64,000 nt of DNA from NCBI GenBank assembly GCA_002701395.1, contig NZVC01000035.1, forward strand, positions 1 through 64,000. Direction: 5' to 3'. The notes under the pieces were generated by a model, which was not told the DNA's origin, made no database searches, and worked only from the letters and a program-made list of their open reading frames with translations. The translations under genes were made by a program, and so were the position numbers. The DNA comes from Maritimibacter sp. GTDB taxonomy: Bacteria; Pseudomonadota; Alphaproteobacteria; Rhodobacterales; Rhodobacteraceae. Each line of letters begins with the position of its first letter. The stretch's first letter is position 1. Of this stretch, positions 1 through 64,000 are shown piece after piece.

Positions 1-486
1 GGCATGCTGTCGAAGATCGAGAACGGCAACATCTCGCCGTCGCTGACGACGCTCCAGGCCCTGTCGCGGGCCCTCGGCGTGCCGCTCACCGCCTTCTTCA
101 AGCGCTTCGAGGAAACCCGCAACGCCGTCTTCGTCAAGGCCGGCGAAGGCGTCGAGCTGGAGCGGCGCGGCACAAGGGCCGGGCACCAATACAATCTCCT
201 CGGCCATATCGACAACAACACCAGCGGCGTCACCGTCGAGCCCTATCTGATCACGCTGACCACCGATTCCGACGTCTTCCCGACCTTCCAGCACGACGGC
301 ATGGAGTTCCTCTACATGCTGGACGGCGAGGTCGTGTACCGCCACGGCGGCAGCCGCTACCACATGCGGCCGGGCGACAGCTTCTTCTTCGACGCCGACG
401 CGCCGCACGGGCCGGAGGAACTTGTCATGCTGCCGGCGCGATATCTCTCCATCATCTGCTACCCGCAGCAGGGCCGCACCGGCTGA
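1..486 (+). CDS. XRE-family regulator with cupin domain (5' truncated by window edge)
   Basis: The reading frame is open from base 1 and begins inside a helix-turn-helix: GMLSKIENGNISPSLTTLQA is the recognition-helix half of an HTH_3 domain. The start codon therefore lies before the window. A linker leads to a C-terminal cupin: HDGMEFLYMLDGEV and HMRPGDSFFFDADAPHGPE are the two cupin motifs, with the usual metal-ligand His/Glu pattern. Proteins of this build are small one-component regulators that sense a metabolite through the cupin and control a nearby transport or catabolic gene. The ligand cannot be read from the sequence. The gene runs in the same direction as the ammonium transporter but is separated from it by 423 bp with its own promoter signals, so the two need not be linked. 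Confidence 0.85.
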   Translation, partial: GMLSKIENGNISPSLTTLQALSRALGVPLTAFFKRFEETRNAVFVKAGEGVELERRGTRAGHQYNLLGHIDNNTSGVTVEPYLITLTTDSDVFPTFQHDGMEFLYMLDGEVVYRHGGSRYHMRPGDSFFFDADAPHGPEELVMLPARYLSIICYPQQGRTG

Positions 487-493
487 GGCAGCG

Positions 494-513
494 CTCCCGG
501 GGCGAGCCGGGAG
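494..513 (+). terminator. Hairpin after the XRE-cupin gene
   Basis: CTCCCGG (494-500) pairs with CCGGGAG (507-513) around a 6-nt loop, starting 7 nt after the stop codon. There is no T-run after it, so it could be a Rho-assisted or processing stem rather than a classical intrinsic terminator. The rest of 514-909 has no convincing gene; it holds the candidate regulatory sites listed separately. Confidence 0.35.
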
Positions 514-626
514 ACCGGTTCCGCCCCGCAATCCCGTCTCCACGCTTCCGTCTCTGTACCGCCGTCTCTGTACTACCGTTGCGCCGCCTGTCCGGCAGCT
601 CGAACCTGCGCACAGAATTCGTTCAG

Positions 627-643
627 TGTGCAAATATTGCGCA
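627..643. promoter_or_regulatory. Near-palindrome upstream of amt (possible NtrC-type site)
   Basis: TGTGCAAATATTGCGCA is a near-perfect inverted repeat (arms TGTGCAA and TTGCGCA around ATA). It lies about 175 bp upstream of the sigma-54-like promoter of the ammonium transporter, a usual distance for an enhancer. Its TGC...GCA ends resemble NtrC sites. The match to NtrC is inference; the palindrome is seen directly. Confidence 0.4.
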
Positions 644-817
644 AGGCCTCATTGCGCGCCGCGTACCGTCGCGCCGACAGGGGCTGACGGCAGCGAAGTT
701 CCGCAGGGGGCATTCGTTTCCAGAAGCGCCCCTTCGGCGCGAAATCCTGCCCTTCGGAGGGCGGCTGCGGCTGTCGATGGAGAAAATACGCCCCAACGGC
801 GCTCGTCTTCTGCAAGC

Positions 818-833
818 TGGCACGATTCTCGCT
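818..833 (+). promoter_or_regulatory. Sigma-54 (RpoN)-type promoter for amt
   Basis: TGGCACG-ATTC-TCGCT matches the -24/-12 consensus TGGCACG-N4-TTGCW with one mismatch. The invariant GG (819-820) and GC (831-832) are exactly 10 nt apart, as RpoN requires. Transcription would start near 845, leaving a leader of about 65 nt before the ATG at 910. Ammonium transporters are classic NtrC/RpoN targets, so the site fits the gene. Confidence 0.7.
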
Positions 834-909
834 TCGGTGAACATCGTTTCCCCTGAGTAGTCGCCACCGGGCGACGGACTCCGACCGTGCTTCGCCGAAG
901 GAGAACCTG

Positions 910-2262
910 ATGGAACAGCAGCTCATCGAACTCGGGCAGAAGGTGGCGGCGCTCGAAGCCAGCGCCAAGATCTCCGATGCCGTCAACATGGAGATCTTCT
1001 ACTGGTGGTGCACCGCCCTGATGATCACCATCCACGCCGGCTTCCTCGCCTATGAGATGGGCGCGTCGCGGGCCAAGAACGTGCTGGCCGCGGGGACCAA
1101 GAACCTCCTCGCCTTCGCCTTCGTGGTGCCGACCTTCTTCTTCTTCGGCTGGTGGATCTACAACGCCTTTCCGACCGGCCTGACCATCTCCGACGGGGCG
1201 GACGCCGCCCTGCCCTGGTCGAGCGCCATGGGCCCGAACCTGTCCGACAACGCCACCGGCGTCTTCTGGGCGGCCTTCGCGCTGTTCGCCGCGACCACCG
1301 CCTCGATCATGTCCGGCGCGGTGATCGAGCGGATCCGGCTGACCGCCTTCCTGATGCTGTCGATCGTGCTCGGCTCGGTGATCTGGATCCTCGGCGCGGC
1401 CTGGGGCTGGCATCCGGCCGGCTGGCTGACGACGGAATTCGGCTTCCACGACGTCGGCGCCGCCGGCTGCGTCCATCTCGTCGCCGGCGCCTTCACCCTC
1501 GGCGTCCTGATCAATCTCGGCCCGCGCATCGGCAAGTACAATGCCGACGGCACGCCGAACGCCATCAAGGCCCATTCGGTGCCGCTCACCGTCGTCGGTC
1601 TGATGCTGATCATCGTCGGCTTCTTCGGCTTCCTCGGCGGCTGTATCATCTACATCCCCGGCGAGCAGTGGCAGAACATCTACGGTCAGCCGACCACCCT
1701 GTCCGCCTTTGCCTTCAACACGCTCATGGGCATGGCAGGCGGCATCATCGGCGCTTGGATGAAGACCCGCGATCCGTTCTGGATGATGTCCGGCGCGCTG
1801 ATCGGCATCTTCGCCGCGGCGTCCGGGCTTGATGTCTACTATCCGCCCGTCGCGTTCCTGCTGGGTACCTTCGCCGGCTTTGTCGTGCCGATGGTCGCGG
1901 TCAAGCTGGAGAAGATGGGGATCGACGACGCAGTGGGCGCCTTCCCGGTGCACGGCATCGGCGGCCTGATCGGCGTGGTTGCCTGCGGCATCTTCGCGGC
2001 CGGTTATCCAAACGTCGGCGAAGGCTATCCGCCGGTCTCGCTGATCGGCCAGATCGTCGGCGCGATCACGATGGCGCTGCTGGGCTTCATCCCGGGTTAC
2101 GTCGTCTCGTTGATCCTGAAGATGTTCGGCCTGCTGCGCGTGCCGGATCACATTCAGGAAATCGGGCTCGACGTGGTCAAGGTGCCGGTCGAGGCCTATC
2201 CCGAGGGCTACATTCCCGGCCCTGTCACCACCATCGACCCCGGCGCAGCGCCGGCAGAGTAA
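910..2262 (+). CDS. amt: Ammonium transporter, Amt/Mep/Rh family
   Basis: A 450-residue polytopic inner-membrane protein that conducts ammonium for nitrogen assimilation. The Amt pore signatures are present: D181 and H189 in HDVGAAGCVHLVAG (equivalent to AmtB Asp160/His168) and H348 in AFPVHGIGGLIG (the second histidine of the twin-His pore). The C-terminal tail RVPDHIQEIGLDVVKVPVEA corresponds to the cytosolic region that contacts GlnK/PII in AmtB, so PII control is likely, although no glnK is in view. The start is set by AAGGAG 6 nt upstream of the ATG. The sigma-54-like promoter upstream suggests expression under nitrogen limitation. A 57-codon gene follows 12 nt downstream, before a strong terminator. 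Leucine codons are dominated by CTG/CTC with almost no CTT, unlike genes after 2.5 kb. Confidence 0.92.
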   Translation: MEQQLIELGQKVAALEASAKISDAVNMEIFYWWCTALMITIHAGFLAYEMGASRAKNVLAAGTKNLLAFAFVVPTFFFFGWWIYNAFPTGLTISDGADAALPWSSAMGPNLSDNATGVFWAAFALFAATTASIMSGAVIERIRLTAFLMLSIVLGSVIWILGAAWGWHPAGWLTTEFGFHDVGAAGCVHLVAGAFTLGVLINLGPRIGKYNADGTPNAIKAHSVPLTVVGLMLIIVGFFGFLGGCIIYIPGEQWQNIYGQPTTLSAFAFNTLMGMAGGIIGAWMKTRDPFWMMSGALIGIFAAASGLDVYYPPVAFLLGTFAGFVVPMVAVKLEKMGIDDAVGAFPVHGIGGLIGVVACGIFAAGYPNVGEGYPPVSLIGQIVGAITMALLGFIPGYVVSLILKMFGLLRVPDHIQEIGLDVVKVPVEAYPEGYIPGPVTTIDPGAAPAE

Positions 2263-2274
2263 AGGAGCAACCGC

Positions 2275-2448
2275 ATGAACACTTCTCCGATCACCAGCTG
2301 GGACGGGGCCGAGGCCATCTTCACCTGGGCCGACAGCCCGATGATGATGGGCATCGCCCTGATCGGCGCGCTGGCCGTCACGGTGGGGGCCATCGTCTAC
2401 GCCGCGTCGCACGACAAGCACGCCTACGCGAGCTACAAGCCGAAATAA
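2275..2448 (+). CDS. 57-residue single-span membrane peptide, probably co-transcribed with amt
   Basis: An ATG 12 nt after the amt stop, preceded by AAAGGAG, opens a 57-codon ORF that ends 28 bp before a strong terminator. The product starts MNTSPITSWDGAEAIFTWAD, has one hydrophobic segment (about residues 23-44, MMMGIALIGALAVTVGAIVY) and a short basic tail ending YASYKPK. A good ribosome-binding site, the tight spacing and position inside the amt transcription unit argue it is real. I do not recognise a family. A small accessory subunit or stabiliser of the transporter is one possibility, but that is inference from position only. Confidence 0.65.
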   Translation: MNTSPITSWDGAEAIFTWADSPMMMGIALIGALAVTVGAIVYAASHDKHAYASYKPK

Positions 2449-2476
2449 CACACGCGCACGAACACGCGTCTGGATC

Positions 2477-2504
2477 GGGCGGCCCTTCGGGGTCGCCCTT
2501 TTCT
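2477..2504 (+). terminator. Intrinsic terminator after the amt unit
   Basis: GGGCGGCC (2477-2484) pairs with GGTCGCCC (2491-2498, one G-T) around CTTCGG, followed by TTTTCTT. It closes the amt unit and abuts the stop codon of the convergent DUF3299 gene. Confidence 0.85.
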
Positions 2505-3031
2505 TATCCAGCGTAGGCTTCGACCGTGTCGGCCGAGATCGCGTAGCCGATTTCGGCAAGCTGGGTCGAGGTCGCAGCGGCGCCGAACATGCCCGTTACG
2601 GTCACTGGCTCGAACAGGCCGTCGGATTCGTAGGGCCTGTCGGTCGTCGTCACCAGAACCAGCTGGTTCGCGGGCGGCGGCGGGACGTGGATGCAGGCGC
2701 CGACATAGGGCACCAGCATGAACACCGACACGCCGGTCCCCTCGTAATCCAACGGCACGATGAAGCCGGACAGCTTGACGATCTTTCCGTTCAGGTCGGT
2801 GCGGATGCCGCTTGCGGGCGGTTGCTGGCTGGCCAGATCGCCCGCGCTGTGATCGACAACACCGGCGAGTTCTTCGGGAAGCGCAGGCTCTCCCTCGGGC
2901 AACAGGTCGCGCCATTCCAGTTCGACGACGTCTTCCGCGCGAAGCGGCGCGGGCAGAAAACCCGCAGCGGCAAGGCCAGCAAGCATTGCGCGGCGCGATA
3001 CGCGCTGTCGGCCAGGATCTGTCGTCTGCAT
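2504..3031 (-). CDS. DUF3299 secreted protein of a ZrgA-type metal-uptake operon
   Basis: 175 residues. The N-terminus has a twin-arginine-like signal: SRRAMLAGLAAAGFLPAPLRA with probable cleavage after LRA. The mature part matches DUF3299 in outline: LNGKIVKLSGFIVPLDY followed by LVPYVGACIHVPPPPANQ, a cysteine- and histidine-bearing stretch that could bind metal. I chose the ATG at 3031 because GGAA lies just upstream; an in-frame ATG at 3049 is an alternative. It is the last gene of a minus-strand unit (DUF2796 protein, ATPase, FtsX-like permease, this gene). That set resembles the Zrg zinc-uptake locus described in Vibrio, which suggests a periplasmic role in zinc handling. The exact biochemical role is unknown. 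Confidence 0.75.
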   Translation of the reverse strand: MQTTDPGRQRVSRRAMLAGLAAAGFLPAPLRAEDVVELEWRDLLPEGEPALPEELAGVVDHSAGDLASQQPPASGIRTDLNGKIVKLSGFIVPLDYEGTGVSVFMLVPYVGACIHVPPPPANQLVLVTTTDRPYESDGLFEPVTVTGMFGAAATSTQLAEIGYAISADTVEAYAG

Positions 3032-3075
3032 TCCGGGGTTCCTTTCCATGCGGCGCAGCGTGTCAGGCCGACGCT

Positions 3076-4326
3076 TCAAGTTCTTACCATCATGCCATCC
3101 GCAAGCGACAGCCGGTAGGCCCGCAGCGCCGGCAGCAGGCTTGCCAAACCAGCGGCGACGATCACGCCGCCCAATACCACCGCCTCGTGCAGCGACGGCG
3201 CCTCGATCGGCAGCCACAAGCCAAAGGCCGCGTCGATCCACGGGCGCAGCACCATCATGCCGCCATACAGCAGGGCAATCCCCAGCACGGCACCCGCCAG
3301 CGCCATCAGAACGGCTTCCAGCACCAGCAGCCCAAGGATCGTCATCGGGCGTGCTCCCATTGCGCGCCAGATCGCCATCTCGCGGCGGCGTTCGTTGAGG
3401 CTGGAGAAGATCATCGCCATCATGCCCAGCAAGGCGGTGACCACCACCATGCCCGACACCCCGATCAGCGCGGTCTCGGCGATTCCGACGATCTGCCATA
3501 GCTCTTGCAACGCGACGCCCGGCAGCACCGCCAACAGGGGCTCTTCCGGGTATTCGTTGATCCAGCGTTGCAGCCCGAAGATTTGCAGCCGGGATTCGAC
3601 CCCCACCAGCGCCGCGGTGATCGCGGTCGGCGTCAGGTCCATCTGTCGGATCGCCTCGACCGGGGTGGCCTGTCCGGGGCTCTGGGCACCGCTTTGCCAG
3701 TCGACGTGGATCGCTGCGATCGCCTCCAAACCGACGATGACGGTGCGATCGACCGGTGTACCGGTCTTGCCGATGATGCCCGCCACACGGAACGGCTGGT
3801 CGTCGTGCTCGGTGAACGAGGCCAGACCGTGCGCCACCACGATCGGATCGCCGACCGAATAGCCCAGCGTCTCGGCCACGTCGGCCCCGATCACCGCGTC
3901 GTACAGGTCGCCCAGACCCTGCCCCTGCACGATGTCCAGCGACCGCCCCCCGCGGTAGCGGTAGTGGGTGAAGAACGCGTCGGTGGTGCCCATCACGCGG
4001 AATTGCCGGTGGCTGTCGCCAAGCGAAATCGGCACGATCCAGTCGACCTCGGGCCGGGCCGCGATATCTTGATAGCTTTCCCACGTCACGTTGTTCGTCG
4101 CGTTGCCGATCCGGAACACAGAATACAGCAAAAGCTGCACCGACCCGGACCGCGCCCCCACGATCAGGTCGGTCCCCGAGATCGTGTCCGCGAAACTGGC
4201 GCGCGCGCCGGTGCGCACCTTCTCGACGCCAAGGAACAACGCCACCGACAGGGCGATGGCCAGCACCGTCATCCCCACGGTCAAGACCCGCGCCAGAAGC
4301 GAGCCGATGGCAAGGCGCAGGATCAT
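3076..4326 (-). CDS. FtsX/MacB-type ABC transporter permease of the zinc-uptake-like operon
   Basis: 416 residues with the FtsX-family build: an N-terminal membrane helix (about residues 15-35, VLTVGMTVLAIALSVALFLG), a large periplasmic MacB-PCD-like domain to about residue 285, then three C-terminal helices (ETALIGVSGMVVVTALLGMM, ILGLLVLEAVLMALAGAVLG and VVLGGVIVAAGLASLLPALR). Such permeases usually do not import solutes directly; they transmit ATPase motion to the periplasm. The gene overlaps the ATPase gene upstream by 4 nt, so the two are translationally coupled, and DUF3299 follows. Its likely role is the membrane subunit of a ZrgA-associated system. The exporter-like fold in a putative uptake system is unusual, and the mechanism is not clear from sequence. 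Confidence 0.82.
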   Translation of the reverse strand: MILRLAIGSLLARVLTVGMTVLAIALSVALFLGVEKVRTGARASFADTISGTDLIVGARSGSVQLLLYSVFRIGNATNNVTWESYQDIAARPEVDWIVPISLGDSHRQFRVMGTTDAFFTHYRYRGGRSLDIVQGQGLGDLYDAVIGADVAETLGYSVGDPIVVAHGLASFTEHDDQPFRVAGIIGKTGTPVDRTVIVGLEAIAAIHVDWQSGAQSPGQATPVEAIRQMDLTPTAITAALVGVESRLQIFGLQRWINEYPEEPLLAVLPGVALQELWQIVGIAETALIGVSGMVVVTALLGMMAMIFSSLNERRREMAIWRAMGARPMTILGLLVLEAVLMALAGAVLGIALLYGGMMVLRPWIDAAFGLWLPIEAPSLHEAVVLGGVIVAAGLASLLPALRAYRLSLADGMMVRT

Positions 4327-5015
4327 GCGGCAGTCCTTTGCGTGGTCACGATGTCTTCAAGACGGATCACCCGGTCGAACCTGTCGCCCAGCCGCTCGTC
4401 GTGGCTGACCATCAGCAGGGATGACCCCGCCTCGGCGGTACGCTCGAACAGCAGTTTCAGGAAAGTGTCCTGCGTCGCGGCATCCAGCGCGGACGTGGGC
4501 TCGTCGGCGACAATCAGCGGCGGCGCCCCGATCAGCGCACGCGCCACGGCGACCCGCTGTTGCTGCCCCACGCTGAGCCGTCCGGCAGGCAAGGCCGCCA
4601 CGCCCTCGGGCAGCCCAAGGGCGCTGCACAGCCGGTCCGCCTCTGCCGTGCCGCCAGCGCGTCGACGGCGGTCCGGGGCAAAGCGCAGGGGCAGCAGGAT
4701 GTTGTCCGATACACTGGCATAGGGCAGCAGGTTGAACTGCTGGAAGATCACCCCGATCCGCTCGGCGCGGAACCTGTCACGACGTCCCCCGCTCAGCGAT
4801 TTCAGATCGGTTCCGCCCACGGACACGGATCCGCTGTCGGCGGTGACGATACCGCAGACCAGCGACAGCAGCGTCGACTTTCCCGACCCGCTGGCGCCAA
4901 GAAGCAAAACGCTTTCACCGGGCGCCAGCGCAAAGGCCGGACAGGTCAGCCGAAAGCCTGCCCGACCCGGCCAGCCGTAGCTGACGTCGCGCAGGGCAAG
5001 CGCAGGTTCGGACAT
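4323..5015 (-). CDS. ABC transporter ATP-binding protein of the zinc-uptake-like operon
   Basis: 230 residues from the ATG at 5015. Walker A is GASGSGKST (residues 40-48), the signature is LSVGQ (147-151), Walker B is LIVADEP (167-173), and the switch region is MVSHDE. It is close to the LolD/MacB subgroup that pairs with FtsX-type permeases, which is exactly its downstream neighbour. A TTG at 5021 overlapping the stop codon of the upstream DUF2796 gene is an alternative start and would give a TTGA overlap. In either case translation is probably coupled along the operon. It should energise the membrane complex from the cytoplasm. Confidence 0.85.
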   Translation of the reverse strand: MSEPALALRDVSYGWPGRAGFRLTCPAFALAPGESVLLLGASGSGKSTLLSLVCGIVTADSGSVSVGGTDLKSLSGGRRDRFRAERIGVIFQQFNLLPYASVSDNILLPLRFAPDRRRRAGGTAEADRLCSALGLPEGVAALPAGRLSVGQQQRVAVARALIGAPPLIVADEPTSALDAATQDTFLKLLFERTAEAGSSLLMVSHDERLGDRFDRVIRLEDIVTTQRTAA

Positions 5016-5017
5016 GG

Positions 5018-5608
5018 TCAATCGATCGTCATTTCGGGCGCATCACGGGTGACCTCGGCGGAACCGGCGCCCGAATCCGTCACGTACTGCACCTCGATCT
5101 CCTGCGCGTTTTCGAATTGATCGAAGTACGGGAAACGCAGTGTGTTCAAAGCCTCGGGGCTGGCGCATTCGAAGACGAAGTGCGCGGTGAATGCACTGTG
5201 CGACGCTTCGTGCTCATGGTCGTGGTCATGATCCTCGGCGTGATCGTCATGGGCGTGATCCTCGGCGTGCTCGTCATGATGGTCGTCATGCTCTTCGAGG
5301 GCATAGGCGGCATCGCCATCGACCAACTCGCACCCTGCGGCATCCGGCAGGGAAACGACGGTCGCGGCATCCGACAGCCGGATAACAGAGGTGTCGACGG
5401 CCATCGCCTCGGTTTCTGACGACGGCATGTACTCGAAGCCGACGATGTCCATCCCCGGCGCGTCCAGCCGCATCTCGACAGTCCCGCCGTCGATCGCGAC
5501 TTGCAGTGTGCTGACGCCGTGAACGTGCGCGCTGAGTTCGCGATGTTCCTGCGCCAAAAGCGGCGCCGCAGCGACCGAAGCCAGAAGAGCGAGGCTGATG
5601 GTTTTCAT
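5018..5608 (-). CDS. ZrgA-like periplasmic zinc-binding protein (DUF2796)
   Basis: 196 residues. A signal peptide (MKTISLALLASVAAAPLLAQ, cleavage after LAQ) is followed by EHRELSAHVHGVSTLQVAID, the conserved opening of DUF2796 with the H-x-H-G motif. A His/Asp/Glu-rich loop occupies residues 106-137 and contains about a dozen histidines, the hallmark of ZrgA and of other periplasmic zinc chaperones. DUF2796 proteins such as Vibrio ZrgA support zinc uptake. It is the first gene of the four-gene minus-strand operon, and a Zur-like palindrome lies 30 bp upstream, so expression under zinc starvation is likely. The His-rich stretch is encoded by CAC/CAT-GAC/GAC repeats and looks repetitive at DNA level. 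Confidence 0.85.
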   Translation of the reverse strand: MKTISLALLASVAAAPLLAQEHRELSAHVHGVSTLQVAIDGGTVEMRLDAPGMDIVGFEYMPSSETEAMAVDTSVIRLSDAATVVSLPDAAGCELVDGDAAYALEEHDDHHDEHAEDHAHDDHAEDHDHDHEHEASHSAFTAHFVFECASPEALNTLRFPYFDQFENAQEIEVQYVTDSGAGSAEVTRDAPEMTID

Positions 5609-5637
5609 GTCGTATCCCTTATCCGAAGTTGGGCGTA

Positions 5638-5652
5638 TGTTATTCTATAACG
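5638..5652. promoter_or_regulatory. Candidate Zur operator upstream of the ZrgA-like operon
   Basis: TGTTAT-TCT-ATAACG is an inverted repeat with one terminal mismatch, matching the TGTTAT-N3-ATAACA form of alphaproteobacterial Zur boxes. It lies 30 bp upstream of the start codon of the DUF2796 gene, a promoter position. Together with the His-rich first gene it points to zinc-repressed expression. No zur gene is in the window. Confidence 0.65.
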
Positions 5653-5761
5653 CTCCGAGATCAACGCGATAATCGGCGCTGTGTGCCGGGCTTTGAAAGA
5701 CATGGCGTTGGATTGGGAACTGGTCGGGGAAGCGGTCTTGTCAGCGACGCCCCCGAAAACG

Positions 5762-5784
5762 AAAAAGGGCCCCGAGGGGGCCCT
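5762..5784 (-). terminator. Intrinsic terminator after tRNA-Pro
   Basis: On the minus strand GGGCCCC-CTC-GGGGCCC (5767-5783) is followed directly by TTTTTC (5766-5761). It lies 10 nt downstream of the tRNA-Pro CCA end. Confidence 0.85.
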
Positions 5785-5793
5785 TGATCCAAT

Positions 5794-5870
5794 TGGTCGG
5801 AGTGGCGAGATTCGAACTCACGACCCCTGCCTCCCGAAGACAGTGCTCTACCAGGCTGAGCTACACTCCG
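5794..5870 (-). tRNA. tRNA-Pro (anticodon CGG)
   Basis: The acceptor arms CGGAGTG and CACTCCG pair perfectly, followed by discriminator A and an encoded CCA. The anticodon stem CTGTC/GGCAG encloses the loop TTCGGGA, giving anticodon CGG, which reads CCG proline codons. The T-arm has GTTCGAATC. Length is 77 nt. A terminator follows immediately. Confidence 0.95.
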
Positions 5871-5928
5871 ACCGTGGCGGGTGCAGTATCCCCTCGTCGC
5901 GGCATTTGCAATACCCCATCTACCACCT

Positions 5929-6903
5929 TTATTGCGCCCGCGCCGGAGTGCGGCGCGAGATCCGTGCAAGTGCAGACACACGGGGTGTCGTGCCCGTCTC
6001 GGCGCGGGACTTCGTGCGCAGCACCGGGGTCACGCGGGACATGCCGCCAAGGCTTTCGCGCAGCACGATGTAGACCCCGCTTGAGATGATGATTCCCGCC
6101 CCGATCCACGTCACCGTGTCCGGCACCTCGTCGAAGAACAGACTGCCGAAGATGGCGGCCCAGATCATCTGGGAATAGTGCATCGGCGCCACGATGGCCG
6201 CGTCGCCGTTCTTGTACGCCTGAATCATCAGGATGCCCGCGATGAACGCCAAAGAGGCCATCAGCCCGACCAGCCCAAGGTCGACCAGCGGCATCGGCGT
6301 GTAGACCACCGGCAGCGCCAGCGCCATGACGACGAAGTTCGCCATCATCGGGTACAACAGCAACACCGCGCTGCGTTCGTCTTGCCCGATCTTTCGAACG
6401 ATGATCGACACAAGCGAGCCGGTGAACGCCCCCACGACAGCCGCAAGGTGGCCCAAGGTGAAGTCGGACGCACCGGGACGCAGCACGACGACAACGCCGA
6501 CCAGCCCCACGAAGACGGCTGCCCAGCGATGGCGGCCCACCGTCTCACCCAGGATGGGGATGGAAAGCACGGTGATCAGCAGCGGCTGCGCGAAGATGAT
6601 CGCATAGACCTCTGCCATCGGAAGCGTCGCAAAGGCGTAGAACACGCACAGGCCGGTGATGACCGCGCAGCCCGTGCGCAAGGCCGTCCACCACGGGTGT
6701 TTCGGGATCAGCGTATCCGCCGTCCGGTCGCGCATCAGCATGAGCATGACCAGCGGAAAGCTAAGAAGCACGCTGTAGAAAATGATCTGAAAGGTCGACA
6801 GGGTCGCGCCCAGCGTCTTCACGACCACGTCGTGGGTCGAGAACAAGGCGAAACCGGCCAGCGCGAAGAGCGCGCCCTTGATGTTGGATTTTGGTGCAGA
6901 CAT
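5929..6903 (-). CDS. DMT-superfamily (EamA) drug/metabolite exporter
   Basis: 324 residues with ten predicted membrane spans in two EamA repeats: residues 1-150 open KGALFALAGFALFSTHDVVV, and the second repeat begins near LGHLAAVVGAFTGSLVSIIV. The E in TLPMAEVYAIIFAQPLLITV is the conserved acidic residue at the end of the first repeat. DMT proteins export amino acids, nucleobases or drugs across the inner membrane; the substrate cannot be assigned. It stands alone, with tRNA-Pro downstream on the same strand and leuB upstream. The basic tail RISRRTPARAQ is cytoplasmic. Confidence 0.85.
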   Translation of the reverse strand: MSAPKSNIKGALFALAGFALFSTHDVVVKTLGATLSTFQIIFYSVLLSFPLVMLMLMRDRTADTLIPKHPWWTALRTGCAVITGLCVFYAFATLPMAEVYAIIFAQPLLITVLSIPILGETVGRHRWAAVFVGLVGVVVVLRPGASDFTLGHLAAVVGAFTGSLVSIIVRKIGQDERSAVLLLYPMMANFVVMALALPVVYTPMPLVDLGLVGLMASLAFIAGILMIQAYKNGDAAIVAPMHYSQMIWAAIFGSLFFDEVPDTVTWIGAGIIISSGVYIVLRESLGGMSRVTPVLRTKSRAETGTTPRVSALARISRRTPARAQ

Positions 6904-7017
6904 TCGGCAAACCTAGGATGGTTGCCTTGGACTTTGTGTTAACCGGCGGCAGGGTCAAGCCATGCCGCCGGTATTGCACGATTTTTCAGCCCGATCGGCG
7001 GGCTTTCGATCACCGTA

Positions 7018-8124
7018 TTAAAGCGATGCGTCCAGCTTGGCGACGACCGCGTCGCCCATCTCGGCGGTCGAGACCGGCTGGACCCCGTCTTCGCCAAGAA
7101 GGTCGGCGGTGCGCAGGCCGTCGGCCAGCACGGCGTTCACGGCCTCTTCCAGCCGGGTCGCCTCGTCGCCCTTGTCGAACGAGTACCGCAGCGCCATAGC
7201 GAAGGACAGGATACAGGCGATCGGGTTCGCCTTGCCGGTGCCGGCGATGTCGGGGGCCGAGCCGTGGACGGGTTCGTACAGGGCCTTGGGCCGGCCGTTC
7301 GCCATCGGGGCGCCCAGCGATGCCGAGGGCAGCATCCCAAGCGAGCCGGTCAGCATCGCCGCCAGATCCGACAGCAGGTCGCCGAACAGGTTGTCGGTGA
7401 CGATCACGTCGAACTGCTTGGGCCAGCGGGTCAGCTGCATCGCACCGGCGTCGGCGTACATGTGCGACAGTTCGACATCCGGGTATTCTGCGTCGTGGAT
7501 TTCCTGCACCACGTCGCGCCACAGCACGCCCGATTCCATCACGTTGGCCTTCTCCATCGAGCAGACCTTGTTGTCGCGCTTGCGGGCCAGTTCAAAGGCG
7601 GACCGGGCGACACGGGCGATCTCGGATTCGGTGTAGCGCTGCGTGTTGATGCCGACGCGCTCGTTGCCTTCCTTGAACACGCCACGCGGCTCGCCGAAGT
7701 ACACGCCCGAGGTCAGCTCGCGGATGATCATGATGTCCAGACCGGCAACCACGTCTTTCTTCAGCGAAGAGAAATCCGCCAGCGCGTCGAAGCACTGGGC
7801 CGGGCGCAGGTTGGCGTACAGGTCCATTTCCTTGCGCAGGCGCAGCAGGCCGCGCTCGGGCTTCACGCTGAAATCGAGGGTGTCGTACTTGGGGCCGCCC
7901 ACGGCGCCCAGAAGTACGGCGTCGACCTCTTGCGCCTTGGCCATCGTCTCGTCGGTCAGGGGCGTGCCGTGCGCGTCGTAGGCGCAGCCGCCGACAAGGT
8001 CCTCGCTGACGTCGAAGGCCATGTCGCGCTTAGCACCGAACCAGTCGATCACCTTGCGGACTTCGGCCATCACCTCGGGGCCGATGCCGTCGCCGGGCAG
8101 GATCAGAAGCGAGGGGTTGGACAT
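7018..8124 (-). CDS. leuB: 3-isopropylmalate dehydrogenase
   Basis: 368 residues, the normal LeuB length. It oxidatively decarboxylates 3-isopropylmalate to 2-oxoisocaproate with NAD in leucine synthesis. Family signatures are [14 protein letters not shown] at the N-terminus, the substrate-binding arginines in [14 protein letters not shown], and the metal/NAD motif [20 protein letters not shown] chose the ATG at 8124 (MSNPSLL) because GGAAGGGAAC precedes it and the product then begins as LeuB proteins do; the longer open frame upstream has no such support. leuD and leuC lie 2.7 kb away on the same strand, separated by two unrelated genes, so leuB has its own promoter. Confidence 0.95.
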
Positions 8125-8316
8125 GCGCGGGTTCCCTTCCTTTATGTCGTTCTCACGGGTCGGGCATCGCCTATCCCGGCGTTGCCGGGGGGTCAAGAAA
8201 CCTTGGGGTTTCGCTGCATTGCGGCAAGGCCGTATCTGCGCGCTTGGGTGGGCGGAAGAGAACACGGCCGGTGCCGCGTGAAGCGGGCCGCACATCCCGG
8301 TACGGCAGCCTGCGCG

Positions 8317-9414
8317 TCAGCCCGGCACGTCAAGATCGACCCACACCAGACGGTGACGCGGCAGCCCCTCTCCCTCGACCAGCGGTCGAAGCGGGTCGCC
8401 TGCCACGGGCCAGAACACCCCGGCGTCTGTCACGGCCAAGGCACGGTCCGGCAACACGTAGCTGACACGCAGGTTCCCCGGGCCGGGATCGTCGGACCAG
8501 TCGGCGGTGTCCAGCGCCGCGTCCCCGGCTTGGCCAGTATTCGCACCGCCGTGCACCACGGCAGCCTTTGTGCCGCCCGCGCTGCGGGGGCGCGGGTCCT
8601 GCAGCCGGGCGTGCCCGATCAGGTCGCGGATCGCCGTTTGCCGCCCCTCGCCGTCGGACGGGTCGAGATTGGCGTTGCCCAGCACGACCACCGCATCCTC
8701 CGGCGGCGGCCCAAGCCCGCCATCAAGGTAGACGGACCACAACGCGATCTCATCATGGTTTCGAAGGCCATTGGCGTCTTCGGGTCCGTCGAACACTGGC
8801 GTGGTTGCCGCGAAGCACAGCAGGTGCAACCGCCCGCCATCCGGCAGGATCACCGGCACGTCCCAGTGCCCGGTCGAGGACAGCCGCAGCGCCGCCTGCG
8901 CCTGAGGCGAGGGAAAGGGCTGTCCGTTCACCATCGGCGGGCGACCCCAAGCAAGATCCGCCCACAGAAGGTCAGAAAAGTCCTGCACCTTCGCGCTGTC
9001 GATCGGCAGGCGCGACAGCAGCACCATCGCCCCCTGCCCCGCGAACCATCCATAGCCTTGCGCATCCCGTGGCCCACCGGTCCGGCCATCGCCGTCCATG
9101 TCCAGCCCGGTGGCCAGCCCGGCATTCGACGGCAGCGCGAACAGGTGGGGATAGCCCGCGCCAGCCGTGGCCAATCGCGTTTCTAGCGCGCGAGCGGCGG
9201 CAAGCTTCAGGTCCCAGTCGAAGCCGGTCAGCAACAGGATGTCGGGCGAAACATGGGCGATCACGTCCACGACGGCGGCGACATCGGGATCTTCCCCGGC
9301 AAGGATATCGCGCAGCAGCAAGCCGGGGCCGCGTCGCTGCATCTCGACATGCCAAGTCGCCACGCGCAGGGGCTCTGCGGCGGCGGGAAGGACCAACAGG
9401 AAAAGAAGGATCAG
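8317..9414 (-). CDS. Secreted endonuclease/exonuclease/phosphatase-family protein
   Basis: About 365 residues. The hydrophobic N-terminus (LILLFLLVLPAAAEPLRVAT) reads as a signal peptide, so the protein is probably exported. The EEP fold is suggested by LRVATWHVEM, by AAVVDVIAHVSPDILLLTGFDWD (the usual early strand and metal region) and by VVVLGNANLDPSDG, where GNANLDP stands for the catalytic GDxN motif of the family. The early Glu of typical EEP nucleases is not obvious, so it may cleave phosphodiesters or be a divergent relative. The start is uncertain: no ATG or GTG fits, and the best position is a CTG at 9414 overlapping the stop codon of the upstream membrane-protein gene (CTGA). An in-frame ATG at 9540 would overlap that gene by 130 nt. 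Confidence 0.7.
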   Translation of the reverse strand: MILLFLLVLPAAAEPLRVATWHVEMQRRGPGLLLRDILAGEDPDVAAVVDVIAHVSPDILLLTGFDWDLKLAAARALETRLATAGAGYPHLFALPSNAGLATGLDMDGDGRTGGPRDAQGYGWFAGQGAMVLLSRLPIDSAKVQDFSDLLWADLAWGRPPMVNGQPFPSPQAQAALRLSSTGHWDVPVILPDGGRLHLLCFAATTPVFDGPEDANGLRNHDEIALWSVYLDGGLGPPPEDAVVVLGNANLDPSDGEGRQTAIRDLIGHARLQDPRPRSAGGTKAAVVHGGANTGQAGDAALDTADWSDDPGPGNLRVSYVLPDRALAVTDAGVFWPVAGDPLRPLVEGEGLPRHRLVWVDLDVPG

Positions 9415-10238
9415 GCTGGCTGCATCTCGTCGCGGCCAGCGATGGCGCGCTTGCGTTCGATCAGCGCCGCGATGCGGCCCATCGCAAGGCCGCGCATCAG
9501 AAGGCTTGAGGGAAGGAAGGCCCATGCCGCAACGATCCACACCATCGACTGCGGATTCTCCAGCGTGACCTGACCGAACAGGTTCTCGGACGCTTTCAGC
9601 GCAGCCGGGATGAAGAATGGCATGGTAAATCCTACCACGATGTTAAAGCGCGCATCCCGTTCAAGGCGCTGCACCACGTCGCCACCGGTGGTCGGGTCGA
9701 AGGTGGGCAGGTTCACCCAAACATTGAAAGGGCCGCGATGCAGCGGCCAGTTCTTCACGCGAACACAGAAGTAAAAGATCGCAAGCGTCAGCATCGAGAA
9801 GAAATAGCTGATCCCCGCCGCGGTCCGCACCCGATCCACATGGGTCAGGTTGGCGTCGTCGGGCAAGAGCAGCACGATCTGGCGGACGGGGCTGTAGGGA
9901 AAGTCGATCGCGGCGCCGATCCCGGTGCCCAGATCGGTGATCATATCCGTCAGCGCCGATGGCGAGGTTTCTCCGCGGATCACCACGGAGATCATGAAGA
10001 CGATCAGAAACAATGCGAGGAAACGCAGCCGATTGAACGGCGGGGCGTTACGGAACTCGACGATGCCGGGATAGACAGAGGCGTATTCGAAGATGGTCAG
10101 GGCCGCTGCGAAGATCGAGATCAGCGCCACGACCTGCGTCACGTCGGACGTCACTCCTGGCAACAGGAGGGACGGTGTCGCAATAAGCAACACCACAAGG
10201 ACCGCGCGCACAATGGCGCCTGCAAGTCGCGAAATCAC
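9411..10238 (-). CDS. Uncharacterised integral membrane protein
   Basis: 275 residues with five or six hydrophobic spans: residues 10-28, 33-52, a pair around 72-88, one near 140-160 (ISYFFSMLTLAIFYFCVRV) and others near 205-225 and 233-250. It begins MISRLAGAIVRAVLVVLLIA and ends with a charged tail (RKRAIAGRDEMQPA) in the cytoplasm. I do not recognise a characterised family; proteins of this look are conserved but unnamed in Rhodobacterales. Its 3' end overlaps the start region of the secreted EEP protein, so the two are probably co-transcribed. No catalytic motif is visible. Confidence 0.7.
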   Translation of the reverse strand: MISRLAGAIVRAVLVVLLIATPSLLLPGVTSDVTQVVALISIFAAALTIFEYASVYPGIVEFRNAPPFNRLRFLALFLIVFMISVVIRGETSPSALTDMITDLGTGIGAAIDFPYSPVRQIVLLLPDDANLTHVDRVRTAAGISYFFSMLTLAIFYFCVRVKNWPLHRGPFNVWVNLPTFDPTTGGDVVQRLERDARFNIVVGFTMPFFIPAALKASENLFGQVTLENPQSMVWIVAAWAFLPSSLLMRGLAMGRIAALIERKRAIAGRDEMQPA

Positions 10239-10837
10239 CGCTCTTTTCCCTCAAACTGGACGAGCGCGGTACGATGCCGCCCCCTTGTCCCACTTTGATC
10301 CCGCCATTGATGGCAGGTTGCCTCAACTTTGCCCAATTTTTGCCTACTTTCAGTTTGGCCAGCAAGTCTCTGGAAAAGATAACAAAAAGATTCGGGCGTT
10401 TTCGTGGAACAAGTGGTGCGCTTCTGCATCAATTTGAAAGCAGAAGACTGCCGCTTCGCGCGGGGCACACCACATGTTGTGGAACCCAATTGTGGCGCAC
10501 CCAAGGACAAGTCTGCGACGTTTGTGCGGCGAATGCCCGAAGTTTTAGCGTAAACAGACGGGCCGTCTCGACACACGGTCACGCAGGGGCTGCGCTGGCC
10601 GCCTAGATCCGGCGTAGGTGTCATACAAACCTCCCTGACGGGAATCAATCATAAGATGTATTAAACACACTTAGCGCACCCTATCGGCGATTTTTAGCCC
10701 CAATCCGACGACGGAGTTCACGAACCCGTTCACGGCGCAACCGTTTCAACAATTTTCCAGGGTTATTGGGAGAGGGAAATCGACGGGGCCACCGGCAGGC
10801 AGCGCCCGGATCATCCGGATCAGTGTCCGGGAAACGA
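10239..10837. other. Intergenic region without a recognised gene
   Basis: About 600 bp between the membrane-protein gene and the leuD terminator. Open frames exist on both strands, but they have irregular composition and no ribosome-binding site or known domain. It is more AT-rich around 10360-10440 and 10640-10700, where promoters are likely, including one for the minus-strand membrane-protein gene. No RNA gene or repeat array was found. Confidence 0.5.
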
Positions 10838-10856
10838 CCGCGCCCGGAAGGCGCGG
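10838..10856 (-). terminator. Hairpin downstream of leuD
   Basis: CCGCGCC (10838-10844) pairs perfectly with GGCGCGG (10850-10856) around a 5-nt loop, 24 bp after the leuD stop. On the minus strand the stem is followed by TCGTTTC, a weak T-tract. Confidence 0.55.
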
Positions 10857-10880
10857 CCGGTTGTCATGGCATAGGCCGGA

Positions 10881-11486
10881 TCAGATCCAGGGACGCTGGG
10901 CGCCCTGATTGGCCTCGAAGCTGTCGATCGCCGCGGCCTTCTCCATCGTCAGGCCGATGTCGTCGAGACCGTTCAGTAGGCAGTGCTTCTTGAAGGCGTC
11001 GACCTCGAACGGGATCACCTGACCTTCCGAGGTGGTGATTTCCTGCTTTTCGAGATCCACGGTCATCCGGGCGTTGGCGCCCTTCTCGGCATCCTTCATC
11101 AGGATATCGACCTGCTCTTGCGGCAGCGGGATCGGCAGGATGCCGTTCTTGAAGCAGTTGTTGAAGAAAATGTCGGCGAAGCTGGGTGCGATCACGCAGC
11201 GGATGCCGAAATCCTTGATCGCCCACGGCGCATGCTCGCGCGAGGACCCGCAACCGAAGTTGTCGCCGCTGACAAGAATCTCGGCCTCGCGGTAAGCGGG
11301 CTGGTTCAGCACGAAATCGGGGTTCTCGTTGCCTTCGCGGTCAAAGCGCATCTCGTCGAAAAGATTGGCGCCAAGACCTTCACGCTTGATGGTCTTCAGG
11401 AACTGCTTGGGGATGATCATGTCGGTGTCGACGTTGATCAGGTCGAGCGGCGCGGCGATGCCGGTCAGGGTGGTGAACTTGTCCAT
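10881..11486 (-). CDS. leuD: 3-isopropylmalate dehydratase small subunit
   Basis: 201 residues, standard for bacterial LeuD. With LeuC it isomerises 2-isopropylmalate to 3-isopropylmalate. It begins [20 protein letters not shown] and carries the swivelling-domain signature [20 protein letters not shown], whose serine and arginine bind substrate, plus [17 protein letters not shown]. The start at 11486 has AAGGAG upstream; the longer frame to 11525 adds a non-conserved extension. It is transcribed after leuC, with an 84-bp spacer containing two perfect hairpins that may set the subunit ratio or stabilise the message. Confidence 0.96.
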
Positions 11487-11507
11487 GTACGTCTCCTTGA
11501 AACGGGC

Positions 11508-11562
11508 GATGGGGTGGAACCCCATCCTACGGGTGATGGCAGGGCGGGGCGTTCACCCCGCC
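11508..11562. repeat. Two tandem hairpins in the leuC-leuD spacer (REP-like)
   Basis: First stem: GATGGGG (11508-11514) with CCCCATC (11520-11526). Second stem: GGCGGGG (11543-11549) with CCCCGCC (11556-11562). Both are perfect 7-bp stems with 5-6 nt loops ending in GGGGtggaa / GGGGcgttca. They look like members of a dispersed intergenic palindrome family. They may block 3' exonucleases between the two cistrons. Confidence 0.6.
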
Positions 11563-11570
11563 GCACCGTT

Positions 11571-12980
11571 TCAGCTCAGTTCGCGGATGTCGGTCAGGTG
11601 GCCGGTGATCGCAGCTGCCGCCGCCATCGCGGGCGACATCAGGTGCGTGCGACCCTTATAGCCCTGACGGCCCTCGAAGTTGCGGTTCGAGGTCGAGGCA
11701 CAGCGTTCGCCCGGGGCCAGCTGGTCCGGGTTCATCGCAAGGCACATGGAACAGCCCGCCAGACGCCATTCGAAACCGGCATCCAGGAAGATCTGGGCCA
11801 GACCTTCTTCCTCGGCCTGGGCACGGACAAGGCCAGAGCCCGGCACGACCATCGCGCGCAGACCGTCCTTGATCTTCTTGCCCTTCACCACGGCAGCCGC
11901 AGCGCGCAGATCTTCGATCCGGCCGTTGGTGCACGAGCCGATGAAGACCGTGTCGATCTGGATGTCCGACAGCTTCTGGCCCGGGGTCAGCCCCATGTAA
12001 TCCAGCGCGCGGCGGGCCGCCTCGACCTTGCCGCCCTTGAAGTCCTCGGGCGCGGGAACCAGCGCGTCGATCGGCAGCACATCCTCCGGAGAGGTGCCCC
12101 ACGTCACGACCGGGGCGATGTCCTCGCCCTTGATGGTCACGACCTTGTCCCAGTGCGCGTCATCGTCGGAATAGAGGGTCTTCCACCATTCCATCGCGGC
12201 TTCCCACTGACCGGCTTTCGGCGCGTGGGTGCGGCCCTTGACGTATTCATAGGTCTTTTCGTCCGGCGCGATCAGGCCAGCGCGCGCGCCGCCCTCGATC
12301 GCCATGTTGCAGACGGTCATGCGGCCTTCCATCGACAGGTCGCGGATCGCTTCGCCGCAGTACTCGATGACATAGCCGGTGCCGCCAGCGGTGCCGGTCT
12401 CGCCGATCACCGACAGGGTGATGTCCTTGGCGGTCACACCGGGGCGGAGCTTGCCGGTGATCTCGACCTTCATGTTCTTCGACTTCTTCTGGATCAGCGT
12501 CTGGGTGGCCAGAACGTGTTCCACCTCGGACGTGCCGATGCCGTGCGCCAGCGCGCCGAAAGCGCCGTGCGTCGCGGTGTGGCTGTCACCGCAGACCACG
12601 GTCATTCCCGGCAGGGTCCAGCCGTTTTCCGGGCCGACGATGTGAACGATGCCCTGACGGACGTCGGACACGGGGTAGTAGTTGATCCCGAAGTCCTTGG
12701 CGTTCTTGTCGAGCGCGGCGACCTGAATGGCCGAATCCTCGGTCATGTTCTTGGGGTCTTCGCGGCCCTCCGTGGTCGGCACGTTGTGGTCCGGTACGGC
12801 GATGGTCTTATCGGGCGCGCGGACGGTGCGGCCAGCCATACGCAGACCTTCGAAGGCTTGCGGGCTGGTCACCTCGTGAACCAGGTGGCGGTCGATGTAC
12901 AGCAGGCTGGTGCCGTCTTCGGCCTCGTCCACCAGGTGGGCGTCCCAGATCTTGTCATAGAGTGTCTTCGGAGTGGTCAT
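11571..12980 (-). CDS. leuC: 3-isopropylmalate dehydratase large subunit
   Basis: 469 residues, full length. It is the 4Fe-4S aconitase-fold subunit of isopropylmalate isomerase in leucine synthesis. Cluster ligands are in [20 protein letters not shown] (first Cys) and [20 protein letters not shown] (CxxC pair). The N-terminus [20 protein letters not shown] and the motif [20 protein letters not shown] are diagnostic. The start ATG at 12980 is preceded by GAGAGAGGAACCG. leuD follows. Upstream lies a possible promoter with a 28-codon leader ORF, described separately. Confidence 0.97.
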
Positions 12981-13042
12981 CGGTTCCTCTCTCCGTGGAT
13001 ATCGGTTTTTGGTCTAGCTGCGGGTACGTGGCAGGGGCCGCC

Positions 13043-13129
13043 TCATAGGCGGGCAAGCACCGTCCGCGTGGCGCCGTGGAACCGTTCGCGCAGACGCACG
13101 CGGTCGCCGAGATCGAAAACCTTGGTCAT
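13043..13129 (-). CDS. Possible 28-codon leader ORF upstream of leuC
   Basis: An ATG at 13129 opens a short frame encoding MTKVFDLGDRVRLRERFHGA and ending TRTVLARL. It lies 63 bp upstream of leuC on the same strand. A candidate promoter, TTGATT-N16-ATAGAT, ends 8 nt before this ATG, so the transcript could be nearly leaderless and this ORF would be translated first. Its stop codon sits in the loop of the hairpin CCGCC-TATGA-GGCGG. Leucine codons occur at five positions, including the last, but there is no tandem leucine run of the classical attenuator kind. It may be a regulatory leader peptide or chance. Confidence 0.3.
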   Translation of the reverse strand: MTKVFDLGDRVRLRERFHGATRTVLARL

Positions 13130-13182
13130 GCGAGCGATCTATAACGAGTCCAGAAAGCAATCAAGTAGCCCAAGGAAGACGC

Positions 13183-13590
13183 TTAGCTCCGAACGCCGGG
13201 ACCGCTTGTCGGCAGGACAAGCGGCTCGATCAGGTCCCAGCGGTTGCCCCACGGATCGCGGAACACCGCGACACAGCCGTATTCCTCGTTTCGCGGGCGT
13301 TCCTCAAAGGTGCCGCCGGCGGCCTCGATACGCAGGGCATCGTCCGCAAAATCGGTTGTGGTCAGGAAGAACCCGACACGCCCGCCGGCCTGTTGTCCGA
13401 TGGCGTCGCGTTGGTCCCCGACCGCGCGGGCCAGCAGGATATCCGATCCGCCGCCCTGTGGCCGCATGACGACCCACCGCTTGCCGGGACCGCGCGGCTC
13501 GTCCTGTACCAGCACGAAGCCCATGGCATCGAAAAAGGCGATGCCTTCGTCGTAGTCGGGGACCAGTATGGCGACGAGTGAAAGACGCAT
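13183..13590 (-). CDS. VOC-family (glyoxalase/bleomycin-resistance fold) protein
   Basis: 135 residues from the ATG at 13590 (MRLSLVAILVPDYDEGIAFF). The beta-alpha-beta-beta-beta order of the vicinal-oxygen-chelate fold is visible. The first module has DYDEGIAFFDAMGFVLVQDE and the second ends VAVFRDPWGNRWDLIEP, a typical C-terminal VOC signature with D/E metal ligands. Substrate is unknown; members include lyases, dioxygenases and antibiotic-binding proteins. The track of open frame upstream to 13878 runs opposite the MscS gene and has no support. It is single-gene and convergent with nothing close. Confidence 0.82.
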   Translation of the reverse strand: MRLSLVAILVPDYDEGIAFFDAMGFVLVQDEPRGPGKRWVVMRPQGGGSDILLARAVGDQRDAIGQQAGGRVGFFLTTTDFADDALRIEAAGGTFEERPRNEEYGCVAVFRDPWGNRWDLIEPLVLPTSGPGVRS

Positions 13591-13730
13591 GACCCGAAGT
13601 CTAACGCGCATCCCGCCCCGGGCATAGGGCGCGTTCCCTCGGCGGGCGCAACCGCCTCGACCGACACGCAACCCACGGAAAAACTTGCCGAACGGGTCGA
13701 ACCGCGCCAGTTTTCGTGCAGGAGGACGCG

Positions 13731-15089
13731 ATGGAACAGGAACTTCAAAGCTTCGTCGCCATGCTGACAGAGCTGTGGACGATGCTGGTGGCGCAGTCGC
13801 GCAACCTGCTTCTGCCGTCGCGGCTGACGCAGATCGCGATCCTTCTTGTCTGTGTCGCCGTGTCGTGGGGCTTTGCACGCGCCACCCTGCCCCGGATGCG
13901 GGCGTGGATGCGTGGGCTTGAGGGCTGGCCGAAATGGCGGCTTCGGTTCGTGCTGCTGGTCGAGAAACGCCTTTGGCTGATGTATTTCATCCTGCTGGCG
14001 TGGCTGTCCGTGGCCGGGATGCGGATGATCACCACCTTCCCGTCCCGCCGGTACATCCTTGCACTGGTCGCCAGCATCGCGACCGCGTGGCTGATCGTCT
14101 CGCTGACCACGCGGCTGGTGCGAAACCCGCTGCTGCGGCGCATGGTGTCGTGGGGGCTTTGGGTCTGGGTGACGCTGTATTTCCTTGGCCTGACCGACGA
14201 GGCGTCCGACGTTCTTGACGGGATCGCCATCCAGTTCGGGGACTTCCGGCTGTCGGCGCTGGCGATCCTGAAGGCGATGGTGGTCACCGCCCTGCTGTTT
14301 ACCTTCGCCCGGATGCTGGCGGGCACAACATCGGCCCGGATCCGCAGGAACGACGACATTTCGCCGTCCATGCAGGTCCTGCTGGTGAAGATCGTGCAGA
14401 TCGTGCTGTTCTCGGCGGCCTTCTTCATCGGCCTGAAGGCGGTGGGCTTCGACCTGACCGGCCTTGCCGTGTTGTCGGGTGCGGTCGGCGTCGGGCTGGG
14501 CTTTGGCTTGCAAAAGGTCGTTTCGAACCTTGTATCCGGCGTGATCATCCTGCTGGACAAGTCTGTGAAGCCCGGCGACGTCATCAGCCTTGGAGAGACT
14601 TTCGGCTGGATCACCGCGCTGGGCGCACGCTATGTCTCGATCACCACGCGGGACGGCAAGGAATACCTGATCCCGAACGAGGACCTGATTACCGGGCAGG
14701 TCGTGAACTGGTCGCACCAGAACGAGTTCGTGCGGCTCGACATCTACTTCGGCACTGCCTACGCGGACGATCCCCACCTTGTGCGGAAAGTCGCGATCGA
14801 GGCGGCCGCAAGCGTCAACCGGGTGCTGGCAGATCGACCGCCCGTGTGTCACATCGTCGGCTTCGGGGATAGCAGCGTGGACTACATCCTACGGTTCTGG
14901 ATTACCGACCCGACCGGCGGGCTGACCAACATCCGTGGCAATGTCTACTTGGCGCTGTGGGACGCGTTCAAGGAAAACGGCATCTCGATCCCGTTCCCGC
15001 AGCGCGAGGTGAAGGTGCTGGAGGGCAGCAGTCTTGTCACTCGGCCGGAGGCTGGGACCCGTCCACCAGACGGCGGCGCAGTCGATTGA
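13731..15089 (+). CDS. MscS-family mechanosensitive channel
   Basis: 452 residues from the ATG at 13731, which has CAGGAGGACGCG upstream; a GTG at 13716 lies before the ribosome-binding site and is unlikely. It has an enlarged membrane domain: four or more spans before the canonical MscS pore. The pore helix and beta domain are VLSGAVGVGLGFGLQKVVSN, then ILLDKSVKPGDVISLGETFG and YVSITTRDGKEYLIPNEDLI. The channel opens under membrane tension and releases solutes in hypo-osmotic shock. The C-terminal residues (RPEAGTRPPDGGAVD) are encoded in a 53-bp overlap with the convergent YihY-family gene. Confidence 0.9.
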   Translation: MEQELQSFVAMLTELWTMLVAQSRNLLLPSRLTQIAILLVCVAVSWGFARATLPRMRAWMRGLEGWPKWRLRFVLLVEKRLWLMYFILLAWLSVAGMRMITTFPSRRYILALVASIATAWLIVSLTTRLVRNPLLRRMVSWGLWVWVTLYFLGLTDEASDVLDGIAIQFGDFRLSALAILKAMVVTALLFTFARMLAGTTSARIRRNDDISPSMQVLLVKIVQIVLFSAAFFIGLKAVGFDLTGLAVLSGAVGVGLGFGLQKVVSNLVSGVIILLDKSVKPGDVISLGETFGWITALGARYVSITTRDGKEYLIPNEDLITGQVVNWSHQNEFVRLDIYFGTAYADDPHLVRKVAIEAAASVNRVLADRPPVCHIVGFGDSSVDYILRFWITDPTGGLTNIRGNVYLALWDAFKENGISIPFPQREVKVLEGSSLVTRPEAGTRPPDGGAVD

Positions 15090-15942
15090 ACCTGCGCGCC
15101 CGTTCGCGCGGATACCGGTCGTCGATCTCGGCGTTCACCGCAGCCCCCAGCAGGACCGAGAAAGCTGAGATGAAGAACCACATCAACAGGGCGATCACCG
15201 CACCGATCGAGCCGTAGATCTCGTTATAGCTGCCGAAATTCCGCAGGTAGATCGTGAAGGCTGCCGATGCCAGCGCCCATGCGGACAGCGCAAGGATCGC
15301 ACCCAGCGACAGCCAGCGCGGGCGACGCCCCCGGTGATTGGGTGCGTATCGGTAAAGCAGCCCGATGGTGCCCAGCGCGACGCCGCCCGTCAGGGTCCAT
15401 TGCGCGACGGTCAGTACGGCCTCGGTGAAGCGGCCCTGCGGAAAGATGGCCAGCAGAAGCGGCAGCACCACGATGGACGCCAGCGCCAGCAGCGCCACAA
15501 GAACCAGCAGCCCGGTCATCACCAGCGCCCACGCAAAGCCCCAGAACCCCGCCCGTGGAATCGTCCCGTAAGCCGTGTTCAGTCCGCGTGTCAGCGCCGC
15601 CACCCCGGCCCGCGTCGACCAAAGGGCAACCGTGGTCGAAATCAGCGTCGCCCAGCCCAATGTGCTGTTGTTGGCAATAATCAGCCGGTCAAGCTGGCCT
15701 TCCAGCAGTGTGAAAGCATCCGGCGGCACGAAGGCCCGCATCATCATCAATTGCTCTTCGACGATGTCCGGGCTGGCCAGAAATCCCCACAGCGCAATGA
15801 TCGCGGCCACCGCCGGAAAGATCGCAAACATCGAATAAAACGCGACCCCGGCAGCGATCAGGTCAAGGTTCCGGTCCGCAATCGCGTTCCCGACCCCTGC
15901 TCCGATCTTCCAGACCGGTTTCACGTATTTCCATAATGCCAT
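15037..15942 (-). CDS. YihY/BrkB-family membrane protein
   Basis: 301 residues with six membrane spans, matching the YihY/virulence factor BrkB family (formerly annotated as ribonuclease BN by mistake). It opens KIGAGVGNAIADRNLDLIAA followed by GVAFYSMFAIFPAVAAIIAL, the conserved first core. The motif SLGAILALSAWALASAAFTI and the final FFISAFSVLLGAAVNAEIDD precede a cytoplasmic tail rich in arginine. The function of the family is not established; transport or envelope roles are proposed. It converges on and overlaps the MscS gene by 53 bp. Confidence 0.88.
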   Translation of the reverse strand: MALWKYVKPVWKIGAGVGNAIADRNLDLIAAGVAFYSMFAIFPAVAAIIALWGFLASPDIVEEQLMMMRAFVPPDAFTLLEGQLDRLIIANNSTLGWATLISTTVALWSTRAGVAALTRGLNTAYGTIPRAGFWGFAWALVMTGLLVLVALLALASIVVLPLLLAIFPQGRFTEAVLTVAQWTLTGGVALGTIGLLYRYAPNHRGRRPRWLSLGAILALSAWALASAAFTIYLRNFGSYNEIYGSIGAVIALLMWFFISAFSVLLGAAVNAEIDDRYPRERARRFNRLRRRLVDGSQPPAE

Positions 15943-16127
15943 GCGGTCGGCCGTGCCCCTGTCGGTCTTGTTTGTTAACGCTCAGACACCTATTTGCTGC
16001 AATACCGGGCGATTTCCAGCGCGGATTTACGGCGATCCGCCGGAAACATTGAGATGGTGCCATTCAGGTGCTAGTCTTGGACCATACCCGGCGCCGGGGT
16101 TTTGGCGGCGCGAAGCGAAGGAGGACG

Positions 16128-16187
16128 ATGTCCTGTCTTACACGGCAACGACGGGCGATGAACGGCTCGTTAGCGGTGCTCCGATGA
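16128..16187 (+). CDS. 19-codon upstream ORF coupled to rsfS
   Basis: A strong AAGGAGG at 16118-16124 is followed by an ATG at 16128 that is not in the rsfS frame. It encodes MSCLTRQRRAMNGSLAVLR and stops at 16185-16187, overlapping the rsfS ATG at 16184 as ATGA. RsfS itself has no Shine-Dalgarno before its ATG. This arrangement fits translational coupling, where the leader ORF delivers ribosomes to rsfS. The alternative is a CTG start for RsfS at 16133 using the same ribosome-binding site. Confidence 0.45.
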   Translation: MSCLTRQRRAMNGSLAVLR

Positions 16188-16552
16188 CCGACATTCCGGA
16201 GCAGGTTTCAAGCGACATGCTGCTTGAAGGTATCCTTTCCTCACTCGAAGACGACAAGGCCGAGGACGTGGTCTCGATCAACTTGCATGGCAAGTCCGAG
16301 ATGGCGGACTTCATGGTGATCGCCTCTGGGCGGTCGTCGCGTCAGGTCGCGTCGATCTCTGAGAAACTGACCGAACGTCTGAAAGAGAAGTTCGGCACGG
16401 CCTGCAAGGTCGAGGGCAAGGACGCCGGCGACTGGGTACTGATCGACGCGGGCGATATCATCGTCCATGTCTTCCGCCCGGAAGTCCGCGAGTTCTACCA
16501 GCTCGAAAAGATGTGGATGGATCCCGGCGAAGCGGTCGTCGCCAAGATCTGA
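16184..16552 (+). CDS. rsfS: Ribosomal silencing factor RsfS
   Basis: 122 residues. RsfS (RsfA/Iojap) binds ribosomal protein L14 and blocks 30S-50S joining when nutrients are scarce. Signatures are LLEGILSSLEDDKAEDVVSI, MADFMVIASGRSSRQVASIS and the C-terminal IIVHVFRPEVREFYQLEKMW. The start was taken at the ATG overlapping the upstream 19-codon ORF; a longer N-terminus using the in-frame codons from 16133 is possible because many homologues carry a few more residues. The stop codon overlaps the rlmH start by one base (TGATG), so the two are coupled, as in many bacteria. Confidence 0.9.
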   Translation: MTDIPEQVSSDMLLEGILSSLEDDKAEDVVSINLHGKSEMADFMVIASGRSSRQVASISEKLTERLKEKFGTACKVEGKDAGDWVLIDAGDIIVHVFRPEVREFYQLEKMWMDPGEAVVAKI

Positions 16553-17022
16553 TGCGTCTTTCCATTTGCGCGGTGGGCCGGCTTCGTACCGGCCCCGAGC
16601 GCGCGCTGGTCGATGATTACCTCACCCGGTTCGACCGGACCGGGCGCGCCTTGGGGCTTGGCCCCGCAAGCGTGACAGAGGTCGAAGACCGCAAAGGCGG
16701 CGGCATGGCCGCCGAAGCCGAGCTTTTGCGTCGCGCGCTGCCCAAGGGCGGCAAGTTCGCGGTGCTGGACGAGCGCGGGCGCGTGCTGACTTCCCCAAAA
16801 TTCGCGGATCACCTTGCGCGCTGGCGCGACGAAGGGGTGCAGGACGCCGCCTTCGTGATCGGCGGTGCCGACGGCATCGACCCGTCCCTGCGGGCCGAGG
16901 CCGACTATGCGCTTAGTTTCGGCGCGATGGTCTGGCCACACATGCTGGTCCGCGTGATGCTGACCGAACAGCTGTACCGCGCCGCCGCGATCCTTGCGAA
17001 CAGCCCCTATCACCGGGCCTGA
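16552..17022 (+). CDS. rlmH: 23S rRNA pseudouridine1915 N3-methyltransferase
   Basis: 156 residues, the usual RlmH size. It methylates pseudouridine 1915 in helix 69 of 23S rRNA using S-adenosylmethionine, and acts on assembled 70S ribosomes. SPOUT-fold signatures are FVIGGADGIDPSLRAEADYA (the knot, with GGADG) and the C-terminal LVRVMLTEQLYRAAAILANS with PYHRA at the end, which is invariant in the family. The start overlaps the rsfS stop, and the pairing of the two genes is widely conserved. Confidence 0.95.
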   Translation: MRLSICAVGRLRTGPERALVDDYLTRFDRTGRALGLGPASVTEVEDRKGGGMAAEAELLRRALPKGGKFAVLDERGRVLTSPKFADHLARWRDEGVQDAAFVIGGADGIDPSLRAEADYALSFGAMVWPHMLVRVMLTEQLYRAAAILANSPYHRA

Positions 17023-17034
17023 CGGCGCGGGCTT

Positions 17035-17625
17035 TTACGCCCCGACGGCACCCGGTGTGGACGCCCCTTCGGCAAGCTCTTCCGGCTGCGGCGCCAGTTT
17101 CGCGGTCAGGACATGGTCGCGCCATTCCCCCGCAATCTTCAGGTATCGCTTCGCATAGCCTTCACGTTCGAACTCCAGCCGCGCCAGCAGCGCGGCCGAG
17201 CGCATGTTCTCTGGCAGATAGTTCGCCATGACGCGATTCAGGCTCATGGCACCGAAAGCGTGGTCCAGAACGGCGCGCAGTGCCTCGGACATGACGCCCT
17301 GCCCCTCTTGCTCGGCGTCCACCGCATAGCCAAGGTGACAGGCCTGAAATTCGCCGCGCACGATGTTCGACAGGTTGGCCGTGCCGACCACGTCGGGCTG
17401 GTCATGGAACCGCAGGACCAGCGGCAGATAGCGCCCCGCGCGGATGTCGGGCGCATAGGCCGTCAGCCGGTTGTGCCACGCGGTTTCGGAATAATAGCCG
17501 TCGGGGCGCGTCGGCTCCCATCGGGACAGGTGATCCGCGTTGCGTGTAGAGAAGCGCGCCAGCGCCGCTGCGTCGGCCGGCGCCGCCCGCGTCAGGATAA
17601 GGCGTTTGGTTTCGATCGCGTGCAT
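17035..17625 (-). CDS. GNAT N-acetyltransferase, RimJ/RimL type
   Basis: 196 residues. It starts MHAIETKRLILTRAAPADAA, the classic RimJ/RimL opening (TxRLxLR), and has the acetyl-CoA region CHLGYAVDAEQEGQGVMSEA, where the R/Q-x-x-G-x-G/A segment binds the pyrophosphate. ALRAVLDHAFGAMSLNRVMA and YLPENMRSAALLARLEFERE complete the family pattern. Such enzymes acetylate the N-terminus of ribosomal proteins S5, S18 or L12, or other amines. It converges on rlmH with a 12-bp gap. The substrate is not identifiable. Confidence 0.88.
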   Translation of the reverse strand: MHAIETKRLILTRAAPADAAALARFSTRNADHLSRWEPTRPDGYYSETAWHNRLTAYAPDIRAGRYLPLVLRFHDQPDVVGTANLSNIVRGEFQACHLGYAVDAEQEGQGVMSEALRAVLDHAFGAMSLNRVMANYLPENMRSAALLARLEFEREGYAKRYLKIAGEWRDHVLTAKLAPQPEELAEGASTPGAVGA

Positions 17626-17806
17626 AGGATGTCCTTGAGTGGTGCCGCCTACCTAAACCCGCACGCGGCGAAGTGCAGCCCGGTCGCGCAAATTGTGACC
17701 GGGTTAGCGGATCGCCGCGCGCTGACGTCCGGGCAGCCGGGAAAAAGCGGTTCAAATCCCCCCCGTTCCGGGCGTAGAACCCTAGGCGACAGGCAGGAGA
17801 ACGCTC

Positions 17807-19327
17807 ATGACGCATCCGAAACCCGTGGTTCTGTGCATTCTTGACGGCTGGGGCTATCGCGAGGATCGCACCGCGAACGCGCCTGCCCTTGCCGACACAC
17901 CCACGTTCGACCGGCTGTGGTCCACCTGCCCGCACGCCTTCCTTGTGACCTACGGCCCCGATGTGGGCCTGCCCACCGGCCAGATGGGCAACTCGGAAGT
18001 CGGCCACACCAACATCGGCGCGGGCCGCGTCGTGGCGATGGACCTTGGCCAGATCGACCTTGCCATCGAGGACCGGAGCTTTTTCGAGAACGAGTCCATC
18101 GCAGCCTTCGCGGACAAGCTGAAGGACTCGGGCGGCACCGCGCACCTGATGGGTCTGACGTCCCCCGGCGGCGTGCACGCGCACCAAGACCACATCGTCG
18201 CCGCGGCAGAGCTGCTGACCGGCAAGGGTGTGCCTGTGACGGTCCATGTCATCACCGACGGCCGTGACGTGCCGCCGAAATCGGCGCGCGAGCAGGTTGC
18301 GAAGTTCATCGAAGACCTACCCGAGGGCGTCACCGTCGCCTCTGTCACCGGGCGCTATTTCGCGATGGACCGCGACAACCGTTGGGACCGGGTCGGCAAG
18401 GCTTATGACGCGATGGTCAACGCCAAGGGCGAAACCGCCGACAGCGCCGACGCCGCGATTGCCGCTGCCTACGAGCGGGGCGAGACGGACGAGTTCGTCG
18501 CCCCCACCGTGATCAACGGCTTCGACGGCATCAAGGATGGCGACGGCGTCTTCTTCATCAACTTCCGCGCCGACCGCGCCCGCGAGATCCTGCGCGCCAT
18601 CGGCGAACCCGGCTTCGACGCGTTCGAAACCGGCGACCGGCCCGACTATGCCGCGCTGTTGGGGATGGTCGAATACTCGGACAGCCACAACGACTATATG
18701 ACGACCGCTTATCCGAAGCGGAAGATCGTCAACACGCTGGGCGAATGGGTGTCGAAACAGGGCCTGACGCAGTTCCGTCTGGCCGAGACCGAGAAGTATC
18801 CGCATGTCACGTTCTTCCTGAACGGCGGGGTCGAAACCCCGTACGAGGGCGAGGACAGGTACATGCCCAAGTCGCCCAACGTCGCCACCTATGACCTGCA
18901 GCCCGAGATGAGCGCACCCGAAGTGTCGGACAAGTTCGTCGAGGCCATCGAGGCAGGGTTCGACCTGATCGTGGTGAACTTCGCGAACCCCGACATGGTC
19001 GGCCATACCGGAGACCTCGACGCGGCGATCAAGGCCTGCGAGGCGGTCGATGCCGGACTGGGCCGCGCCATCGAGGCGCTGGACAAGGCGGGCGGCGCCA
19101 TCGTCGTCACCGCCGACCACGGCAACTGCGAAACGATGGTCGATCCCGACTCTGGCGGGCCGCACACGGCGCACACCACGAACCTTGTGCCCGTCATCGT
19201 CCACGGTGGACCGGATGGCGCCAGCCTGCGGGACGGGCGGCTGTCCGATCTTGCACCGACGGTTCTGGACCTGATGGGCCAACCGCAGCCCGAGGAAATG
19301 ACCGGCGTGAGCCTTCTTAAAAAATGA
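17807..19327 (+). CDS. gpmI: 2,3-bisphosphoglycerate-independent phosphoglycerate mutase
   Basis: 506 residues, full length. It interconverts 3- and 2-phosphoglycerate in glycolysis and gluconeogenesis through a phosphoserine intermediate and two Mn ions. D13 in CILDGWGYRED and S63 in QMGNSEVGHTNIGAGR are the metal ligand and nucleophile. HAHQDHIVAAAELL and VVTADHGNCETMVD supply further ligands. CAGGAGAACGCTC precedes the start at 17807. The stop overlaps the ATG of the downstream EnvC-like gene (ATGA), and ctpA follows. gpmI-envC-ctpA is a conserved order in proteobacteria. Confidence 0.97.
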   Translation: MTHPKPVVLCILDGWGYREDRTANAPALADTPTFDRLWSTCPHAFLVTYGPDVGLPTGQMGNSEVGHTNIGAGRVVAMDLGQIDLAIEDRSFFENESIAAFADKLKDSGGTAHLMGLTSPGGVHAHQDHIVAAAELLTGKGVPVTVHVITDGRDVPPKSAREQVAKFIEDLPEGVTVASVTGRYFAMDRDNRWDRVGKAYDAMVNAKGETADSADAAIAAAYERGETDEFVAPTVINGFDGIKDGDGVFFINFRADRAREILRAIGEPGFDAFETGDRPDYAALLGMVEYSDSHNDYMTTAYPKRKIVNTLGEWVSKQGLTQFRLAETEKYPHVTFFLNGGVETPYEGEDRYMPKSPNVATYDLQPEMSAPEVSDKFVEAIEAGFDLIVVNFANPDMVGHTGDLDAAIKACEAVDAGLGRAIEALDKAGGAIVVTADHGNCETMVDPDSGGPHTAHTTNLVPVIVHGGPDGASLRDGRLSDLAPTVLDLMGQPQPEEMTGVSLLKK

Positions 19328-20448
19328 GGCTTCGCCGCCTTCTGCCCTTCCTTGTCCTTTGGCCTGCGCTGGTCTCGGCGCAGCCGATCGAAGATCTGGA
19401 ACTGGTGGCGCGGCGCGCGGCAGGCCAGCTTGAGGCCGCGCAGAACGCGCTGGCCGCCGCCGAGCGGGCCGACGACAGGGTGCGCGCCCTGACCATGACG
19501 ATCCGTGCTTATGAGAACGGCCTGATCGCCCTGCGCGAGGGTCTGCGCCGCGCCGCGATCCGCGAGGACGCAATGCGCCAGCGGTTCGAAGCCCAGCGCG
19601 AGAAGGTCATGCGGCTGGTCGGCGTGCTGCAATCCATCGAAGGCTCTCCGACGCCGCTGCTGCTGATGCATCCGTCCGGCCCCGTGGGCACCGCCCGCTC
19701 TGGCATGATGGTCAGCGCCGTGACCCCGGCCCTGCAACGCGAGGCCGAGGTGCTGCGCCGCCATCTGGAAGAGATCGCGCTGCTGCGAACCTTGCAGGAA
19801 AGCGCGGCGGAGACGGTGCAAGAGGGTCTGGCTGGCGTGCAAGAGGCGCGCACCGCCCTAAGTCAGGCGGTTCAGAACCGGGTCGACCTGCCGCAACGGT
19901 TCCTGACCGACCCCGAGGCACTGGCCCGGCTGATCGATAGCGCCGAAACGCTGCAGGGTTTCGCGTCTGGCCTGACCGAACTGGGCGACGAAGGCCCCGA
20001 GCTTCCCGAATTCGATCCCTCGCGCGGTGGCCTTCCGCTGCCGGTCGCGGGCACGGTCCTGCGCCGCGCGAACGAGGCCGACGCGGCGGGCATCGTCCGC
20101 CCCGGAATCGTGGTCGCGACAGAGCCCCGCGCGCTTGTGACGACCCCTTGGCCGGCGACAATCCGCTACCTTGGGCCCCTTCTCGACTACAAAAATGTGA
20201 TGATCCTTGAGCCCGGGGGCGGTTATCTGCTTGTTCTGGCCGGGCTCGAAGAGGTGTATGGGGAACTTGGAGAGGTGCTGCCGGCCGGCGCTCCAGTTGG
20301 TCTCATGGGTGGAAATGCACCAGACGAAGCCGCGTTTGCCGCGGGCGCACCGGAACTCGGTGGCGTAAACCGTACGGAAACGCTTTATATAGAGGCAAGG
20401 CAGGGCGACGACCCGATCAACCCGGGCCAGTGGTTCGCCATTGATTGA
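19324..20448 (+). CDS. EnvC-like murein hydrolase activator
   Basis: 374 residues. A signal peptide (LRRLLPFLVLWPALVSAQ) is followed by long coiled coils (about residues 20-200, rich in A, E, R and Q), then a C-terminal LytM/M23-like domain (ATEPRALVTTPWPATIRYLG, then YKNVMILEPGGGYLLVLAGL). The catalytic His residues of active M23 peptidases are not all present, which is the state expected of EnvC-type activators. EnvC works in the periplasm and releases amidase autoinhibition at the division site, through FtsEX in enterobacteria. It is coupled to gpmI by an ATGA overlap and is followed 15 bp later by ctpA. Confidence 0.85.
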   Translation: MRLRRLLPFLVLWPALVSAQPIEDLELVARRAAGQLEAAQNALAAAERADDRVRALTMTIRAYENGLIALREGLRRAAIREDAMRQRFEAQREKVMRLVGVLQSIEGSPTPLLLMHPSGPVGTARSGMMVSAVTPALQREAEVLRRHLEEIALLRTLQESAAETVQEGLAGVQEARTALSQAVQNRVDLPQRFLTDPEALARLIDSAETLQGFASGLTELGDEGPELPEFDPSRGGLPLPVAGTVLRRANEADAAGIVRPGIVVATEPRALVTTPWPATIRYLGPLLDYKNVMILEPGGGYLLVLAGLEEVYGELGEVLPAGAPVGLMGGNAPDEAAFAAGAPELGGVNRTETLYIEARQGDDPINPGQWFAID

Positions 20449-20463
20449 GAACACGAGGACCGT

Positions 20464-21804
20464 ATGAAGAAATTCGTGATGGCTGCCGTGGCGGGGACCC
20501 TTGCGGGGGTGATCGCCACCACGCAGATCGCAGGACCGCTGCTGGCCCAGGAAGGCGAACGTGACAGTTCCGTATACGAACAGCTTGATCTGTTCGGGGA
20601 CATCTTCGAACGCATCCGCGCGCAGTACGTTGAAGAAGTGGACGAGGGCGAGCTGATCGAGGCCGCGATCAACGGCATGTTGACCTCGCTTGACCCGCAT
20701 TCCAGCTACCTGTCGCCCGACGATGCCGCCGACATGCGCGTGCAGACGCGCGGCGAATTCGGCGGTCTCGGCATCGAGGTGACGCAGGAAGAGGGCTTCG
20801 TGAAGGTGGTGTCGCCCATCGACGACACGCCCGCCGACGACGCCGGGATCGAAGCTGGTGACTACATCACCCACGTCGACGGCGAATCCGTTCTTGGCCT
20901 GACGCTGGACGAGGCGGTCGAAATGATGCGCGGTCCGGTCGGGTCCGAGATCATCATCACCGTCGTGCGCGAAGGCACCGAAGAACCCTTCGACGTCTCG
21001 ATCATCCGCGACACCATCAAGCTGACCGCCGTCCGCACCCGCGTCGAGGGCAAGACAGTCGTGATGCGCGTGTCGACCTTCAACGACCAGACCTTCCCCA
21101 ACCTCGAATCCGGCCTGCTGGAAGCGGTTGAGGAACTGGGCGGCTTCGACAACGTCGACGGCTTCGTTCTGGACCTGCGCAACAACCCGGGCGGTCTGCT
21201 GACGCAGGCGATCAAAGTGTCCGATGCCTTCCTGAACGCTGGCGAAATCGTGTCGACCCGTGGCCGCGACCCGCAGGACGGCGAACGCTACAACGCCACG
21301 CCCGGCGATCTGGCCGAAGGCCTGCCGATGGTGGTGCTGATCAACGGCGGCTCTGCCTCGGCGTCCGAGATCGTCGCCGGCGCGCTGCAGGATCACCGCC
21401 GCGCAATCGTCGTCGGCACCAAGTCGTTCGGCAAGGGCTCGGTCCAGACGGTGATGCCGCTTCGGGGCGACGGTGCGATGCGCCTGACCACCGCGCGGTA
21501 CTACACTCCGTCCGGCCGCTCGATCCAGGCGCTTGGCGTGTCGCCCGACATCGTCGTGGCGCAGCCTCCGACCCGCCCGGACGAGGAGACCGACGAAGAA
21601 AGCGTCGCACGTCCCCTGCGCTCCGAGGCCGACCTGCGCGGCGCGCTCGACAACGACTCGCTGACCGAGGACGAGCGTCGGCAGATCGAAGAAGAGCAGG
21701 CACAAGCAGAGGCGTCCGCCGAGCTGCGCGAGGAAGACTTCCAGCTTAGCTATGCGATCGACCTGCTGCACGGCCTTGCCGCAATCGACGCGGCCCAGCA
21801 GTAA
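20464..21804 (+). CDS. ctpA: Carboxy-terminal processing protease, S41 family
   Basis: 446 residues. An N-terminal membrane/signal segment (FVMAAVAGTLAGVIATTQIA) precedes a PDZ domain (about residues 85-170, with GLGIEVTQEEGFVKVVSPID) and the S41 core. The catalytic serine and lysine lie in NGGSASASEIVAGALQDHRR and VGTKSFGKGSVQT. Tail-specific proteases cleave the C-terminus of periplasmic proteins, often peptidoglycan hydrolases, which suits its position after the EnvC-like activator. The C-terminal stretch, about 40 residues, is acidic and charged. A bidirectional terminator follows. Confidence 0.93.
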   Translation: MKKFVMAAVAGTLAGVIATTQIAGPLLAQEGERDSSVYEQLDLFGDIFERIRAQYVEEVDEGELIEAAINGMLTSLDPHSSYLSPDDAADMRVQTRGEFGGLGIEVTQEEGFVKVVSPIDDTPADDAGIEAGDYITHVDGESVLGLTLDEAVEMMRGPVGSEIIITVVREGTEEPFDVSIIRDTIKLTAVRTRVEGKTVVMRVSTFNDQTFPNLESGLLEAVEELGGFDNVDGFVLDLRNNPGGLLTQAIKVSDAFLNAGEIVSTRGRDPQDGERYNATPGDLAEGLPMVVLINGGSASASEIVAGALQDHRRAIVVGTKSFGKGSVQTVMPLRGDGAMRLTTARYYTPSGRSIQALGVSPDIVVAQPPTRPDEETDEESVARPLRSEADLRGALDNDSLTEDERRQIEEEQAQAEASAELREEDFQLSYAIDLLHGLAAIDAAQQ

Positions 21805-21845
21805 GCGCGGCGCGCCCCTTTGCGGGGCGCCCGAAGACAAAGAAA

Positions 21846-21876
21846 CCCCGCCAGATCGCTCTGGCGGGGTTTTCCT
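21846..21876. terminator. Bidirectional intrinsic terminator between ctpA and the deacetylase gene
   Basis: CCCCGCCAGA (21846-21855) pairs perfectly with TCTGGCGGGG (21860-21869) around TCGC, then TTTTCCTTT. AAA precedes the stem, so it can also serve the convergent minus-strand gene that ends at 21902. Confidence 0.9.
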
Positions 21877-21901
21877 TTGCAGGCATGGCGCGCGGCCGCG
21901 T

Positions 21902-22795
21902 CTAGCTGGCTTTGCTTGGCGGCGGCACGATCTCTGCGAACCGGTCGAATACCGCGCCTGCGGTCGTGATCCAGATGTCATCGCGTCGGGCCACGATATG
22001 CGCCAGCGCCCGCCGCAAATGCCGCAACCGATACGGCTGGCCGACGATGTAGGGATGCAGCGCGATGCCCATCACAAGGGGCTGCCGCGCCGACTGGTCC
22101 AGCATTTCATCGAAGTTGTCGATGACCATGTCCGCGAACTGTGCGGCACCGTCCTTGCGCCCCACCACCGACGGGATGTCGTTGACCTCTTGCGGGTAGG
22201 GAACCGCCAGCAGCGGCCCGTTCTCGGTCCGCATCCAGACGGGCTGATCGTCCATGCACCAGTTCAGGGTATAGCGATAACCGGCCCCGGTCAGCAGGCC
22301 CGGTGTGACGCGGCTTTCCGCGATCCACGGGCTAAGCCAGCCGCGCGGCGCGATCCCTTCGGCCTGCGTCAGCACGTCCGTGGCCTCGGCGATCAGCGCG
22401 CGTTCGGCGTCGGGCTCCAGCACGCTTTGCCGCTCGCTGTTGGTGCGCCCGTGGCCCGCGATCTCGTCCCCGCGCGCGCGGTGCGCGTCCATCAGTTCGG
22501 GCGCGTAGTCATACATCGCGCTGTTCGCAAGCACGGTCGCGGGCAGGTCCAGCTCGTCCAGAAGCTCCAGCATCCGCCACGCCCCGACCCTGTTGCCATA
22601 GTCGCGCCATGCATAGTTCAGGATGTCCGGCTGCGGCCCGCCGGGCGCAAGTTCGGCACCCAGCCCCTCGCCATAGGCGAAATGTTCAAGGTTCAGCCCC
22701 AGATAGACGGCCAGCTTGCGTCCACCGGGCCAGTCGAAATCGGGGCGGCGCGTGATCGGCACATAGTCATAGCGGTCATGGCCCGGAAGCGTCAC
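21902..22795 (-). CDS. Polysaccharide deacetylase-family (PuuE-like) hydrolase
   Basis: 297 residues from a GTG at 22795 that overlaps the upstream gene's stop (GTGA). The NodB-homology fold shows in AVYLGLNLEHFAYGEG (first motif region), GDEIAGHGRTNSERQSVLEP (the H-x-R/T region) and MGIALHPYIVGQPYRLRHLR near the end. It is the PuuE-type branch that acts on small amides or cyclic ureides rather than chitin, but the substrate is unknown; the true puuE of this genome lies near 40.8 kb. Coupling with the NTF2-like gene suggests a joint catabolic job. Confidence 0.8.
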   Translation of the reverse strand: MTLPGHDRYDYVPITRRPDFDWPGGRKLAVYLGLNLEHFAYGEGLGAELAPGGPQPDILNYAWRDYGNRVGAWRMLELLDELDLPATVLANSAMYDYAPELMDAHRARGDEIAGHGRTNSERQSVLEPDAERALIAEATDVLTQAEGIAPRGWLSPWIAESRVTPGLLTGAGYRYTLNWCMDDQPVWMRTENGPLLAVPYPQEVNDIPSVVGRKDGAAQFADMVIDNFDEMLDQSARQPLVMGIALHPYIVGQPYRLRHLRRALAHIVARRDDIWITTAGAVFDRFAEIVPPPSKAS

Positions 22796-23208
22796 AGCGG
22801 CGCCTCCGACAATCCGGCGCGGTCCAGCAGGATCTCGGCGCTGTCGTTCCACACATCGGTGGACACGATCTTGCCGTCGCGCACGGTGAAGATGTCGATA
22901 TAGCGGTTGCCGTCGAACGGTGTGCCGTCGGGCCATTCGCCGTACAGGTGGCCGGTGTTGAACACCAGAACATCGCCCGTCTCGGCATCCAGCGCCGCGT
23001 CGGTGCGCAAGAACCGCTTCTTGACCCACGCATAGCGTTTCGCGTTGAAGGCGGCGCTGTCGGCGGGTCCGCCAAACTTGCGCCCACCGGTGAAGGTCAT
23101 CTTGAAATCGTCGGACAGGTAGGCCGCGGCGCCTTCCGGGTCCGGGATCATGCTTTTCTCAAGATAAGCCTCGACGATCTGCCGGGCCTCGGCTGTGGCA
23201 TCCGTCAT
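22792..23208 (-). CDS. NTF2-like (SnoaL-type) protein
   Basis: 138 residues starting MTDATAEARQIVEAYLEKSM after AAAGGAGATCCGCG. The cone-shaped NTF2 fold is suggested by PDPEGAAAYLSDDFKMTFTG and the C-terminal NRYIDIFTVRDGKIVSTDVW, typical of SnoaL/ketosteroid-isomerase-like proteins. No catalytic Asp/His pair can be named with certainty. Overlap with the deacetylase-like gene (4 nt) shows they form one unit. It may bind or isomerise a small substrate of that pathway. Confidence 0.75.
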   Translation of the reverse strand: MTDATAEARQIVEAYLEKSMIPDPEGAAAYLSDDFKMTFTGGRKFGGPADSAAFNAKRYAWVKKRFLRTDAALDAETGDVLVFNTGHLYGEWPDGTPFDGNRYIDIFTVRDGKIVSTDVWNDSAEILLDRAGLSEAPL

Positions 23209-23410
23209 CGCGGATCTCCTTTTGAACGGGTCTTAACGGACCTACGCCGCGCACCGGACAGTGTACAACCGTATCCGGGCGCAAGCCCCAAGTCGGGCCG
23301 TCCGGCAACGAACGTTCGGCGAATTTTCGGGCGCTCAGACTTGCGTGATGTGCGCTTTTACTCGTCGCCCGCCTGCCCTACCTTGGGGCGGAACAGACGC
23401 CGAGGCCGAC

Positions 23411-23890
23411 ATGACCCCCGAAGACAAGGAAGCCCTTCCCTATCGTCCCTGCGTGGGCGTCGTTCTTGCGAACCCGCAGGGTCTGCTGTTCGCCGGGGAA
23501 CGGATCGACACGCCCGGCGCATGGCAGATGCCGCAGGGCGGGATCGACAAGGGCGAGGACCCGGAAGACGCGGCCCTGCGCGAGCTTTGGGAAGAGACCG
23601 GCGTCACCTCGGACCTTGTCGAGGTAGAGGCCGTCACGCCCGACTGGATCACCTACGACCTTCCGCCCGAGCTTTTGGGCAAGGTGTGGAAGGGGCGCTT
23701 CCGGGGGCAGAAACAGCTTTGGTATCTGCTGCGGTTCAACGGCCCGGACGATGCCATCACGATCGAGACCGAGCACCCCGAGTTCTCGCGCTGGCAATGG
23801 ATGGATCCCGACGCGCTGATCAGATCCATCGTGCCGTTCAAGCGCACCGTCTACGAGACTGTCCTTGCCACGTTCCGGAAGGAGTTGTGA
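23411..23890 (+). CDS. rppH: RNA pyrophosphohydrolase (Nudix)
   Basis: 159 residues from the ATG at 23411 ([20 protein letters not shown]). The Nudix box spans residues 43-65 ([20 protein letters not shown] followed by TGV), matching GX5EX7[18 protein letters not shown] and the tail [17 protein letters not shown] are typical of RppH/NudH, which removes pyrophosphate from the 5' end of mRNAs and starts their decay. The longer open frame to 23261 lacks a ribosome-binding site. The next gene starts 1 nt after the stop codon. Confidence 0.9.
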
Positions 23891-23891
23891 A

Positions 23892-24365
23892 ATGCCGAAA
23901 GCCCTGATTGCCGCCGCCCTGTCGCTTGCGCTGGCCGGTCCGGCAACCGCCCTGTCCTGCCTGCAGCCGAACATCGTCGCCGCCTTCTCGGACGCCGCCG
24001 CTGCGGACGAGGTCTATGTCATCGTGCAGGGCCAGTTCTCGGACGGGCCGGGTCCCCGCCCGGGCGGCACCACCGGGGGCGAACCCCGCAGCTACGAGTC
24101 ATATTTCTCTGGCTGGACGATCTTCGCAAACGGCCCTGAGGAGCGGATGAACGCGCCAGTCCGCATCGTCGAGACCTGCACCGCCGAATGGTGCGCCGAA
24201 TTGCCGATGGACACCGAGGTGTTGACGTTCCTGCAGCGCGACCCTGACGGCGGCAAGCCGACGCTGCTGCTGAACGCGTGCCAAGGGAACCTGTTCACCG
24301 ATCCGACGGAAGAACACATCGAAGCGATCACCACCTGCTTCGAGAAGGGCTGCACCGCCAGTTGA
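23892..24365 (+). CDS. Small secreted protein of unknown function
   Basis: 157 residues from the ATG at 23892, with AAGGAGTTGTGAA upstream lying inside the rppH end. A signal peptide (MPKALIAAALSLALAGPATA, cleavage after ATA) leads to LSCLQPNIVAAFSDAAAADE. The mature protein contains six cysteines (in SCLQPN, ETCTAEWCAE, NACQGN and TTCFEKGCTAS), so disulfide bonds in the periplasm are likely. I recognise no named family. The one-base gap to rppH implies co-transcription, but no functional link is evident. Confidence 0.75.
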   Translation: MPKALIAAALSLALAGPATALSCLQPNIVAAFSDAAAADEVYVIVQGQFSDGPGPRPGGTTGGEPRSYESYFSGWTIFANGPEERMNAPVRIVETCTAEWCAELPMDTEVLTFLQRDPDGGKPTLLLNACQGNLFTDPTEEHIEAITTCFEKGCTAS

Positions 24366-24387
24366 CACCGGGCGGCGCGCGGCGGGA

Positions 24388-25038
24388 TCAGGTCACCAGC
24401 ATCCGCAGGCCCTGCGTGACGTCCGTGCGAATGGACAGCCGCAGCCCCGGTTCATCGCCCGCGCGCAACGCCGCGACGATCAGCTTGTGCTGCTGCGGCA
24501 CCTCTGTCCGCTGAAGCCGACCGTACAGCTTGCGCATCGTCGGCCCCAGTTGCAGCCACACCGTTTCCGCCATCGCCAGCATCGCGGGCGCCTGCGCGCG
24601 CAGGTACAGGGTGCGGTGGAATTCAAGGTTCAGCCGGATGTAGGCCACGGCGTCGTGCTTCGCGACGGCCTCGGCGATCTGACCGTTGATCGCGTTCAAT
24701 CGGTCGATCAGTGCGATGTGGGCGCGCGGCAGGGCGCGGCTGGCAAGCTCTGTCTCGATCAGCGCGCGCAGGGCAGCCAGTTCCTCGATCCGTTCGTTGG
24801 ACAGCTCGGGCGTGGATACGCGGCCGGAGGACGACAGCATCAGCGCCCCCTCTGCCGCAAGTCTGCGCACCGCCTCGCGCGCAGGGGTCATCGACACGCC
24901 ATAGTCCTTGCCGATCCCGCGCAGCGTCAGCGCCGTCCCCGGCGCCAGTTCACCATGCATGATCCGCGTGCGCAGGTGGCGGTAGACCCGTTCGTGGGCG
25001 GATTGCGAGGTTTCGCCGGGGCGTGACTGGATCAGCAT
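24388..25038 (-). CDS. GntR-family regulator, FadR subfamily (FCD domain)
   Basis: 216 residues. The N-terminal winged helix (about residues 12-75) reads YRHLRTRIMHGELAPGTALT then GKDYGVSMTPAREAVRRLAA, the GntR recognition pattern. The C-terminal FCD ligand domain has LAALRALIETELASRALPRA and AYIRLNLEFHRTLYLRAQAP, with the Asp/His metal-site arrangement incomplete at a glance. These repressors respond to carboxylic acids. No target operon adjoins it: the neighbours are a secreted protein and a peptidase. Confidence 0.88.
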   Translation of the reverse strand: MLIQSRPGETSQSAHERVYRHLRTRIMHGELAPGTALTLRGIGKDYGVSMTPAREAVRRLAAEGALMLSSSGRVSTPELSNERIEELAALRALIETELASRALPRAHIALIDRLNAINGQIAEAVAKHDAVAYIRLNLEFHRTLYLRAQAPAMLAMAETVWLQLGPTMRKLYGRLQRTEVPQQHKLIVAALRAGDEPGLRLSIRTDVTQGLRMLVT

Positions 25039-25069
25039 CGGAATATCGTGCGGCTCGGAACGGGTCTGG

Positions 25070-25762
25070 TCAATCGCCGAAGCGGTAGCGATGCAGGCGG
25101 TGACCCTGCGTCTTCAGCCAGCGCCGAGGCGTTTCATAGTCGGGACAGATGCGCGCCACCACGCGCCAGTATGCGGCAGAGTGATTCATCTCGACCAGAT
25201 GCGCCACCTCGTGCGCGGCGACGTAGTCCAGCGCCTCTGGCGGTGCCATTGCAAGCCGCCACGAGAAATTGAGGTTGCCGGTGGCCGTGCAGGACCCCCA
25301 GCGCGACCGGGTGTCACGCAGCGTAATCCGCCCCACCTTCCGCCCGGCCCGCGCCGCATAGCGGTCGACCGCCTCTGCAAGCCGGGTCTTCGCGTCCAGC
25401 CGCAGCCACGCCCGGACCCGCGCCGCCGCCATGTCGGCGTTGTCCGGCACCAGCAGCGCGCCGTCCTGCAGGCTTACCCGCCGCACCCGCGCGCCCGTGA
25501 CGACGATATCCTGCCCGCGCACCATCACGGTTGCGCCCAGCCCGACATCCACAGGGGCGTCCTGCCGCGCCAGATGACTGCGAATCCAACCCGATTTCTC
25601 GCGGGCGAAGTTCAGCGCCTCTGCCTCGTCCATGTGGTTCGGCATCGACAGGGTCACCCGCCCGTCCAGCGCCGAGACACGCAACGACACCCGCCGCGCC
25701 CGCGCCGAACGGCGCAGGGTGATTTCTACCGGAGGGTTGCCGGGAAGCACCGCCTGCCCCAT
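25070..25762 (-). CDS. YgjP/SprT-like zinc metallopeptidase (DUF45)
   Basis: 230 residues from the ATG at 25762, which has GAGG seven bases upstream. H184, E185 and H188 in AAHEVAHLVEMNHSAAYWRV form the HExxH zinc site, and SRWGSC (153-158) is the hallmark of the DUF45/YgjP family. Members are soluble, SprT-like proteins with suspected protease roles; their physiological targets are unknown. The gene is monocistronic on the minus strand, divergent from the TIGR02300 gene. Confidence 0.88.
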   Translation of the reverse strand: MGQAVLPGNPPVEITLRRSARARRVSLRVSALDGRVTLSMPNHMDEAEALNFAREKSGWIRSHLARQDAPVDVGLGATVMVRGQDIVVTGARVRRVSLQDGALLVPDNADMAAARVRAWLRLDAKTRLAEAVDRYAARAGRKVGRITLRDTRSRWGSCTATGNLNFSWRLAMAPPEALDYVAAHEVAHLVEMNHSAAYWRVVARICPDYETPRRWLKTQGHRLHRYRFGD

Positions 25763-25931
25763 ATGACTGCCTCGATCTGCCTTTCGGCCAGAATAACGCG
25801 CCCGCGCACCGGCTGACCATCGCAAAAAGCCCTTGCGGGCCGTCCCGAAAAGGCTTTGACAGTGGTTCCCGGCTGTGGCAGGGGACCGCAATTCAACGAC
25901 ACGCTGCTACCGAGCTCTTGAGAGGATACAT

Positions 25932-26255
25932 ATGCCCAAGGAAGAATGGGGTACCAAGCGAGTTTGCCCGACGACCGGCAAACGCTTTTACGATCTGAAC
26001 AGGACGCCGATCGTCAGCCCCTACACGGGCGAGGTCGTGAACCTGGACACCGGAACGAAATCCCGGACCTCGATCGCCGAGAAGGCGGACAAGTCCAAGA
26101 AAGCCGAACTGGTCGACGACGAAGATGTCGAACTGGAAGAAGACGATTCGTCGGATGTGGATATCGATGACGATCTCCTCGACGACGACGATGACGACGA
26201 CAACGTCTCGCTGGACGACATCGCCGACGTTTCCAACGAAGACGACGAAAACTGA
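25932..26255 (+). CDS. TIGR02300-family acidic protein
   Basis: 107 residues. The N-terminal half, starting MPKEEWGTKRVCPTTGKRFY and continuing with DLNRTPIVSPYTGE, is the conserved core of TIGR02300, found widely in alphaproteobacteria. The C-terminal half (about 68-107) is almost all Asp and Glu with a run of seven aspartates. Function is unknown; the CPTTGKRFYD core looks like a half zinc ribbon. It has AGAGGATACAT before the ATG and lies just upstream of tRNA-Ala. It is the last chromosomal gene before the integrative element. Confidence 0.88.
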   Translation: MPKEEWGTKRVCPTTGKRFYDLNRTPIVSPYTGEVVNLDTGTKSRTSIAEKADKSKKAELVDDEDVELEEDDSSDVDIDDDLLDDDDDDDNVSLDDIADVSNEDDEN

Positions 26256-26265
26256 CGAAATTTCC

Positions 26266-26287
26266 CCTTGCGCTGTCCGGCGCAAGG
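26266..26287 (+). terminator. Hairpin after the TIGR02300 gene
   Basis: CCTTGCGC (26266-26273) pairs perfectly with GCGCAAGG (26280-26287) around a 6-nt loop, 10 bp after the stop codon. There is no T-run after it, so termination strength is uncertain. Confidence 0.5.
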
Positions 26288-26327
26288 TCATAATACCCGC
26301 GAGCGGTCCGGCAAGGACCGCAGCAAT

Positions 26328-26403
<76 letters not shown>

Positions 26404-26441
26404 TAAACTTACAGATCAACATGGTAGCTGAACACTAAAGC

Positions 26442-26466
26442 GGTGTGACACACAGGTGTGACACAC
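26442..26466 (+). promoter_or_regulatory. Paired GTGTGACAC repeats at the left end (possible integrase arm sites)
   Basis: GGTGTGACACACA and GGTGTGACACAC lie in tandem between attL and the integrase start codon, which follows one base later. A related pair lies near attR. Each unit is itself partly palindromic (GTGT-GACAC). Position suits integrase or excisionase arm sites that also repress the integrase promoter. TAAAGCGGTGT (26436-26446) overlapping the first copy is repeated inverted at 31797-31807. Confidence 0.55.
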
Positions 26467-26467
26467 G

Positions 26468-27064
26468 ATGAAGCTACATGCGTATCTCAGCACGTCCCGG
26501 CACGGCATCTTCTACTTCCGATGGCCGCTTCCGCAGCCGGGTAGTAAAACTACACGAAAGACACTTCGGGTATCGCTGCGCACAAGATGCCCCGAGCAGG
26601 CTAGCATCTTGGCGAGGCGTCTTGCAGTGTGCGGACTGGAACTGGAACAGCACCTGAACGCACAGCACATGGATCACGCAACACTCCGGGCCAAGGTCTA
26701 CGACTACTTTCAGACACAACTGGACGGAGCCAGACAACGCCGCGACACCCTCGGGCCATTCAGTCCCGAAGAATTCAGGAATTCAGAAGCCGCACTTCGT
26801 CTGCTGGAGCAAGGCAACCGCGACTACTGGCACACCATGGGCCGCGAGCACGCCCAATCCGAACTGGACCGCTTCATCGGGTTTACCGGACTGCCGGAGG
26901 AGGAGTTCCGGGATTTGACGCCAACCATCTTGGACGAGATCAGGAAGGCGCGGATCGGCGCGACCAAGGCGCTCCTAGAGCATGTCCGGTCATTGGATGT
27001 ACGCCTTCTCACCGGCGCAGAGCCGCACGGAGAGTGCGCAAAGCGCCGCGCCCAGCCCTCATAG
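26468..27064 (+). pseudogene. N-terminal part of a frameshifted tyrosine integrase
   Basis: 198 codons beginning MKLHAYLSTSRHGIFYFRWP, the short beta-strand module (DUF6538-like) that opens many tyrosine integrases of tRNA-targeting elements. It continues through an alpha-helical linker (RARIGATKALLEHVRSLDVR is the end region) and stops at 27062-27064. The catalytic half is in the +1 frame, overlapping by 83 nt. In relatives the two halves form a single protein of roughly 550 residues, so a one-base change near 26990-27060 has most probably split the gene. A genuine two-protein arrangement or a sequencing error cannot be excluded. Confidence 0.7.
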
Positions 27065-28106
27065 CGGTGCAAGCCTCAGCGAAGCCGTAGAGGTCTTTTT
27101 TCAGGAGCACGAGAGGACTGCGGGCTGGACCCCCAGCACGATCAAGAAGCGTCGTGCCATTCTGGACACAGCGGTTGAATGGTTCGGCCCCGATACGGAC
27201 ATGGGCAAGATCGGCAAGAAAGAGGCCGCTGACTTTAAGGCCGCGCTGCTGTCTCTCCCCTCAAACCGCAACAAGCTGCCAAAGCTGAGTGGTCTATCAC
27301 TTCGCGAGGTCATGCTTGTGCCGGGCATCCCGACTATCACTAATGCCACCGCCAACGCGTACCTGAGTGCGTACAAGATATTCTGGGCTTGGGCAGAGGC
27401 ACACGGATACGCATCGGAAGCACTGTTCGTGGGCATGTCCGTCGGCAAGAAAGGGCAGGCCACCAAAGACCGCAAGCCCTTCACACAGGAGGCGCTTGGG
27501 AAGACCTACGATGCCCTCACCGACCCGGACAGCAGGTACTTCGATGAGACCAGCCATCGTTGGGCCACATTGATCGCAATGCACTCGGGTGCGCGGCTTA
27601 ACGAAATATGCCAGCTAGAGATTGCCGACATCGTTCAAAAGGACGGCATCTGGGCGTTCGAGTTCACCAGCGAGGGCGACGATCACAAGCGACTTAAATC
27701 CAAAGCGGCGCGCCGAACTGTGCCGATGCACAGCCAACTCATCGTGCTCGGACTTATTGAGTACCGTCAACAGTTGGAGGCACGCGGACAAAAGCGTCTT
27801 TTCCCGGACTACACCTACACCGAGAAACACGGCTACGGTGACAAGCTGAGCAAATGGTTCAACCGCACCTTTACCAAGGGGCTTGGCATAAAGTCGGACG
27901 CTCATGTGTTTCACGGACTACGGCACACATTCGCCACACGTCTTGGGCAAGCGGACGTACCCACTGAACGCATTCAGTTCCTCATAGGACACGAGCGCGA
28001 GGGCGTGACGCACAAGGTCTATTTCAGCGAGGGGTATAGCCTGCAACAGACGAAAGACGCAGTGGAATGCTTCTCAGTGCAGCAAAAGCGGATCCCGATG
28101 ACCTAA
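26982..28106 (+). CDS. Catalytic part of the tyrosine integrase (split by frameshift)
   Basis: Up to 374 codons. The core-binding domain lies at about 31-150 (SLSEAVEVFFQEHERTAGWT and a SAM-like helix bundle) and the catalytic domain at 165-355. All catalytic residues are present: R205 in HSGARLNEIC, K near 239-241, H311 and R314 in HGLRHTFATRLG, H337 in FLIGHEREG, and the nucleophile Y347. It would integrate the element at tRNA-Ala, whose 3' end is the att site. The ATG at 26982 has no clear ribosome-binding site, and the first 30 residues are low-complexity, which supports the view that the natural start is in the upstream frame. Whether the current protein is active is uncertain. Confidence 0.75.
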   Translation: MSGHWMYAFSPAQSRTESAQSAAPSPHSGASLSEAVEVFFQEHERTAGWTPSTIKKRRAILDTAVEWFGPDTDMGKIGKKEAADFKAALLSLPSNRNKLPKLSGLSLREVMLVPGIPTITNATANAYLSAYKIFWAWAEAHGYASEALFVGMSVGKKGQATKDRKPFTQEALGKTYDALTDPDSRYFDETSHRWATLIAMHSGARLNEICQLEIADIVQKDGIWAFEFTSEGDDHKRLKSKAARRTVPMHSQLIVLGLIEYRQQLEARGQKRLFPDYTYTEKHGYGDKLSKWFNRTFTKGLGIKSDAHVFHGLRHTFATRLGQADVPTERIQFLIGHEREGVTHKVYFSEGYSLQQTKDAVECFSVQQKRIPMT

Positions 28107-28243
28107 TTTTCTGGCCAAGCACTTCAGAAACATTTCGCCACGACAAGTCAAACCAGAACCAGATTGTTATCAAATAAATGATCTAGAGAACAATTCACCC
28201 CATCTAACAATTAAAAGGCGCCGATCAATCGCGAAAGAAACCG

Positions 28244-29191
28244 CTACCGCAAAGAATTACGCAGGCGACGCCACTTCTGTCCAAAAGCCCCGCCCTTAGT
28301 TGATCTAGCAGCAATATGCTCAGATATATCAATGTTCAGAAGCGAAAGATAAAATGACACTCTCCAAAATGCATCTACAGGATCTTTGCCAACCCCAATC
28401 GGAAGCGTAATTGAATTAGCCGGAGCTATACGCAAAGACCTTCGTCCTGCATGACTTTTTTGCGGCCTGCCAACGGGGAACCATACGGCATGTTTGTGCT
28501 GATAGTTGATCTCATTTCGCATAGTGGACATCCATGAACCGGCGTGGGCAGCGCCGCCCCGTATAGCCGCAGTGATCTCCGTCGCGCCGGTCAAGAATGC
28601 GTTCGCGTCTATCTCTCCGGCATCAACAGCGTCTTCGGCTGCCTTGTTTAGATACTTGCAGAACATATCCCAAAACCCTTCGTGCGCACCGCTACCCCCG
28701 CTGTCTTTGGTAAATCGCAGTTTTGGGTCACCCCTTACGGAAGTGTCCAACGCGTGTATATACATTCCAGGCTCAAAGGACGCCCCACTCTTGTCAATTA
28801 TATGAAAGAGATCATTTATCGATTTTGCCTGCTTTCTCTCAATTTTAACAAACCCGACGCCCTGAGATCGCAATAATGCATGCGCAGAAAAGAAGGCAGA
28901 ATAGTACAGCTTTAACAGCGGCCAACCAACAAGATTGTGATCTCGCCACTCAACATCAGACACCATAAGGCTCTCGGCAGAGGCCAAGGCAAATCTTGTA
29001 TAGTCAAAACCTAGATATGCGACTAGTTCATCTAGATTAAATGAGCCCATCTCCCACACACGACTAGCCGCATCAAGTTTCGGAACGAATGCGGCGGCTT
29101 CGATCCACGATCTTATACCGCCTTCTGATCCAGGCTCTGCACCAATCCCCCTTACGAGGTTCTGCGTTAGATTTGATGCAATGTCGGCCAA
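28244..29191 (-). CDS. HEPN-like protein with Rx6H motif, partner of the DGQHR protein
   Basis: 315 residues, no family recognised with certainty. Residues 92-107 (LLKLYYSAFFSAHALL) resemble the YYxxFxAAxALL helix of HEPN domains. R225 and H232 in MRNEINYQH give the Rx4-6H pattern of HEPN ribonucleases, with the typical RNxxNY context. If right, it is an RNase that could act as a toxin. The only start codon at the 5' end is a TTG at 29191, 12 nt after the amber stop of the DGQHR gene and in the same frame, so it is either weakly initiated or reached by read-through. AT-rich codons mark it as foreign. HEPN assignment is inference from motif only. Confidence 0.6.
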   Translation of the reverse strand: MADIASNLTQNLVRGIGAEPGSEGGIRSWIEAAAFVPKLDAASRVWEMGSFNLDELVAYLGFDYTRFALASAESLMVSDVEWRDHNLVGWPLLKLYYSAFFSAHALLRSQGVGFVKIERKQAKSINDLFHIIDKSGASFEPGMYIHALDTSVRGDPKLRFTKDSGGSGAHEGFWDMFCKYLNKAAEDAVDAGEIDANAFLTGATEITAAIRGGAAHAGSWMSTMRNEINYQHKHAVWFPVGRPQKSHAGRRSLRIAPANSITLPIGVGKDPVDAFWRVSFYLSLLNIDISEHIAARSTKGGAFGQKWRRLRNSLR

Positions 29192-29203
29192 TTCAGGGGC
29201 CCA

Positions 29204-30208
29204 CTATAGCGTAAGTTTGCTTGCCAATCTTTCTTCCAAGTAATCGCGCAAAGAGGCCCAACTAGTTCCTGGCTTTTCCAGCTTTCGTATTGGCATATTC
29301 GCGAATACTGGCTCAATGATCGATTGGAAGTTTGAGGCACTATAGTCACTCCCATGCCGATCGACCATCCTTTGTGCTACTCTGCGAAAGAATGCCATGA
29401 ACGCTCTGAAGACGACCGGTTTCGCCAAGAGAGGCTGCGCGCTCTTTTTGGATATCTCTATTGCGACCGCCTGCAAATAAGCGTTTAGGATGCTAAAGAT
29501 TTCAAAAGCCTCCTTACCGGAAAACATACTAAGCAATGGCTTCACAGACTGATTAAAAGTCACCCGCGTTATCTTGGTTCGCGACGCCTCTGAAGGCGAC
29601 GTTAGACCAAAAATGGCACTGTTATCCTCTCCATCAAAAAAATCGTATATATCCCGAAGCGTCTGCTCGGTATCCGTCTCCAATTCTGCAAGTCTTTTTA
29701 TATCAAGAAGAAGTTGAGGGGGAACCGGCTTCTGCTTTGTGTTTATATCAATGAAAAGTCGCACTTCATCAGAACGCGACAGACCATTGTATATTACGAC
29801 TGGAACCCTAAGAGAGGTCTTCGCCAGAGAGAAGCCATACACACGGTGCTGTCCATCAAGTACGAGAAAGGCATCGGGCGTGTCGGTGAATTCAAGCGTC
29901 TTTCCCCTTCCCACTATCTTTAGATCGGCCGCTTGCTGCGCTGACAACACGATCGAGTTAGGAATTGTTCCACCGTGGCTATCGATGTACTCGGCGATCT
30001 CAGAGGCCCGCTTCTTATCCAACGCCCGCTGGAAGCCTGCAGTAGGATCTTCCATTCGCGTAGTTACCTTGCAAGTTCTCGCGAGCACGTCGCTAGGCAT
30101 CGTAAGGGTGTAGAACTGTTGCGCCCCTTGTTTCACCAAACTTACGCTATAGCGCAGCCGGTTATCGCTCGACAGGTCGGCAGTGCCTGATTGGACTTCG
30201 TTGGCCAA
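29204..30208 (-). CDS. DGQHR-domain protein (DndB-like)
   Basis: 334 residues from a TTG at 30208 with GGAG eight bases upstream. The name-giving motif DGQHR is at 118-122 in AFLVLDGQHRVYGFSL, and RLFIDINTKQKPVPPQLLLD (151-169) is the second conserved block of the family, which includes DndB of the phosphorothioation system. DndB is a transcriptional regulator there, but no dndA/C/D/E or dptFGH genes are in the window. Orphan DGQHR proteins are common on genomic islands and their function is unknown. Here it forms a two-gene unit with a HEPN-like protein, suggesting an effector-regulator or antitoxin-like relation. Confidence 0.82.
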   Translation of the reverse strand: MANEVQSGTADLSSDNRLRYSVSLVKQGAQQFYTLTMPSDVLARTCKVTTRMEDPTAGFQRALDKKRASEIAEYIDSHGGTIPNSIVLSAQQAADLKIVGRGKTLEFTDTPDAFLVLDGQHRVYGFSLAKTSLRVPVVIYNGLSRSDEVRLFIDINTKQKPVPPQLLLDIKRLAELETDTEQTLRDIYDFFDGEDNSAIFGLTSPSEASRTKITRVTFNQSVKPLLSMFSGKEAFEIFSILNAYLQAVAIEISKKSAQPLLAKPVVFRAFMAFFRRVAQRMVDRHGSDYSASNFQSIIEPVFANMPIRKLEKPGTSWASLRDYLEERLASKLTL

Positions 30209-30510
30209 ATTGCATACTCCTCAAACTGGCAAGCGCGTCAATATCTCGACGACCCTCCGAACCCTTTCTAGAAAATCAGAGATATTTTTTCGAGCCCCTA
30301 TCTACACGTTTGCTAATCATGAAGTCCCCCATCGGGGTGCGCTGAAGCAATCGGCAGAGCACCGCAGGCTGGCGTGTATTCTCCTGACCGGACCTATAAG
30401 CCATGTCACGCGCAGTTGCCCGACTAAGCAGCTTCCACGCTATCGCCCATTGGCAGCGAAGGCACTGGCACTCAGTGCAGCGACCAACTGGCGACCGCAA
30501 GGGTATACCG
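30209..30510. other. Divergent intergenic region inside the element
   Basis: About 300 bp between the minus-strand DGQHR gene and the repeats upstream of the plus-strand serine recombinase. It must hold the promoter of the DGQHR pair; the TTTCTAGAAAATCAGAGATATT area (30266-30287) is AT-rich with the perfect palindrome TTTCTAGAAA at 30266-30275. I see no gene. Confidence 0.45.
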
Positions 30511-30605
30511 CAACGGACAGGCAGGATGTGGCCTGACGAGCTGTCCGCAAGGGTTGACTTACATCAACGGACAGCATACGCAACGGACATCACCGTAACG
30601 GACAG
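30511..30605 (+). repeat. Repeated CAACGGACAG words before the serine recombinase (res-like or operator)
   Basis: CAACGGACAG occurs at 30511-30520 and 30565-30574, CAACGGACAT at 30581-30590, TAACGGACAG at 30596-30605, and an inverted CTGTCCG at 30541-30547. Spacing of the last three is 15-16 nt. A TTGACT at 30554-30559 could be a -35 element, so the words flank or cover the recombinase promoter. They may be recombination sites bound by the recombinase or autoregulatory operators. Confidence 0.6.
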
Positions 30606-30614
30606 GAGCCAAGC

Positions 30615-31259
30615 ATGGCCACGATCCTCTATGCCCGCGTATCGACTGCCGACCAGACCCTGAGCCACCAGAAGGCGCAAGCAGAGGCCGCAGGGTTCAC
30701 CATTGACGAGGTTGTTTCCGACCACGGCATCAGCGGCATATCGACCACGCTCCGGGAGAGGCCGCAGGGCCGCAGGCTGTTTGATATGCTCCGGCGAGGT
30801 GACACGCTGGTTGTCCGCTGGGTGGACCGACTTGGCCGGAACTATCAGGACGTGACCGACTGCATCCGAGAGTTCATGCGCCGGGGCGTGGTCGTCCGCA
30901 CGGTCATCAACGGCCTCACCTTCGATGGGGCGACGAAAGACCCGATGCAGGAGGCCGTCAGGGACGCGCTGATTGCGTTCATGGCCGCGACGGCCCAAGC
31001 CCAGGCAGAGGCAACCAAGGAGGCGCAGAAGGCCGGGATAGCAGCGGCAAGGGAGCGGGCACCGGAAAGCTACCTCGGGCGGAAGCCGTCGTATGATCGG
31101 CAGGCGCTCACCGTCGTGACGGATCTACTGGCGCAGGGCGCGGGGACGTCCGCCATCGCTAAGGAAACCGGCCTGACGCGGCAGGCGGTACTTCGTATCA
31201 AGGCGGACCCGGCACATGCCGACGGTGCGCTTCGGGCTTGGGAGGAGCGGACTGCATAG
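30615..31259 (+). CDS. Serine recombinase (resolvase/invertase family)
   Basis: 214 residues. Catalytic Ser10 is in ILYARVSTADQ; the conserved arginines and aspartate follow in RPQGRRLFDMLRRGDTLVVR and WVDRLGRN. The long E-helix (about 100-135, DALIAFMAATAQAQAEATKE) and a C-terminal HTH_7 (GAGTSAIAKETGLTRQAVLR) complete a small resolvase/invertase. It inverts or resolves DNA between short sites, likely those repeated just upstream. CAGGAGCCAAGC precedes the ATG. It may invert a segment of the element, resolve multimers, or be cargo. GC content is higher than in the DGQHR pair, so the two modules may have different origins. Confidence 0.93.
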   Translation: MATILYARVSTADQTLSHQKAQAEAAGFTIDEVVSDHGISGISTTLRERPQGRRLFDMLRRGDTLVVRWVDRLGRNYQDVTDCIREFMRRGVVVRTVINGLTFDGATKDPMQEAVRDALIAFMAATAQAQAEATKEAQKAGIAAARERAPESYLGRKPSYDRQALTVVTDLLAQGAGTSAIAKETGLTRQAVLRIKADPAHADGALRAWEERTA

Positions 31260-31844
31260 GGATGCAGGCTCAGCGCAGGTTGCTGTCTCGGCTGGCCGGA
31301 CATGCGGGACCGCTACTAGGCGGTCCATCCGCGGATGAGCATCTATTTCTTTTGATCTTTGCTTTCGCCCGGCATGGCCTATCCCAAAGCCTAGTCCCCT
31401 CATCTATTAGACAGAACCAGCGTATCTGTTTCGCGCATAGCCATGCGCCCATGAAGACCGGATGAGATGCCAGTACAGTCCGGATACAGGATGCAATGCA
31501 GCCGCTTCCAGCACTCAAGCGCAACCCCGGCGCACAGGCCCCGATGATAAGCACGGCACATACGCGAGTAGTTCGCTACGTCAGCAACTGAACAGCACAC
31601 CCCCCACCGACTGGAGACCTGGCAAACACCGAAATGGGCGAAGATGACCCTTGGCCCCTGTGCCCCATGTCGTGACTATGCAGGTCGATGCCGTCAGGGT
31701 CAGAACCCACCAAGATACCGACAACCATCCGGGCTGCACGAATACGCTGGCACTCCGGAAGGTGTGACACTAGAGTGTGACACACAAGCTAACGCAACAC
31801 CGCTTTACCATTCATTATCAGTAAGTTGGGTGTTTGGCCGGGTT
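31260..31844. other. Right end of the element, no gene recognised
   Basis: About 585 bp between the serine recombinase and attR. Short open frames on both strands lack ribosome-binding sites and known motifs. The last 90 bp carry the right-end GTGTGACAC pair and the inverted terminal word ACACCGCTTTA (31797-31807). Confidence 0.5.
31761..31786 (+). promoter_or_regulatory. Paired GTGTGACAC repeats at the right end
   Basis: GGTGTGACAC (31761-31770) and GTGTGACACACA (31775-31786), separated by TAGA. They match the pair beside attL (26442-26466) in the same orientation. Presence at both ends favours a role in integrase or excisionase binding. Confidence 0.55.
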
Positions 31845-31864
31845 TCCCCTTGGCTCCACCATAA
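31845..31864 (+). repeat. attR
   Basis: TCCCCTTGGCTCCACCATAA, an exact second copy of the tRNA-Ala 3' end without a tRNA body. It ends the integrative element. From 31865 to 32122 no gene is seen; composition returns to the high GC of the host. Confidence 0.92.
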
Positions 31865-32122
31865 CCTTCCCGTTCAACACTTTAGCTGACTGATCGCGCC
31901 ACTGGGCTGCGACTGGTTTAACGTGTTGTCGCGGCAGGCCTGCCTCACCACGGCTTACCTCAGCCTTACGCACCTGACATCGGTCTCTCCGTCGTAACCG
32001 GATGCGCATGGCCGCTTCCTCATGGGAAGGGCCAGCGCCCGACAACCCCCGTTGAAACGCATTGATTTTCACCGGAATGCACCGAAACTGACGGCACCAT
32101 CACGCGTCAGGAGGAAACGTCG

Positions 32123-32737
32123 ATGCAGGTTCGCGCCGTTCTGATTCCGATAATTGCCGTTTGCGCCGCGCCGGTGCTCGCCCAAGAGGGGCCGTCCTTC
32201 GATTGCGCGAAGGCGCAAAGCACGGCCGAGACGCTGGTCTGCGACACCCCCGAGCTTGCCGCGCTGGATCGTCTGGTCGCCGACCGCTATGCCGCCGCAC
32301 TGGCGGTCGCGCGCGGGCTTGATGCCGGGGCGGCAGAGGCCGAAGCACAGTTGAAAGCCTATCAGATCGGCTGGATCGAAGGGCGGGACGAGTGCTGGAA
32401 AGCCGATGATCCGGCCGCCTGCATCGCCTTTGAATACCAGCGTCGCGAGGCGGAGCTTGTGACGCAATTCATGCTGGAAGACCCCTCGGGGACGACCTTC
32501 TGGACATGCGACGGCAACCCGGCGAACGAGGTGGTGACGATGTACTTCGACACCGCCCTGCCCAGCGTCCGGTTCGAGCGGGGCGATTCCATCGACACGG
32601 GGACGCTGTCGGTCACCGCCTCGGGATCGCGCTATGATGGCAGTTTCGGACGCTATATCTGGATCAAAGGCACCGACGCGACCTACCGCGACCCCGATCC
32701 GGACGGGACCGAGGTGACTTGTACCGTTTCGAACTAG
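32123..32737 (+). CDS. Secreted protein with LprI-like and MliC-like domains
   Basis: 204 residues. A signal peptide (RAVLIPIIAVCAAPVLAQ) is followed by an LprI/DUF1311-like module (FDCAKAQSTAETLVCDTPEL then AALDRLVADRYAAAL, with WIEGRDECWKADDPAACIAF supplying the Cys pairs). The C-terminal part (about 118-204) resembles MliC/PliC lysozyme inhibitors: FWTCDGNPANEVVTMYFDTA and the final EVTCTVSN give the paired cysteines. Both modules are linked to lysozyme inhibition, so a periplasmic defence against host or predator lysozymes is likely. CAGGAGGAAACGTCG sets the start. It is the first chromosomal gene after attR. Confidence 0.8.
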   Translation: MQVRAVLIPIIAVCAAPVLAQEGPSFDCAKAQSTAETLVCDTPELAALDRLVADRYAAALAVARGLDAGAAEAEAQLKAYQIGWIEGRDECWKADDPAACIAFEYQRREAELVTQFMLEDPSGTTFWTCDGNPANEVVTMYFDTALPSVRFERGDSIDTGTLSVTASGSRYDGSFGRYIWIKGTDATYRDPDPDGTEVTCTVSN

Positions 32738-32757
32738 GCTGCGCCCTGTTCACCTGA

Positions 32758-34741
<1,984 letters not shown>

Positions 34742-34745
<4 letters not shown>

Positions 34746-36010
34746 GTTAGGATGTCCTGTTTTTCTTCCGCGCGCAGTTGGCCAGAGGCCAGCGCGCCAA
34801 GTGCAACCATGGCCGCGGCGGTGCCAAGGCACAGCGCCAGCCCGCCAAGCTGATAGGTCAGCCCCGACAGTACCGTGCCGATCAACCGACCACCCGCGTT
34901 TGCCATGTAGTAGAAACCCACGTCCATCGTGACACGCTCGTCCCGGGTGAAGGTGAGGATGAGATATGAATGCAGCGAAGAGTTCACCGCGAAGATCGCG
35001 CCGAAAACCAGCAGCCCCCCGACCAGCGTTGCCGTCAGCCAAAGAGCCGGGCCGGGTGACAGGGCGACGGCCAGCGCCATCGCCGCTGGCACCACGGTCA
35101 GCGCCCAGCCCCAGCCGCGCGCGGCTTGGACAAGCTCTGGCTCGGGACGGGACCGCGCGCGCAGCAAGCGCGGCGCGTTGGCCTGCACAAAGCCGTACAG
35201 GATGACCCAGCCCGCCATGAAGGTGCCGATCATGAAGAACGCGGCCCGGTTCCCCGTCTCGCTGCCGTCCGAGAGGACCGCGTAGAAGTAGATGGGAATG
35301 CCGACGACGAACCAAACGTCGCGCGCCCCGAACAGGAACACCCGCGCCGCCGACAGCCAGTTCACGTTGCGCGACTTGGAAAACACCTCGGAGAATTTCG
35401 CGCCCTTGCGGCCCTTGGGCAGCCCCGGCGGCATCGCGACCAGCACGGCGACAAGGATCAGCCCAAGGATCAGCGCCATCGCCAGCACCGACCAGACGAA
35501 CCCCGCCGTGGCCAGCAGGGCCGCGCCCAGCAGGAACCCGAACCCCTTCACCGCGTTCTTCGACCCGGTCAGCACCGCGACCCAGCGAAACAGCCCGCCG
35601 TCCTCTTTCGGCGCAAGAAGCTTCACCGCCGATTTCGAGGACATCTTAGCCAGATCCTTGGCCACGCCCGATGCGCCCTGCACCAGCATGACGAAGACCA
35701 CCGACGCCCCGACGGTCCAGCCCGGGTCAAGTCGAGACAGCGCCAAAAGCGCCACGACCTGCACCCCCAGCCCCGCGTACAGTGTCGAGGTCAGCCCGAA
35801 CCGCGCGGCGATCCATCCGGCGGACAGGTTGGTGACCATGCCCGCGATCTCGTACAACACGAACAGATAGGCCAACTGCACCGGCGAAAAGCCCAGCGTG
35901 TGAAAGTGCAGCAGCACCAGCATTCGCAAAGCGCCATCGGTCAGCATGAACGCCCAATAGGCCGCCGTCACCGCCACATAGGCCGCCATTCCGTTGGGTG
36001 TGTCGGTCAC
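34742..36010 (-). CDS. arsJ: ArsJ, organoarsenical (1-arseno-3-phosphoglycerate) efflux MFS protein
   Basis: 422 residues from a GTG at 36010 overlapping the GAPDH gene's stop (GTGA). It is a 12-span major-facilitator protein starting [20 protein letters not shown] and [20 protein letters not shown], the ArsJ pattern. In characterised systems an operon-encoded GAPDH makes 1-arseno-3-phosphoglycerate from arsenate, and ArsJ exports it, giving arsenate resistance without reduction. The adjoining GAPDH gene makes this assignment strong. The stop overlaps the acr3 start. Confidence 0.92.
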
Positions 36011-37005
36011 AGTCTGTTTCCGACCATCAACGCCACGTCCACCAGCCGGTGGGCATAACCCATCTCGTTGTCGTACCACGCATAGATCTTCACCTGCGTG
36101 CCGTTCACCACCATCGTCGACAGCGCATCGACGATAGAAGACCGCGTGTCGTTCACATAGTCGGCGGATACCAACGGCCGGTCCTCGTACCCAAGGATAC
36201 CTTTCAACTTGCCCTCGGCGGCCGCCTTGAACAGCGCGTTGACCTCTTCGGCGGTCGTCTCGCGTTCAAGCTCGAACACGCAGTCCGTGATCGACGCGTT
36301 CAACAGCGGCACCCGGATCGCGTGGCCGTTCAGTCGGCCCTTGAGCTCGGGGTAGATCAGCGTGATCGCGGTGGCCGACCCGGTGGTGGTCGGGATCAAC
36401 GAGTTTAGCGCCGACCGCGCACGGCGCAGGTCCTTGGCGGGGCGGTCGACGATGGTCTGCGTGTTGGTCACGTCGTGGATCGTGGTAATCGCCCCATGCG
36501 CGATGCCAATCGACTCGTGGATCACCTTCACCACCGGCGCCAGACAGTTGGTCGTGCAACTCGCCGCCGTGACGATGTCGTGCGTCGCCGGGTCGTAAGC
36601 GTCGTTGTTCACGCCGTAGACGATGTTCGCCGTCGGCCCGTCCTTGACCGGAGCAGAGACCACCACCTTCTTCACGCCTGCGGCGAAATAGGGGGCGATC
36701 TTCGCCTCGGTCTTGAAGACGCCGGTGCAGTCGATGACCACGTCGACGCCGTCCAGCGGAAGGTCTTCGATCCGCTTCTTGGAATGCACCGGCAGACGGG
36801 TGCCGTCGATGGTGATCGAATCGTCGTCGGACGCGAAGTCCGCCTGCCACCGGCCGTGCACGGTGTCGAATTCCAGCAGGTGGGCATGCATCGCCGGATC
36901 GCCGACCGCGTCGTTGATCCAGGCGATCTGCACGCCCGCCTCTAGCAGCGGCCGTAGGGCAAGTTTGCCCATCCGGCCAAGTCCGTTCAGCGCATAAACT
37001 GTCAA
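36007..37005 (-). CDS. Glyceraldehyde-3-phosphate dehydrogenase of the ars operon
   Basis: 332 residues from a TTG at 37005 overlapping the arsR-arsC stop (TTGA). The NAD fold starts [20 protein letters not shown]; the catalytic C150 is in [14 protein letters not shown] and H177 in [14 protein letters not shown]. It belongs to the ars-operon GAPDH group, which uses arsenate in place of phosphate to form 1-arseno-3-phosphoglycerate, the substrate of ArsJ. Placement directly before arsJ supports this over a glycolytic role. A separate glycolytic GAPDH is expected elsewhere. Confidence 0.92.
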
Positions 37006-37847
37006 GCGATTTCTCCCTCGCCGGTGCGGGCGATGTCATCGACGGCCGCCTGAAGCGAGATCCGGTCCAAAGACGTGATGGGCAGCGCGGTAAACGCGCG
37101 GATGCGGTTCAGAAGCGCGCCATAGGCCCGCTGGAACGCCAGACTTTTCTCGGCGTCGGTCCCGTCCGCCTTTACCGGGTCCTGCGTGCTCCAGTGCGCG
37201 CTGATCGGCTGGCCGGTCCAGGCCGGGCATTCCTCGTTCGCGGCGCGGTCGCAAACGGTGAATACGAAGTCCAGCCGCGGCGCACCCTCGCCCGCGAACT
37301 CTTGGATGTTCTTCGACCGCAGCGGCGTGATGTCGTGACCCTTGTGGCGCAGCAGGTCGACCGCGAACGGGTTCAACTCTGACGTTGGCCGCGTGCCCGC
37401 GGAATAGGCGTTGAAGCGGTCGCCCGCGATCTCGCGCAGGATCGTCTCGGCAAAGATCGACCGGGCGGAATTGCCGGTACAGATGAACAGGACGTTGTAT
37501 TTCTGGTCGGTGTCGGTCATCGCCTTCTCCATTTCGGCAGAACTGACAGGAATGCAAAGGTCGGGGCGGCCACGACAGCAGTCGTTCAGGATGTGGCCGA
37601 ACATCCCTTGGACGGACTTCATGTCGATGGCGTAACGCAGGGACGTCCCCACCCGGTTCTGCGCAACAAGGCCCGCGCCCATCAGGGCGTTCAGGTAGGC
37701 CGACAGCGTGCTTGCCTTCACGTCCAGCACCTGCGCGATCTCTCCGGCCGGAAGCTCATCGGGATAGCGCCGCATCAACAGGCGGAAGATCGCAAGTCTT
37801 TGCGGGTGGCCAAGGGTGGCAAGCTGGTGGGGAATCTCTTTTTCCAT
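37002..37847 (-). CDS. ArsR-ArsC fusion: arsenic-responsive repressor joined to arsenate reductase
   Basis: 281 residues. Residues 1-100 are an ArsR/SmtB winged helix ([40 protein letters not shown]) with C90, C91 and C97 as likely As(III) ligands after the DNA-binding region. Residues 115-265 are a low-molecular-weight phosphatase-type ArsC with the P-loop CTGNSARS (123-130) and the resolving cysteines in [17 protein letters not shown]. One chain thus senses arsenite and reduces arsenate. The start overlaps an inverted repeat, and no Shine-Dalgarno is present, so the message may be leaderless. It is the first gene of the operon. Confidence 0.9.
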
Positions 37848-37860
37848 ATTTCACGAATAT
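37846..37860. promoter_or_regulatory. Inverted repeat over the ars operon start (candidate ArsR operator)
   Basis: ATATT-TCACG-AATAT is a perfect 5-bp inverted repeat with a 5-nt spacer. It covers the start codon of the fusion gene. ArsR sites usually overlap the promoter of their operon, and AT-rich arms of this size fit. Binding by this particular repressor is inferred. Confidence 0.5.
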
Positions 37861-38280
37861 CGGAAATACCTAGCGATGGAAAGCCGGCTTTTGCGCTCCA
37901 CACGGCGCTCGGCACCGATCGCGCACTGCTGATTTTCGCGGGGGATCGACTGCCACATCTTAGCGGCGCGACGGAAAAACGAAGCGCAATCATTGCCCTT
38001 AAAATTACGTTAACGAAACTTAAACGACCCAGTTCAAAGCCTTTAAAGCCAGCAACCTTTATTGCCGAAGTTCGAAAACTGTGTACTAATGCTGCATGGG
38101 AACGGCATGTTTTATATAAAAAACCTGCTTAGGGGGAGTAATCACTTTGAAAGCCAGCATTCCCCCTTTAGTTTAACGGGAATCTGTTTGTTTGGCGTGC
38201 ACCAAATTGGGAATGGCGCACGAAGGTCACACAAAAAAATAAGCGCAAAGCGCGATAAAAAATTTGTCAGGGGAGACGGG
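37861..38280. other. AT-rich divergent intergenic region (ars operon / TetR gene)
   Basis: About 420 bp with clearly lower GC than its surroundings, with homopolymer runs such as TTTTATATAAAAAA (38110-38123). It must contain the promoter of the plus-strand TetR gene and, at its left end, that of the ars operon. No ORF here has a good ribosome-binding site or a known domain. Confidence 0.5.
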
Positions 38281-38871
38281 ATGGCACGGCCCAAGAAACA
38301 AGATGCTATTGATATCAAAAGCAAAGCCATAGTCGAAGCGAGCGCGTTGCTGCGAGAGGCGCCTGATCAGCTTTCACTGTCATCACTCGCAAAACGGATC
38401 GGATGCAGCGCACCTGCGCTATACGCGCATTTCACAAATAAGGACGACCTGCTGAACCGCGTGCGGGAACGCGTGTTCAAAGAGATGGTCGAGGCACGGC
38501 AAGCCCATGTCGATGAGGCCGCATTGTCGCCGGTCGAAGCCATTCGCCAACGCGGGCACTGCTTGGTCGATTTCGCAATCGCATCCCCGGCGCTGTACCG
38601 GCTGGTCTTCGCGCCGACGCATGACGCCCGTTCGCACGACATCAACCTGAAGGACGAATCCATCGGCCCGATAACCGACCGAATTCGTGCAGTGGCATCC
38701 AACGGCACTGCGAAAAACGCCGATTCGATCGCGCGGACGATCTGGTTCGCCACCCATGGCGCCATCATGGTCGCGCTGGATGGCCAGATGGACGGGCCCG
38801 ACGATGAACGCTGGAAGCGCGCCCATTCGACGGTCGACACGGTCATCGACCTGTTCCTGCCCGCGCATTGA
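38281..38871 (+). CDS. TetR-family transcriptional regulator
   Basis: 196 residues, ATG at 38281 after AGGGGAGACGGG. The N-terminal helix-turn-helix is IVEASALLREAPDQLSLSSL then AKRIGCSAPALYAHFTNKDD, a standard TetR recognition pattern. The C-terminal domain has the WHG-like region DSIARTIWFATHGAIMVALD of TetR_C_33-type repressors. The ligand is unknown. It converges on puuD with a 15-bp gap, so control of the urate genes cannot be inferred from promoter position. GC content at its start is lower than in neighbours. Confidence 0.88.
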   Translation: MARPKKQDAIDIKSKAIVEASALLREAPDQLSLSSLAKRIGCSAPALYAHFTNKDDLLNRVRERVFKEMVEARQAHVDEAALSPVEAIRQRGHCLVDFAIASPALYRLVFAPTHDARSHDINLKDESIGPITDRIRAVASNGTAKNADSIARTIWFATHGAIMVALDGQMDGPDDERWKRAHSTVDTVIDLFLPAH

Positions 38872-38886
38872 ACGGCGCGGGGCGGC

Positions 38887-40116
38887 CTACCCCCGGGTAA
38901 CCGCCTCGTACCACTCGACGATCTTCGCCCGCTCTTCCGGCTCCATGTACGAGACGTTGGCGGGCGGCATCGCGTGGGTGCGACCGGCCTGCAGATAGAT
39001 CATGCGGGCATAGCGCGCCACCTGCGCCTCGGTCTCCAGTTCCACGCCCTTCGGCGGCCACAGGATGCCTTCATAGAAGGGCTCTGCGGCGTGGCACATG
39101 CTGCACCGGCCCATGACGATGGAATGCACCTCTTCGAAGGCCTCCGCCTGCGCGAACCGCAGGGCAGCGCCTTTGAGCTCCACTTCTTCGGCGTCCTCGT
39201 CCCAACGGAATTGCGGCCCGGTGGACAGCCACGCACAGGCGATGAACAGCAACAGCGTGACCAGCCACGTCCAGTGCGGGTTGCCCTTCCGCGCGTGGAG
39301 CGAGTTGAAATAGTGCCGGATCGTGACCCCCATCAGGAACACCAGCGCGGCGATGATCCAGTTCCACTGGGTCGCGAACGCCAGAGGGTAGTGGTTCGAC
39401 AGCATCAGGAAGATGACCGGCAGCGTCAGATAATTGTTATGCGTCGACCGCAGCTTGGCGATCTTGCCGTACTTTGGGTCGGGCTTTCGTCCAGCCTTCA
39501 GGTCGGCCACGACGATGCGCTGGTTCGGCATGATGATGAAGAACACGTTCGCCGTCATGATGGTCGCGGTGAACGCGCCAAGGTGCAGCATCATCGCGCG
39601 CCCGGTGAAGATCTGGTTATAGCCCCAGCCCATCACCACCAGCAGCCCGAACAGCAGCACCATCAGCAGCGTCGGGCGTTCGCCCAGCCCCGACTTGCAC
39701 AGATAGTCATAAACCAACCAGCCGATGGTCAGCGACACCGCCGAAATCAGCACGCCCAGCCATAGCGACATATCGGTCTTTTCCGGGTCGACCAGGTACA
39801 GTTCAGCCCCCAGCCAATAGACGAGGATCAGCATCGCCGCCCCCGACAGCCACGTCGAATAGCTTTCCCATTTGAACCACGTCAGGTGCTCTGGCATCGC
39901 TTCGGGCGCCACGAGGTATTTCTGGATGTGGTAGAACCCGCCGCCGTGGACCTGCCATTCCTCGCCGTCGGCCATGCCCATGTCCCGGTCGCGGCGCAGG
40001 CCAAGGTCCAGCGCGATGAAGTAGAACGACGACCCGATCCACGCGATCGCCGTGATCACGTGCGTCCATCGCACGGCGAACTCGAGCCATGCCTCTATCA
40101 CCGCCCAGTCGTACAT
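38887..40116 (-). CDS. puuD: Urate hydroxylase PuuD (membrane urate oxidase with cytochrome c domain)
   Basis: 409 residues. The N-terminal part has eight membrane spans starting FAVRWTHVITAIAWIGSSFY, with histidines typical of the family (H19, H57, H63). The C-terminal domain has a c-type heme motif CSMCH at 338-342. PuuD oxidises urate to 5-hydroxyisourate and passes electrons to the respiratory chain, so no peroxide forms. The next gene of the pathway, uraH, lies upstream on the same strand, and puuE diverges from it. The motif HAMPPANVSYMEPEERAKIV supplies the distal heme Met. Confidence 0.93.
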   Translation of the reverse strand: MYDWAVIEAWLEFAVRWTHVITAIAWIGSSFYFIALDLGLRRDRDMGMADGEEWQVHGGGFYHIQKYLVAPEAMPEHLTWFKWESYSTWLSGAAMLILVYWLGAELYLVDPEKTDMSLWLGVLISAVSLTIGWLVYDYLCKSGLGERPTLLMVLLFGLLVVMGWGYNQIFTGRAMMLHLGAFTATIMTANVFFIIMPNQRIVVADLKAGRKPDPKYGKIAKLRSTHNNYLTLPVIFLMLSNHYPLAFATQWNWIIAALVFLMGVTIRHYFNSLHARKGNPHWTWLVTLLLFIACAWLSTGPQFRWDEDAEEVELKGAALRFAQAEAFEEVHSIVMGRCSMCHAAEPFYEGILWPPKGVELETEAQVARYARMIYLQAGRTHAMPPANVSYMEPEERAKIVEWYEAVTRG

Positions 40117-40260
40117 CCCGTCGTCCCTGTCTTGCGTCGGGGGTTTGCCCCCATTTCTTTATCGATATTCGCCCGATCCGGTCGTGTCAGGCAATCCGCG
40201 CCGGTGTCGCGGTGTGATTTCGTCCCGATGGTGGTCAGGAATTGGGCGCACGCATCGCGC

Positions 40261-40614
40261 CTAGCTGCCGCGATAGGTCGAATACCCATAGGGCGACAGC
40301 AGCAGCGGGACGTGATAGTGCGCGTCGCCGTCGCTCATTCCAAAGCGGATCGGCACCTGATCCAGGAACAGCGGGTCGTCCCCCGCCTGCCCCGTCTCGC
40401 GCAGATAGTCGCCCGCGAAGAAGATCAGTTCGTAGGTGCCGGTCTTGAACCCGTCCTCGGGCAAGATCGGCGTGTCGGTGCGACCGTCCTCGTTCGTCAC
40501 CGCCTCGGCGATCTTCCGGTGGCTGTTGCCCGACACGGAATACAGCAGGATGCGGATGCCTTTCGCGGGCATACCTTTCGCCGTGTCCAGAACATGTGTC
40601 GTCAGATAACCCAT
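40261..40614 (-). CDS. uraH: 5-hydroxyisourate hydrolase
   Basis: 117 residues, the normal transthyretin-related size. It hydrolyses 5-hydroxyisourate, the PuuD product, to OHCU. Family marks are GYLTTHVLDTAKGMPAKGIR at the start (with the active-site His), GRTDTPILPEDGFKTGTYEL and the invariant C-terminal tetrapeptide YRGS. The ATG at 40614 gives the expected start; the very long minus frame above it is only the shadow of puuE. It precedes puuD on the same strand with a 144-bp gap and diverges from puuE. Confidence 0.95.
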   Translation of the reverse strand: MGYLTTHVLDTAKGMPAKGIRILLYSVSGNSHRKIAEAVTNEDGRTDTPILPEDGFKTGTYELIFFAGDYLRETGQAGDDPLFLDQVPIRFGMSDGDAHYHVPLLLSPYGYSTYRGS

Positions 40615-40776
40615 TGCAGCCTCCGGTCCGGTTTCGCCTGATAGGACGAACCTGCCCAATGCAAAGGCAAAAGGACAGATACGAAGCGCCAATTTCGGGG
40701 GCGGATGCCTCGGAAATTTGCGTCCTCCCGGAAGATAGGCAAGAACCATGTGACGAAAGCAATCGGAGGCCGCATC

Positions 40777-42189
40777 GTGAACCGCTATCCCAGAAACATG
40801 ATCGGTTACGGACCCGACGCCCCGCAGGCCAACTGGCCCGGCGGTGCGCGCGTCGCGGTGCAATTCGTGCTGAACTATGAAGAGGGCGGCGAGAACTGCG
40901 TCCTGCATGGCGATGCCGCGTCCGAGGCGTTCCTGTCCGACATCACCGGCGCGGCGATGTGGCAGGGCCAGCGGCACTGGAACATGGAATCGATCTACGA
41001 GTACGGCGCGCGCGCTGGCTTCTGGCGGCTGCACCGGCTGTTCACCGGGATGGACATCCCCCTGACGATCTACGGCGTCGCCTCCGCGCTGGCCCGCAGC
41101 CCCGAACAGGTCGCGGCGATGAAGTCCGCCGGGTGGGAGATCGCCAGCCACGGGCTGAAATGGGTCGAGCACAAGGACATGCCCGAGGACGAGGAACGTG
41201 CCTCGATCGCCGAGGCGATCCGCCTGCACACCGAGGTTGTCGGAGAGCGCCCGCTCGGCTGGTACACCGGCCGCTGCTCGGCCAACACGGTGCGGCTGGT
41301 GTCGGAGGAAGGCGGTTTCGACTATGTCTCGGACACCTACGACGACGACCTGCCCTACTGGCTGGAGGTCGGCGACCGCGATCAGCTGATCGTCCCCTAC
41401 ACGCTGGAAGCCAACGACATGCGCTTCGCTGTGTCGCCGGGCTGGGTGACAGGAGAGGATTTCTTCGTCTACCTGAAGGACGCGTTCGACACCCTGTACG
41501 AGGAAGGCGCCGACAGCCCCAAGATGATGTCTGTCGGCCTGCACTGCCGCCTGATCGGGCGGCCCGGCAAGATCGCGGGGCTGAAACGGTTTCTCGATTA
41601 TATCTCTGGCTTTGACGACGTCTGGACGCCGCGCCGCATCGACATTGCGCGCCATTGGCAGGCGAAGCATCCGCACGTCCGGTCGGAACGGCCGTCGCAA
41701 ATGTCGAAGGACCGTTTCGTCGAGATGTTCGGCGGCATCATCGAGCATTCGCCGTGGGTCGCGGAAGGCGCATGGGAGCTTGAACTGGGGCCTGCGCACG
41801 ACAGCCCGGTCGGTGTGCATAGCGCGCTGGTCCGCGTGTTCCGCACCGCCTCGGACGAGGCGCGGCTTGGCGTCCTGAACGCGCACCCCGACCTTGCGGG
41901 CAAGCTTGCAGCGGCCAAGCAGCTGACCGCCGACAGCACCAGCGAACAGGCCAGCGCCGGGCTTGACGCGCTGACGGATGCAGAGCGGGAAACCTTTACG
42001 AAACTGAATGCCGCGTATACAGCCAAACACGGATTTCCGTTCATCATCGCCGCGCGCGACAATGACAAGGCTGGCATCCTCGCAGCTTTCGAGCGTCGGG
42101 TGAACAACGACCGGGACACCGAGTTCGCCGAGGCCTGCAAGCAAGTCGAGCGTATCGCGGAGTTACGACTAAAGGAGCTTATGGCGTGA
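40777..42189 (+). CDS. Fusion of allantoinase PuuE with OHCU decarboxylase UraD
   Basis: 470 residues from a GTG at 40777 with GGAGG seven bases upstream. Residues 1-305 are a PuuE-type allantoinase (polysaccharide-deacetylase fold): RYPRNMIGYGPDAPQANWPG, then EIASHGLKWVEHKDMPEDEE and MMSVGLHCRLIGRPGKIAGL. Residues 310-470 are OHCU decarboxylase: FVEMFGGIIEHSPWVAEGAW, LNAHPDLAGKLA with the active-site His, and the long helix ending VERIAELRLKELMA. One protein thus makes S-allantoin and opens it to allantoate. Its stop overlaps the next start as GTGA. Confidence 0.93.
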   Translation: MNRYPRNMIGYGPDAPQANWPGGARVAVQFVLNYEEGGENCVLHGDAASEAFLSDITGAAMWQGQRHWNMESIYEYGARAGFWRLHRLFTGMDIPLTIYGVASALARSPEQVAAMKSAGWEIASHGLKWVEHKDMPEDEERASIAEAIRLHTEVVGERPLGWYTGRCSANTVRLVSEEGGFDYVSDTYDDDLPYWLEVGDRDQLIVPYTLEANDMRFAVSPGWVTGEDFFVYLKDAFDTLYEEGADSPKMMSVGLHCRLIGRPGKIAGLKRFLDYISGFDDVWTPRRIDIARHWQAKHPHVRSERPSQMSKDRFVEMFGGIIEHSPWVAEGAWELELGPAHDSPVGVHSALVRVFRTASDEARLGVLNAHPDLAGKLAAAKQLTADSTSEQASAGLDALTDAERETFTKLNAAYTAKHGFPFIIAARDNDKAGILAAFERRVNNDRDTEFAEACKQVERIAELRLKELMA

Positions 42190-43007
42190 GCTACGCCTTC
42201 CCGTCCGGCGGCCTGCCGGATCAAGCGACCAGTGCCGAAGGCTCGGCAGTGTTCACCACAGCCTACGCGGTGCTGCCCGCACTCACGCACCGCGACATCG
42301 TGACCAGCTTTTTCCCGACGTGGCACAACCACCGCGCCTGGATCTTCGCGCGTCCGCTGTCCGGCTTCGCCGAAACCTTCGCCCAATACGCGGTCGAGAT
42401 CATGCCCGGCGGCGGTAGCGTCGATCCCGAGCCCGACCGCGACGCTCAGGCGGTGCTGTTCATCGCGCGCGGCAAGGCGCGGCTGACGCTGGGCGCCGAA
42501 AATCACGAACTGACCGAAGGCACCTTCGTGTATCTGCCCGCCGCCGCGCCGTGGCAGCTGTGGAACATCTATGACGAGCCCTGCGGCTTTCACTGGATTC
42601 GCAAGAAATACGTCCACGCCCGAGGCATGACCGTGCCCGAACCGCTGATCATCCATGAAAGCGACGTGCCGGTTTCGCCGATGCCGGAATGCGACGGCAA
42701 GTGGGGCACGCAGCGGTTCCTGGACCCGCTGGATCTGGCCTATGACTTCCACGTCAACATCGTCACGTTCCAGCCCGGCGGCCGCATTCCCTTCGCAGAA
42801 ACGCATGTGATGGAGCACGGGCTGTACGTGTTGCAGGGCACGGCGCGGTATTTACTGAACCAGGACTGGGTCGAGGTCGGGCCGGGCGATTTCATGTGGC
42901 TGCGCGCCTTCTGCCCGCAGGCCTGCATTGCCACCGGGGAAGAACCCTTCCGCTATCTTCTGTACAAGGACGTCAACCGGCATCCGTCCCTGACGGCGCT
43001 GAAATGA
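42186..43007 (+). CDS. (S)-ureidoglycine aminohydrolase (bicupin)
   Basis: 273 residues from a GTG at 42186 overlapping the upstream stop. Two cupin halves are visible: AVLFIARGKARLTLGAENHE with TFVYLPAAAPWQLWN, and IPFAETHVMEHGLYVLQGTA with VGPGDFMWLRAFCPQ. The second half holds the E/H/H/Q Mn-binding set (in ETHVMEH). AllE-type enzymes convert S-ureidoglycine to S-ureidoglycolate and ammonia. The allA gene follows with an ATGA overlap, supporting the role. Allantoate amidohydrolase, needed to make its substrate, is not in the window. Confidence 0.9.
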   Translation: MSYAFPSGGLPDQATSAEGSAVFTTAYAVLPALTHRDIVTSFFPTWHNHRAWIFARPLSGFAETFAQYAVEIMPGGGSVDPEPDRDAQAVLFIARGKARLTLGAENHELTEGTFVYLPAAAPWQLWNIYDEPCGFHWIRKKYVHARGMTVPEPLIIHESDVPVSPMPECDGKWGTQRFLDPLDLAYDFHVNIVTFQPGGRIPFAETHVMEHGLYVLQGTARYLLNQDWVEVGPGDFMWLRAFCPQACIATGEEPFRYLLYKDVNRHPSLTALK

Positions 43008-43495
43008 CCCTGACGCTGACCGCCGAGCCGCTGACCGCAGCCGCCTTCGCCCCGTTCGGCGATGTGCTGGAGGCTTCGGGCGACCCGGACAAGATCATCA
43101 ACCAAGGCCTCTGCGGCCGGTTTCACGACCGGGCGCGGATGGACTTCGGGCCGCACGGACGCGCCGGGATCTCGGTCTTCCGGGCCGAACTGCGGACCCT
43201 TCCGCTGACGCTGGATATGGTCGAACGCCACCCCGAGGGCAGTCAGGCGTTCCTGCCGCTGGACCGCGAACCGTTCCTTGTGATCGTGGCCGAAGACTCG
43301 GGCGGCAAGCCCGGCACGCCCCGCGCCTTCGTCACCGCGCCGGGACAGGGCGTTAACTATATGCGCAACACTTGGCACGGCGTGCTTACGCCGGTGGCAG
43401 GAAACGGCCTTTTCGCCGTCGTCGATCGCATCGGGGACACCCCGAACCTCGAAGAATTCTGGTTCGACAGCCCGTACCGTGTAACGCTTCCGTGA
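43004..43495 (+). CDS. allA: Ureidoglycolate lyase
   Basis: 163 residues from the ATG at 43004 overlapping the previous stop (ATGA). It splits S-ureidoglycolate into glyoxylate and urea, the last step here. Family marks are LTAAAFAPFGDVLEASGDPD, VERHPEGSQAFLPLDREPFL and GVNYMRNTWHGVLTPVAGNG, which carries the active-site His. The longer frame upstream overlaps the cupin gene and is not supported. The NCS2 permease gene follows after 52 bp. Confidence 0.93.
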   Translation: MTLTLTAEPLTAAAFAPFGDVLEASGDPDKIINQGLCGRFHDRARMDFGPHGRAGISVFRAELRTLPLTLDMVERHPEGSQAFLPLDREPFLVIVAEDSGGKPGTPRAFVTAPGQGVNYMRNTWHGVLTPVAGNGLFAVVDRIGDTPNLEEFWFDSPYRVTLP

Positions 43496-43547
43496 ACGGG
43501 TCCGGCAGAAGACCCTTTTCCCCGCACACACGGAAAGGAACAGGGAC

Positions 43548-44975
43548 ATGGCCGACACCAGCATCGGAACCCCGGAACAGCTGAAAGACCCGAACTATAC
43601 GCCGCCCGTGTGGCAGGCGATTCCGCTGGGCATCCAGCATGTGATGGCGATGTTCATCGCCAACGTGACACCCGCGATCATCGTCGCCGGTGCGGCGGGC
43701 TTCGGCTTTGGTTCGAACTCTCCGGATTTCCCGGAACTGCTGTACCTGATCCAGATGTCGATGCTGTTTGCCGGCATCGCCACCCTGCTGCAGACCATCA
43801 CGGTCGGCCCGGTCGGCGCGGCGCTGCCCATCGTGCAGGGCACGTCCTTCGCCTTCATCCCGATCATGATCCCGCTGGTCGCCGGCAAAGGCGTCGACGC
43901 GCTGGCCGCACTGTTCGGCGGTGTCGTGGTCGGCGGCCTGTTCCACGCCTGCATCGGTTTTTTCATCGGCCGGATCAGGTTCGCCCTGCCCCCGCTGGTC
44001 ACCGGCCTTGTGGTCACCATGATCGGCCTTGCGCTGGTGCAGGTCGGCATCCAGTACGCCGCTGGCGGCGTGCCCGCCAAGGGGACCGAGGAATACGGCT
44101 CGCTTCTGAACTGGTCGGCGGCGCTGGTGGTGATCTTCGTCACGCTGGGCTTCAAGTTCTTCGCCAAGGGGATGCTGGCGGTCTCGGCGGTGCTGATCGG
44201 CCTGCTGGTCGGCTATGTCTATGCCATCCTTGTCGGGATGCTGCCGACCTCGGCGATCTCGGGATCGTGGAGCAACGCGGCCGCCTTCGCCCTGCCCCAG
44301 CCCTTCAAGTACGGCTTCGAATTCTCGGCCGCCGCCGTTCTGGGCTTTTGCCTGATGGCCTTCGTCTCGGCGGTTGAGACCGTCGGCGACGTGTCGGGCA
44401 TCGTGAAAGGGGGCGCCGGACGCGAGGCGACGGACAAGGAAATTCAGGGCGCGACCTTCGCGGACGGGGTCGGCACCGCGCTGGCCGGACTGTTCGGCGG
44501 CTTCCCGAATACCTCGTTCAGCCAGAACGTCGGCCTGATCGCGATGACCGGCGTCATGAGCCGCCACGTCGTTACCTTCGGCGCGATCTTCCTGATCATC
44601 TGTGGGCTGGTGCCCAAGTTCGGCGGCGTGATCCGCACCGTCCCGATCGAGGTATTGGGCGGCGGCGTCATCGTGATGTTCGGAATGGTCGTGGCCTCGG
44701 GCATCTCGATGCTGTCCGACGTGACATGGGACCGCCGCAACATGGTGATCTTCGCGGTCGCGCTGTCGGTCGGACTGGGGCTGCAACTGGAACCCGAGGC
44801 GGTGCAATACCTGCCCGACTGGCTTCGGGTCCTGATGGTGTCAGGAATCCTTCCCGCCGCGACGATCGCCATCGTCCTGAACCTTGCCCTGCCGGTGCCG
44901 CTGTCCGACGAGTCCACCGAAGAGGTGTCAGGTGGCCTGTCCGGACAGGGCAAGGGCGCGATGCCCGGCGAGTGA
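43548..44975 (+). CDS. NCS2-family purine (probably urate/xanthine) permease
   Basis: 475 residues, ATG at 43548 after GGAAAGGAACAGGGAC. Twelve to fourteen spans; it begins PPVWQAIPLGIQHVMAMFIA and has the family motif QNVGLIAMTGVMSRHVVTFG and the conserved Glu in AFVSAVETVGDVSGI. NCS2 proteins import uracil, xanthine or urate with protons. Position after the urate catabolic genes points to urate or a related purine. A 10-bp perfect hairpin follows 15 bp after the stop. Confidence 0.9.
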   Translation: MADTSIGTPEQLKDPNYTPPVWQAIPLGIQHVMAMFIANVTPAIIVAGAAGFGFGSNSPDFPELLYLIQMSMLFAGIATLLQTITVGPVGAALPIVQGTSFAFIPIMIPLVAGKGVDALAALFGGVVVGGLFHACIGFFIGRIRFALPPLVTGLVVTMIGLALVQVGIQYAAGGVPAKGTEEYGSLLNWSAALVVIFVTLGFKFFAKGMLAVSAVLIGLLVGYVYAILVGMLPTSAISGSWSNAAAFALPQPFKYGFEFSAAAVLGFCLMAFVSAVETVGDVSGIVKGGAGREATDKEIQGATFADGVGTALAGLFGGFPNTSFSQNVGLIAMTGVMSRHVVTFGAIFLIICGLVPKFGGVIRTVPIEVLGGGVIVMFGMVVASGISMLSDVTWDRRNMVIFAVALSVGLGLQLEPEAVQYLPDWLRVLMVSGILPAATIAIVLNLALPVPLSDESTEEVSGGLSGQGKGAMPGE

Positions 44976-44990
44976 TGCAAAATCGCAAGG

Positions 44991-45012
44991 CAGCCATGCC
45001 TTGGCATGGCTG
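44991..45012 (+). terminator. Palindromic hairpin after the urate operon
   Basis: CAGCCATGCC (44991-45000) and GGCATGGCTG (45003-45012) form a nearly loopless palindrome, extended by CAAGG/CCTTG outside. It lacks a T-run. It could end the purine unit or be an operator; the first use is more likely from its position. Confidence 0.45.
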
Positions 45013-45071
45013 TCACCTTGCTGTCAGAGTGCGTCACGATACTGCGAAGCCGCAGCCCTGACAGGACGACC

Positions 45072-45992
45072 ATGACCGATTTCTTCACAGCTCCCGGCGG
45101 GTTCTACCGCGGAAACCTGCACACCCATTCCACGCTTTCGGACGGCGCGCTGGAGCCGAAGGAAGTCTGCCGCAGGTATCGGGACGAAGGCTATGACTTC
45201 ATCTCGCTGACCGATCACTTCCTTGGCCGCTACGGCTGGCCCATCGCCGACACCGAGCCCTACCGCAAGCCGGGCTTCACGACGGTGCTGGGGGCGGAAC
45301 TGCATTCCGGCGCGCAGGCGAACGGAGAGCTGTGGCATATCCTTGCCGTCGGTCTGCCCGCCGGGTTCGAGCCCCCTGCCACGCAGGAATTCTTCGCCAC
45401 CGCCGATCAGGAAACCGGACCCGAGCTTGCCGCCCGCGCGGTTGCCGCCGGGGCGCATGTGTCGATCGCGCACCCGCAATGGTCCGGCCGGACGCTGGAC
45501 GACGCTCGTTCGCTGGAAGCGGCGCACGCGGTCGAAACCTACAACCACGGCTGCGCGATGGGGGCCGACCGGCCCGACGGGTTCCACACGCTGGACCTGC
45601 TTCTGGCCGAGGGACGCAGGCTGAACCTTGTCGCCACCGACGACGCCCATTTCACAGAGCCGGACCATTTCGGCGGCTGGGTGATGGTGAAGGCGGCGGA
45701 AAACGATCCAGACGCGCTGGTCGAGTCGCTCAAGGCCGGGACCTACTATTCCAGTCAGGGCCCCGAGCTTCGCAACATCGTGGTGACCGACGACGAGATC
45801 GTGGTCGAAAGCAGCTCTGTGGTGTCGATGATCGTTCAGGCGCAGGGCAACACCGCGAAGGCGGTGCACGGGCTGTCGATGACGCGGTCGTCGATCGAGC
45901 TGCACAAGTTCGCCGCCTCGCCGTGGGTGCGGGTTACCGTGATCGACGCGGCGGGCAAGCGCGCGTGGTCGAACCCGATCTGGCTGGACTGA
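45072..45992 (+). CDS. PHP-domain metallohydrolase (CehA/McbA-like)
   Basis: 306 residues from the ATG at 45072 with AGGA upstream. The N-terminus YRGNLHTHSTLSDGALEPKE has the HxH metal pair, followed by DFISLTDHFLGR and, later, VSIAHPQWSG and ATDDAHFTEPDHFG, giving the PHP tri-metal set. The C-terminal part (about 225-306) is a beta domain, VESSSVVSMIVQAQGNTAKA. CehA is a carbaryl hydrolase, and other members hydrolyse phosphates; the substrate here is unknown. The upstream frame to 45006 overlaps the hairpin and is not supported. It converges on the arylesterase gene with a 3-bp gap. Confidence 0.85.
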   Translation: MTDFFTAPGGFYRGNLHTHSTLSDGALEPKEVCRRYRDEGYDFISLTDHFLGRYGWPIADTEPYRKPGFTTVLGAELHSGAQANGELWHILAVGLPAGFEPPATQEFFATADQETGPELAARAVAAGAHVSIAHPQWSGRTLDDARSLEAAHAVETYNHGCAMGADRPDGFHTLDLLLAEGRRLNLVATDDAHFTEPDHFGGWVMVKAAENDPDALVESLKAGTYYSSQGPELRNIVVTDDEIVVESSSVVSMIVQAQGNTAKAVHGLSMTRSSIELHKFAASPWVRVTVIDAAGKRAWSNPIWLD

Positions 45993-45995
45993 CCG

Positions 45996-46622
45996 TCAAT
46001 CCAGCCGGTCCAGCAGGTCCAGCACCGATGGGCCCAGCGCGCGCACGATAATCTGCACCCCTTCCGCGTTGGGGTGGATGCCGTCGCCCTGCATATATGG
46101 GGCGACCGGCCCTTCGCCCGCCGCCTCGACGATGGGTTGCAGGAAGTCGGGTCCAAGCACGGCGTCGTATTCCTGGGCCAGTTCGGGATAGATCGCGTCG
46201 AAATCGCGCTTGTAGTCGGGGCCGTAGTTCCCAGGTGCGTCGATCCCGAAGATCAGCACCTCGACGCCCGCCGCCTGCGCCGCGTCGAGGATGCCGGCAA
46301 GGTTCGCGCGGGCGGCTTCGGGCTCGGTGCCGCGCAGGACATCGTTGCCGCCCAGCGCCACGATCATCGCGTCCACGTCGTCGGTCAGCGTCCAGCCGAC
46401 GCGGGACAGACCGCCGGCCGTGGTGTCGCCCGAGACCCCCGCGTTGCGCAGTTCGACCTCGGCGCCCTGCTCGTCCAGCCACGCCTGAAGCTGCGGCACG
46501 AACCCCGCGTCGGTCTGAAGGCCGTAGCCTGCGGTCAGGCTGTCGCCCAGCGCGGCGACCACGGCGGGCTGGGCCGCTGCGGCCCCGGAACCGATGACGA
46601 ACGCGACAGCAAGGTTGCGCAG
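45996..46622 (-). CDS. SGNH arylesterase (TesA-like), secreted
   Basis: About 208 residues. A signal peptide (LRNLAVAFVIGSGAAAAQ) precedes the SGNH blocks: ALGDSLTAGYGL (Ser nucleophile), NAGVSGDTTAGGLSR, VALGGNDVLRG and GDGIHPNAEG (Asp-x-x-His). It is an acyl-CoA thioesterase/lysophospholipase/arylesterase of the periplasm. It diverges from a YbbA-YbbP ABC pair, the conserved tesA-ybbA-ybbP arrangement. No ATG or GTG lies at the right place; I used the CTG at 46622 with GGCAGG upstream. A longer form would run into the divergent ABC gene. Confidence 0.82.
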   Translation of the reverse strand: MRNLAVAFVIGSGAAAAQPAVVAALGDSLTAGYGLQTDAGFVPQLQAWLDEQGAEVELRNAGVSGDTTAGGLSRVGWTLTDDVDAMIVALGGNDVLRGTEPEAARANLAGILDAAQAAGVEVLIFGIDAPGNYGPDYKRDFDAIYPELAQEYDAVLGPDFLQPIVEAAGEGPVAPYMQGDGIHPNAEGVQIIVRALGPSVLDLLDRLD

Positions 46623-46671
46623 CCACCTGCCGGACCCATATGCGATAGAGCGCAGTGAAAGGACCTTGCCG

Positions 46672-47367
46672 ATGCCCGACCCCGTCGTCTCGTTGACCGA
46701 TACCCGCCTGTCCCTTGCAGGCAATGCCGGACCGGTCGACATCCTGAAGGGCATCTCGCTGGACGTGGCGCGCGGTGAAACGCTGGGGCTGGTGGGTCCT
46801 TCGGGAAGCGGCAAGTCGTCTCTCCTTATGCTGATGGGCGGGCTAGAGCGCGCCACCGGCGGCCGGGTCGAGGTGCTGGGCCAAGACCTGACGGCGATGA
46901 ACGAGGACGCGTTGGCCCGGTTCCGTCGCCATCATATGGGAGTGGTGTTCCAGAGCTTCCACCTTATTCCGACGATGACCGCGCTGGAAAATGTCGCGAC
47001 ACCGCTGGAACTTGCCGGAGCGGACGACGCGTTCGACCGGGCACAGGCGGAACTTGCGGCGGTCGGGCTGGCCGCCCGCGCAGGCCATTACCCATCACAA
47101 TTGTCCGGTGGCGAGCAGCAGCGCGTGGCGCTGGCCCGCGCCGCCGCGCCGCGGCCCGAGGTGTTCCTTGCCGATGAACCGACCGGCAACCTCGACGGGG
47201 TGAACGGCGGTGCGATCATGGATCTGCTGTTCGGCCTGCGCGACCGGCACGGGTCGACCCTGATCCTCGTCACGCACGCGCCGGAACTGGCGTCGCGCTG
47301 CGACCGCGTCATCGAGCTTGTGGACGGTCGCCTTGCCACGGACGCACAGCGGACCGCCGCAGAATGA
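46672..47367 (+). CDS. ABC transporter ATP-binding protein, YbbA type
   Basis: 231 residues, ATG at 46672 after GAAAGGACCTTGCC. Walker A is GPSGSGKSS, the signature is QLSGGEQQRVALARAAAPRP, and Walker B is EVFLADEPTGNLDG. The Q-loop region VVFQSFHLIPTMTALENVAT is of the LolD/MacB/YbbA group. It couples to the large FtsX-type permease encoded next, with an ATGA overlap. YbbA-YbbP is associated with TesA, encoded divergently; the transport substrate is unknown, with envelope lipid or lipoprotein handling proposed. Confidence 0.88.
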   Translation: MPDPVVSLTDTRLSLAGNAGPVDILKGISLDVARGETLGLVGPSGSGKSSLLMLMGGLERATGGRVEVLGQDLTAMNEDALARFRRHHMGVVFQSFHLIPTMTALENVATPLELAGADDAFDRAQAELAAVGLAARAGHYPSQLSGGEQQRVALARAAAPRPEVFLADEPTGNLDGVNGGAIMDLLFGLRDRHGSTLILVTHAPELASRCDRVIELVDGRLATDAQRTAAE

Positions 47368-49892
47368 GCGCCCGCATTGCCGCCCGCATCGCGCGGCGTG
47401 AACTGCGCGGCGGTATCCGTGGCTTTCGCGTCTTCCTTGCCTGTCTCGCGCTTGGCGTCGCCGCCATCGCGGCGGTCGGCAGCGTGCGTACCTCTGTCGA
47501 ACAGGGCCTTGCCCGCGACGCCGCGATCATCCTTGGCGGTGACGCAGAGATCCAGCTGACCTATCGCTTCGCGACCGACGACGAACGCGCGTGGATGGAA
47601 AGCATCTCGTCCCAGCTGTCCGAAACGGTGGACTTCCGGTCGATGGCCGTGGTGCCCGCGACCGACGACCGCAGCCTGACCCAGATCCGGGGCGTCGACA
47701 GCGCCTATCCGATCTATGGCGAGGCGGTGTTGGACCCGGCCATGCCACTAGAGACCGCGTTCGACGGGCAGGACGGCCTGCCCGGCGCCGTGATGGACCC
47801 GGTGCTGATCGCGCGGCTGGGTCTTGCGCCGGGCGACACCTTCCGGCTGGGGTCTGGCGACTTCATCCTGATGGCCGCCCTGACGCGAGAGCCCGACACC
47901 TCGGGCGGCGGGTTCACCCTTGGGCCGCGCACGCTGGTGCGGCTGTCCGATCTTGACGGCACCGGCCTGATCCAACCCGGCACCCTGTACGAGACCGAGT
48001 ATCGCCTTGCGCTGCCGCCCGGCGCGGACCTTGATGCCTTGCGCGCCCAGGCAGGCGACGCGCTGGACGGCGCGGGCCACCGCTGGAGCGATACGCGCAA
48101 CGCGGCGCAGGGGACGGCAGTGTTCATCGACCGGCTGGCCAGCTTCCTTGTGCTGGTCGGGCTTGCCGGGCTGGCTGTCGGCGGCGTCGGTGTCGCGGCG
48201 GCGGTACGCGCGTATCTGGATCGCAAGACCTCGGTCATCGCGACGCTGAAAACGTTGGGGGCGGAAACGCGGACGATCTTCCTTGTCTATGCCTTTCAGG
48301 TTGCCGCGCTGACGGCTGTCGGGCTGGTGGCGGGCCTTGTCCTTGGTGCCGCGCTGCCGCTGGTGTTCCAGCCGCTGATCGCCGCGCAACTGCCCGTTCC
48401 CGCCGTGTTCGGCATCCATCCCGAACCGCTGCTTGAGGCTGCGCTGTACGGCATTCTGGCCGCCGCGCTGTTCACCCTTTGGCCGCTTGCGCGGACGGAG
48501 CAGGTGCGCGCGGCAACGTTGTACCGCGACGGTGCGCAGGGCGGCGCGGGCTGGCCGCGCTGGCCGTATGTTGTTGCCACCGGCGTCATCCTTTTGGTGC
48601 TGGTCCTTTCGGCGGCCGCGCTGTCGGGACTGGCCACGCTGACGCTGTGGTCGGCTGCCGGTATTTTCGTCGCATTCCTTGTCCTGTTGGGCGTCGCGGG
48701 TCTGACCCGCCGCGCAGCACGGGCGGCGGGACGCTCGAAAGCGGTGCGCGGGCGGTCGTCGCTTCGCATGGCGCTTGGCGCCGCGGGTGGTCCCGGCAGC
48801 GAAGCCGGGTCGGTGGTCTTGTCGCTGGGGCTGGGACTGACCGTGCTGGCGGCCGTCGGGCAGATCGACAGCAACCTGCGCGGCGCCATCGCCCGCGACC
48901 TGCCCGAGGTGGCGCCAAGCTACTTCGTCGTCGACATCCAGACCGACCAGTTGAACGACTTCCTTGAGGCGGCGGAAACCGACCCCGATGTCAGCCGCGT
49001 CGAAACCGCGCCGATGCTGCGCGGGGTCATTACCGAGATCAACGACCGCCCCGCCGAAGAGGTCGCAGGCGATCACTGGGTCGTCCGGGGCGACCGCGGC
49101 ATCACCTACTCTGCCGCACTGCCCACCGGGGCCGAGGTCACTGCGGGCGAGTGGTGGCCCGAAGACTACGACGGACCGCCGCAGGTCAGCTTCGCGGCAG
49201 AGGAAGCAGCCGAGATGGGTCTTCAGCTTGGCGATACGATCACCGTCAACGTGCTGGGCCGCGACGTGACCGCCACGATCACCAGCTTCCGCGAGGTTGA
49301 TTTCTCGAACGCCGGGATGGGCTTTGTCCTGTCGATGAACCCCGACGCCCTGCGCGGGGCGCCGCACAGCCATATCGCGACGATCTACGCCGCGCAGGAC
49401 GCCGAAGCGCGGCTGCTGCGCGAGATCGGCGGGACGTGGCCGAACATCACCATGATTTCCGTCCGCACCGCCATCGCCCGCGCTGCCGAGATCCTTGCAG
49501 GCGTCGCGGCGGCCACGACCTATGGCGCGATGGCGACCTTGCTGACCGGCTTCATCGTCCTGATCGGCGCGGCGGCGGCGGGGGAACGCGCCCGCACCTA
49601 CGAGGCGGCGATCCTGAAAACGCTGGGCGCGACGCGGGGGATGATCCTAGCCAACTTCGCGTGGCGCAGCGCCGTGTTCGGGCTGGCGGCGGGCCTGGTG
49701 GCCATCGTGACTGGCGGTCTGGCCGGCTGGGCCGTCACCCGCTTCGTGATGGAAACCGACTTTGTGTTCGAACCGGTCTCGGCGGTGCTGATCGTCGTGG
49801 GCGGCGTTCTGATCACGCTGCTGGCAGGGCTCGCCTTTGCATGGCGCCCGCTGGCGACCCGGCCCGCACGGGTGCTGCGCGCCCGCGAGTAA
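47364..49892 (+). CDS. FtsX-domain ABC permease, YbbP type
   Basis: 842 residues. The N-terminus RRELRGGIRGFRVFLACLAL and GVAAIAAVGSVRTSVEQGLA is the first span and start of a periplasmic domain. Two FtsX repeats follow: about residues 250-420 (SFLVLVGLAGLAVGGVGVAA) and 710-835 (GAMATLLTGFIVLIGAAAAG ... ILKTLGATRGMILANFAWRS). A total of ten spans is typical of YbbP. It acts with the upstream ATPase. The 3' end lies 2 bp from the convergent ROK gene. Confidence 0.9.
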   Translation: MSARIAARIARRELRGGIRGFRVFLACLALGVAAIAAVGSVRTSVEQGLARDAAIILGGDAEIQLTYRFATDDERAWMESISSQLSETVDFRSMAVVPATDDRSLTQIRGVDSAYPIYGEAVLDPAMPLETAFDGQDGLPGAVMDPVLIARLGLAPGDTFRLGSGDFILMAALTREPDTSGGGFTLGPRTLVRLSDLDGTGLIQPGTLYETEYRLALPPGADLDALRAQAGDALDGAGHRWSDTRNAAQGTAVFIDRLASFLVLVGLAGLAVGGVGVAAAVRAYLDRKTSVIATLKTLGAETRTIFLVYAFQVAALTAVGLVAGLVLGAALPLVFQPLIAAQLPVPAVFGIHPEPLLEAALYGILAAALFTLWPLARTEQVRAATLYRDGAQGGAGWPRWPYVVATGVILLVLVLSAAALSGLATLTLWSAAGIFVAFLVLLGVAGLTRRAARAAGRSKAVRGRSSLRMALGAAGGPGSEAGSVVLSLGLGLTVLAAVGQIDSNLRGAIARDLPEVAPSYFVVDIQTDQLNDFLEAAETDPDVSRVETAPMLRGVITEINDRPAEEVAGDHWVVRGDRGITYSAALPTGAEVTAGEWWPEDYDGPPQVSFAAEEAAEMGLQLGDTITVNVLGRDVTATITSFREVDFSNAGMGFVLSMNPDALRGAPHSHIATIYAAQDAEARLLREIGGTWPNITMISVRTAIARAAEILAGVAAATTYGAMATLLTGFIVLIGAAAAGERARTYEAAILKTLGATRGMILANFAWRSAVFGLAAGLVAIVTGGLAGWAVTRFVMETDFVFEPVSAVLIVVGGVLITLLAGLAFAWRPLATRPARVLRARE

Positions 49893-49894
49893 AC

Positions 49895-51115
49895 TCAGGC
49901 GCCTTGGAAGGCGAGCTTTTCGACCAGGAACCGTTCCGACAGCGGCAGGCTTGCGGCGCCCAGCGCGCGGGCGTCGGCGCCGATGGTGCCCTCGCGCAGA
50001 TCGGGCCGGGCAAGACCGGCAAAGTTGCGCTGTTCAAGCTGGGCCGCCGTCGCCTCGACCAGCCGCCGCCGCATGTCGGCGGTGATCCAGCCGTCGATCA
50101 TCACGGTCCCGAAGTCGATCACCGAGACGGCTGACACGATCGCATGGGCAATCCCCGCCGCGGCGTCGTCGATCCAAGCGGCAAGCACGTCGGGATTGCG
50201 TTCCAGCTCTTCCGGGGCCCGCCAAAGGTCGGACGTATCGGTTCCCGCCTTGTGCAGATGCTCTTCGAGGGTGCCAAGGCTTGCCACGTCGATCAACTGA
50301 CGCTCTCGCCCGTCCGGCGTAGATGCCACGGGAATGGACCCGATAGCGCCCGCGTTGCCGCTGGGGCCCGAGTACAGGCTGCCGTTCAGCACCACGCCGC
50401 CACCGATGAAGTAACCGATGTAGAAGTGCAGGAAATCCAACGGGGTTTCGTCGCGGCCGAACACCAGTTCGGCACCGCACGCCGCCGTGGCGTCGTTCTG
50501 CACGAACACCGGAATGTCGATCACGCGCGCAATCGAGCGGCCCAGGTCCGCCGTGCGCCACGCCGCCATGTCCTCGGGCGGGGCCGAGAGGTTGTCGGCC
50601 CAGTCCCAAAGGCTGAAGGGCATCGCGATCCCAAGGCCGCCGACCCTGTCCCGGTCGCGCGGGGTCATCGCGCCAAGCATCCGCGTCAGCGCGTTCCGCG
50701 TGAACCGCACGGTTGCCTCCGGCATCGGATAGTCGTGCGTCTGCCGCACCCGGGCGCGCACCACGCCAAGAAAGTCGGTCAGGACCAGTTCCAAGGAACG
50801 ACGTCCCACTTTCAACCCGAAGAAGAACGCTCCATCCGGGGAAAGAGACATCGGGATTGACGGCTGACCGACGCGCCCGCGCACGGGTTCGCCACGCGTC
50901 AGAAGCTCGTCCGCTTCCAGCGCGCGCATGATCACCGACACGGTCTGCGCCGACAGGCCGGTGGCCCGTGCAATATCTGCCTTTGCGGTTGCGCCATGTC
51001 GGCGTATTAATGACAGGACAAGACGCTCGTTATGCGCGCGCATGCCCGCCTGATTTGATCCGCGGATGCCTGTGTCTGACGAGCCGAGGACCGAGCTGGG
51101 ATTTTCTTTGGGCAT
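49895..51115 (-). CDS. ROK-family repressor, probably FrcR (fructose transport)
   Basis: 406 residues with a strong GAGGAGGAGGCG before the ATG at 51115. The N-terminal helix-turn-helix is at about 29-72 (NERLVLSLIRRHGATAKADI then ARATGLSAQTVSVIMRALEA). The ROK domain follows, with VFVQNDATAACGAELVFGRD and YIGYFIGGGVVLNGSLYSGP (the GxGIGxG-like sugar-kinase motif). The ROK Cys cluster (CxCGxxGC) is replaced by SGNAGAIGS, so zinc binding is probably lost. It diverges from frcBCA across an inverted repeat, as in rhizobial frcR-frcBCAK, and likely represses that operon. Confidence 0.88.
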   Translation of the reverse strand: MPKENPSSVLGSSDTGIRGSNQAGMRAHNERLVLSLIRRHGATAKADIARATGLSAQTVSVIMRALEADELLTRGEPVRGRVGQPSIPMSLSPDGAFFFGLKVGRRSLELVLTDFLGVVRARVRQTHDYPMPEATVRFTRNALTRMLGAMTPRDRDRVGGLGIAMPFSLWDWADNLSAPPEDMAAWRTADLGRSIARVIDIPVFVQNDATAACGAELVFGRDETPLDFLHFYIGYFIGGGVVLNGSLYSGPSGNAGAIGSIPVASTPDGRERQLIDVASLGTLEEHLHKAGTDTSDLWRAPEELERNPDVLAAWIDDAAAGIAHAIVSAVSVIDFGTVMIDGWITADMRRRLVEATAAQLEQRNFAGLARPDLREGTIGADARALGAASLPLSERFLVEKLAFQGA

Positions 51116-51161
51116 CGCCTCCTCCTCGAAGCCCTTTTAGTTTTCCCGCTCTGAGCGAGTC

Positions 51162-51198
51162 TGTCAATAAATAAATCATGTAGACTTATTAATTGACA
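51162..51198. promoter_or_regulatory. Inverted repeat with divergent -35-like boxes between the ROK gene and frcB
   Basis: TGTCAAT (51162-51168) and ATTGACA (51192-51198) form a 7-bp inverted repeat 23 nt apart in an AT-rich block. Each arm contains TTGACA oriented outward, so it could be both operator and the -35 element for each direction. ROK repressors typically bind such AT-rich inverted repeats. Confidence 0.55.
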
Positions 51199-51286
51199 CG
51201 TGGGCCGCGAATCGCGCAAGGTTTACGCAGCGGCCCGCTCTTCACGGTGCCGCGCAAGTTGCATTCTGCACCTTTGGGAGGAGACC

Positions 51287-52309
51287 ATGAAGAAATTTGC
51301 TGCGAGCACCGCGCTCGCCCTTATCGCCTGTGCTGGCGCCGCGACCACTGCAAGCGCCCAAGATATCAGCGCCTGCCTGATCACCAAAACCGACACCAAC
51401 CCGTTCTTCGTCAAAATGAAGGAAGGCGCTCAGGCCAAGGCCGACGAGCTTGGCATCGCGCTTAAGACCTTCGCCGGCAAGGTCGACGGCGACAACGAAA
51501 CGCAGGTCGCCGCGATCGAGACCTGCATCGCCGACGGTGCCTCGGGCATCCTGATCACCGCGTCCAGCACCTCGGCCATCGTGCCGGTGGTGGAGCAGGC
51601 GCGTGACGCAGGCATCCTTGTGATCGCGCTGGATACCCCGCTGGAACCGATCGACGCCGCCGATGCGACCTTCGCGACCGACAACTTCCTGGCCGGTGAA
51701 CTGATCGGCAAATGGGCCGCCGCCAAGCTGGGCGACGCCGCGGCTGACGCGCGCATCGCGATGCTGGACCTCGACATCAGCCAGCCCACTGTCGGCGTGC
51801 TGCGCGACCAAGGCTTCCTGCAGGGCTTCGGCATCGACCTTGGCGACCCGAACAAATGGGGTGACGAGGACGACGACCGCATCGTCGGCAACGACGTGAC
51901 GCAGGGCAACCAGGAAGGTGGCCGCCGCGCGATGGAAAACCTGCTGGCGCAGGATCCCGAAATCAACGTGGTCTACACCATCAACGAACCCGCCGCCGCC
52001 GGTGCCTATGAGGCGCTGAAAGCGATGGGCCGCGAGAACGACGTGCTGATCGTGTCGGTCGACGGCGGCTGCCCCGGCGTCCAGAACATCGCGGACGGCG
52101 TGATCGGTGCCACCTCGCAGCAGTATCCGCTGCTGATGGCGTCGCTGGGGATCGAGGCGATCCATGAGTTCGCGACCACCGGCGAGAAACCCGAGCCGAC
52201 CGAGGGCAAGAACTTCTTCGATACCGGCGTCGCGCTGGTGACGGACGAGCCCGCCGACGGCGTCGACTCGATCTCGGTCGAGGAAGGCATGGACCTCTGC
52301 TGGGGCTGA
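51287..52309 (+). CDS. frcB: Fructose ABC transporter substrate-binding protein FrcB
   Basis: 340 residues from the ATG at 51287, with TTGGGAGGAGACC upstream. A signal peptide ends at TTASA. The mature protein matches the type I sugar-binding family closely related to Sinorhizobium Frc[61 protein letters not shown] and [20 protein letters not shown]. It captures fructose, and possibly ribose or mannose, in the periplasm. It is the first gene of frcBCA. Confidence 0.93.
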
Positions 52310-52388
52310 TGCCGCCAGGCGACGTCGCATGAGTTAGTGCAAGACGCGGGCGTTCGCGCCCGCGTCCCGGCCGGAATGGGAGGAATTC

Positions 52389-53456
52389 ATGGCCAACGCG
52401 GACAACTACGAAGCCTCGACACGAGGCGGCAGCGCGGATGCGCTTGCAGAGTTCGATGAACACGACCGGGGCCTGATCGGCCGCATTCACCACATCCTGC
52501 ACCAGACACCCGCCATCGTGCCGCTGATCGTTCTGGTCGTGGCCGTGGTGGTCTTCGGGTTGCTCAATCCGAATTTCTGGCGCGTCTCGACCCTGTCGCT
52601 GATCTTTCAGCAGATCGGGATCGTCGGCATCCTTGGCTGCGCGCAGGCCATCGTGATCCTGACGGCGGGTATCGACCTGTCGGTGGGGGCGATGGCGGTG
52701 CTCAGTTCGGTGCTGATGGGCCAGTTTGCCTTTCGCTATGGCATCCCGCCGACCTTCGCGATCGTCCTCGGCCTTGCATGTGGCGCGGCGATGGGCGCGA
52801 TCAATGGCTGGCTGGTGTCGAAGATGCGGATTCCACCGTTCATCGTGACGCTGGGGACCTGGCAGATCTGGCTGGCGACCAACTATATCTATTCGGCGAA
52901 CGAGACGATCCGCAGCCAAGACATCGAAGCGCAGGCCGCCGCGCTTCAGTTCTGGGGCCAGAGGTTCCAGCTGTTCGGTGCGCAGGTCACCTATGGCGTG
53001 GTCCTGCTGATCGTGCTGGTGCTGATCATGGCCTACGTGCTGCGACACACGGCATGGGGCAGGCATGTCTACGCGGTGGGCGACGACCCCGAGGCCGCTG
53101 AACTGGCCGGGGTGAACCGCAACCGGATGCTTATACAGGTCTATGCGCTGGCGGGACTGTTCTGCGCGTTGGCGGGCTGGGTGATGATCGGACGGTTCGG
53201 ATCGGTTTCGCCCTCTGCCTCGACCGGCGTGCTGGGCAACATTCAGGCCATCACCGCCGTGGTGATCGGAGGCATCTCGCTGTTCGGCGGGCGCGGAACG
53301 ATCATCGGCATGTTCCTTGGCGCGCTGATCGTCGGCGTGTTCGAGATGGGACTGCGCATGGCGGGCGCGGATGCGCAGTGGACCTATCTGCTGATCGGCA
53401 TCCTCATCATCGGCGCCGTCGCGGTGGATCAGTGGATCAGAAAGGTTTCGGCATGA
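52389..53456 (+). CDS. frcC: Fructose ABC transporter permease FrcC
   Basis: 355 residues with eight to ten spans. The family motif VILTAGIDLSVGAMAVLSSV and the region ITAVVIGGISLFGGRGTIIG are those of RbsC-like sugar permeases. The N-terminal 35 residues are polar, and the last residues are QWIRKVSA. The start at 52389 follows GGGAGGAATTC. The frcA start overlaps the stop as ATGA. Confidence 0.93.
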   Translation: MANADNYEASTRGGSADALAEFDEHDRGLIGRIHHILHQTPAIVPLIVLVVAVVVFGLLNPNFWRVSTLSLIFQQIGIVGILGCAQAIVILTAGIDLSVGAMAVLSSVLMGQFAFRYGIPPTFAIVLGLACGAAMGAINGWLVSKMRIPPFIVTLGTWQIWLATNYIYSANETIRSQDIEAQAAALQFWGQRFQLFGAQVTYGVVLLIVLVLIMAYVLRHTAWGRHVYAVGDDPEAAELAGVNRNRMLIQVYALAGLFCALAGWVMIGRFGSVSPSASTGVLGNIQAITAVVIGGISLFGGRGTIIGMFLGALIVGVFEMGLRMAGADAQWTYLLIGILIIGAVAVDQWIRKVSA

Positions 53457-54226
53457 CGGATCCCATTCTTCAGGCCAAGGGCCTCGTCAAGCGCTATGGC
53501 CGTGTCACGGCGCTTGACCATTGTGACTTCGAGCTGATGCCGGGAGAGATCCTGGCGGTGATCGGGGACAACGGGGCCGGCAAGTCGACGCTGATCAAGG
53601 CGCTGTCCGGCGCCGTGATCCCGGACGAGGGCGAGGTCTGGCTGGAAGGCAAGCGCGTGAACTTCCAGTCGCCGATCGACGCCCGCGAGAACGGCATCGA
53701 AACGGTGTACCAGACGCTGGCCATGTCCCCTGCCCTGTCCATCGCGGACAACATGTTCATGGGACGCGAGCTTCGCAAACCGGGCTTCGCGGGCAAGTTC
53801 CTGCGCAAGCTGGACCGGCCGGCGATGGAGAAGTTCGCGCGGCAGAAGCTGTCGGATCTGGGGCTGATGACGATCCAGAACATCAACCAAGCGGTCGAAA
53901 CCCTGTCCGGCGGCCAGCGGCAGGGCGTCGCGGTGGCCCGTGCGGCGGCGTTCGGGTCCAAGGTCATCATCCTCGACGAACCGACGGCCGCGCTTGGCGT
54001 GAAAGAGTCGCGGCGTGTGCTGGAACTGATCCAGGACGTGAAGTCGCGCGGCATCCCGATCATCCTGATCAGCCACAACATGCCGCACGTCTTCGAGGTC
54101 GCCGACCGTATCCACATTCACCGGCTTGGCCGGCGGCTGACGGTCATCAATCCCGGCGACTATTCCATGTCGGACGCCGTGGCCTTCATGACCGGCGCCA
54201 AGGAGCCAGAGCGCGAAGCCGCCTGA
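53453..54226 (+). CDS. frcA: Fructose ABC transporter ATP-binding protein FrcA
   Basis: 257 residues from the ATG at 53453. It has a single ATPase domain, unlike the double RbsA: Walker A GDNGAGKST, signature ETLSGGQRQGVAVARAAAFG, Walker B VIILDEPTAALG. The single domain is the FrcA type. The C-terminal MTGAKEPEREAA is short and polar. With FrcB and FrcC it completes the importer; the kinase gene frcK seen in rhizobia is absent here, where a terminator follows. Confidence 0.93.
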   Translation: MTDPILQAKGLVKRYGRVTALDHCDFELMPGEILAVIGDNGAGKSTLIKALSGAVIPDEGEVWLEGKRVNFQSPIDARENGIETVYQTLAMSPALSIADNMFMGRELRKPGFAGKFLRKLDRPAMEKFARQKLSDLGLMTIQNINQAVETLSGGQRQGVAVARAAAFGSKVIILDEPTAALGVKESRRVLELIQDVKSRGIPIILISHNMPHVFEVADRIHIHRLGRRLTVINPGDYSMSDAVAFMTGAKEPEREAA

Positions 54227-54253
54227 CGCGCGACGCGCACGGGAAACGAAAAA

Positions 54254-54280
54254 GGGCCGCACCTTCAGGTGCGGCCCTTT
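54254..54280. terminator. Bidirectional intrinsic terminator between frcA and rpsD
   Basis: GGGCCGCACC (54254-54263) pairs perfectly with GGTGCGGCCC (54268-54277) around TTCA, then TTT. AAAAA precedes the stem, so it also serves rpsD on the minus strand. Confidence 0.9.
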
Positions 54281-54303
54281 CCGTATCGGATCGGCGCGGA
54301 ACC

Positions 54304-54924
54304 TTAGTTCTGCGCGTAGAATTCGATGACCAGGTGCGGTTCCATCTGAACGGCGTAGGGAATGTCCGACAGACCCGGCGTACGCACGAAGGTCGCGGTC
54401 ATTTTCGAGTGGTCCGCTTCGATGTAGTCCGGCACGTCACGCTCGGGCAGCTGCGTGGCTTCCAGAACGATCGCCAGCTGCTTCGACTTGTCACGAATGG
54501 CGATGACGTCGCCTTCCTTGACGCGGTAGCTGGGGATGTTCACGCGCTGGCCGTTCACGGTCACGTGGCCGTGGTTCACGAACTGGCGGGCGGCAAAGAC
54601 GGTCGGCACGAACTTGGCGCGGTACACGACGGCGTCCAGGCGGCGCTCCAGCAGGCCGACAAGAAGCTCACCGGTGTCGCCCTTGCGGCGCTCGGCCTCG
54701 GCGAAGATGCGGCGGAACTGCTTTTCGGTCAGGTCGCCGTAGTGGCCCTTCAGCTTCTGCTTGGCGCGCAGCTGGGTGCCGAAGTCGGACATCTTGCCTT
54801 TGCGGCGCTGGCCGTGCTGGCCCGGGCCGTATTCTCGGCGGTTCACCGGCGATTTGGAACGGCCCCAGATGTTTTCGCCCATGCGGCGGTCGAGTTTGTA
54901 CTTGGCAGAGGTGCGTTTGGTCAC
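54304..54924 (-). CDS. rpsD: 30S ribosomal protein S4
   Basis: 206 residues from a GTG at 54924, preceded by AGAAGGAGATCAGAC. It starts [20 protein letters not shown] and has the S4 RNA-binding domain [20 protein letters not shown] with [20 protein letters not shown]. The length is standard. S4 starts assembly of the 16S rRNA 5' domain and can repress its own operon elsewhere; here the gene is alone, between frcA and a Hint protein. The upstream in-frame extension to 55002 is not conserved. Confidence 0.97.
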
Positions 54925-55112
54925 CGTCTGATCTCCTTCTAAAGTGCGCCGCCCGAAGGCAGCATGAAGGGCGTTGTCCTTTCCCTTGCGGGAGACAGGC
55001 ATCCCCTTGCGGGGGCCACCAACACCAAATGAAAACCCCGGCCACGAAAGCCGGGATGAAGCGCGCTTATACAGCGGCGTCCCCCCGAGTCAATGCCGGG
55101 GGGAACGGTTTC

Positions 55113-56183
55113 TCAGGGGCGCCGGTCCATTCCGTACCGCAGGATCGCGGCCTCGGAGGGCGTCAGCATCCGCCGGGCAAACGCGCCATAGCGGCTGGGG
55201 TCACGTTCGACCCCCGGCACCCGAAGCGCAAGATCCCCGCGCAGCGACTCGTCCATCGAGTCGAGGTCCATCGTCGCCGGGTGGAAGCTTTCCGATTCCA
55301 GCCCGTTGGCGAACAGGATCGAGTGGCGGTCCAGCAGCAGGTGGACATAGGTCACTTCGCGCAGGCGCCGGTCGACCAGCACCGAGTGATCGTTCAGCAG
55401 GTCCGCCGCCGCCACCAGCACCTCGGGCTCGCCGAACAGGGCCTGCGCCTTGGGGCCTTTCACCAGCATCCGGTGCTGCGGCGAAACCAGAAGGTCTCCG
55501 TCCGGGACATCCATACCGATGGCCCCGGCCCTGATCCGCACCGGCCGCAGGTTCGGCATGGTGTAAAGCCGGGCACCGCTCATCCGGCGGCGTCCGATCC
55601 AGCGGATCGGTTGCGGGCCGTCATCCTTGGTCAGGACCATGTCGCCCTCGACCAGATCGCGCACCGCGACCTGCCCGGTCGGGGTGGCGATGCGGGTCCC
55701 CGGCGTGAAGCAGATCACCGACGGCTCAAGGTCCCCGGTCCGGTGCGGCGCCAGTTCTCCACTGGCCACGTTTGTCACCCACAGCTCGCGGTCCCGGGGC
55801 GGCAGATCGTCGTGGAACACGCACAGCGGCGGACCCTCTGTCCGTTCGATCAGCGTGGCCGTGTACCGTCGCAGTCCGTCGGTCACCGCGAACCCCGAGC
55901 CGGTCACCGGATCTTCCGGCGTCTCTTCGGTCGCCGGATCGGTCCGGGTAGCAATCAGCCCCGTCACGCGGTCCACCGCGCGACTTGCGTGTCTATGAAG
56001 GTTTGCCGTCTCTTCCGCCCCGAACAGGACCAGCACGTCGCGCGGTCCATCGACCCGCTCCGGCTCGCCATGCCACTGCCAGCTGGCGCCGATCGCCAGT
56101 GCCGACAGCGGCGCCGCCGGCAGACCGTCAAGTTCGGTCTGCGTCCAAGAGATGACAAACGTGCCGCGAAAGCCCGTTTTCAT
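55113..56183 (-). CDS. Hint-domain (hedgehog/intein-like) protein
   Basis: 356 residues. Residues 1-155 are a variable N-terminal domain, FRGTFVISWTQTELDGLPAA at the start, of the type found before Rhodobacterales Hint domains. The Hint domain starts with C158 in ICFTPGTRIATPTGQVAVRD and continues GPQPIRWIGRRRM, LLVSPQHRMLV (the TxxH-like block replaced by SPQH) and SVLVDRRLREVTYVHLLLDR with FANGLESESFHPA. Such proteins may self-process at the cysteine, but the C-terminal Asn/His of inteins is not apparent, so splicing is unlikely. Function is unknown; secretion-linked roles are suspected. Confidence 0.85.
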   Translation of the reverse strand: MKTGFRGTFVISWTQTELDGLPAAPLSALAIGASWQWHGEPERVDGPRDVLVLFGAEETANLHRHASRAVDRVTGLIATRTDPATEETPEDPVTGSGFAVTDGLRRYTATLIERTEGPPLCVFHDDLPPRDRELWVTNVASGELAPHRTGDLEPSVICFTPGTRIATPTGQVAVRDLVEGDMVLTKDDGPQPIRWIGRRRMSGARLYTMPNLRPVRIRAGAIGMDVPDGDLLVSPQHRMLVKGPKAQALFGEPEVLVAAADLLNDHSVLVDRRLREVTYVHLLLDRHSILFANGLESESFHPATMDLDSMDESLRGDLALRVPGVERDPSRYGAFARRMLTPSEAAILRYGMDRRP

Positions 56184-56270
56184 GCCCGTATGCCTGCCAA
56201 TATTCTTTATTATTGGGGACAGGATTGCAGACGGGGGTCGCGCTGTTAAGGCGCGAGCGGCCCGAACGGG

Positions 56271-57188
56271 TCAGAATTCGATGTTTAGTCGCACAGATCC
56301 CACAACCTGCGTATCGGTCTGGGCCTCGAATTCCTTGCCCAGCCACGTCGCGCCGTAGAAGATCGAGCTTCGCTCGCCCTGCCAGTGCACGCCGGCCCGG
56401 ACCCGCATCCGCGCGTCCGACAGCTCATAGCCGTCATAGCTTGGCAGATAGCCCGAATGCTCGACATAGGCGATGTCGGCGCCAAGGACGCCCGAGAAGC
56501 CCTTGGCCGGCGTCTGGGTGGCCCGGTACAGGTGGCCGGTCGTGACGTCGCGCATGAAAAGGTCGCGCTGCCCCACCGCGCCGAACAGCATGTCGAACCC
56601 GAGACGCGCGTAGGTCTCGACGCCCACCTGCGCCTCTAGGAAGGGACGGATCTTCAGCGCCGGTGTGATCTGAAACGATTGCGCCGCCTCTGCCAGAAGC
56701 GTCGGATACAGATGGTTCGGAAGCTCGTTCGACAGGTCCGGAACCGGCGCGCCGAACAGTTTGTGCGCCTCGGTCTGGAACCAGCCGACGCCGGTCACCG
56801 GCCCGACGACGACCATGTCGCCGCCAAGGCTCATCTCCAGACCGTTGCGTTCGAAATGGGTATGGATACCGGCCGAAAAGACACCGGCATACCGGCGATC
56901 GTTCGGCGCGGGGTTGGCAAGGTTCGACGGCGCGATGGTTTCCGAGCGGAACCGGAATTCAAGGATCTCGCCCATACGGGTCGGAAGGTCCCCGACCCAG
57001 TGCGGACCGATCACCTTGCTGACGACGTAGCCGCCCGTGCGCCAGCGGTCATGGTTGTCGCCAAGAAAATCGTTGGTAAACAGCCGGCCCCAGCCGATCG
57101 TTTCACGTCCCTGAGCCGTCACCGTCTGCGGCAGCAGAAGCAGCGACAGGGCAAGACCGGACAGCAGCGCCCTAACGGCAGTCTTCAT
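56271..57188 (-). CDS. LpxR-family outer-membrane lipid A deacylase-like protein
   Basis: 305 residues from the ATG at 57188. A signal peptide (VRALLSGLALSLLLLPQTVT, cleavage near TAQ) leads to GWGRLFTNDFLGDNHDRWRT, the LpxR/DUF2219 opening, in which N/D and H residues form the calcium and catalytic site. The rest is an alternating pattern of a 12-strand beta-barrel ending in VVGSVRLNIEF with a terminal Phe, the outer-membrane insertion signal. LpxR removes the 3'-acyloxyacyl chain of lipid A. The family match is good in the N-terminus; activity is inferred. Confidence 0.85.
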   Translation of the reverse strand: MKTAVRALLSGLALSLLLLPQTVTAQGRETIGWGRLFTNDFLGDNHDRWRTGGYVVSKVIGPHWVGDLPTRMGEILEFRFRSETIAPSNLANPAPNDRRYAGVFSAGIHTHFERNGLEMSLGGDMVVVGPVTGVGWFQTEAHKLFGAPVPDLSNELPNHLYPTLLAEAAQSFQITPALKIRPFLEAQVGVETYARLGFDMLFGAVGQRDLFMRDVTTGHLYRATQTPAKGFSGVLGADIAYVEHSGYLPSYDGYELSDARMRVRAGVHWQGERSSIFYGATWLGKEFEAQTDTQVVGSVRLNIEF

Positions 57189-57348
57189 CGATATTTTCCC
57201 GAAGCTCTTACGTCCCCCGACACTGGCGTTATAGGCGCTGTTTCGGACTTCACCTAGGCGGAAGGCGTCCAATTTCGCGCCCGTGGCGCGCCAGACACAC
57301 GGCAAGGGCGAACTGGCGTCAGAAAGGAACAGCCTTTGCAGGAAAACG

Positions 57349-58695
57349 TCACAGCGCCGGGCCCGGCCGGACCTTGGTGCCGTCGGTGAAGCGGGACAGG
57401 CGGAAGCGGGTCAGGTCCTGCTTCGGCGGTTGCCCCATCATCATGTAGGCCAGCACCCTGCCGATCTCGGGACCGATACCGAACCCGTGGCCGCTTAGCC
57501 CGGTGCCGATCCAAAGGCCGGGGATCGTCTCGCAGCGGTCGATCACCGGCACGACATCGGGCATCAGGTCGATCATGCCGGCCCAGACCGCGCGCAGGCC
57601 GATTTCACCAAACCCCGGGAACATCGCGCGGAATTGCTTCAGGAACTTGCGCTTGGCCGCGTTGCTTGGCGCAGGGTTCAGGACGCGCATCCGTTCGAAC
57701 GGGCTTTGCTCTTCTGCTGCCCACGTCCGGGGCGTGCCCCATGCGTCGGGGTAATTCTGCGGTGCCATCGCATGATAGCGCGTGCCGAACGGGTGCTCGG
57801 CCAGCGTGTGCAGGTATTTCGGCAGGTTCCGGAATGCGTCCGGCCCGATATACAAATCGTGGAACGCGCCAGCGGCGATCGTATAGCCGCCGTCCTGCCG
57901 CCGCCGGAACGCGACGCCGTTGTCCGCCACGCCGCCTGCGTGGATTTCAGGCAAACGATTGGTCGCGGCGGCGGTCGCACGCACGCTAAGCTGCGGGATG
58001 CGCACGCCGTGGTTCTGCAGGAACAGGCTGGACCACGCGCCGCCGCAGACAAGAACCTGCCCAGCGCGAATGCGACCTTGTTCCGTGACGACGCCAGTCA
58101 CGCGCCCGGCCTCGATATCCAGCATCCGGGCGGCGCAGTTTTCGACGATGACGGCGCCGTCTTCGGCGGCGAGCCGCGCCAGCGTCGGCACCGCGACCCA
58201 CGGTTCCGCCCGCATGTCTGACGGCGTCCGCAGCGCACCCGGATACCGGCGCGCCATCTCGGGGATCATCTCGGCCACCTCGCGGCCCGACATCATGTGC
58301 GAGTCGAGCTCATGCTCTTTCGCGTAGACCAGCCAGTCGGAGAACGCAGACATGTCCTTGTCGGACTCGGCCAGATAGGTGACGCCCCCTTCGACCAGCC
58401 CCAGCGACTCGTTGGTGCGGCGAGAGAAGTCCAGCCAGTGGCGCCGCGCCTCGATCATCAGGGGCAGTTCGTGCGGGTCCCTGCCCTGCTGGCGAATCCA
58501 GCCCCAGTTGCGCGAGGACTGCTCGCAGGCCACACGGCCCTTCTCCAGCACCACGACCCGATGGCCAAGTTGGCGCAGGAACAGCGCCGCCGAGATCCCG
58601 ACAACACCCGCGCCGATGATCACCGCATCGGTGTCCGGCGGCAGCGGACCACCGTGTTCGATCTTCGAGGTTTCGCTGATCGGGAAAGGTATCAT
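57349..58695 (-). CDS. FAD-dependent amino-acid oxidoreductase (DAO family)
   Basis: 448 residues from the ATG at 58695, eight bases after GGAG. The FAD fold is DAVIIGAGVVGISAALFLRQ (GxGxxG), with an Glu after LVVLEKG-type strand (RVVVLEKGRVACEQSSRNWG). The distal FAD motif is LWIGTGLSGHGFGIGPEIGR. QSSRNWGWIRQQGRDPHELP is typical of D-amino-acid or proline/hydroxyproline oxidases. The substrate is unknown. The C-terminus (PPKQDLTRFRLSRFTDGTKV) is characteristic of the DAO group. Confidence 0.88.
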   Translation of the reverse strand: MIPFPISETSKIEHGGPLPPDTDAVIIGAGVVGISAALFLRQLGHRVVVLEKGRVACEQSSRNWGWIRQQGRDPHELPLMIEARRHWLDFSRRTNESLGLVEGGVTYLAESDKDMSAFSDWLVYAKEHELDSHMMSGREVAEMIPEMARRYPGALRTPSDMRAEPWVAVPTLARLAAEDGAVIVENCAARMLDIEAGRVTGVVTEQGRIRAGQVLVCGGAWSSLFLQNHGVRIPQLSVRATAAATNRLPEIHAGGVADNGVAFRRRQDGGYTIAAGAFHDLYIGPDAFRNLPKYLHTLAEHPFGTRYHAMAPQNYPDAWGTPRTWAAEEQSPFERMRVLNPAPSNAAKRKFLKQFRAMFPGFGEIGLRAVWAGMIDLMPDVVPVIDRCETIPGLWIGTGLSGHGFGIGPEIGRVLAYMMMGQPPKQDLTRFRLSRFTDGTKVRPGPAL

Positions 58696-59044
58696 CAAGG
58701 GTCTCCAAGGGTCTTCGCGTGGGCGCCCGACCTTCTAGATCACGAACGCGTTCCGGCGGAAAGCGGTACGCCCCGCGCGGGTGCCGTAAGGTCATACACG
58801 CGGGGTGGGCCGGGGAAACTTGCTGTTGCCTGCCTTGCGGATCTTGGGGACACTTCCCTTGCCAGCTTCGGCCCGCGAGGGTCCGGACCGGGCGGGGAAG
58901 ATGTGCCTGTCGAATTATCCCTTGGCAGGCATGGGGTTGCAGTATCTGCCCTTGGCTTGCAGGGCACGCAGAACATCGAATCCCGGCCATTGGGTCGGGC
59001 ATCTGCGTCTGCTTTCAAGACCGCGCCGAGGGGGCGCAGGGTGA
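58696..59044. other. Intergenic region without a recognised gene
   Basis: About 350 bp upstream of the FAD oxidoreductase and the glycosyltransferase unit, which diverge. High GC throughout, no obvious RNA gene or repeat. It must hold promoters in both directions; I could not pick convincing -35/-10 elements. Confidence 0.4.
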
Positions 59045-59314
59045 ATGACGGAAACAAACAGCAAAATGGGCACGGGATTGTTCGCAAGGCTTGAAGGCCA
59101 GCTGCCGAGTATTGTCGCAGGTCCGCTGAGACTGGTGCACAAGCTGACCGAGCGGCTGAGAGTTCGCCGCCGTGCCGCGACATCTCGCCCGCAAATCGTG
59201 ATGCGCCTTAATTTCGCACGACCGTCGCATTATGCGAGGCTTAAGCTAGATAGGTTTTCACGGATACGGGGCGCCATCGCCGCCCCGGCTTTCATTCGGA
59301 ATGGATTGAAGTGA
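59045..59314 (+). CDS. Possible small basic protein coupled to the GT4 gene
   Basis: 89 codons starting MTETNSKMGTGLFARLEGQL, with AGGGTGA just before the ATG. It is rich in Arg and Leu, with no membrane span or known motif. Its stop codon (59312-59314) shares a base with the ATG of the glycosyltransferase gene (TGATG), so it could provide translational coupling. Codon use at the third position is less GC-biased than in neighbours, which argues against a well-adapted gene. I give it a low rating. Confidence 0.3.
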   Translation: MTETNSKMGTGLFARLEGQLPSIVAGPLRLVHKLTERLRVRRRAATSRPQIVMRLNFARPSHYARLKLDRFSRIRGAIAAPAFIRNGLK

Positions 59315-60603
59315 TGCACATGAACGAGCGGTTCGACGCGGAGTCGACGACATTCAGCACCAGCCGAAAAGTGCTGATCGTAGTCGAGAACCTTCCGGTT
59401 CCCTTGGACCGGCGCGTCTGGCTGGAGGCCACGACCCTGAAGGATGCCGGCTATGAGGTGTCGGTAATCTGCCCGACCGGGCGGGGTTGGGACAAGCTGT
59501 ACGAGGAAATCGACGGCATCCGCATCTGGCGCCATCCGATGCCGCCCGAGGCGCATTCCGGCGCCCTTGCCTATGCCCGCGAGTATGGTGCGGCGATCTG
59601 GAACTGGTTCCGGCTGGCGTCGAAGGTCCGGCGCGAGGTCGGCTTCGACGTGATCCACGGCTGCAACCCGCCCGATTTGGTGTTCCTTCTGGCGTGGTGG
59701 CACCGCATTCGCGGCGTGCGCTTCCTGTTCGACCACCACGACGTCTGCCCCGAACTGTTCGAGGCGAAATTCGGCAAGCGCGGGATGCTGTGGCGCCTGA
59801 TGCTGATGCTGGAGCGGATGACCTTCGCATCCGCGTCCGTGTCCATCGCGACCAACGGCAGCTTCCGCGACATCGCCATGCGGCGCGGCAAGATGAAGCC
59901 CGAGGATGTGTTCGTCGTGCGGTCGGCTCCGCAGGTCGAGAAATTCCGCCCCGGCCCCGGCAATCCCGACTACCGCAAGGGCGCCGGCACGGTGCTTGGC
60001 TATGTCGGCGTGATCGGCCAGCAGGAAGGCATGGATCTTCTCGTCGCCGCTGTCGATCACCTTGTGAACAAGATGGGCCGGACGGACATCCACTCGGTCA
60101 TCGTGGGCTTCGGCCCGCACCTTGAAGAGGTGAAAGCCGATGTAGCGCGGCGCGGCCTTGCGGATCATTTCACCTTCACGGGCCCGCTGTACGGCGATGA
60201 CCTGCTGGACGCGCTGAACGTGATCGACATCGGCGTCGCACCCGATCCGAAGAACACGATGAACGACATCTCTACCATGAACAAAATCATGGAATACATG
60301 ACGCTTGAAAAGCCGTCGGTGCAGTTCGACCTGACCGAGGGCAAGGTGTCCGCCGGTGACGCGGCGCTGTGCGCGACCAACAACGATCCCGTCGACTTCG
60401 CCGAGAAGATCGCCCAGCTGATGGACGACCCCGAGAAGGGGAAAGAGATGGGCCAGACCGGCCGCCGCCGCGTGATGCGCGAACTGAGCTGGGCGCACTC
60501 GGTGCCGCCGCTGCTTGCAGCCTATGAACGGATCTTCGTGAAGTCCGGTCATCCGGCGTCGGTGAAGAACGTCACGAAAGTGGTGAAGGAAGCCGAGGTC
60601 TAA
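59314..60603 (+). CDS. Glycosyltransferase, family 4 type
   Basis: 429 residues from the ATG at 59314 (another in-frame ATG is at 59320). It is a GT-B fold enzyme. The N-terminal domain has VLIVVENLPVPLDRRVWLEA and DVIHGCNPPDLVFLLAWW. The C-terminal domain has VLGYVGVIGQQEGMDLLVAA, FTGPLYGDDLLDALNVIDIG and NKIMEYMTLEKPSVQFDLTE, where the E-x7-E motif holds the sugar nucleotide. It transfers a sugar to a lipid-linked or surface polysaccharide precursor. It converges on the exosortase gene; the surrounding GT2 and FkbM genes indicate an exopolysaccharide or O-antigen cluster. The terminator at 60638 closes it. Confidence 0.88.
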   Translation: MHMNERFDAESTTFSTSRKVLIVVENLPVPLDRRVWLEATTLKDAGYEVSVICPTGRGWDKLYEEIDGIRIWRHPMPPEAHSGALAYAREYGAAIWNWFRLASKVRREVGFDVIHGCNPPDLVFLLAWWHRIRGVRFLFDHHDVCPELFEAKFGKRGMLWRLMLMLERMTFASASVSIATNGSFRDIAMRRGKMKPEDVFVVRSAPQVEKFRPGPGNPDYRKGAGTVLGYVGVIGQQEGMDLLVAAVDHLVNKMGRTDIHSVIVGFGPHLEEVKADVARRGLADHFTFTGPLYGDDLLDALNVIDIGVAPDPKNTMNDISTMNKIMEYMTLEKPSVQFDLTEGKVSAGDAALCATNNDPVDFAEKIAQLMDDPEKGKEMGQTGRRRVMRELSWAHSVPPLLAAYERIFVKSGHPASVKNVTKVVKEAEV

Positions 60604-60637
60604 TCCCCGGCCACCGCCCTTTGGGAAGATTGCAGAA

Positions 60638-60660
60638 CGCCCGGCCCGTGCCGGGCGTTT
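60638..60660 (+). terminator. Intrinsic terminator after the GT4 gene
   Basis: CGCCCGGC (60638-60645) pairs perfectly with GCCGGGCG (60650-60657) around CCGT, followed by TTT. It sits 35 bp after the GT4 stop and 4 bp before the convergent exosortase stop codon. Confidence 0.8.
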
Positions 60661-60663
60661 CGC

Positions 60664-62265
60664 TTATTCGGGGACGAACCGCGGCAGGCGCGGCAGGACT
60701 TCCGACATCAGCCGTTCCATCCTGACCTCGGCTTCGGCTTCCGTTTCATCCGGGCCGATGACGGTGACGAAACGGACCAGCGCGCCGTCGCTGCGACCGC
60801 GCTGGATGCTGTCGCGCACGACGCTGATCTTGGCCAGATAGTCGTTGGTCATCCGGCGGCCGCGCTGTTCGAACCAGTAGTAGACAAGCTGCTTTTGCAA
60901 CTCTTTCTGAATGATCGCGCGGTTGACCGTGAAGGTGCCGTAGGTCGTGTCGCTCATGTTGACCTGATGCGGCTCGATCGCCGACACCTCCCACCCGCCG
61001 ACGGGCAGGCAGACCTCGGGCGAGTGGATGCCGGTTCCGTCGGTCTGCGACTGATACCACGCGACGAAGAAGTTCACCGACTGCGCCTCGCCCGGGGCCA
61101 TGTAGGTTCCGTTGAAATAGTCGTCGGCCGCAAGGACCCCGGCCACCGCCGGATCAAGCTCTTGCGTGTACCCCGACCAGTCGCCGACGCGGCGCGGGAA
61201 CAGCTGGAACGTCTCGCGTTCGGGCACCACACCCTCGGCCCGGGGCGTCAGCACCATCGCCGCCGACACAGCAAGGCTCAGCACCGTGGCGACGATCAGC
61301 CCGCGCGAGACGTTGATGTTCAGGATGCGCTTCGCCTCGCCGCCGAACCCGGCAAAGTCGAGGTCGATGGTCTCGGACAGCGACTTGGGGTTCGGGGTCA
61401 GGCGCTGCAACAGGACCGCCATCAGGAACAGGATCCCGATACAGCAGACGAAGATCACCCAGCCCTCGAAGACATGCAGGAAGCCCTCTGCCTGCCCGAT
61501 GCCATACCGGTCGACAAGGATGCCGATGATGCCGATGCGGACCGAGTTCATCAGGACCGTCAGCGGCGCGGCCGATAGCAGAAGCACCGCCTTGTGCCAC
61601 ATCGGCCCGCGATACAGGATCGCGAAGAGATACGAGAACGACAGGATCGGGAACAGGTAGCGCAGGCCGGAACACGCCTCGGCGACCTGCAGCTTGTAGA
61701 CGCCAAGGTCGATCACGTTGCCTTCAAGGAACACGGGCACGCCAGCGGCGGACACGAACCAGACGCCGATCACAGACGACACCTGCTGCAGGAAGATCGA
61801 CAGCTTCCAGTAGATGAACTGCGGCAGAATCAGCATGAAGACAAGGTGCACCACCGGAAGGAAGTGGTGCTTGCCCTGCGCCCAGCCCATGCAGACCAGC
61901 ATCACGCCGCCGACCCACACGATCAGGCCGTAGGTCGCGATGTCGGGGATCTGCACGAGGTTTCCGAGCACGGCGATCAGCAACCCGGCCATCAGCATCA
62001 GGATGCCCGGTCGCCGGTTGACCGGAACTGCGTCCGTGGGGGCTGGCCGCGCCCGCAATTCGCGCAGGAACAGGTACATCGAGATGGCGGGGATAAGCGG
62101 CCCGTGGCTGTACTCGGCCGTCATCCACGCCTTGCCCAGCGAGACGAAGCCGATCCAGAACACCGGGATCGGAGCAAGGACAAGGATCAGGAACCAGATC
62201 AGGCCGGTGGTATTGATCCGCTGCGTCAGGGGCAGCGCCTGCTTGTTCGGTATGGACAAGGACAT
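60664..62265 (-). CDS. xrtD: Exosortase XrtD with C-terminal EpsI domain (VPLPA-CTERM type)
   Basis: 533 residues. The first 300 hold eight or more membrane spans with the exosortase catalytic triad: C198 in [17 protein letters not shown]243 in [16 protein letters not shown] and H264 in [16 protein letters not shown]. Residues about 320-533 are an EpsI domain ([40 protein letters not shown]). The fused form with these features is the XrtD type of Rhodobacterales, which sorts proteins with VPLPA-CTERM tails and cleaves at the membrane. No such substrate protein is in the window. It lies among polysaccharide genes, the usual context for exosortases. Confidence 0.88.
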
Positions 62266-62456
62266 TTGGGTTCAATCCGGTGTGCAGCAGCAATGCGAGC
62301 CAAGTCTGTCGCAACGGGCTCGTTTCATGTCAAGACAACCGGCCCCGCCGGACATCACAATCACGTTTTGCAGGGTTTTGGGAAAGTTCTAAGGCCCCTT
62401 GAAGGCCCTCGCATGTCACCAATTCGCGGGAACCCGGTCTACTTGTTCAGGGACGT

Positions 62457-63386
62457 TCAGCGCGCGCCGGACGGCGACTTTTTCCCGGAAAGACCCAGAA
62501 TCCGCGCCCGCCATATCTGAACAAGAGACCTGAACGACGGAGAGTCTCGGTAGGATCGACGGAAATACTCGACCGCGTCCCGGTGCGCGGCATTCTCGAT
62601 GCTTTGGCCACCGATGATATAGTTCTGCCGCGCCCGCGCGCCCGGATACTTCGCGTATAGATCCGCATGATCGGTCAGAAGCTTCTTGCGGAACGCCGTA
62701 TCGGCGACCTTGTCGGACGAAACGCTGTTTTCGGTCCGGTAGATCACCACAAGCGGATCCGGCACGAAGGCAAACCGGGTCTTCTGCGCCAGCCGGACCG
62801 CAAGCTCCCAGTCCTCATTGATCCGCAACGAGATATCGAAACCGCCAACTTCCTCGAACAGGCTGCGTTCCACCATCAAAGTCTGCGGCGTGGTCGGATT
62901 GCTGTGCAGTACCGCTTCCGAGATATCCCCCTGCGCGGCCGCGCCGATGTCGAAGGCGCCGTGCCGGGGGATGTAATAACACTGTACGGAAGAATAATAG
63001 AGCGCGCCGCAATAGCAGACCCGGCAATCGGGTGCGGCCTCGATCGCCTGCAACTGCAATTCAAGCTTCTCGGGAAACCAGCGGTCATCGCTGTCCTGAA
63101 ACGCCACGTACCGGCCGCGTGCCAGTTCAATGCCGCGATTGCGCGCGCCGCCTGCGCCAAGATTCGTCGTGTTCAGTTCCAGCCGCACCCGGGGATCAGA
63201 GCAGTATTCCCTGACCACCTCGACCGTGCGGTCGGTCGAGCAGTCGTCGATGACAATCAGCTCGAAATCGCGGCGCGTCTGGGCAAGAACGCTGTCGATT
63301 GCCCTGCGGACAAGGACTTCGCGGTTGTGCACCGGAAGCACGATAGAAACAGTCGGCGCGTCCGTCATGTCGGGTTGTGAACCCAT
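62457..63386 (-). CDS. Glycosyltransferase, family 2
   Basis: 309 residues from the ATG at 63386, with an alternative at 63368 (MTDAPTVSIVLPVHNREVLV). It has the GT-A pattern: VSIVLPVHNREVLVRRAIDS, FELIVIDDCSTDRTVEVVRE (first Asp pair), NLGAGGARNRGIELARGRYV and AFQDSDDRWFPEKLELQLQA (the DxD metal motif). The likely catalytic acid region is INEDWELAVRLAQKTRFAFV. The C-terminus (RARILGLSGKKSPSGAR) is basic. It adds one sugar to a surface glycan. It lies between the exosortase and a FkbM methyltransferase on the same strand. Confidence 0.9.
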   Translation of the reverse strand: MGSQPDMTDAPTVSIVLPVHNREVLVRRAIDSVLAQTRRDFELIVIDDCSTDRTVEVVREYCSDPRVRLELNTTNLGAGGARNRGIELARGRYVAFQDSDDRWFPEKLELQLQAIEAAPDCRVCYCGALYYSSVQCYYIPRHGAFDIGAAAQGDISEAVLHSNPTTPQTLMVERSLFEEVGGFDISLRINEDWELAVRLAQKTRFAFVPDPLVVIYRTENSVSSDKVADTAFRKKLLTDHADLYAKYPGARARQNYIIGGQSIENAAHRDAVEYFRRSYRDSPSFRSLVQIWRARILGLSGKKSPSGAR

Positions 63387-63422
63387 CTTTCGACTGCAGG
63401 GGTCTTCCGGTCGTTCATCCGT

Positions 63423-64000
63423 TTAATCTCGCTCGAAATAGGCGTGTTCGCCAGCGTTGGACATCCAGACCACGCGAAACCCAAAGCCAGCAAGCCGTTC
63501 GATCATATTGTCGATGGCCTCTTGGCCGGTCACGCTGGGGTGCAACTCCATTGCGATCTTCTTTACGCTTTGCGGCTCCATGATGTCGACAATGTCGATT
63601 TCCCCGCCCTCGATGTCCATGACAAGGAACGTCGGCTGCAAGCTTTCAATCGTTTCGTTCAGTGAGACCTTGACGGTCCGAACCTCGCGCCCGCCCGCCA
63701 TCTGCTTTGACGACCCGCTCCAGAACACGTCCGGAACGTAGAAGCTCGTCTCGCCCGGCTCATCGCTGAGCATACCGATAGTCAGCTCCGGCTTCGGCCC
63801 ATCGTTCAGCGCGTAGTTGCCGCGGATCACCGGTTCCATCAGTGGGTTTGCCTCGAAGCTGAAGACGCGCCCGTCACCGAGTCTCCCCGCGCACAGGAGA
63901 CCGATGTATCCGATACCCGCCCCAAGTTCGAGAACTCGGTCAGAGGGCGTCAGGAACATGCTGATCATCCGGGCCTCGCGGCCCTCGTAGTCGCCATACA
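63423..64000 (-). CDS. FkbM-family methyltransferase (5' end beyond window)
   Basis: At least 192 codons; the frame stays open to the window edge (YGDYEGREARMISMFLTPSD), which places the true start outside. The SAM motif is VLELGAGIGYIGLLCAGRLG, followed by VFSFEANPLMEPVIRGNYAL (second motif) and FLVMDIEGGEIDIVDIMEPQ with KIAMELHPSV, all diagnostic of FkbM. These enzymes O-methylate sugars on polysaccharides or antibiotics. Here, next to GT2 and GT4 genes, a surface-glycan methylation is likely. Confidence 0.88.
   Translation of the reverse strand, partial: YGDYEGREARMISMFLTPSDRVLELGAGIGYIGLLCAGRLGDGRVFSFEANPLMEPVIRGNYALNDGPKPELTIGMLSDEPGETSFYVPDVFWSGSSKQMAGGREVRTVKVSLNETIESLQPTFLVMDIEGGEIDIVDIMEPQSVKKIAMELHPSVTGQEAIDNMIERLAGFGFRVVWMSNAGEHAYFERD

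Follow-up and report, generated by a model that had tools for sequence, protein, structure and literature searches.

Organization of the operon and its gene families

The window analyzed in this study, a 64,000-nucleotide stretch of a Maritimibacter genome, contains four tightly packed genes on the minus strand at 2504–5608, namely zrgA, an ABC ATPase gene, an FtsX/MacB-type permease gene, and the DUF3299 gene zrgE, which are spaced by a 4-bp overlap or by gaps of 2 and 26 bp (Table 1). The genes were called with a simple ORF script, and these calls, together with family profiles, confirmed the coordinates and the four-gene operon behind a palindrome that had been described in a sequence-only reading of this DNA. 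A second, near-identical copy of the operon is present in the same 5.3-Mb genome.

Table 1. Coordinates of the zrg operon features, given as positions in the window.
Feature	Position	Strand	Remarks
Putative Zur box GTTATAGAATAACAT	5637..5651	-	palindromic core at 5639-5651; lies 28 bp ahead of the zrgA start
zrgA	5018..5608	-	196 aa, His-rich; ZrgA family PF10986, E 4.7e-51
ABC ATPase (Vibrio name ZrgC)	4323..5015	-	PF00005, 8.3e-29
Permease ZrgB, FtsX/MacB-class	3076..4326	-	416 aa; PF02687 FtsX 2.2e-14 and PF12704 MacB_PCD 1.7e-13
DUF3299 protein ZrgE	2504..3049	-	181 aa; PF11736, 1.5e-35

The identities assigned earlier to the DUF2796 (PF10986) protein, the FtsX/MacB permease, and the DUF3299 (PF11736) protein agreed with profile matches above cut-off: ZrgA scored 173.4 bits against PF10986 (cut-off 27.4), although its 171.7 bits against the NCBIfam equivalog were under the cut-off of 185, and ZrgE scored 122.8 bits against PF11736 (cut-off 22). 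The ATPase, called LolD-like before, is an ABC ATPase (PF00005), but the LolD label is loose, as the protein scored below the cut-off of each of the best 25 of 199 NCBIfam models, with DevA at the top followed by FtsE and LolD. Its gene starts with ATG at 5015, and an in-frame TTG alternative can be read at 5021.

The Maritimibacter operon is a further member of the already published Zrg and PA4063–PA4066 systems. The ZrgABCDE systems of Vibrio cholerae and V. parahaemolyticus comprise the same families in the same order, A-C-B-E (PMC9820375, PMC9817125), and the His-rich loop of V. cholerae ZrgA, described as "particularly long" (PMC9820375), exceeds the loop found here. The Vibrio operon also includes zrgD (DUF2607), which is absent from the operon here, where there is no room between the four genes. 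As V. fischeri and P. profundum were reported to have zrg without zrgD (PMC9817125), this gene is not a defining component. The Zur-regulated PA4063–PA4066 of Pseudomonas aeruginosa has the same four families (PMC8561739, PMC11481552; PDB 7ahw, 4hsp). The zinc ABC systems ZnuABC and AztABCD of Paracoccus denitrificans are controlled by a Zur motif, nearly matched here (PMC5387054), but have a cluster A-I binding protein and a Zn/Mn-type permease. Neither family occurs in the zrg operon, whose four proteins gave no match to PF01297 or PF00950 at E <= 0.1, and both families are present elsewhere in the Maritimibacter genome.

Zur box in the genome and at related loci

The TGTTAT-N3-ATAAC palindrome noted earlier ahead of the operon was found as an exact match (GTTATTCTATAAC, 5639–5651), and its GTTAT-N3-ATAAC core is shared with the site predicted in V. 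parahaemolyticus (PMC9817125). The longer box GTTATAGAATAACAT is identical in 13 of 15 bases to the pden1341 Zur site of P. denitrificans, for which gel-shift support has been reported (PMC5387054).

The bare 13-bp palindrome occurs exactly at four places genome-wide, comprising both zrg copies and a further site that is itself present in two near-identical copies (C5:125095, C43:7735); this site lies inside an ORF and was taken as a chance occurrence. With one mismatch allowed, the pattern was hardly enriched (13 matches vs 10 per strand in the reversed control). The longer pattern GNWAYNNNATAACAT gave four matches in the genome, all at zinc-starvation genes, and none in the reversed control. 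Two of these matches belong to the zrg operon and its near-identical copy, the third lies between zur and znuA, and the fourth is at the start of a ZigA-type (ZigA/CobW) GTPase gene. Since this pattern was designed after seeing the Paracoccus sites and the zrg and znuA sites of the Maritimibacter genome itself, the ZigA-type match alone is independent of the design. The ZigA-type place was already among the one-mismatch matches of the 13-bp pattern.

A comparative scan with the single 13-bp pattern, covering about 430 bp upstream of zrgA, revealed a best site with at most one mismatch in 44 of 128 regions (19/55 and 25/73), compared with 0.6% (55-region set) and 0.4% (73-region set) of resampled sequences with a like dinucleotide make-up. 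Hence, the absence of the palindrome before orthologous operons, which the sequence-only reading had set as the refuting observation, is not the case. In 14 further regions, such a site precedes a FUR-family gene of the same stretch (a hand count, the resampling covering the zrgA-upstream counts only), and 70 of the 128 regions have no such box before either gene.

FUR-family genes were present in the fetched stretch at 41 of 129 ZrgA loci vs none of 16 control loci having DUF3299 but not ZrgA; 33 of the 41 lie on the same strand, either no more than 100 bp ahead of zrgA or in overlap with the ORF as called. The 129 loci correspond to 125 distinct ones, some being present twice under two identifiers, and loci of related genomes are not independent. 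The in-genome GNWAYNNNATAACAT set and the boxes before related zrgA genes support, at the motif level, the Zur control claimed earlier, and this motif evidence predicts that the operon is very probably under Zur control.

Permease fold and conserved residues

A single-chain AlphaFold2 model of the permease reached a pLDDT of 90.5 and a pTM of 0.79; another model, built from 13 sequences, was set aside as poor (pLDDT 49.7). The best PDB matches of the model were LolE, MacB, a pneumococcal MacB-like permease, HrtB, and FtsX, and the top structural match, 5xu1_M, had a VIA Z of 25.8 and an rmsd of 3.8 Å over 355 residues. Judged by this predicted fold, the permease belongs to the MacB/LolCDE ABC superfamily; MacB, LolCDE, HrtBA, and FtsEX make up the type VII class of ABC systems. 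Family matches, predicted fold, and PDB matches support the earlier description of an ABC set of the ZrgA type whose permease is of the FtsX/MacB class. PADLOC gave one weak match, in the C-terminal region of the permease.

The difference in fold from usual importers, noted earlier, is not a novelty, as a MacB-like permease unlike those of known metal importers has already been published for Zrg (PMC9820375, PMC11481552), including its difference from the characterized zinc/manganese importer permease (PMC9820375). Mechanotransmission is the published view of MacB (cited in PMC9820375, PMC11481552), and the modeled fold makes it plausible that mechanical energy is passed to a step in the periplasm or at the outer membrane. 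The likeness to MacB, LolCDE, HrtBA, and FtsEX lies in the large domain after helix 1 and in the fold matches, whereas Zrg has the partners ZrgA and ZrgE.

Among 62 permease sequences with less than 80% identity, H166, H174, H207, D53, D104, and D193 were conserved in 100% and H106 in 97%, and these four His and three Asp residues fall in the presumed periplasmic part. This set, derived from Zrg permeases only, is a putative difference from MacB, and the residues may be structural.

In ZrgA, which has a Sec-type signal peptide as judged by eye, H28, H30, and E59 were conserved in 100% of 113 sequences and C93 was also invariant; the first three have the same spacing as the site-1 ligands His35, His37, and Glu66 of V. 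cholerae ZrgA (PMC9820375). ZrgE has C119 (99%) and H121 (100%), a PPPPxNQ motif, and, as judged by eye, a twin-arginine-like signal (SRRAML). The only strong solved relative of this DUF3299 protein is the OB-fold-like PA4066 (PDB 4hsp).

Distribution and gene neighborhood

Of 397 genomes searched, 84 contained ZrgA, and DUF3299 occurred in the same genome in 82 of these. A strict ABC-3 (ZnuB-type) permease was missing in 22 of the 84 ZrgA genomes and in 88 of the 313 other genomes (cross-count by hand); as these proportions are similar, there is no association either way, and the idea of Zrg as a replacement for Znu was rejected. The idea that every zrg genome has Znu or a ZIP channel was also rejected, since four of the 22 ZnuB-less zrg genomes (G183, G340, G346, G352) had no ZIP match at E <= 0.001, and three more had a ZIP match below cut-off only. 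A MerC gene lies close to ZrgA in G346 and G352, and the fetched stretches of G183 and G340 contained no match to the ZIP or MerC profile.

A fetched ZrgA locus was available for 40 of the 84 ZrgA genomes; among these, ZIP or MerC was found near ZrgA in 8 of 14 genomes without ZnuB vs 2 of 26 with ZnuB (Fisher p 0.0012, kinship ignored). The profiles used near zrg had few seeds and were partly Pfam-tested, and the MerC match in L155, weak at 27 bits, was excluded from this count.

The typical zrg operon holds A, C, B, and E only. One of the loci (L190) belongs to Celeribacter baekdonensis, another marine member of the Rhodobacteraceae. Part of the 125 ZrgA loci also contained CobW (12), DUF1826 (11), ZnuB (8), MerC (7), or ZIP (at least 4), compared with MerC at one, CobW at one, and the other families at none of the 16 DUF3299-only control loci; a TonB-dependent receptor was found at 1 of 125 loci (single-seed profile). 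Matches of a profile built from a His-rich SAR11 ZnuA at 78 of the 125 loci were dropped because they were ascribed to the His-rich stretch of ZrgA.

In SAR11, a contiguous znuA/znuCB-zur-zrgACBE island was found. According to a previous report, half of the SAR11 genomes have znuA together with a Fur-family gene and additional ABC components, and its excerpt makes no mention of zrg (PMC4771312). Among the literature matches listed, no title or abstract start referred to zrg in Rhodobacterales or SAR11. An NRPS condensation domain was not found at E <= 1e-10 in 59 of 80 zrg genomes, among them Maritimibacter and six possibly incomplete SAR11 genomes.

Possible mechanism of Zrg

Zrg has been published as an importer in Vibrio and as an exporter in Pseudomonas alike. 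We give an even chance to the proposal that the alphaproteobacterial Zrg operon is Zur-repressed and encodes a force-transmitting ABC complex that receives zinc from ZrgA. Zinc-loaded Zur would repress zrg at the box, and zinc starvation would switch the operon on; the ATPase and the permease would form a complex of the MacB/LolCDE class. ZrgA would bind periplasmic zinc and may dock on the large periplasmic domain of the permease, where the conserved His/Asp set might receive or strip the metal, and cytoplasmic ATP hydrolysis would move this domain, releasing the zinc or passing it on for entry into the cell. The zinc could cross the membrane either through the Zrg complex or through a partner channel. 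ZrgE, with its C-x-H motif, may help in the hand-over; a needed role is disfavored because single zrgD or zrgE knockouts of V. cholerae were reported to have no effect in chelator (PMC9820375). The gene identity, operon structure, in-genome motif set, fold class, and conserved residues underlying this proposal were computed here, and the published genetics of relatives contribute zinc/Zur control and the ZrgA requirement in zinc-poor growth (PMC9820375, PMC9817125), as well as the lower low-zinc growth reported for a PA4065 deletion in a znuA zrmB background (PMC11481552). Weighing against the proposal are the ZrgA score under the NCBIfam equivalog cut-off, the 70 regions lacking a close box, the possibly structural role of the conserved His/Asp residues, and the finding in P. 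aeruginosa that cobalt rose on loss of PA4065 while zinc content showed no relevant change (PMC11481552).

A true importer, in which zinc from ZrgA would reach the cytoplasm by crossing the permease dimer, an unusual fold for an importer, is possible but doubtful. In V. cholerae lacking ZnuA, growth on little zinc depends on ZrgA (PMC9820375), and this reading also suits the 22 ZrgA genomes without strict ABC-3, among them the four without a ZIP match, the three with sub-cut-off ZIP only, and the G183 and G340 stretches without ZIP or MerC. However, the PDB fold relatives are exporters, lipoprotein extractors, and division or sensing complexes, MacB is held to act by mechanotransmission (cited in PMC9820375, PMC11481552), and the four ZIP-less genomes may have another channel, for instance of the NRAMP, P-type ATPase, or CorA families, the importer search having covered ABC-3 and ZIP.

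It is unlikely, in our estimation, that Zrg is an ATP-driven periplasmic zinc-loading machine that is no channel itself and serves exchangeable inner-membrane channels, namely ZnuB where znu is present, as in the SAR11 island, and a ZIP or MerC-family protein where ZnuB is missing, as suggested by the 8 of 14 vs 2 of 26 genomes with ZIP or MerC near ZrgA. If true, Zrg would be an ABC complex of the MacB/LolCDE class that hands over metal by means of conserved periplasmic histidines.

Envelope remodeling or zinc salvage, by which the complex would strip zinc from periplasmic proteins or, in the manner of FtsEX/LolCDE, act on lipoproteins or the cell wall and so favor zinc-poor growth indirectly, appears quite improbable: the fold kinship to FtsEX and LolCDE and the relation of ZrgE to PA4066 are consistent with it, but the invariant zinc ligands of ZrgA and the published zinc binding by this protein (PMC9820375) point to the metal itself. 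Export of a metal chelate is very improbable, although the permease has a MacB-like fold, PA4063–PA4066 has been read as a pyochelin-cobalt exporter, and loss of PA4065 raised cobalt (PMC11481552), since pyochelin cannot be the general substrate when 59 of 80 zrg genomes, including that of Maritimibacter, have no detected NRPS condensation domain, the typical operon is limited to A, C, B, and E, the four genes of the Maritimibacter operon, to which the look for a MacA-type adaptor was confined, include none, and FUR (41), CobW, DUF1826, ZnuB, MerC, and ZIP genes occur at part of the 125 loci.

The comparative data narrow the question of whether a force-transmitting ABC complex is able to transport a metal ion or pass it on. 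The permease His/Asp set, the SAR11 znu-zur-zrg island, the ZIP/MerC genes near zrgA without ZnuB, and the NRPS absence are new here, and the conserved permease residues of metal-ligand type provide a short list for precise mutants. In streamlined ocean bacteria, zrg is retained beside znu and zur, and it occurs also in ZnuB-less genomes.

Zrg operon and its putative regulation

The four genes of the window operon encode ZrgA (PF10986, DUF2796), an ABC ATPase (ZrgC), an FtsX/MacB-type permease (ZrgB) and a DUF3299 protein (ZrgE, PF11736). Since an ATGA overlap joins the ATPase and permease genes and the remaining intergenic gaps are 2 and 26 bp, a single operon is the natural reading. Judged by eye, ZrgA carries a Sec-type signal and the DUF3299 protein one of twin-arginine-like type; ZrgA also has a His-rich loop. 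This gene content and the fold matches described below bear out the sequence-only reading of a ZrgA-type ABC set with an FtsX/MacB-type permease, and the assignment of the operon to the Zrg family, as a new member, is well supported. A tRNA-Pro gene and a terminator-like stem lie between the operon and the next upstream gene, and no match to a sigma-70-type promoter was found in 5560-5900.

Features of the window, its assembly and the compared zrg loci (L numbers)
Feature	Position	Strand	Context
zrg operon	5608 to 2504	minus	ZrgA, ATPase, permease, DUF3299 protein
Putative Zur box GTTATAGAATAACAT	5637-5651		28-bp gap to operon, upstream side
Terminator-like stem	5765-5785	minus	beyond the putative Zur box, after tRNA-Pro gene
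tRNA-Pro (cgg)	5794-5870	minus	same strand as zrg, then terminator-like stem
GNWAYNNNATAACAT match 1			before window zrg operon
GNWAYNNNATAACAT match 2			before second zrg copy
GNWAYNNNATAACAT match 3			between zur and znuA
GNWAYNNNATAACAT match 4			very start of longest ORF of COG0523 GTPase gene, just before likely later ATG
Second copy (L036)	982-10078 vs G000:C8:1-9097		same assembly
Secreted-looking protein, ~350 aa	L228:7279-8358	plus	N-terminal motif like ACxFHxYxPE
Secreted-looking protein, ~350 aa	L051, L161, L201, L212 (= L044), L218 (= L136), L234, L238
ZrgA-family gene divergent from imelysin gene	L151:5368-7566, L157:4488-6565		no ABC genes in fetched stretch

Gel-shift data for P. 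denitrificans show that Zur binds promoters with a 15-bp motif, such as GTAATATAATAACAT before pden1341 (PMC5387054), and the window site equals the pden1341 site at 13 of 15 bases. The pattern GNWAYNNNATAACAT, derived from the P. denitrificans sites together with those at zrg and znuA in the present genome, has four matches in the 5.3 Mb genome and none in the reversed control. The best match of the COG0523 GTPase at the fourth site is ZigA (578.8 bits against a cut-off of 600), and a FUR-family gene is divergent from znuA. Zur control of the window operon is highly probable.

The palindrome was found with at most one mismatch upstream of zrgA in 19 of 55 regions of ZrgA loci, the window and its second copy included, versus 0.6% of resampled sequences, and in 25 of 73 permease-scan loci versus 0.4%. 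Counted by hand, 41 of 129 ZrgA loci hold a FUR-family gene within the fetched stretch, and in 33 of these it shares the strand of zrgA and sits no more than 100 bp upstream of it. A further hand count, made without a resampling control, gives 14 loci that have no close box at zrgA but have one (at most one mismatch) before the FUR-family gene. The sequence-only reading would have been contradicted by absence of the palindrome upstream of orthologous operons; a close site is present in 58 of 128 regions and 70 have none at this threshold, so the reading withstands this check, if imperfectly. All five SAR11 regions examined (L255 was too short) have a close box before zrgA.

Permease fold and possible mechanism of zinc transfer

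The AlphaFold2 permease model, built from 62 sequences under 80% identity, reached a pLDDT of 90.5 and a pTM of 0.79. Its Foldseek and VIA-align neighbours are LolE, MacB, a pneumococcal MacB-like permease, HrtB, YtrF, BceB and FtsX, in agreement with the published modelling of PA4064/PA4065 (PMC11481552) and with what has been noted for ZrgB of V. cholerae (PMC9820375). Six residues (H166, H174, H207, D53, D104 and D193) never vary across the 62 sequences, and H106 is conserved in 97%; all seven are located between model helices 14-46 and 269-312, a region presumed to be the periplasmic part. Among matches of at least 100 bits, H28, H30, E59 and C93 of ZrgA are 100% conserved (113 sequences), as are H121, N128 and Q129 of the DUF3299 protein, with C119 at 99% (167 non-redundant sequences). 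We favour a force-transmitting complex whose conserved periplasmic residues would take over zinc from ZrgA; its two candidate forms are direct zinc import and the loading of a partner channel.

A strict ABC-3 (ZnuB-type) permease (E <= 1e-20) is missing from 22 of 84 ZrgA genomes versus 88 of 313 others, so Zrg neither requires nor replaces ZnuB. Of these 22, G278 and G364 carry a ZIP gene next to ZrgA, and G134, G245, G313, G327 and G435, all from a single family, carry one divergent from it; MerC genes are found close to ZrgA in G242, G245, G346, G352 and G379. In the comparison of those genomes whose ZrgA locus was fetched, 40 in all, ZIP or MerC is near ZrgA in 8 of 14 ZnuB-less versus 2 of 26 ZnuB-bearing genomes (p 0.0012, which is optimistic because genomes are related within families). 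Across the fetched loci, ZIP (L143, L130, L128, L158) and MerC (L124, L127, L141, L142, L145, L150, L153, L170) genes occur near zrg genes, and most of the genomes concerned lack a ZnuB-type permease. Two genomes speak against the loading of a partner channel: G183 and G340 lack ZnuB and ZIP and have no ZIP- or MerC-profile match near zrg.

In Vibrio, the zrg genes are reported to be Zur-controlled, and zinc-poor growth without ZnuA needs ZrgA (PMC9820375, PMC9817125); single zrgD and zrgE knockouts of V. cholerae are reported to have had no effect in chelator (PMC9820375). The P. aeruginosa operon was interpreted as exporting pyochelin-cobalt: a PA4065 mutant accumulated cobalt and its zinc content did not change to any relevant extent, yet the same mutation in a znuA zrmB background gave poorer low-zinc growth (PMC11481552). 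Pyochelin export is not the general function of Zrg, since no NRPS condensation domain was found at E <= 1e-10 in 59 of 80 zrg genomes searched, including the window genome and all six from SAR11. The 80 comprised 74 of the 84 ZrgA genomes and the six SAR11 ones, possibly incomplete at 1.0-1.3 Mb.

Distribution and gene order

Of 397 Pseudomonadota genomes drawn evenly, 84 have ZrgA above cut-off, 116 have DUF3299 and 82 have both. Among the matches listed, the nearest relative with a name is a genome of Maritimibacter, whose permease is 93% identical. The commonest gene order is ZrgA, ATPase, permease, DUF3299, and intervening genes set ZrgA or DUF3299 apart in some loci (e.g., L141, L145, L150, L156). 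ATPase, permease and DUF3299 occur without ZrgA in L166, L167, L170 and L171, the permeases of L166 and L167 being about 525 aa, some 110 longer. Permease-scan loci without a ZrgA match are L213, L231, L235, L247, L256 and L260, several of them cut by a contig end. ZrgA stands without transporter genes in the fetched stretch of L127, L142, L151 and L157; the imelysin gene beside it was Pfam-tested in L151 and assigned by resemblance in L157.

The window has one DUF3299 gene, whereas two, often in tandem, follow the permease in L041, L042, L044, L048, L049, L125, L126 and many of L184-L231. Eight distinct loci encode a conserved secreted-looking protein between the permease and DUF3299 genes, with no Pfam or NCBIfam match in the two members tested.

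Pelagibacteraceae (SAR11) account for six loci among the best 80. In these small genomes, the two loci followed over their whole length, L244 and L248, form a contiguous zinc island ordered znuA (divergent), znuC, znuB, FUR-family gene, zrgA, ATPase, permease, DUF3299; in L248, where the island was Pfam-tested, a CobW GTPase follows DUF3299.

Second copy

The second copy is 99.9% identical across the zrg operon and 87% identical inside the ammonium-transporter gene, after which it diverges. Contamination of 9% is reported, and the copy may reflect either an assembly of mixed strains or a real duplication. Two zrg operons are present on one contig of another genome, G017 (L041, L042).
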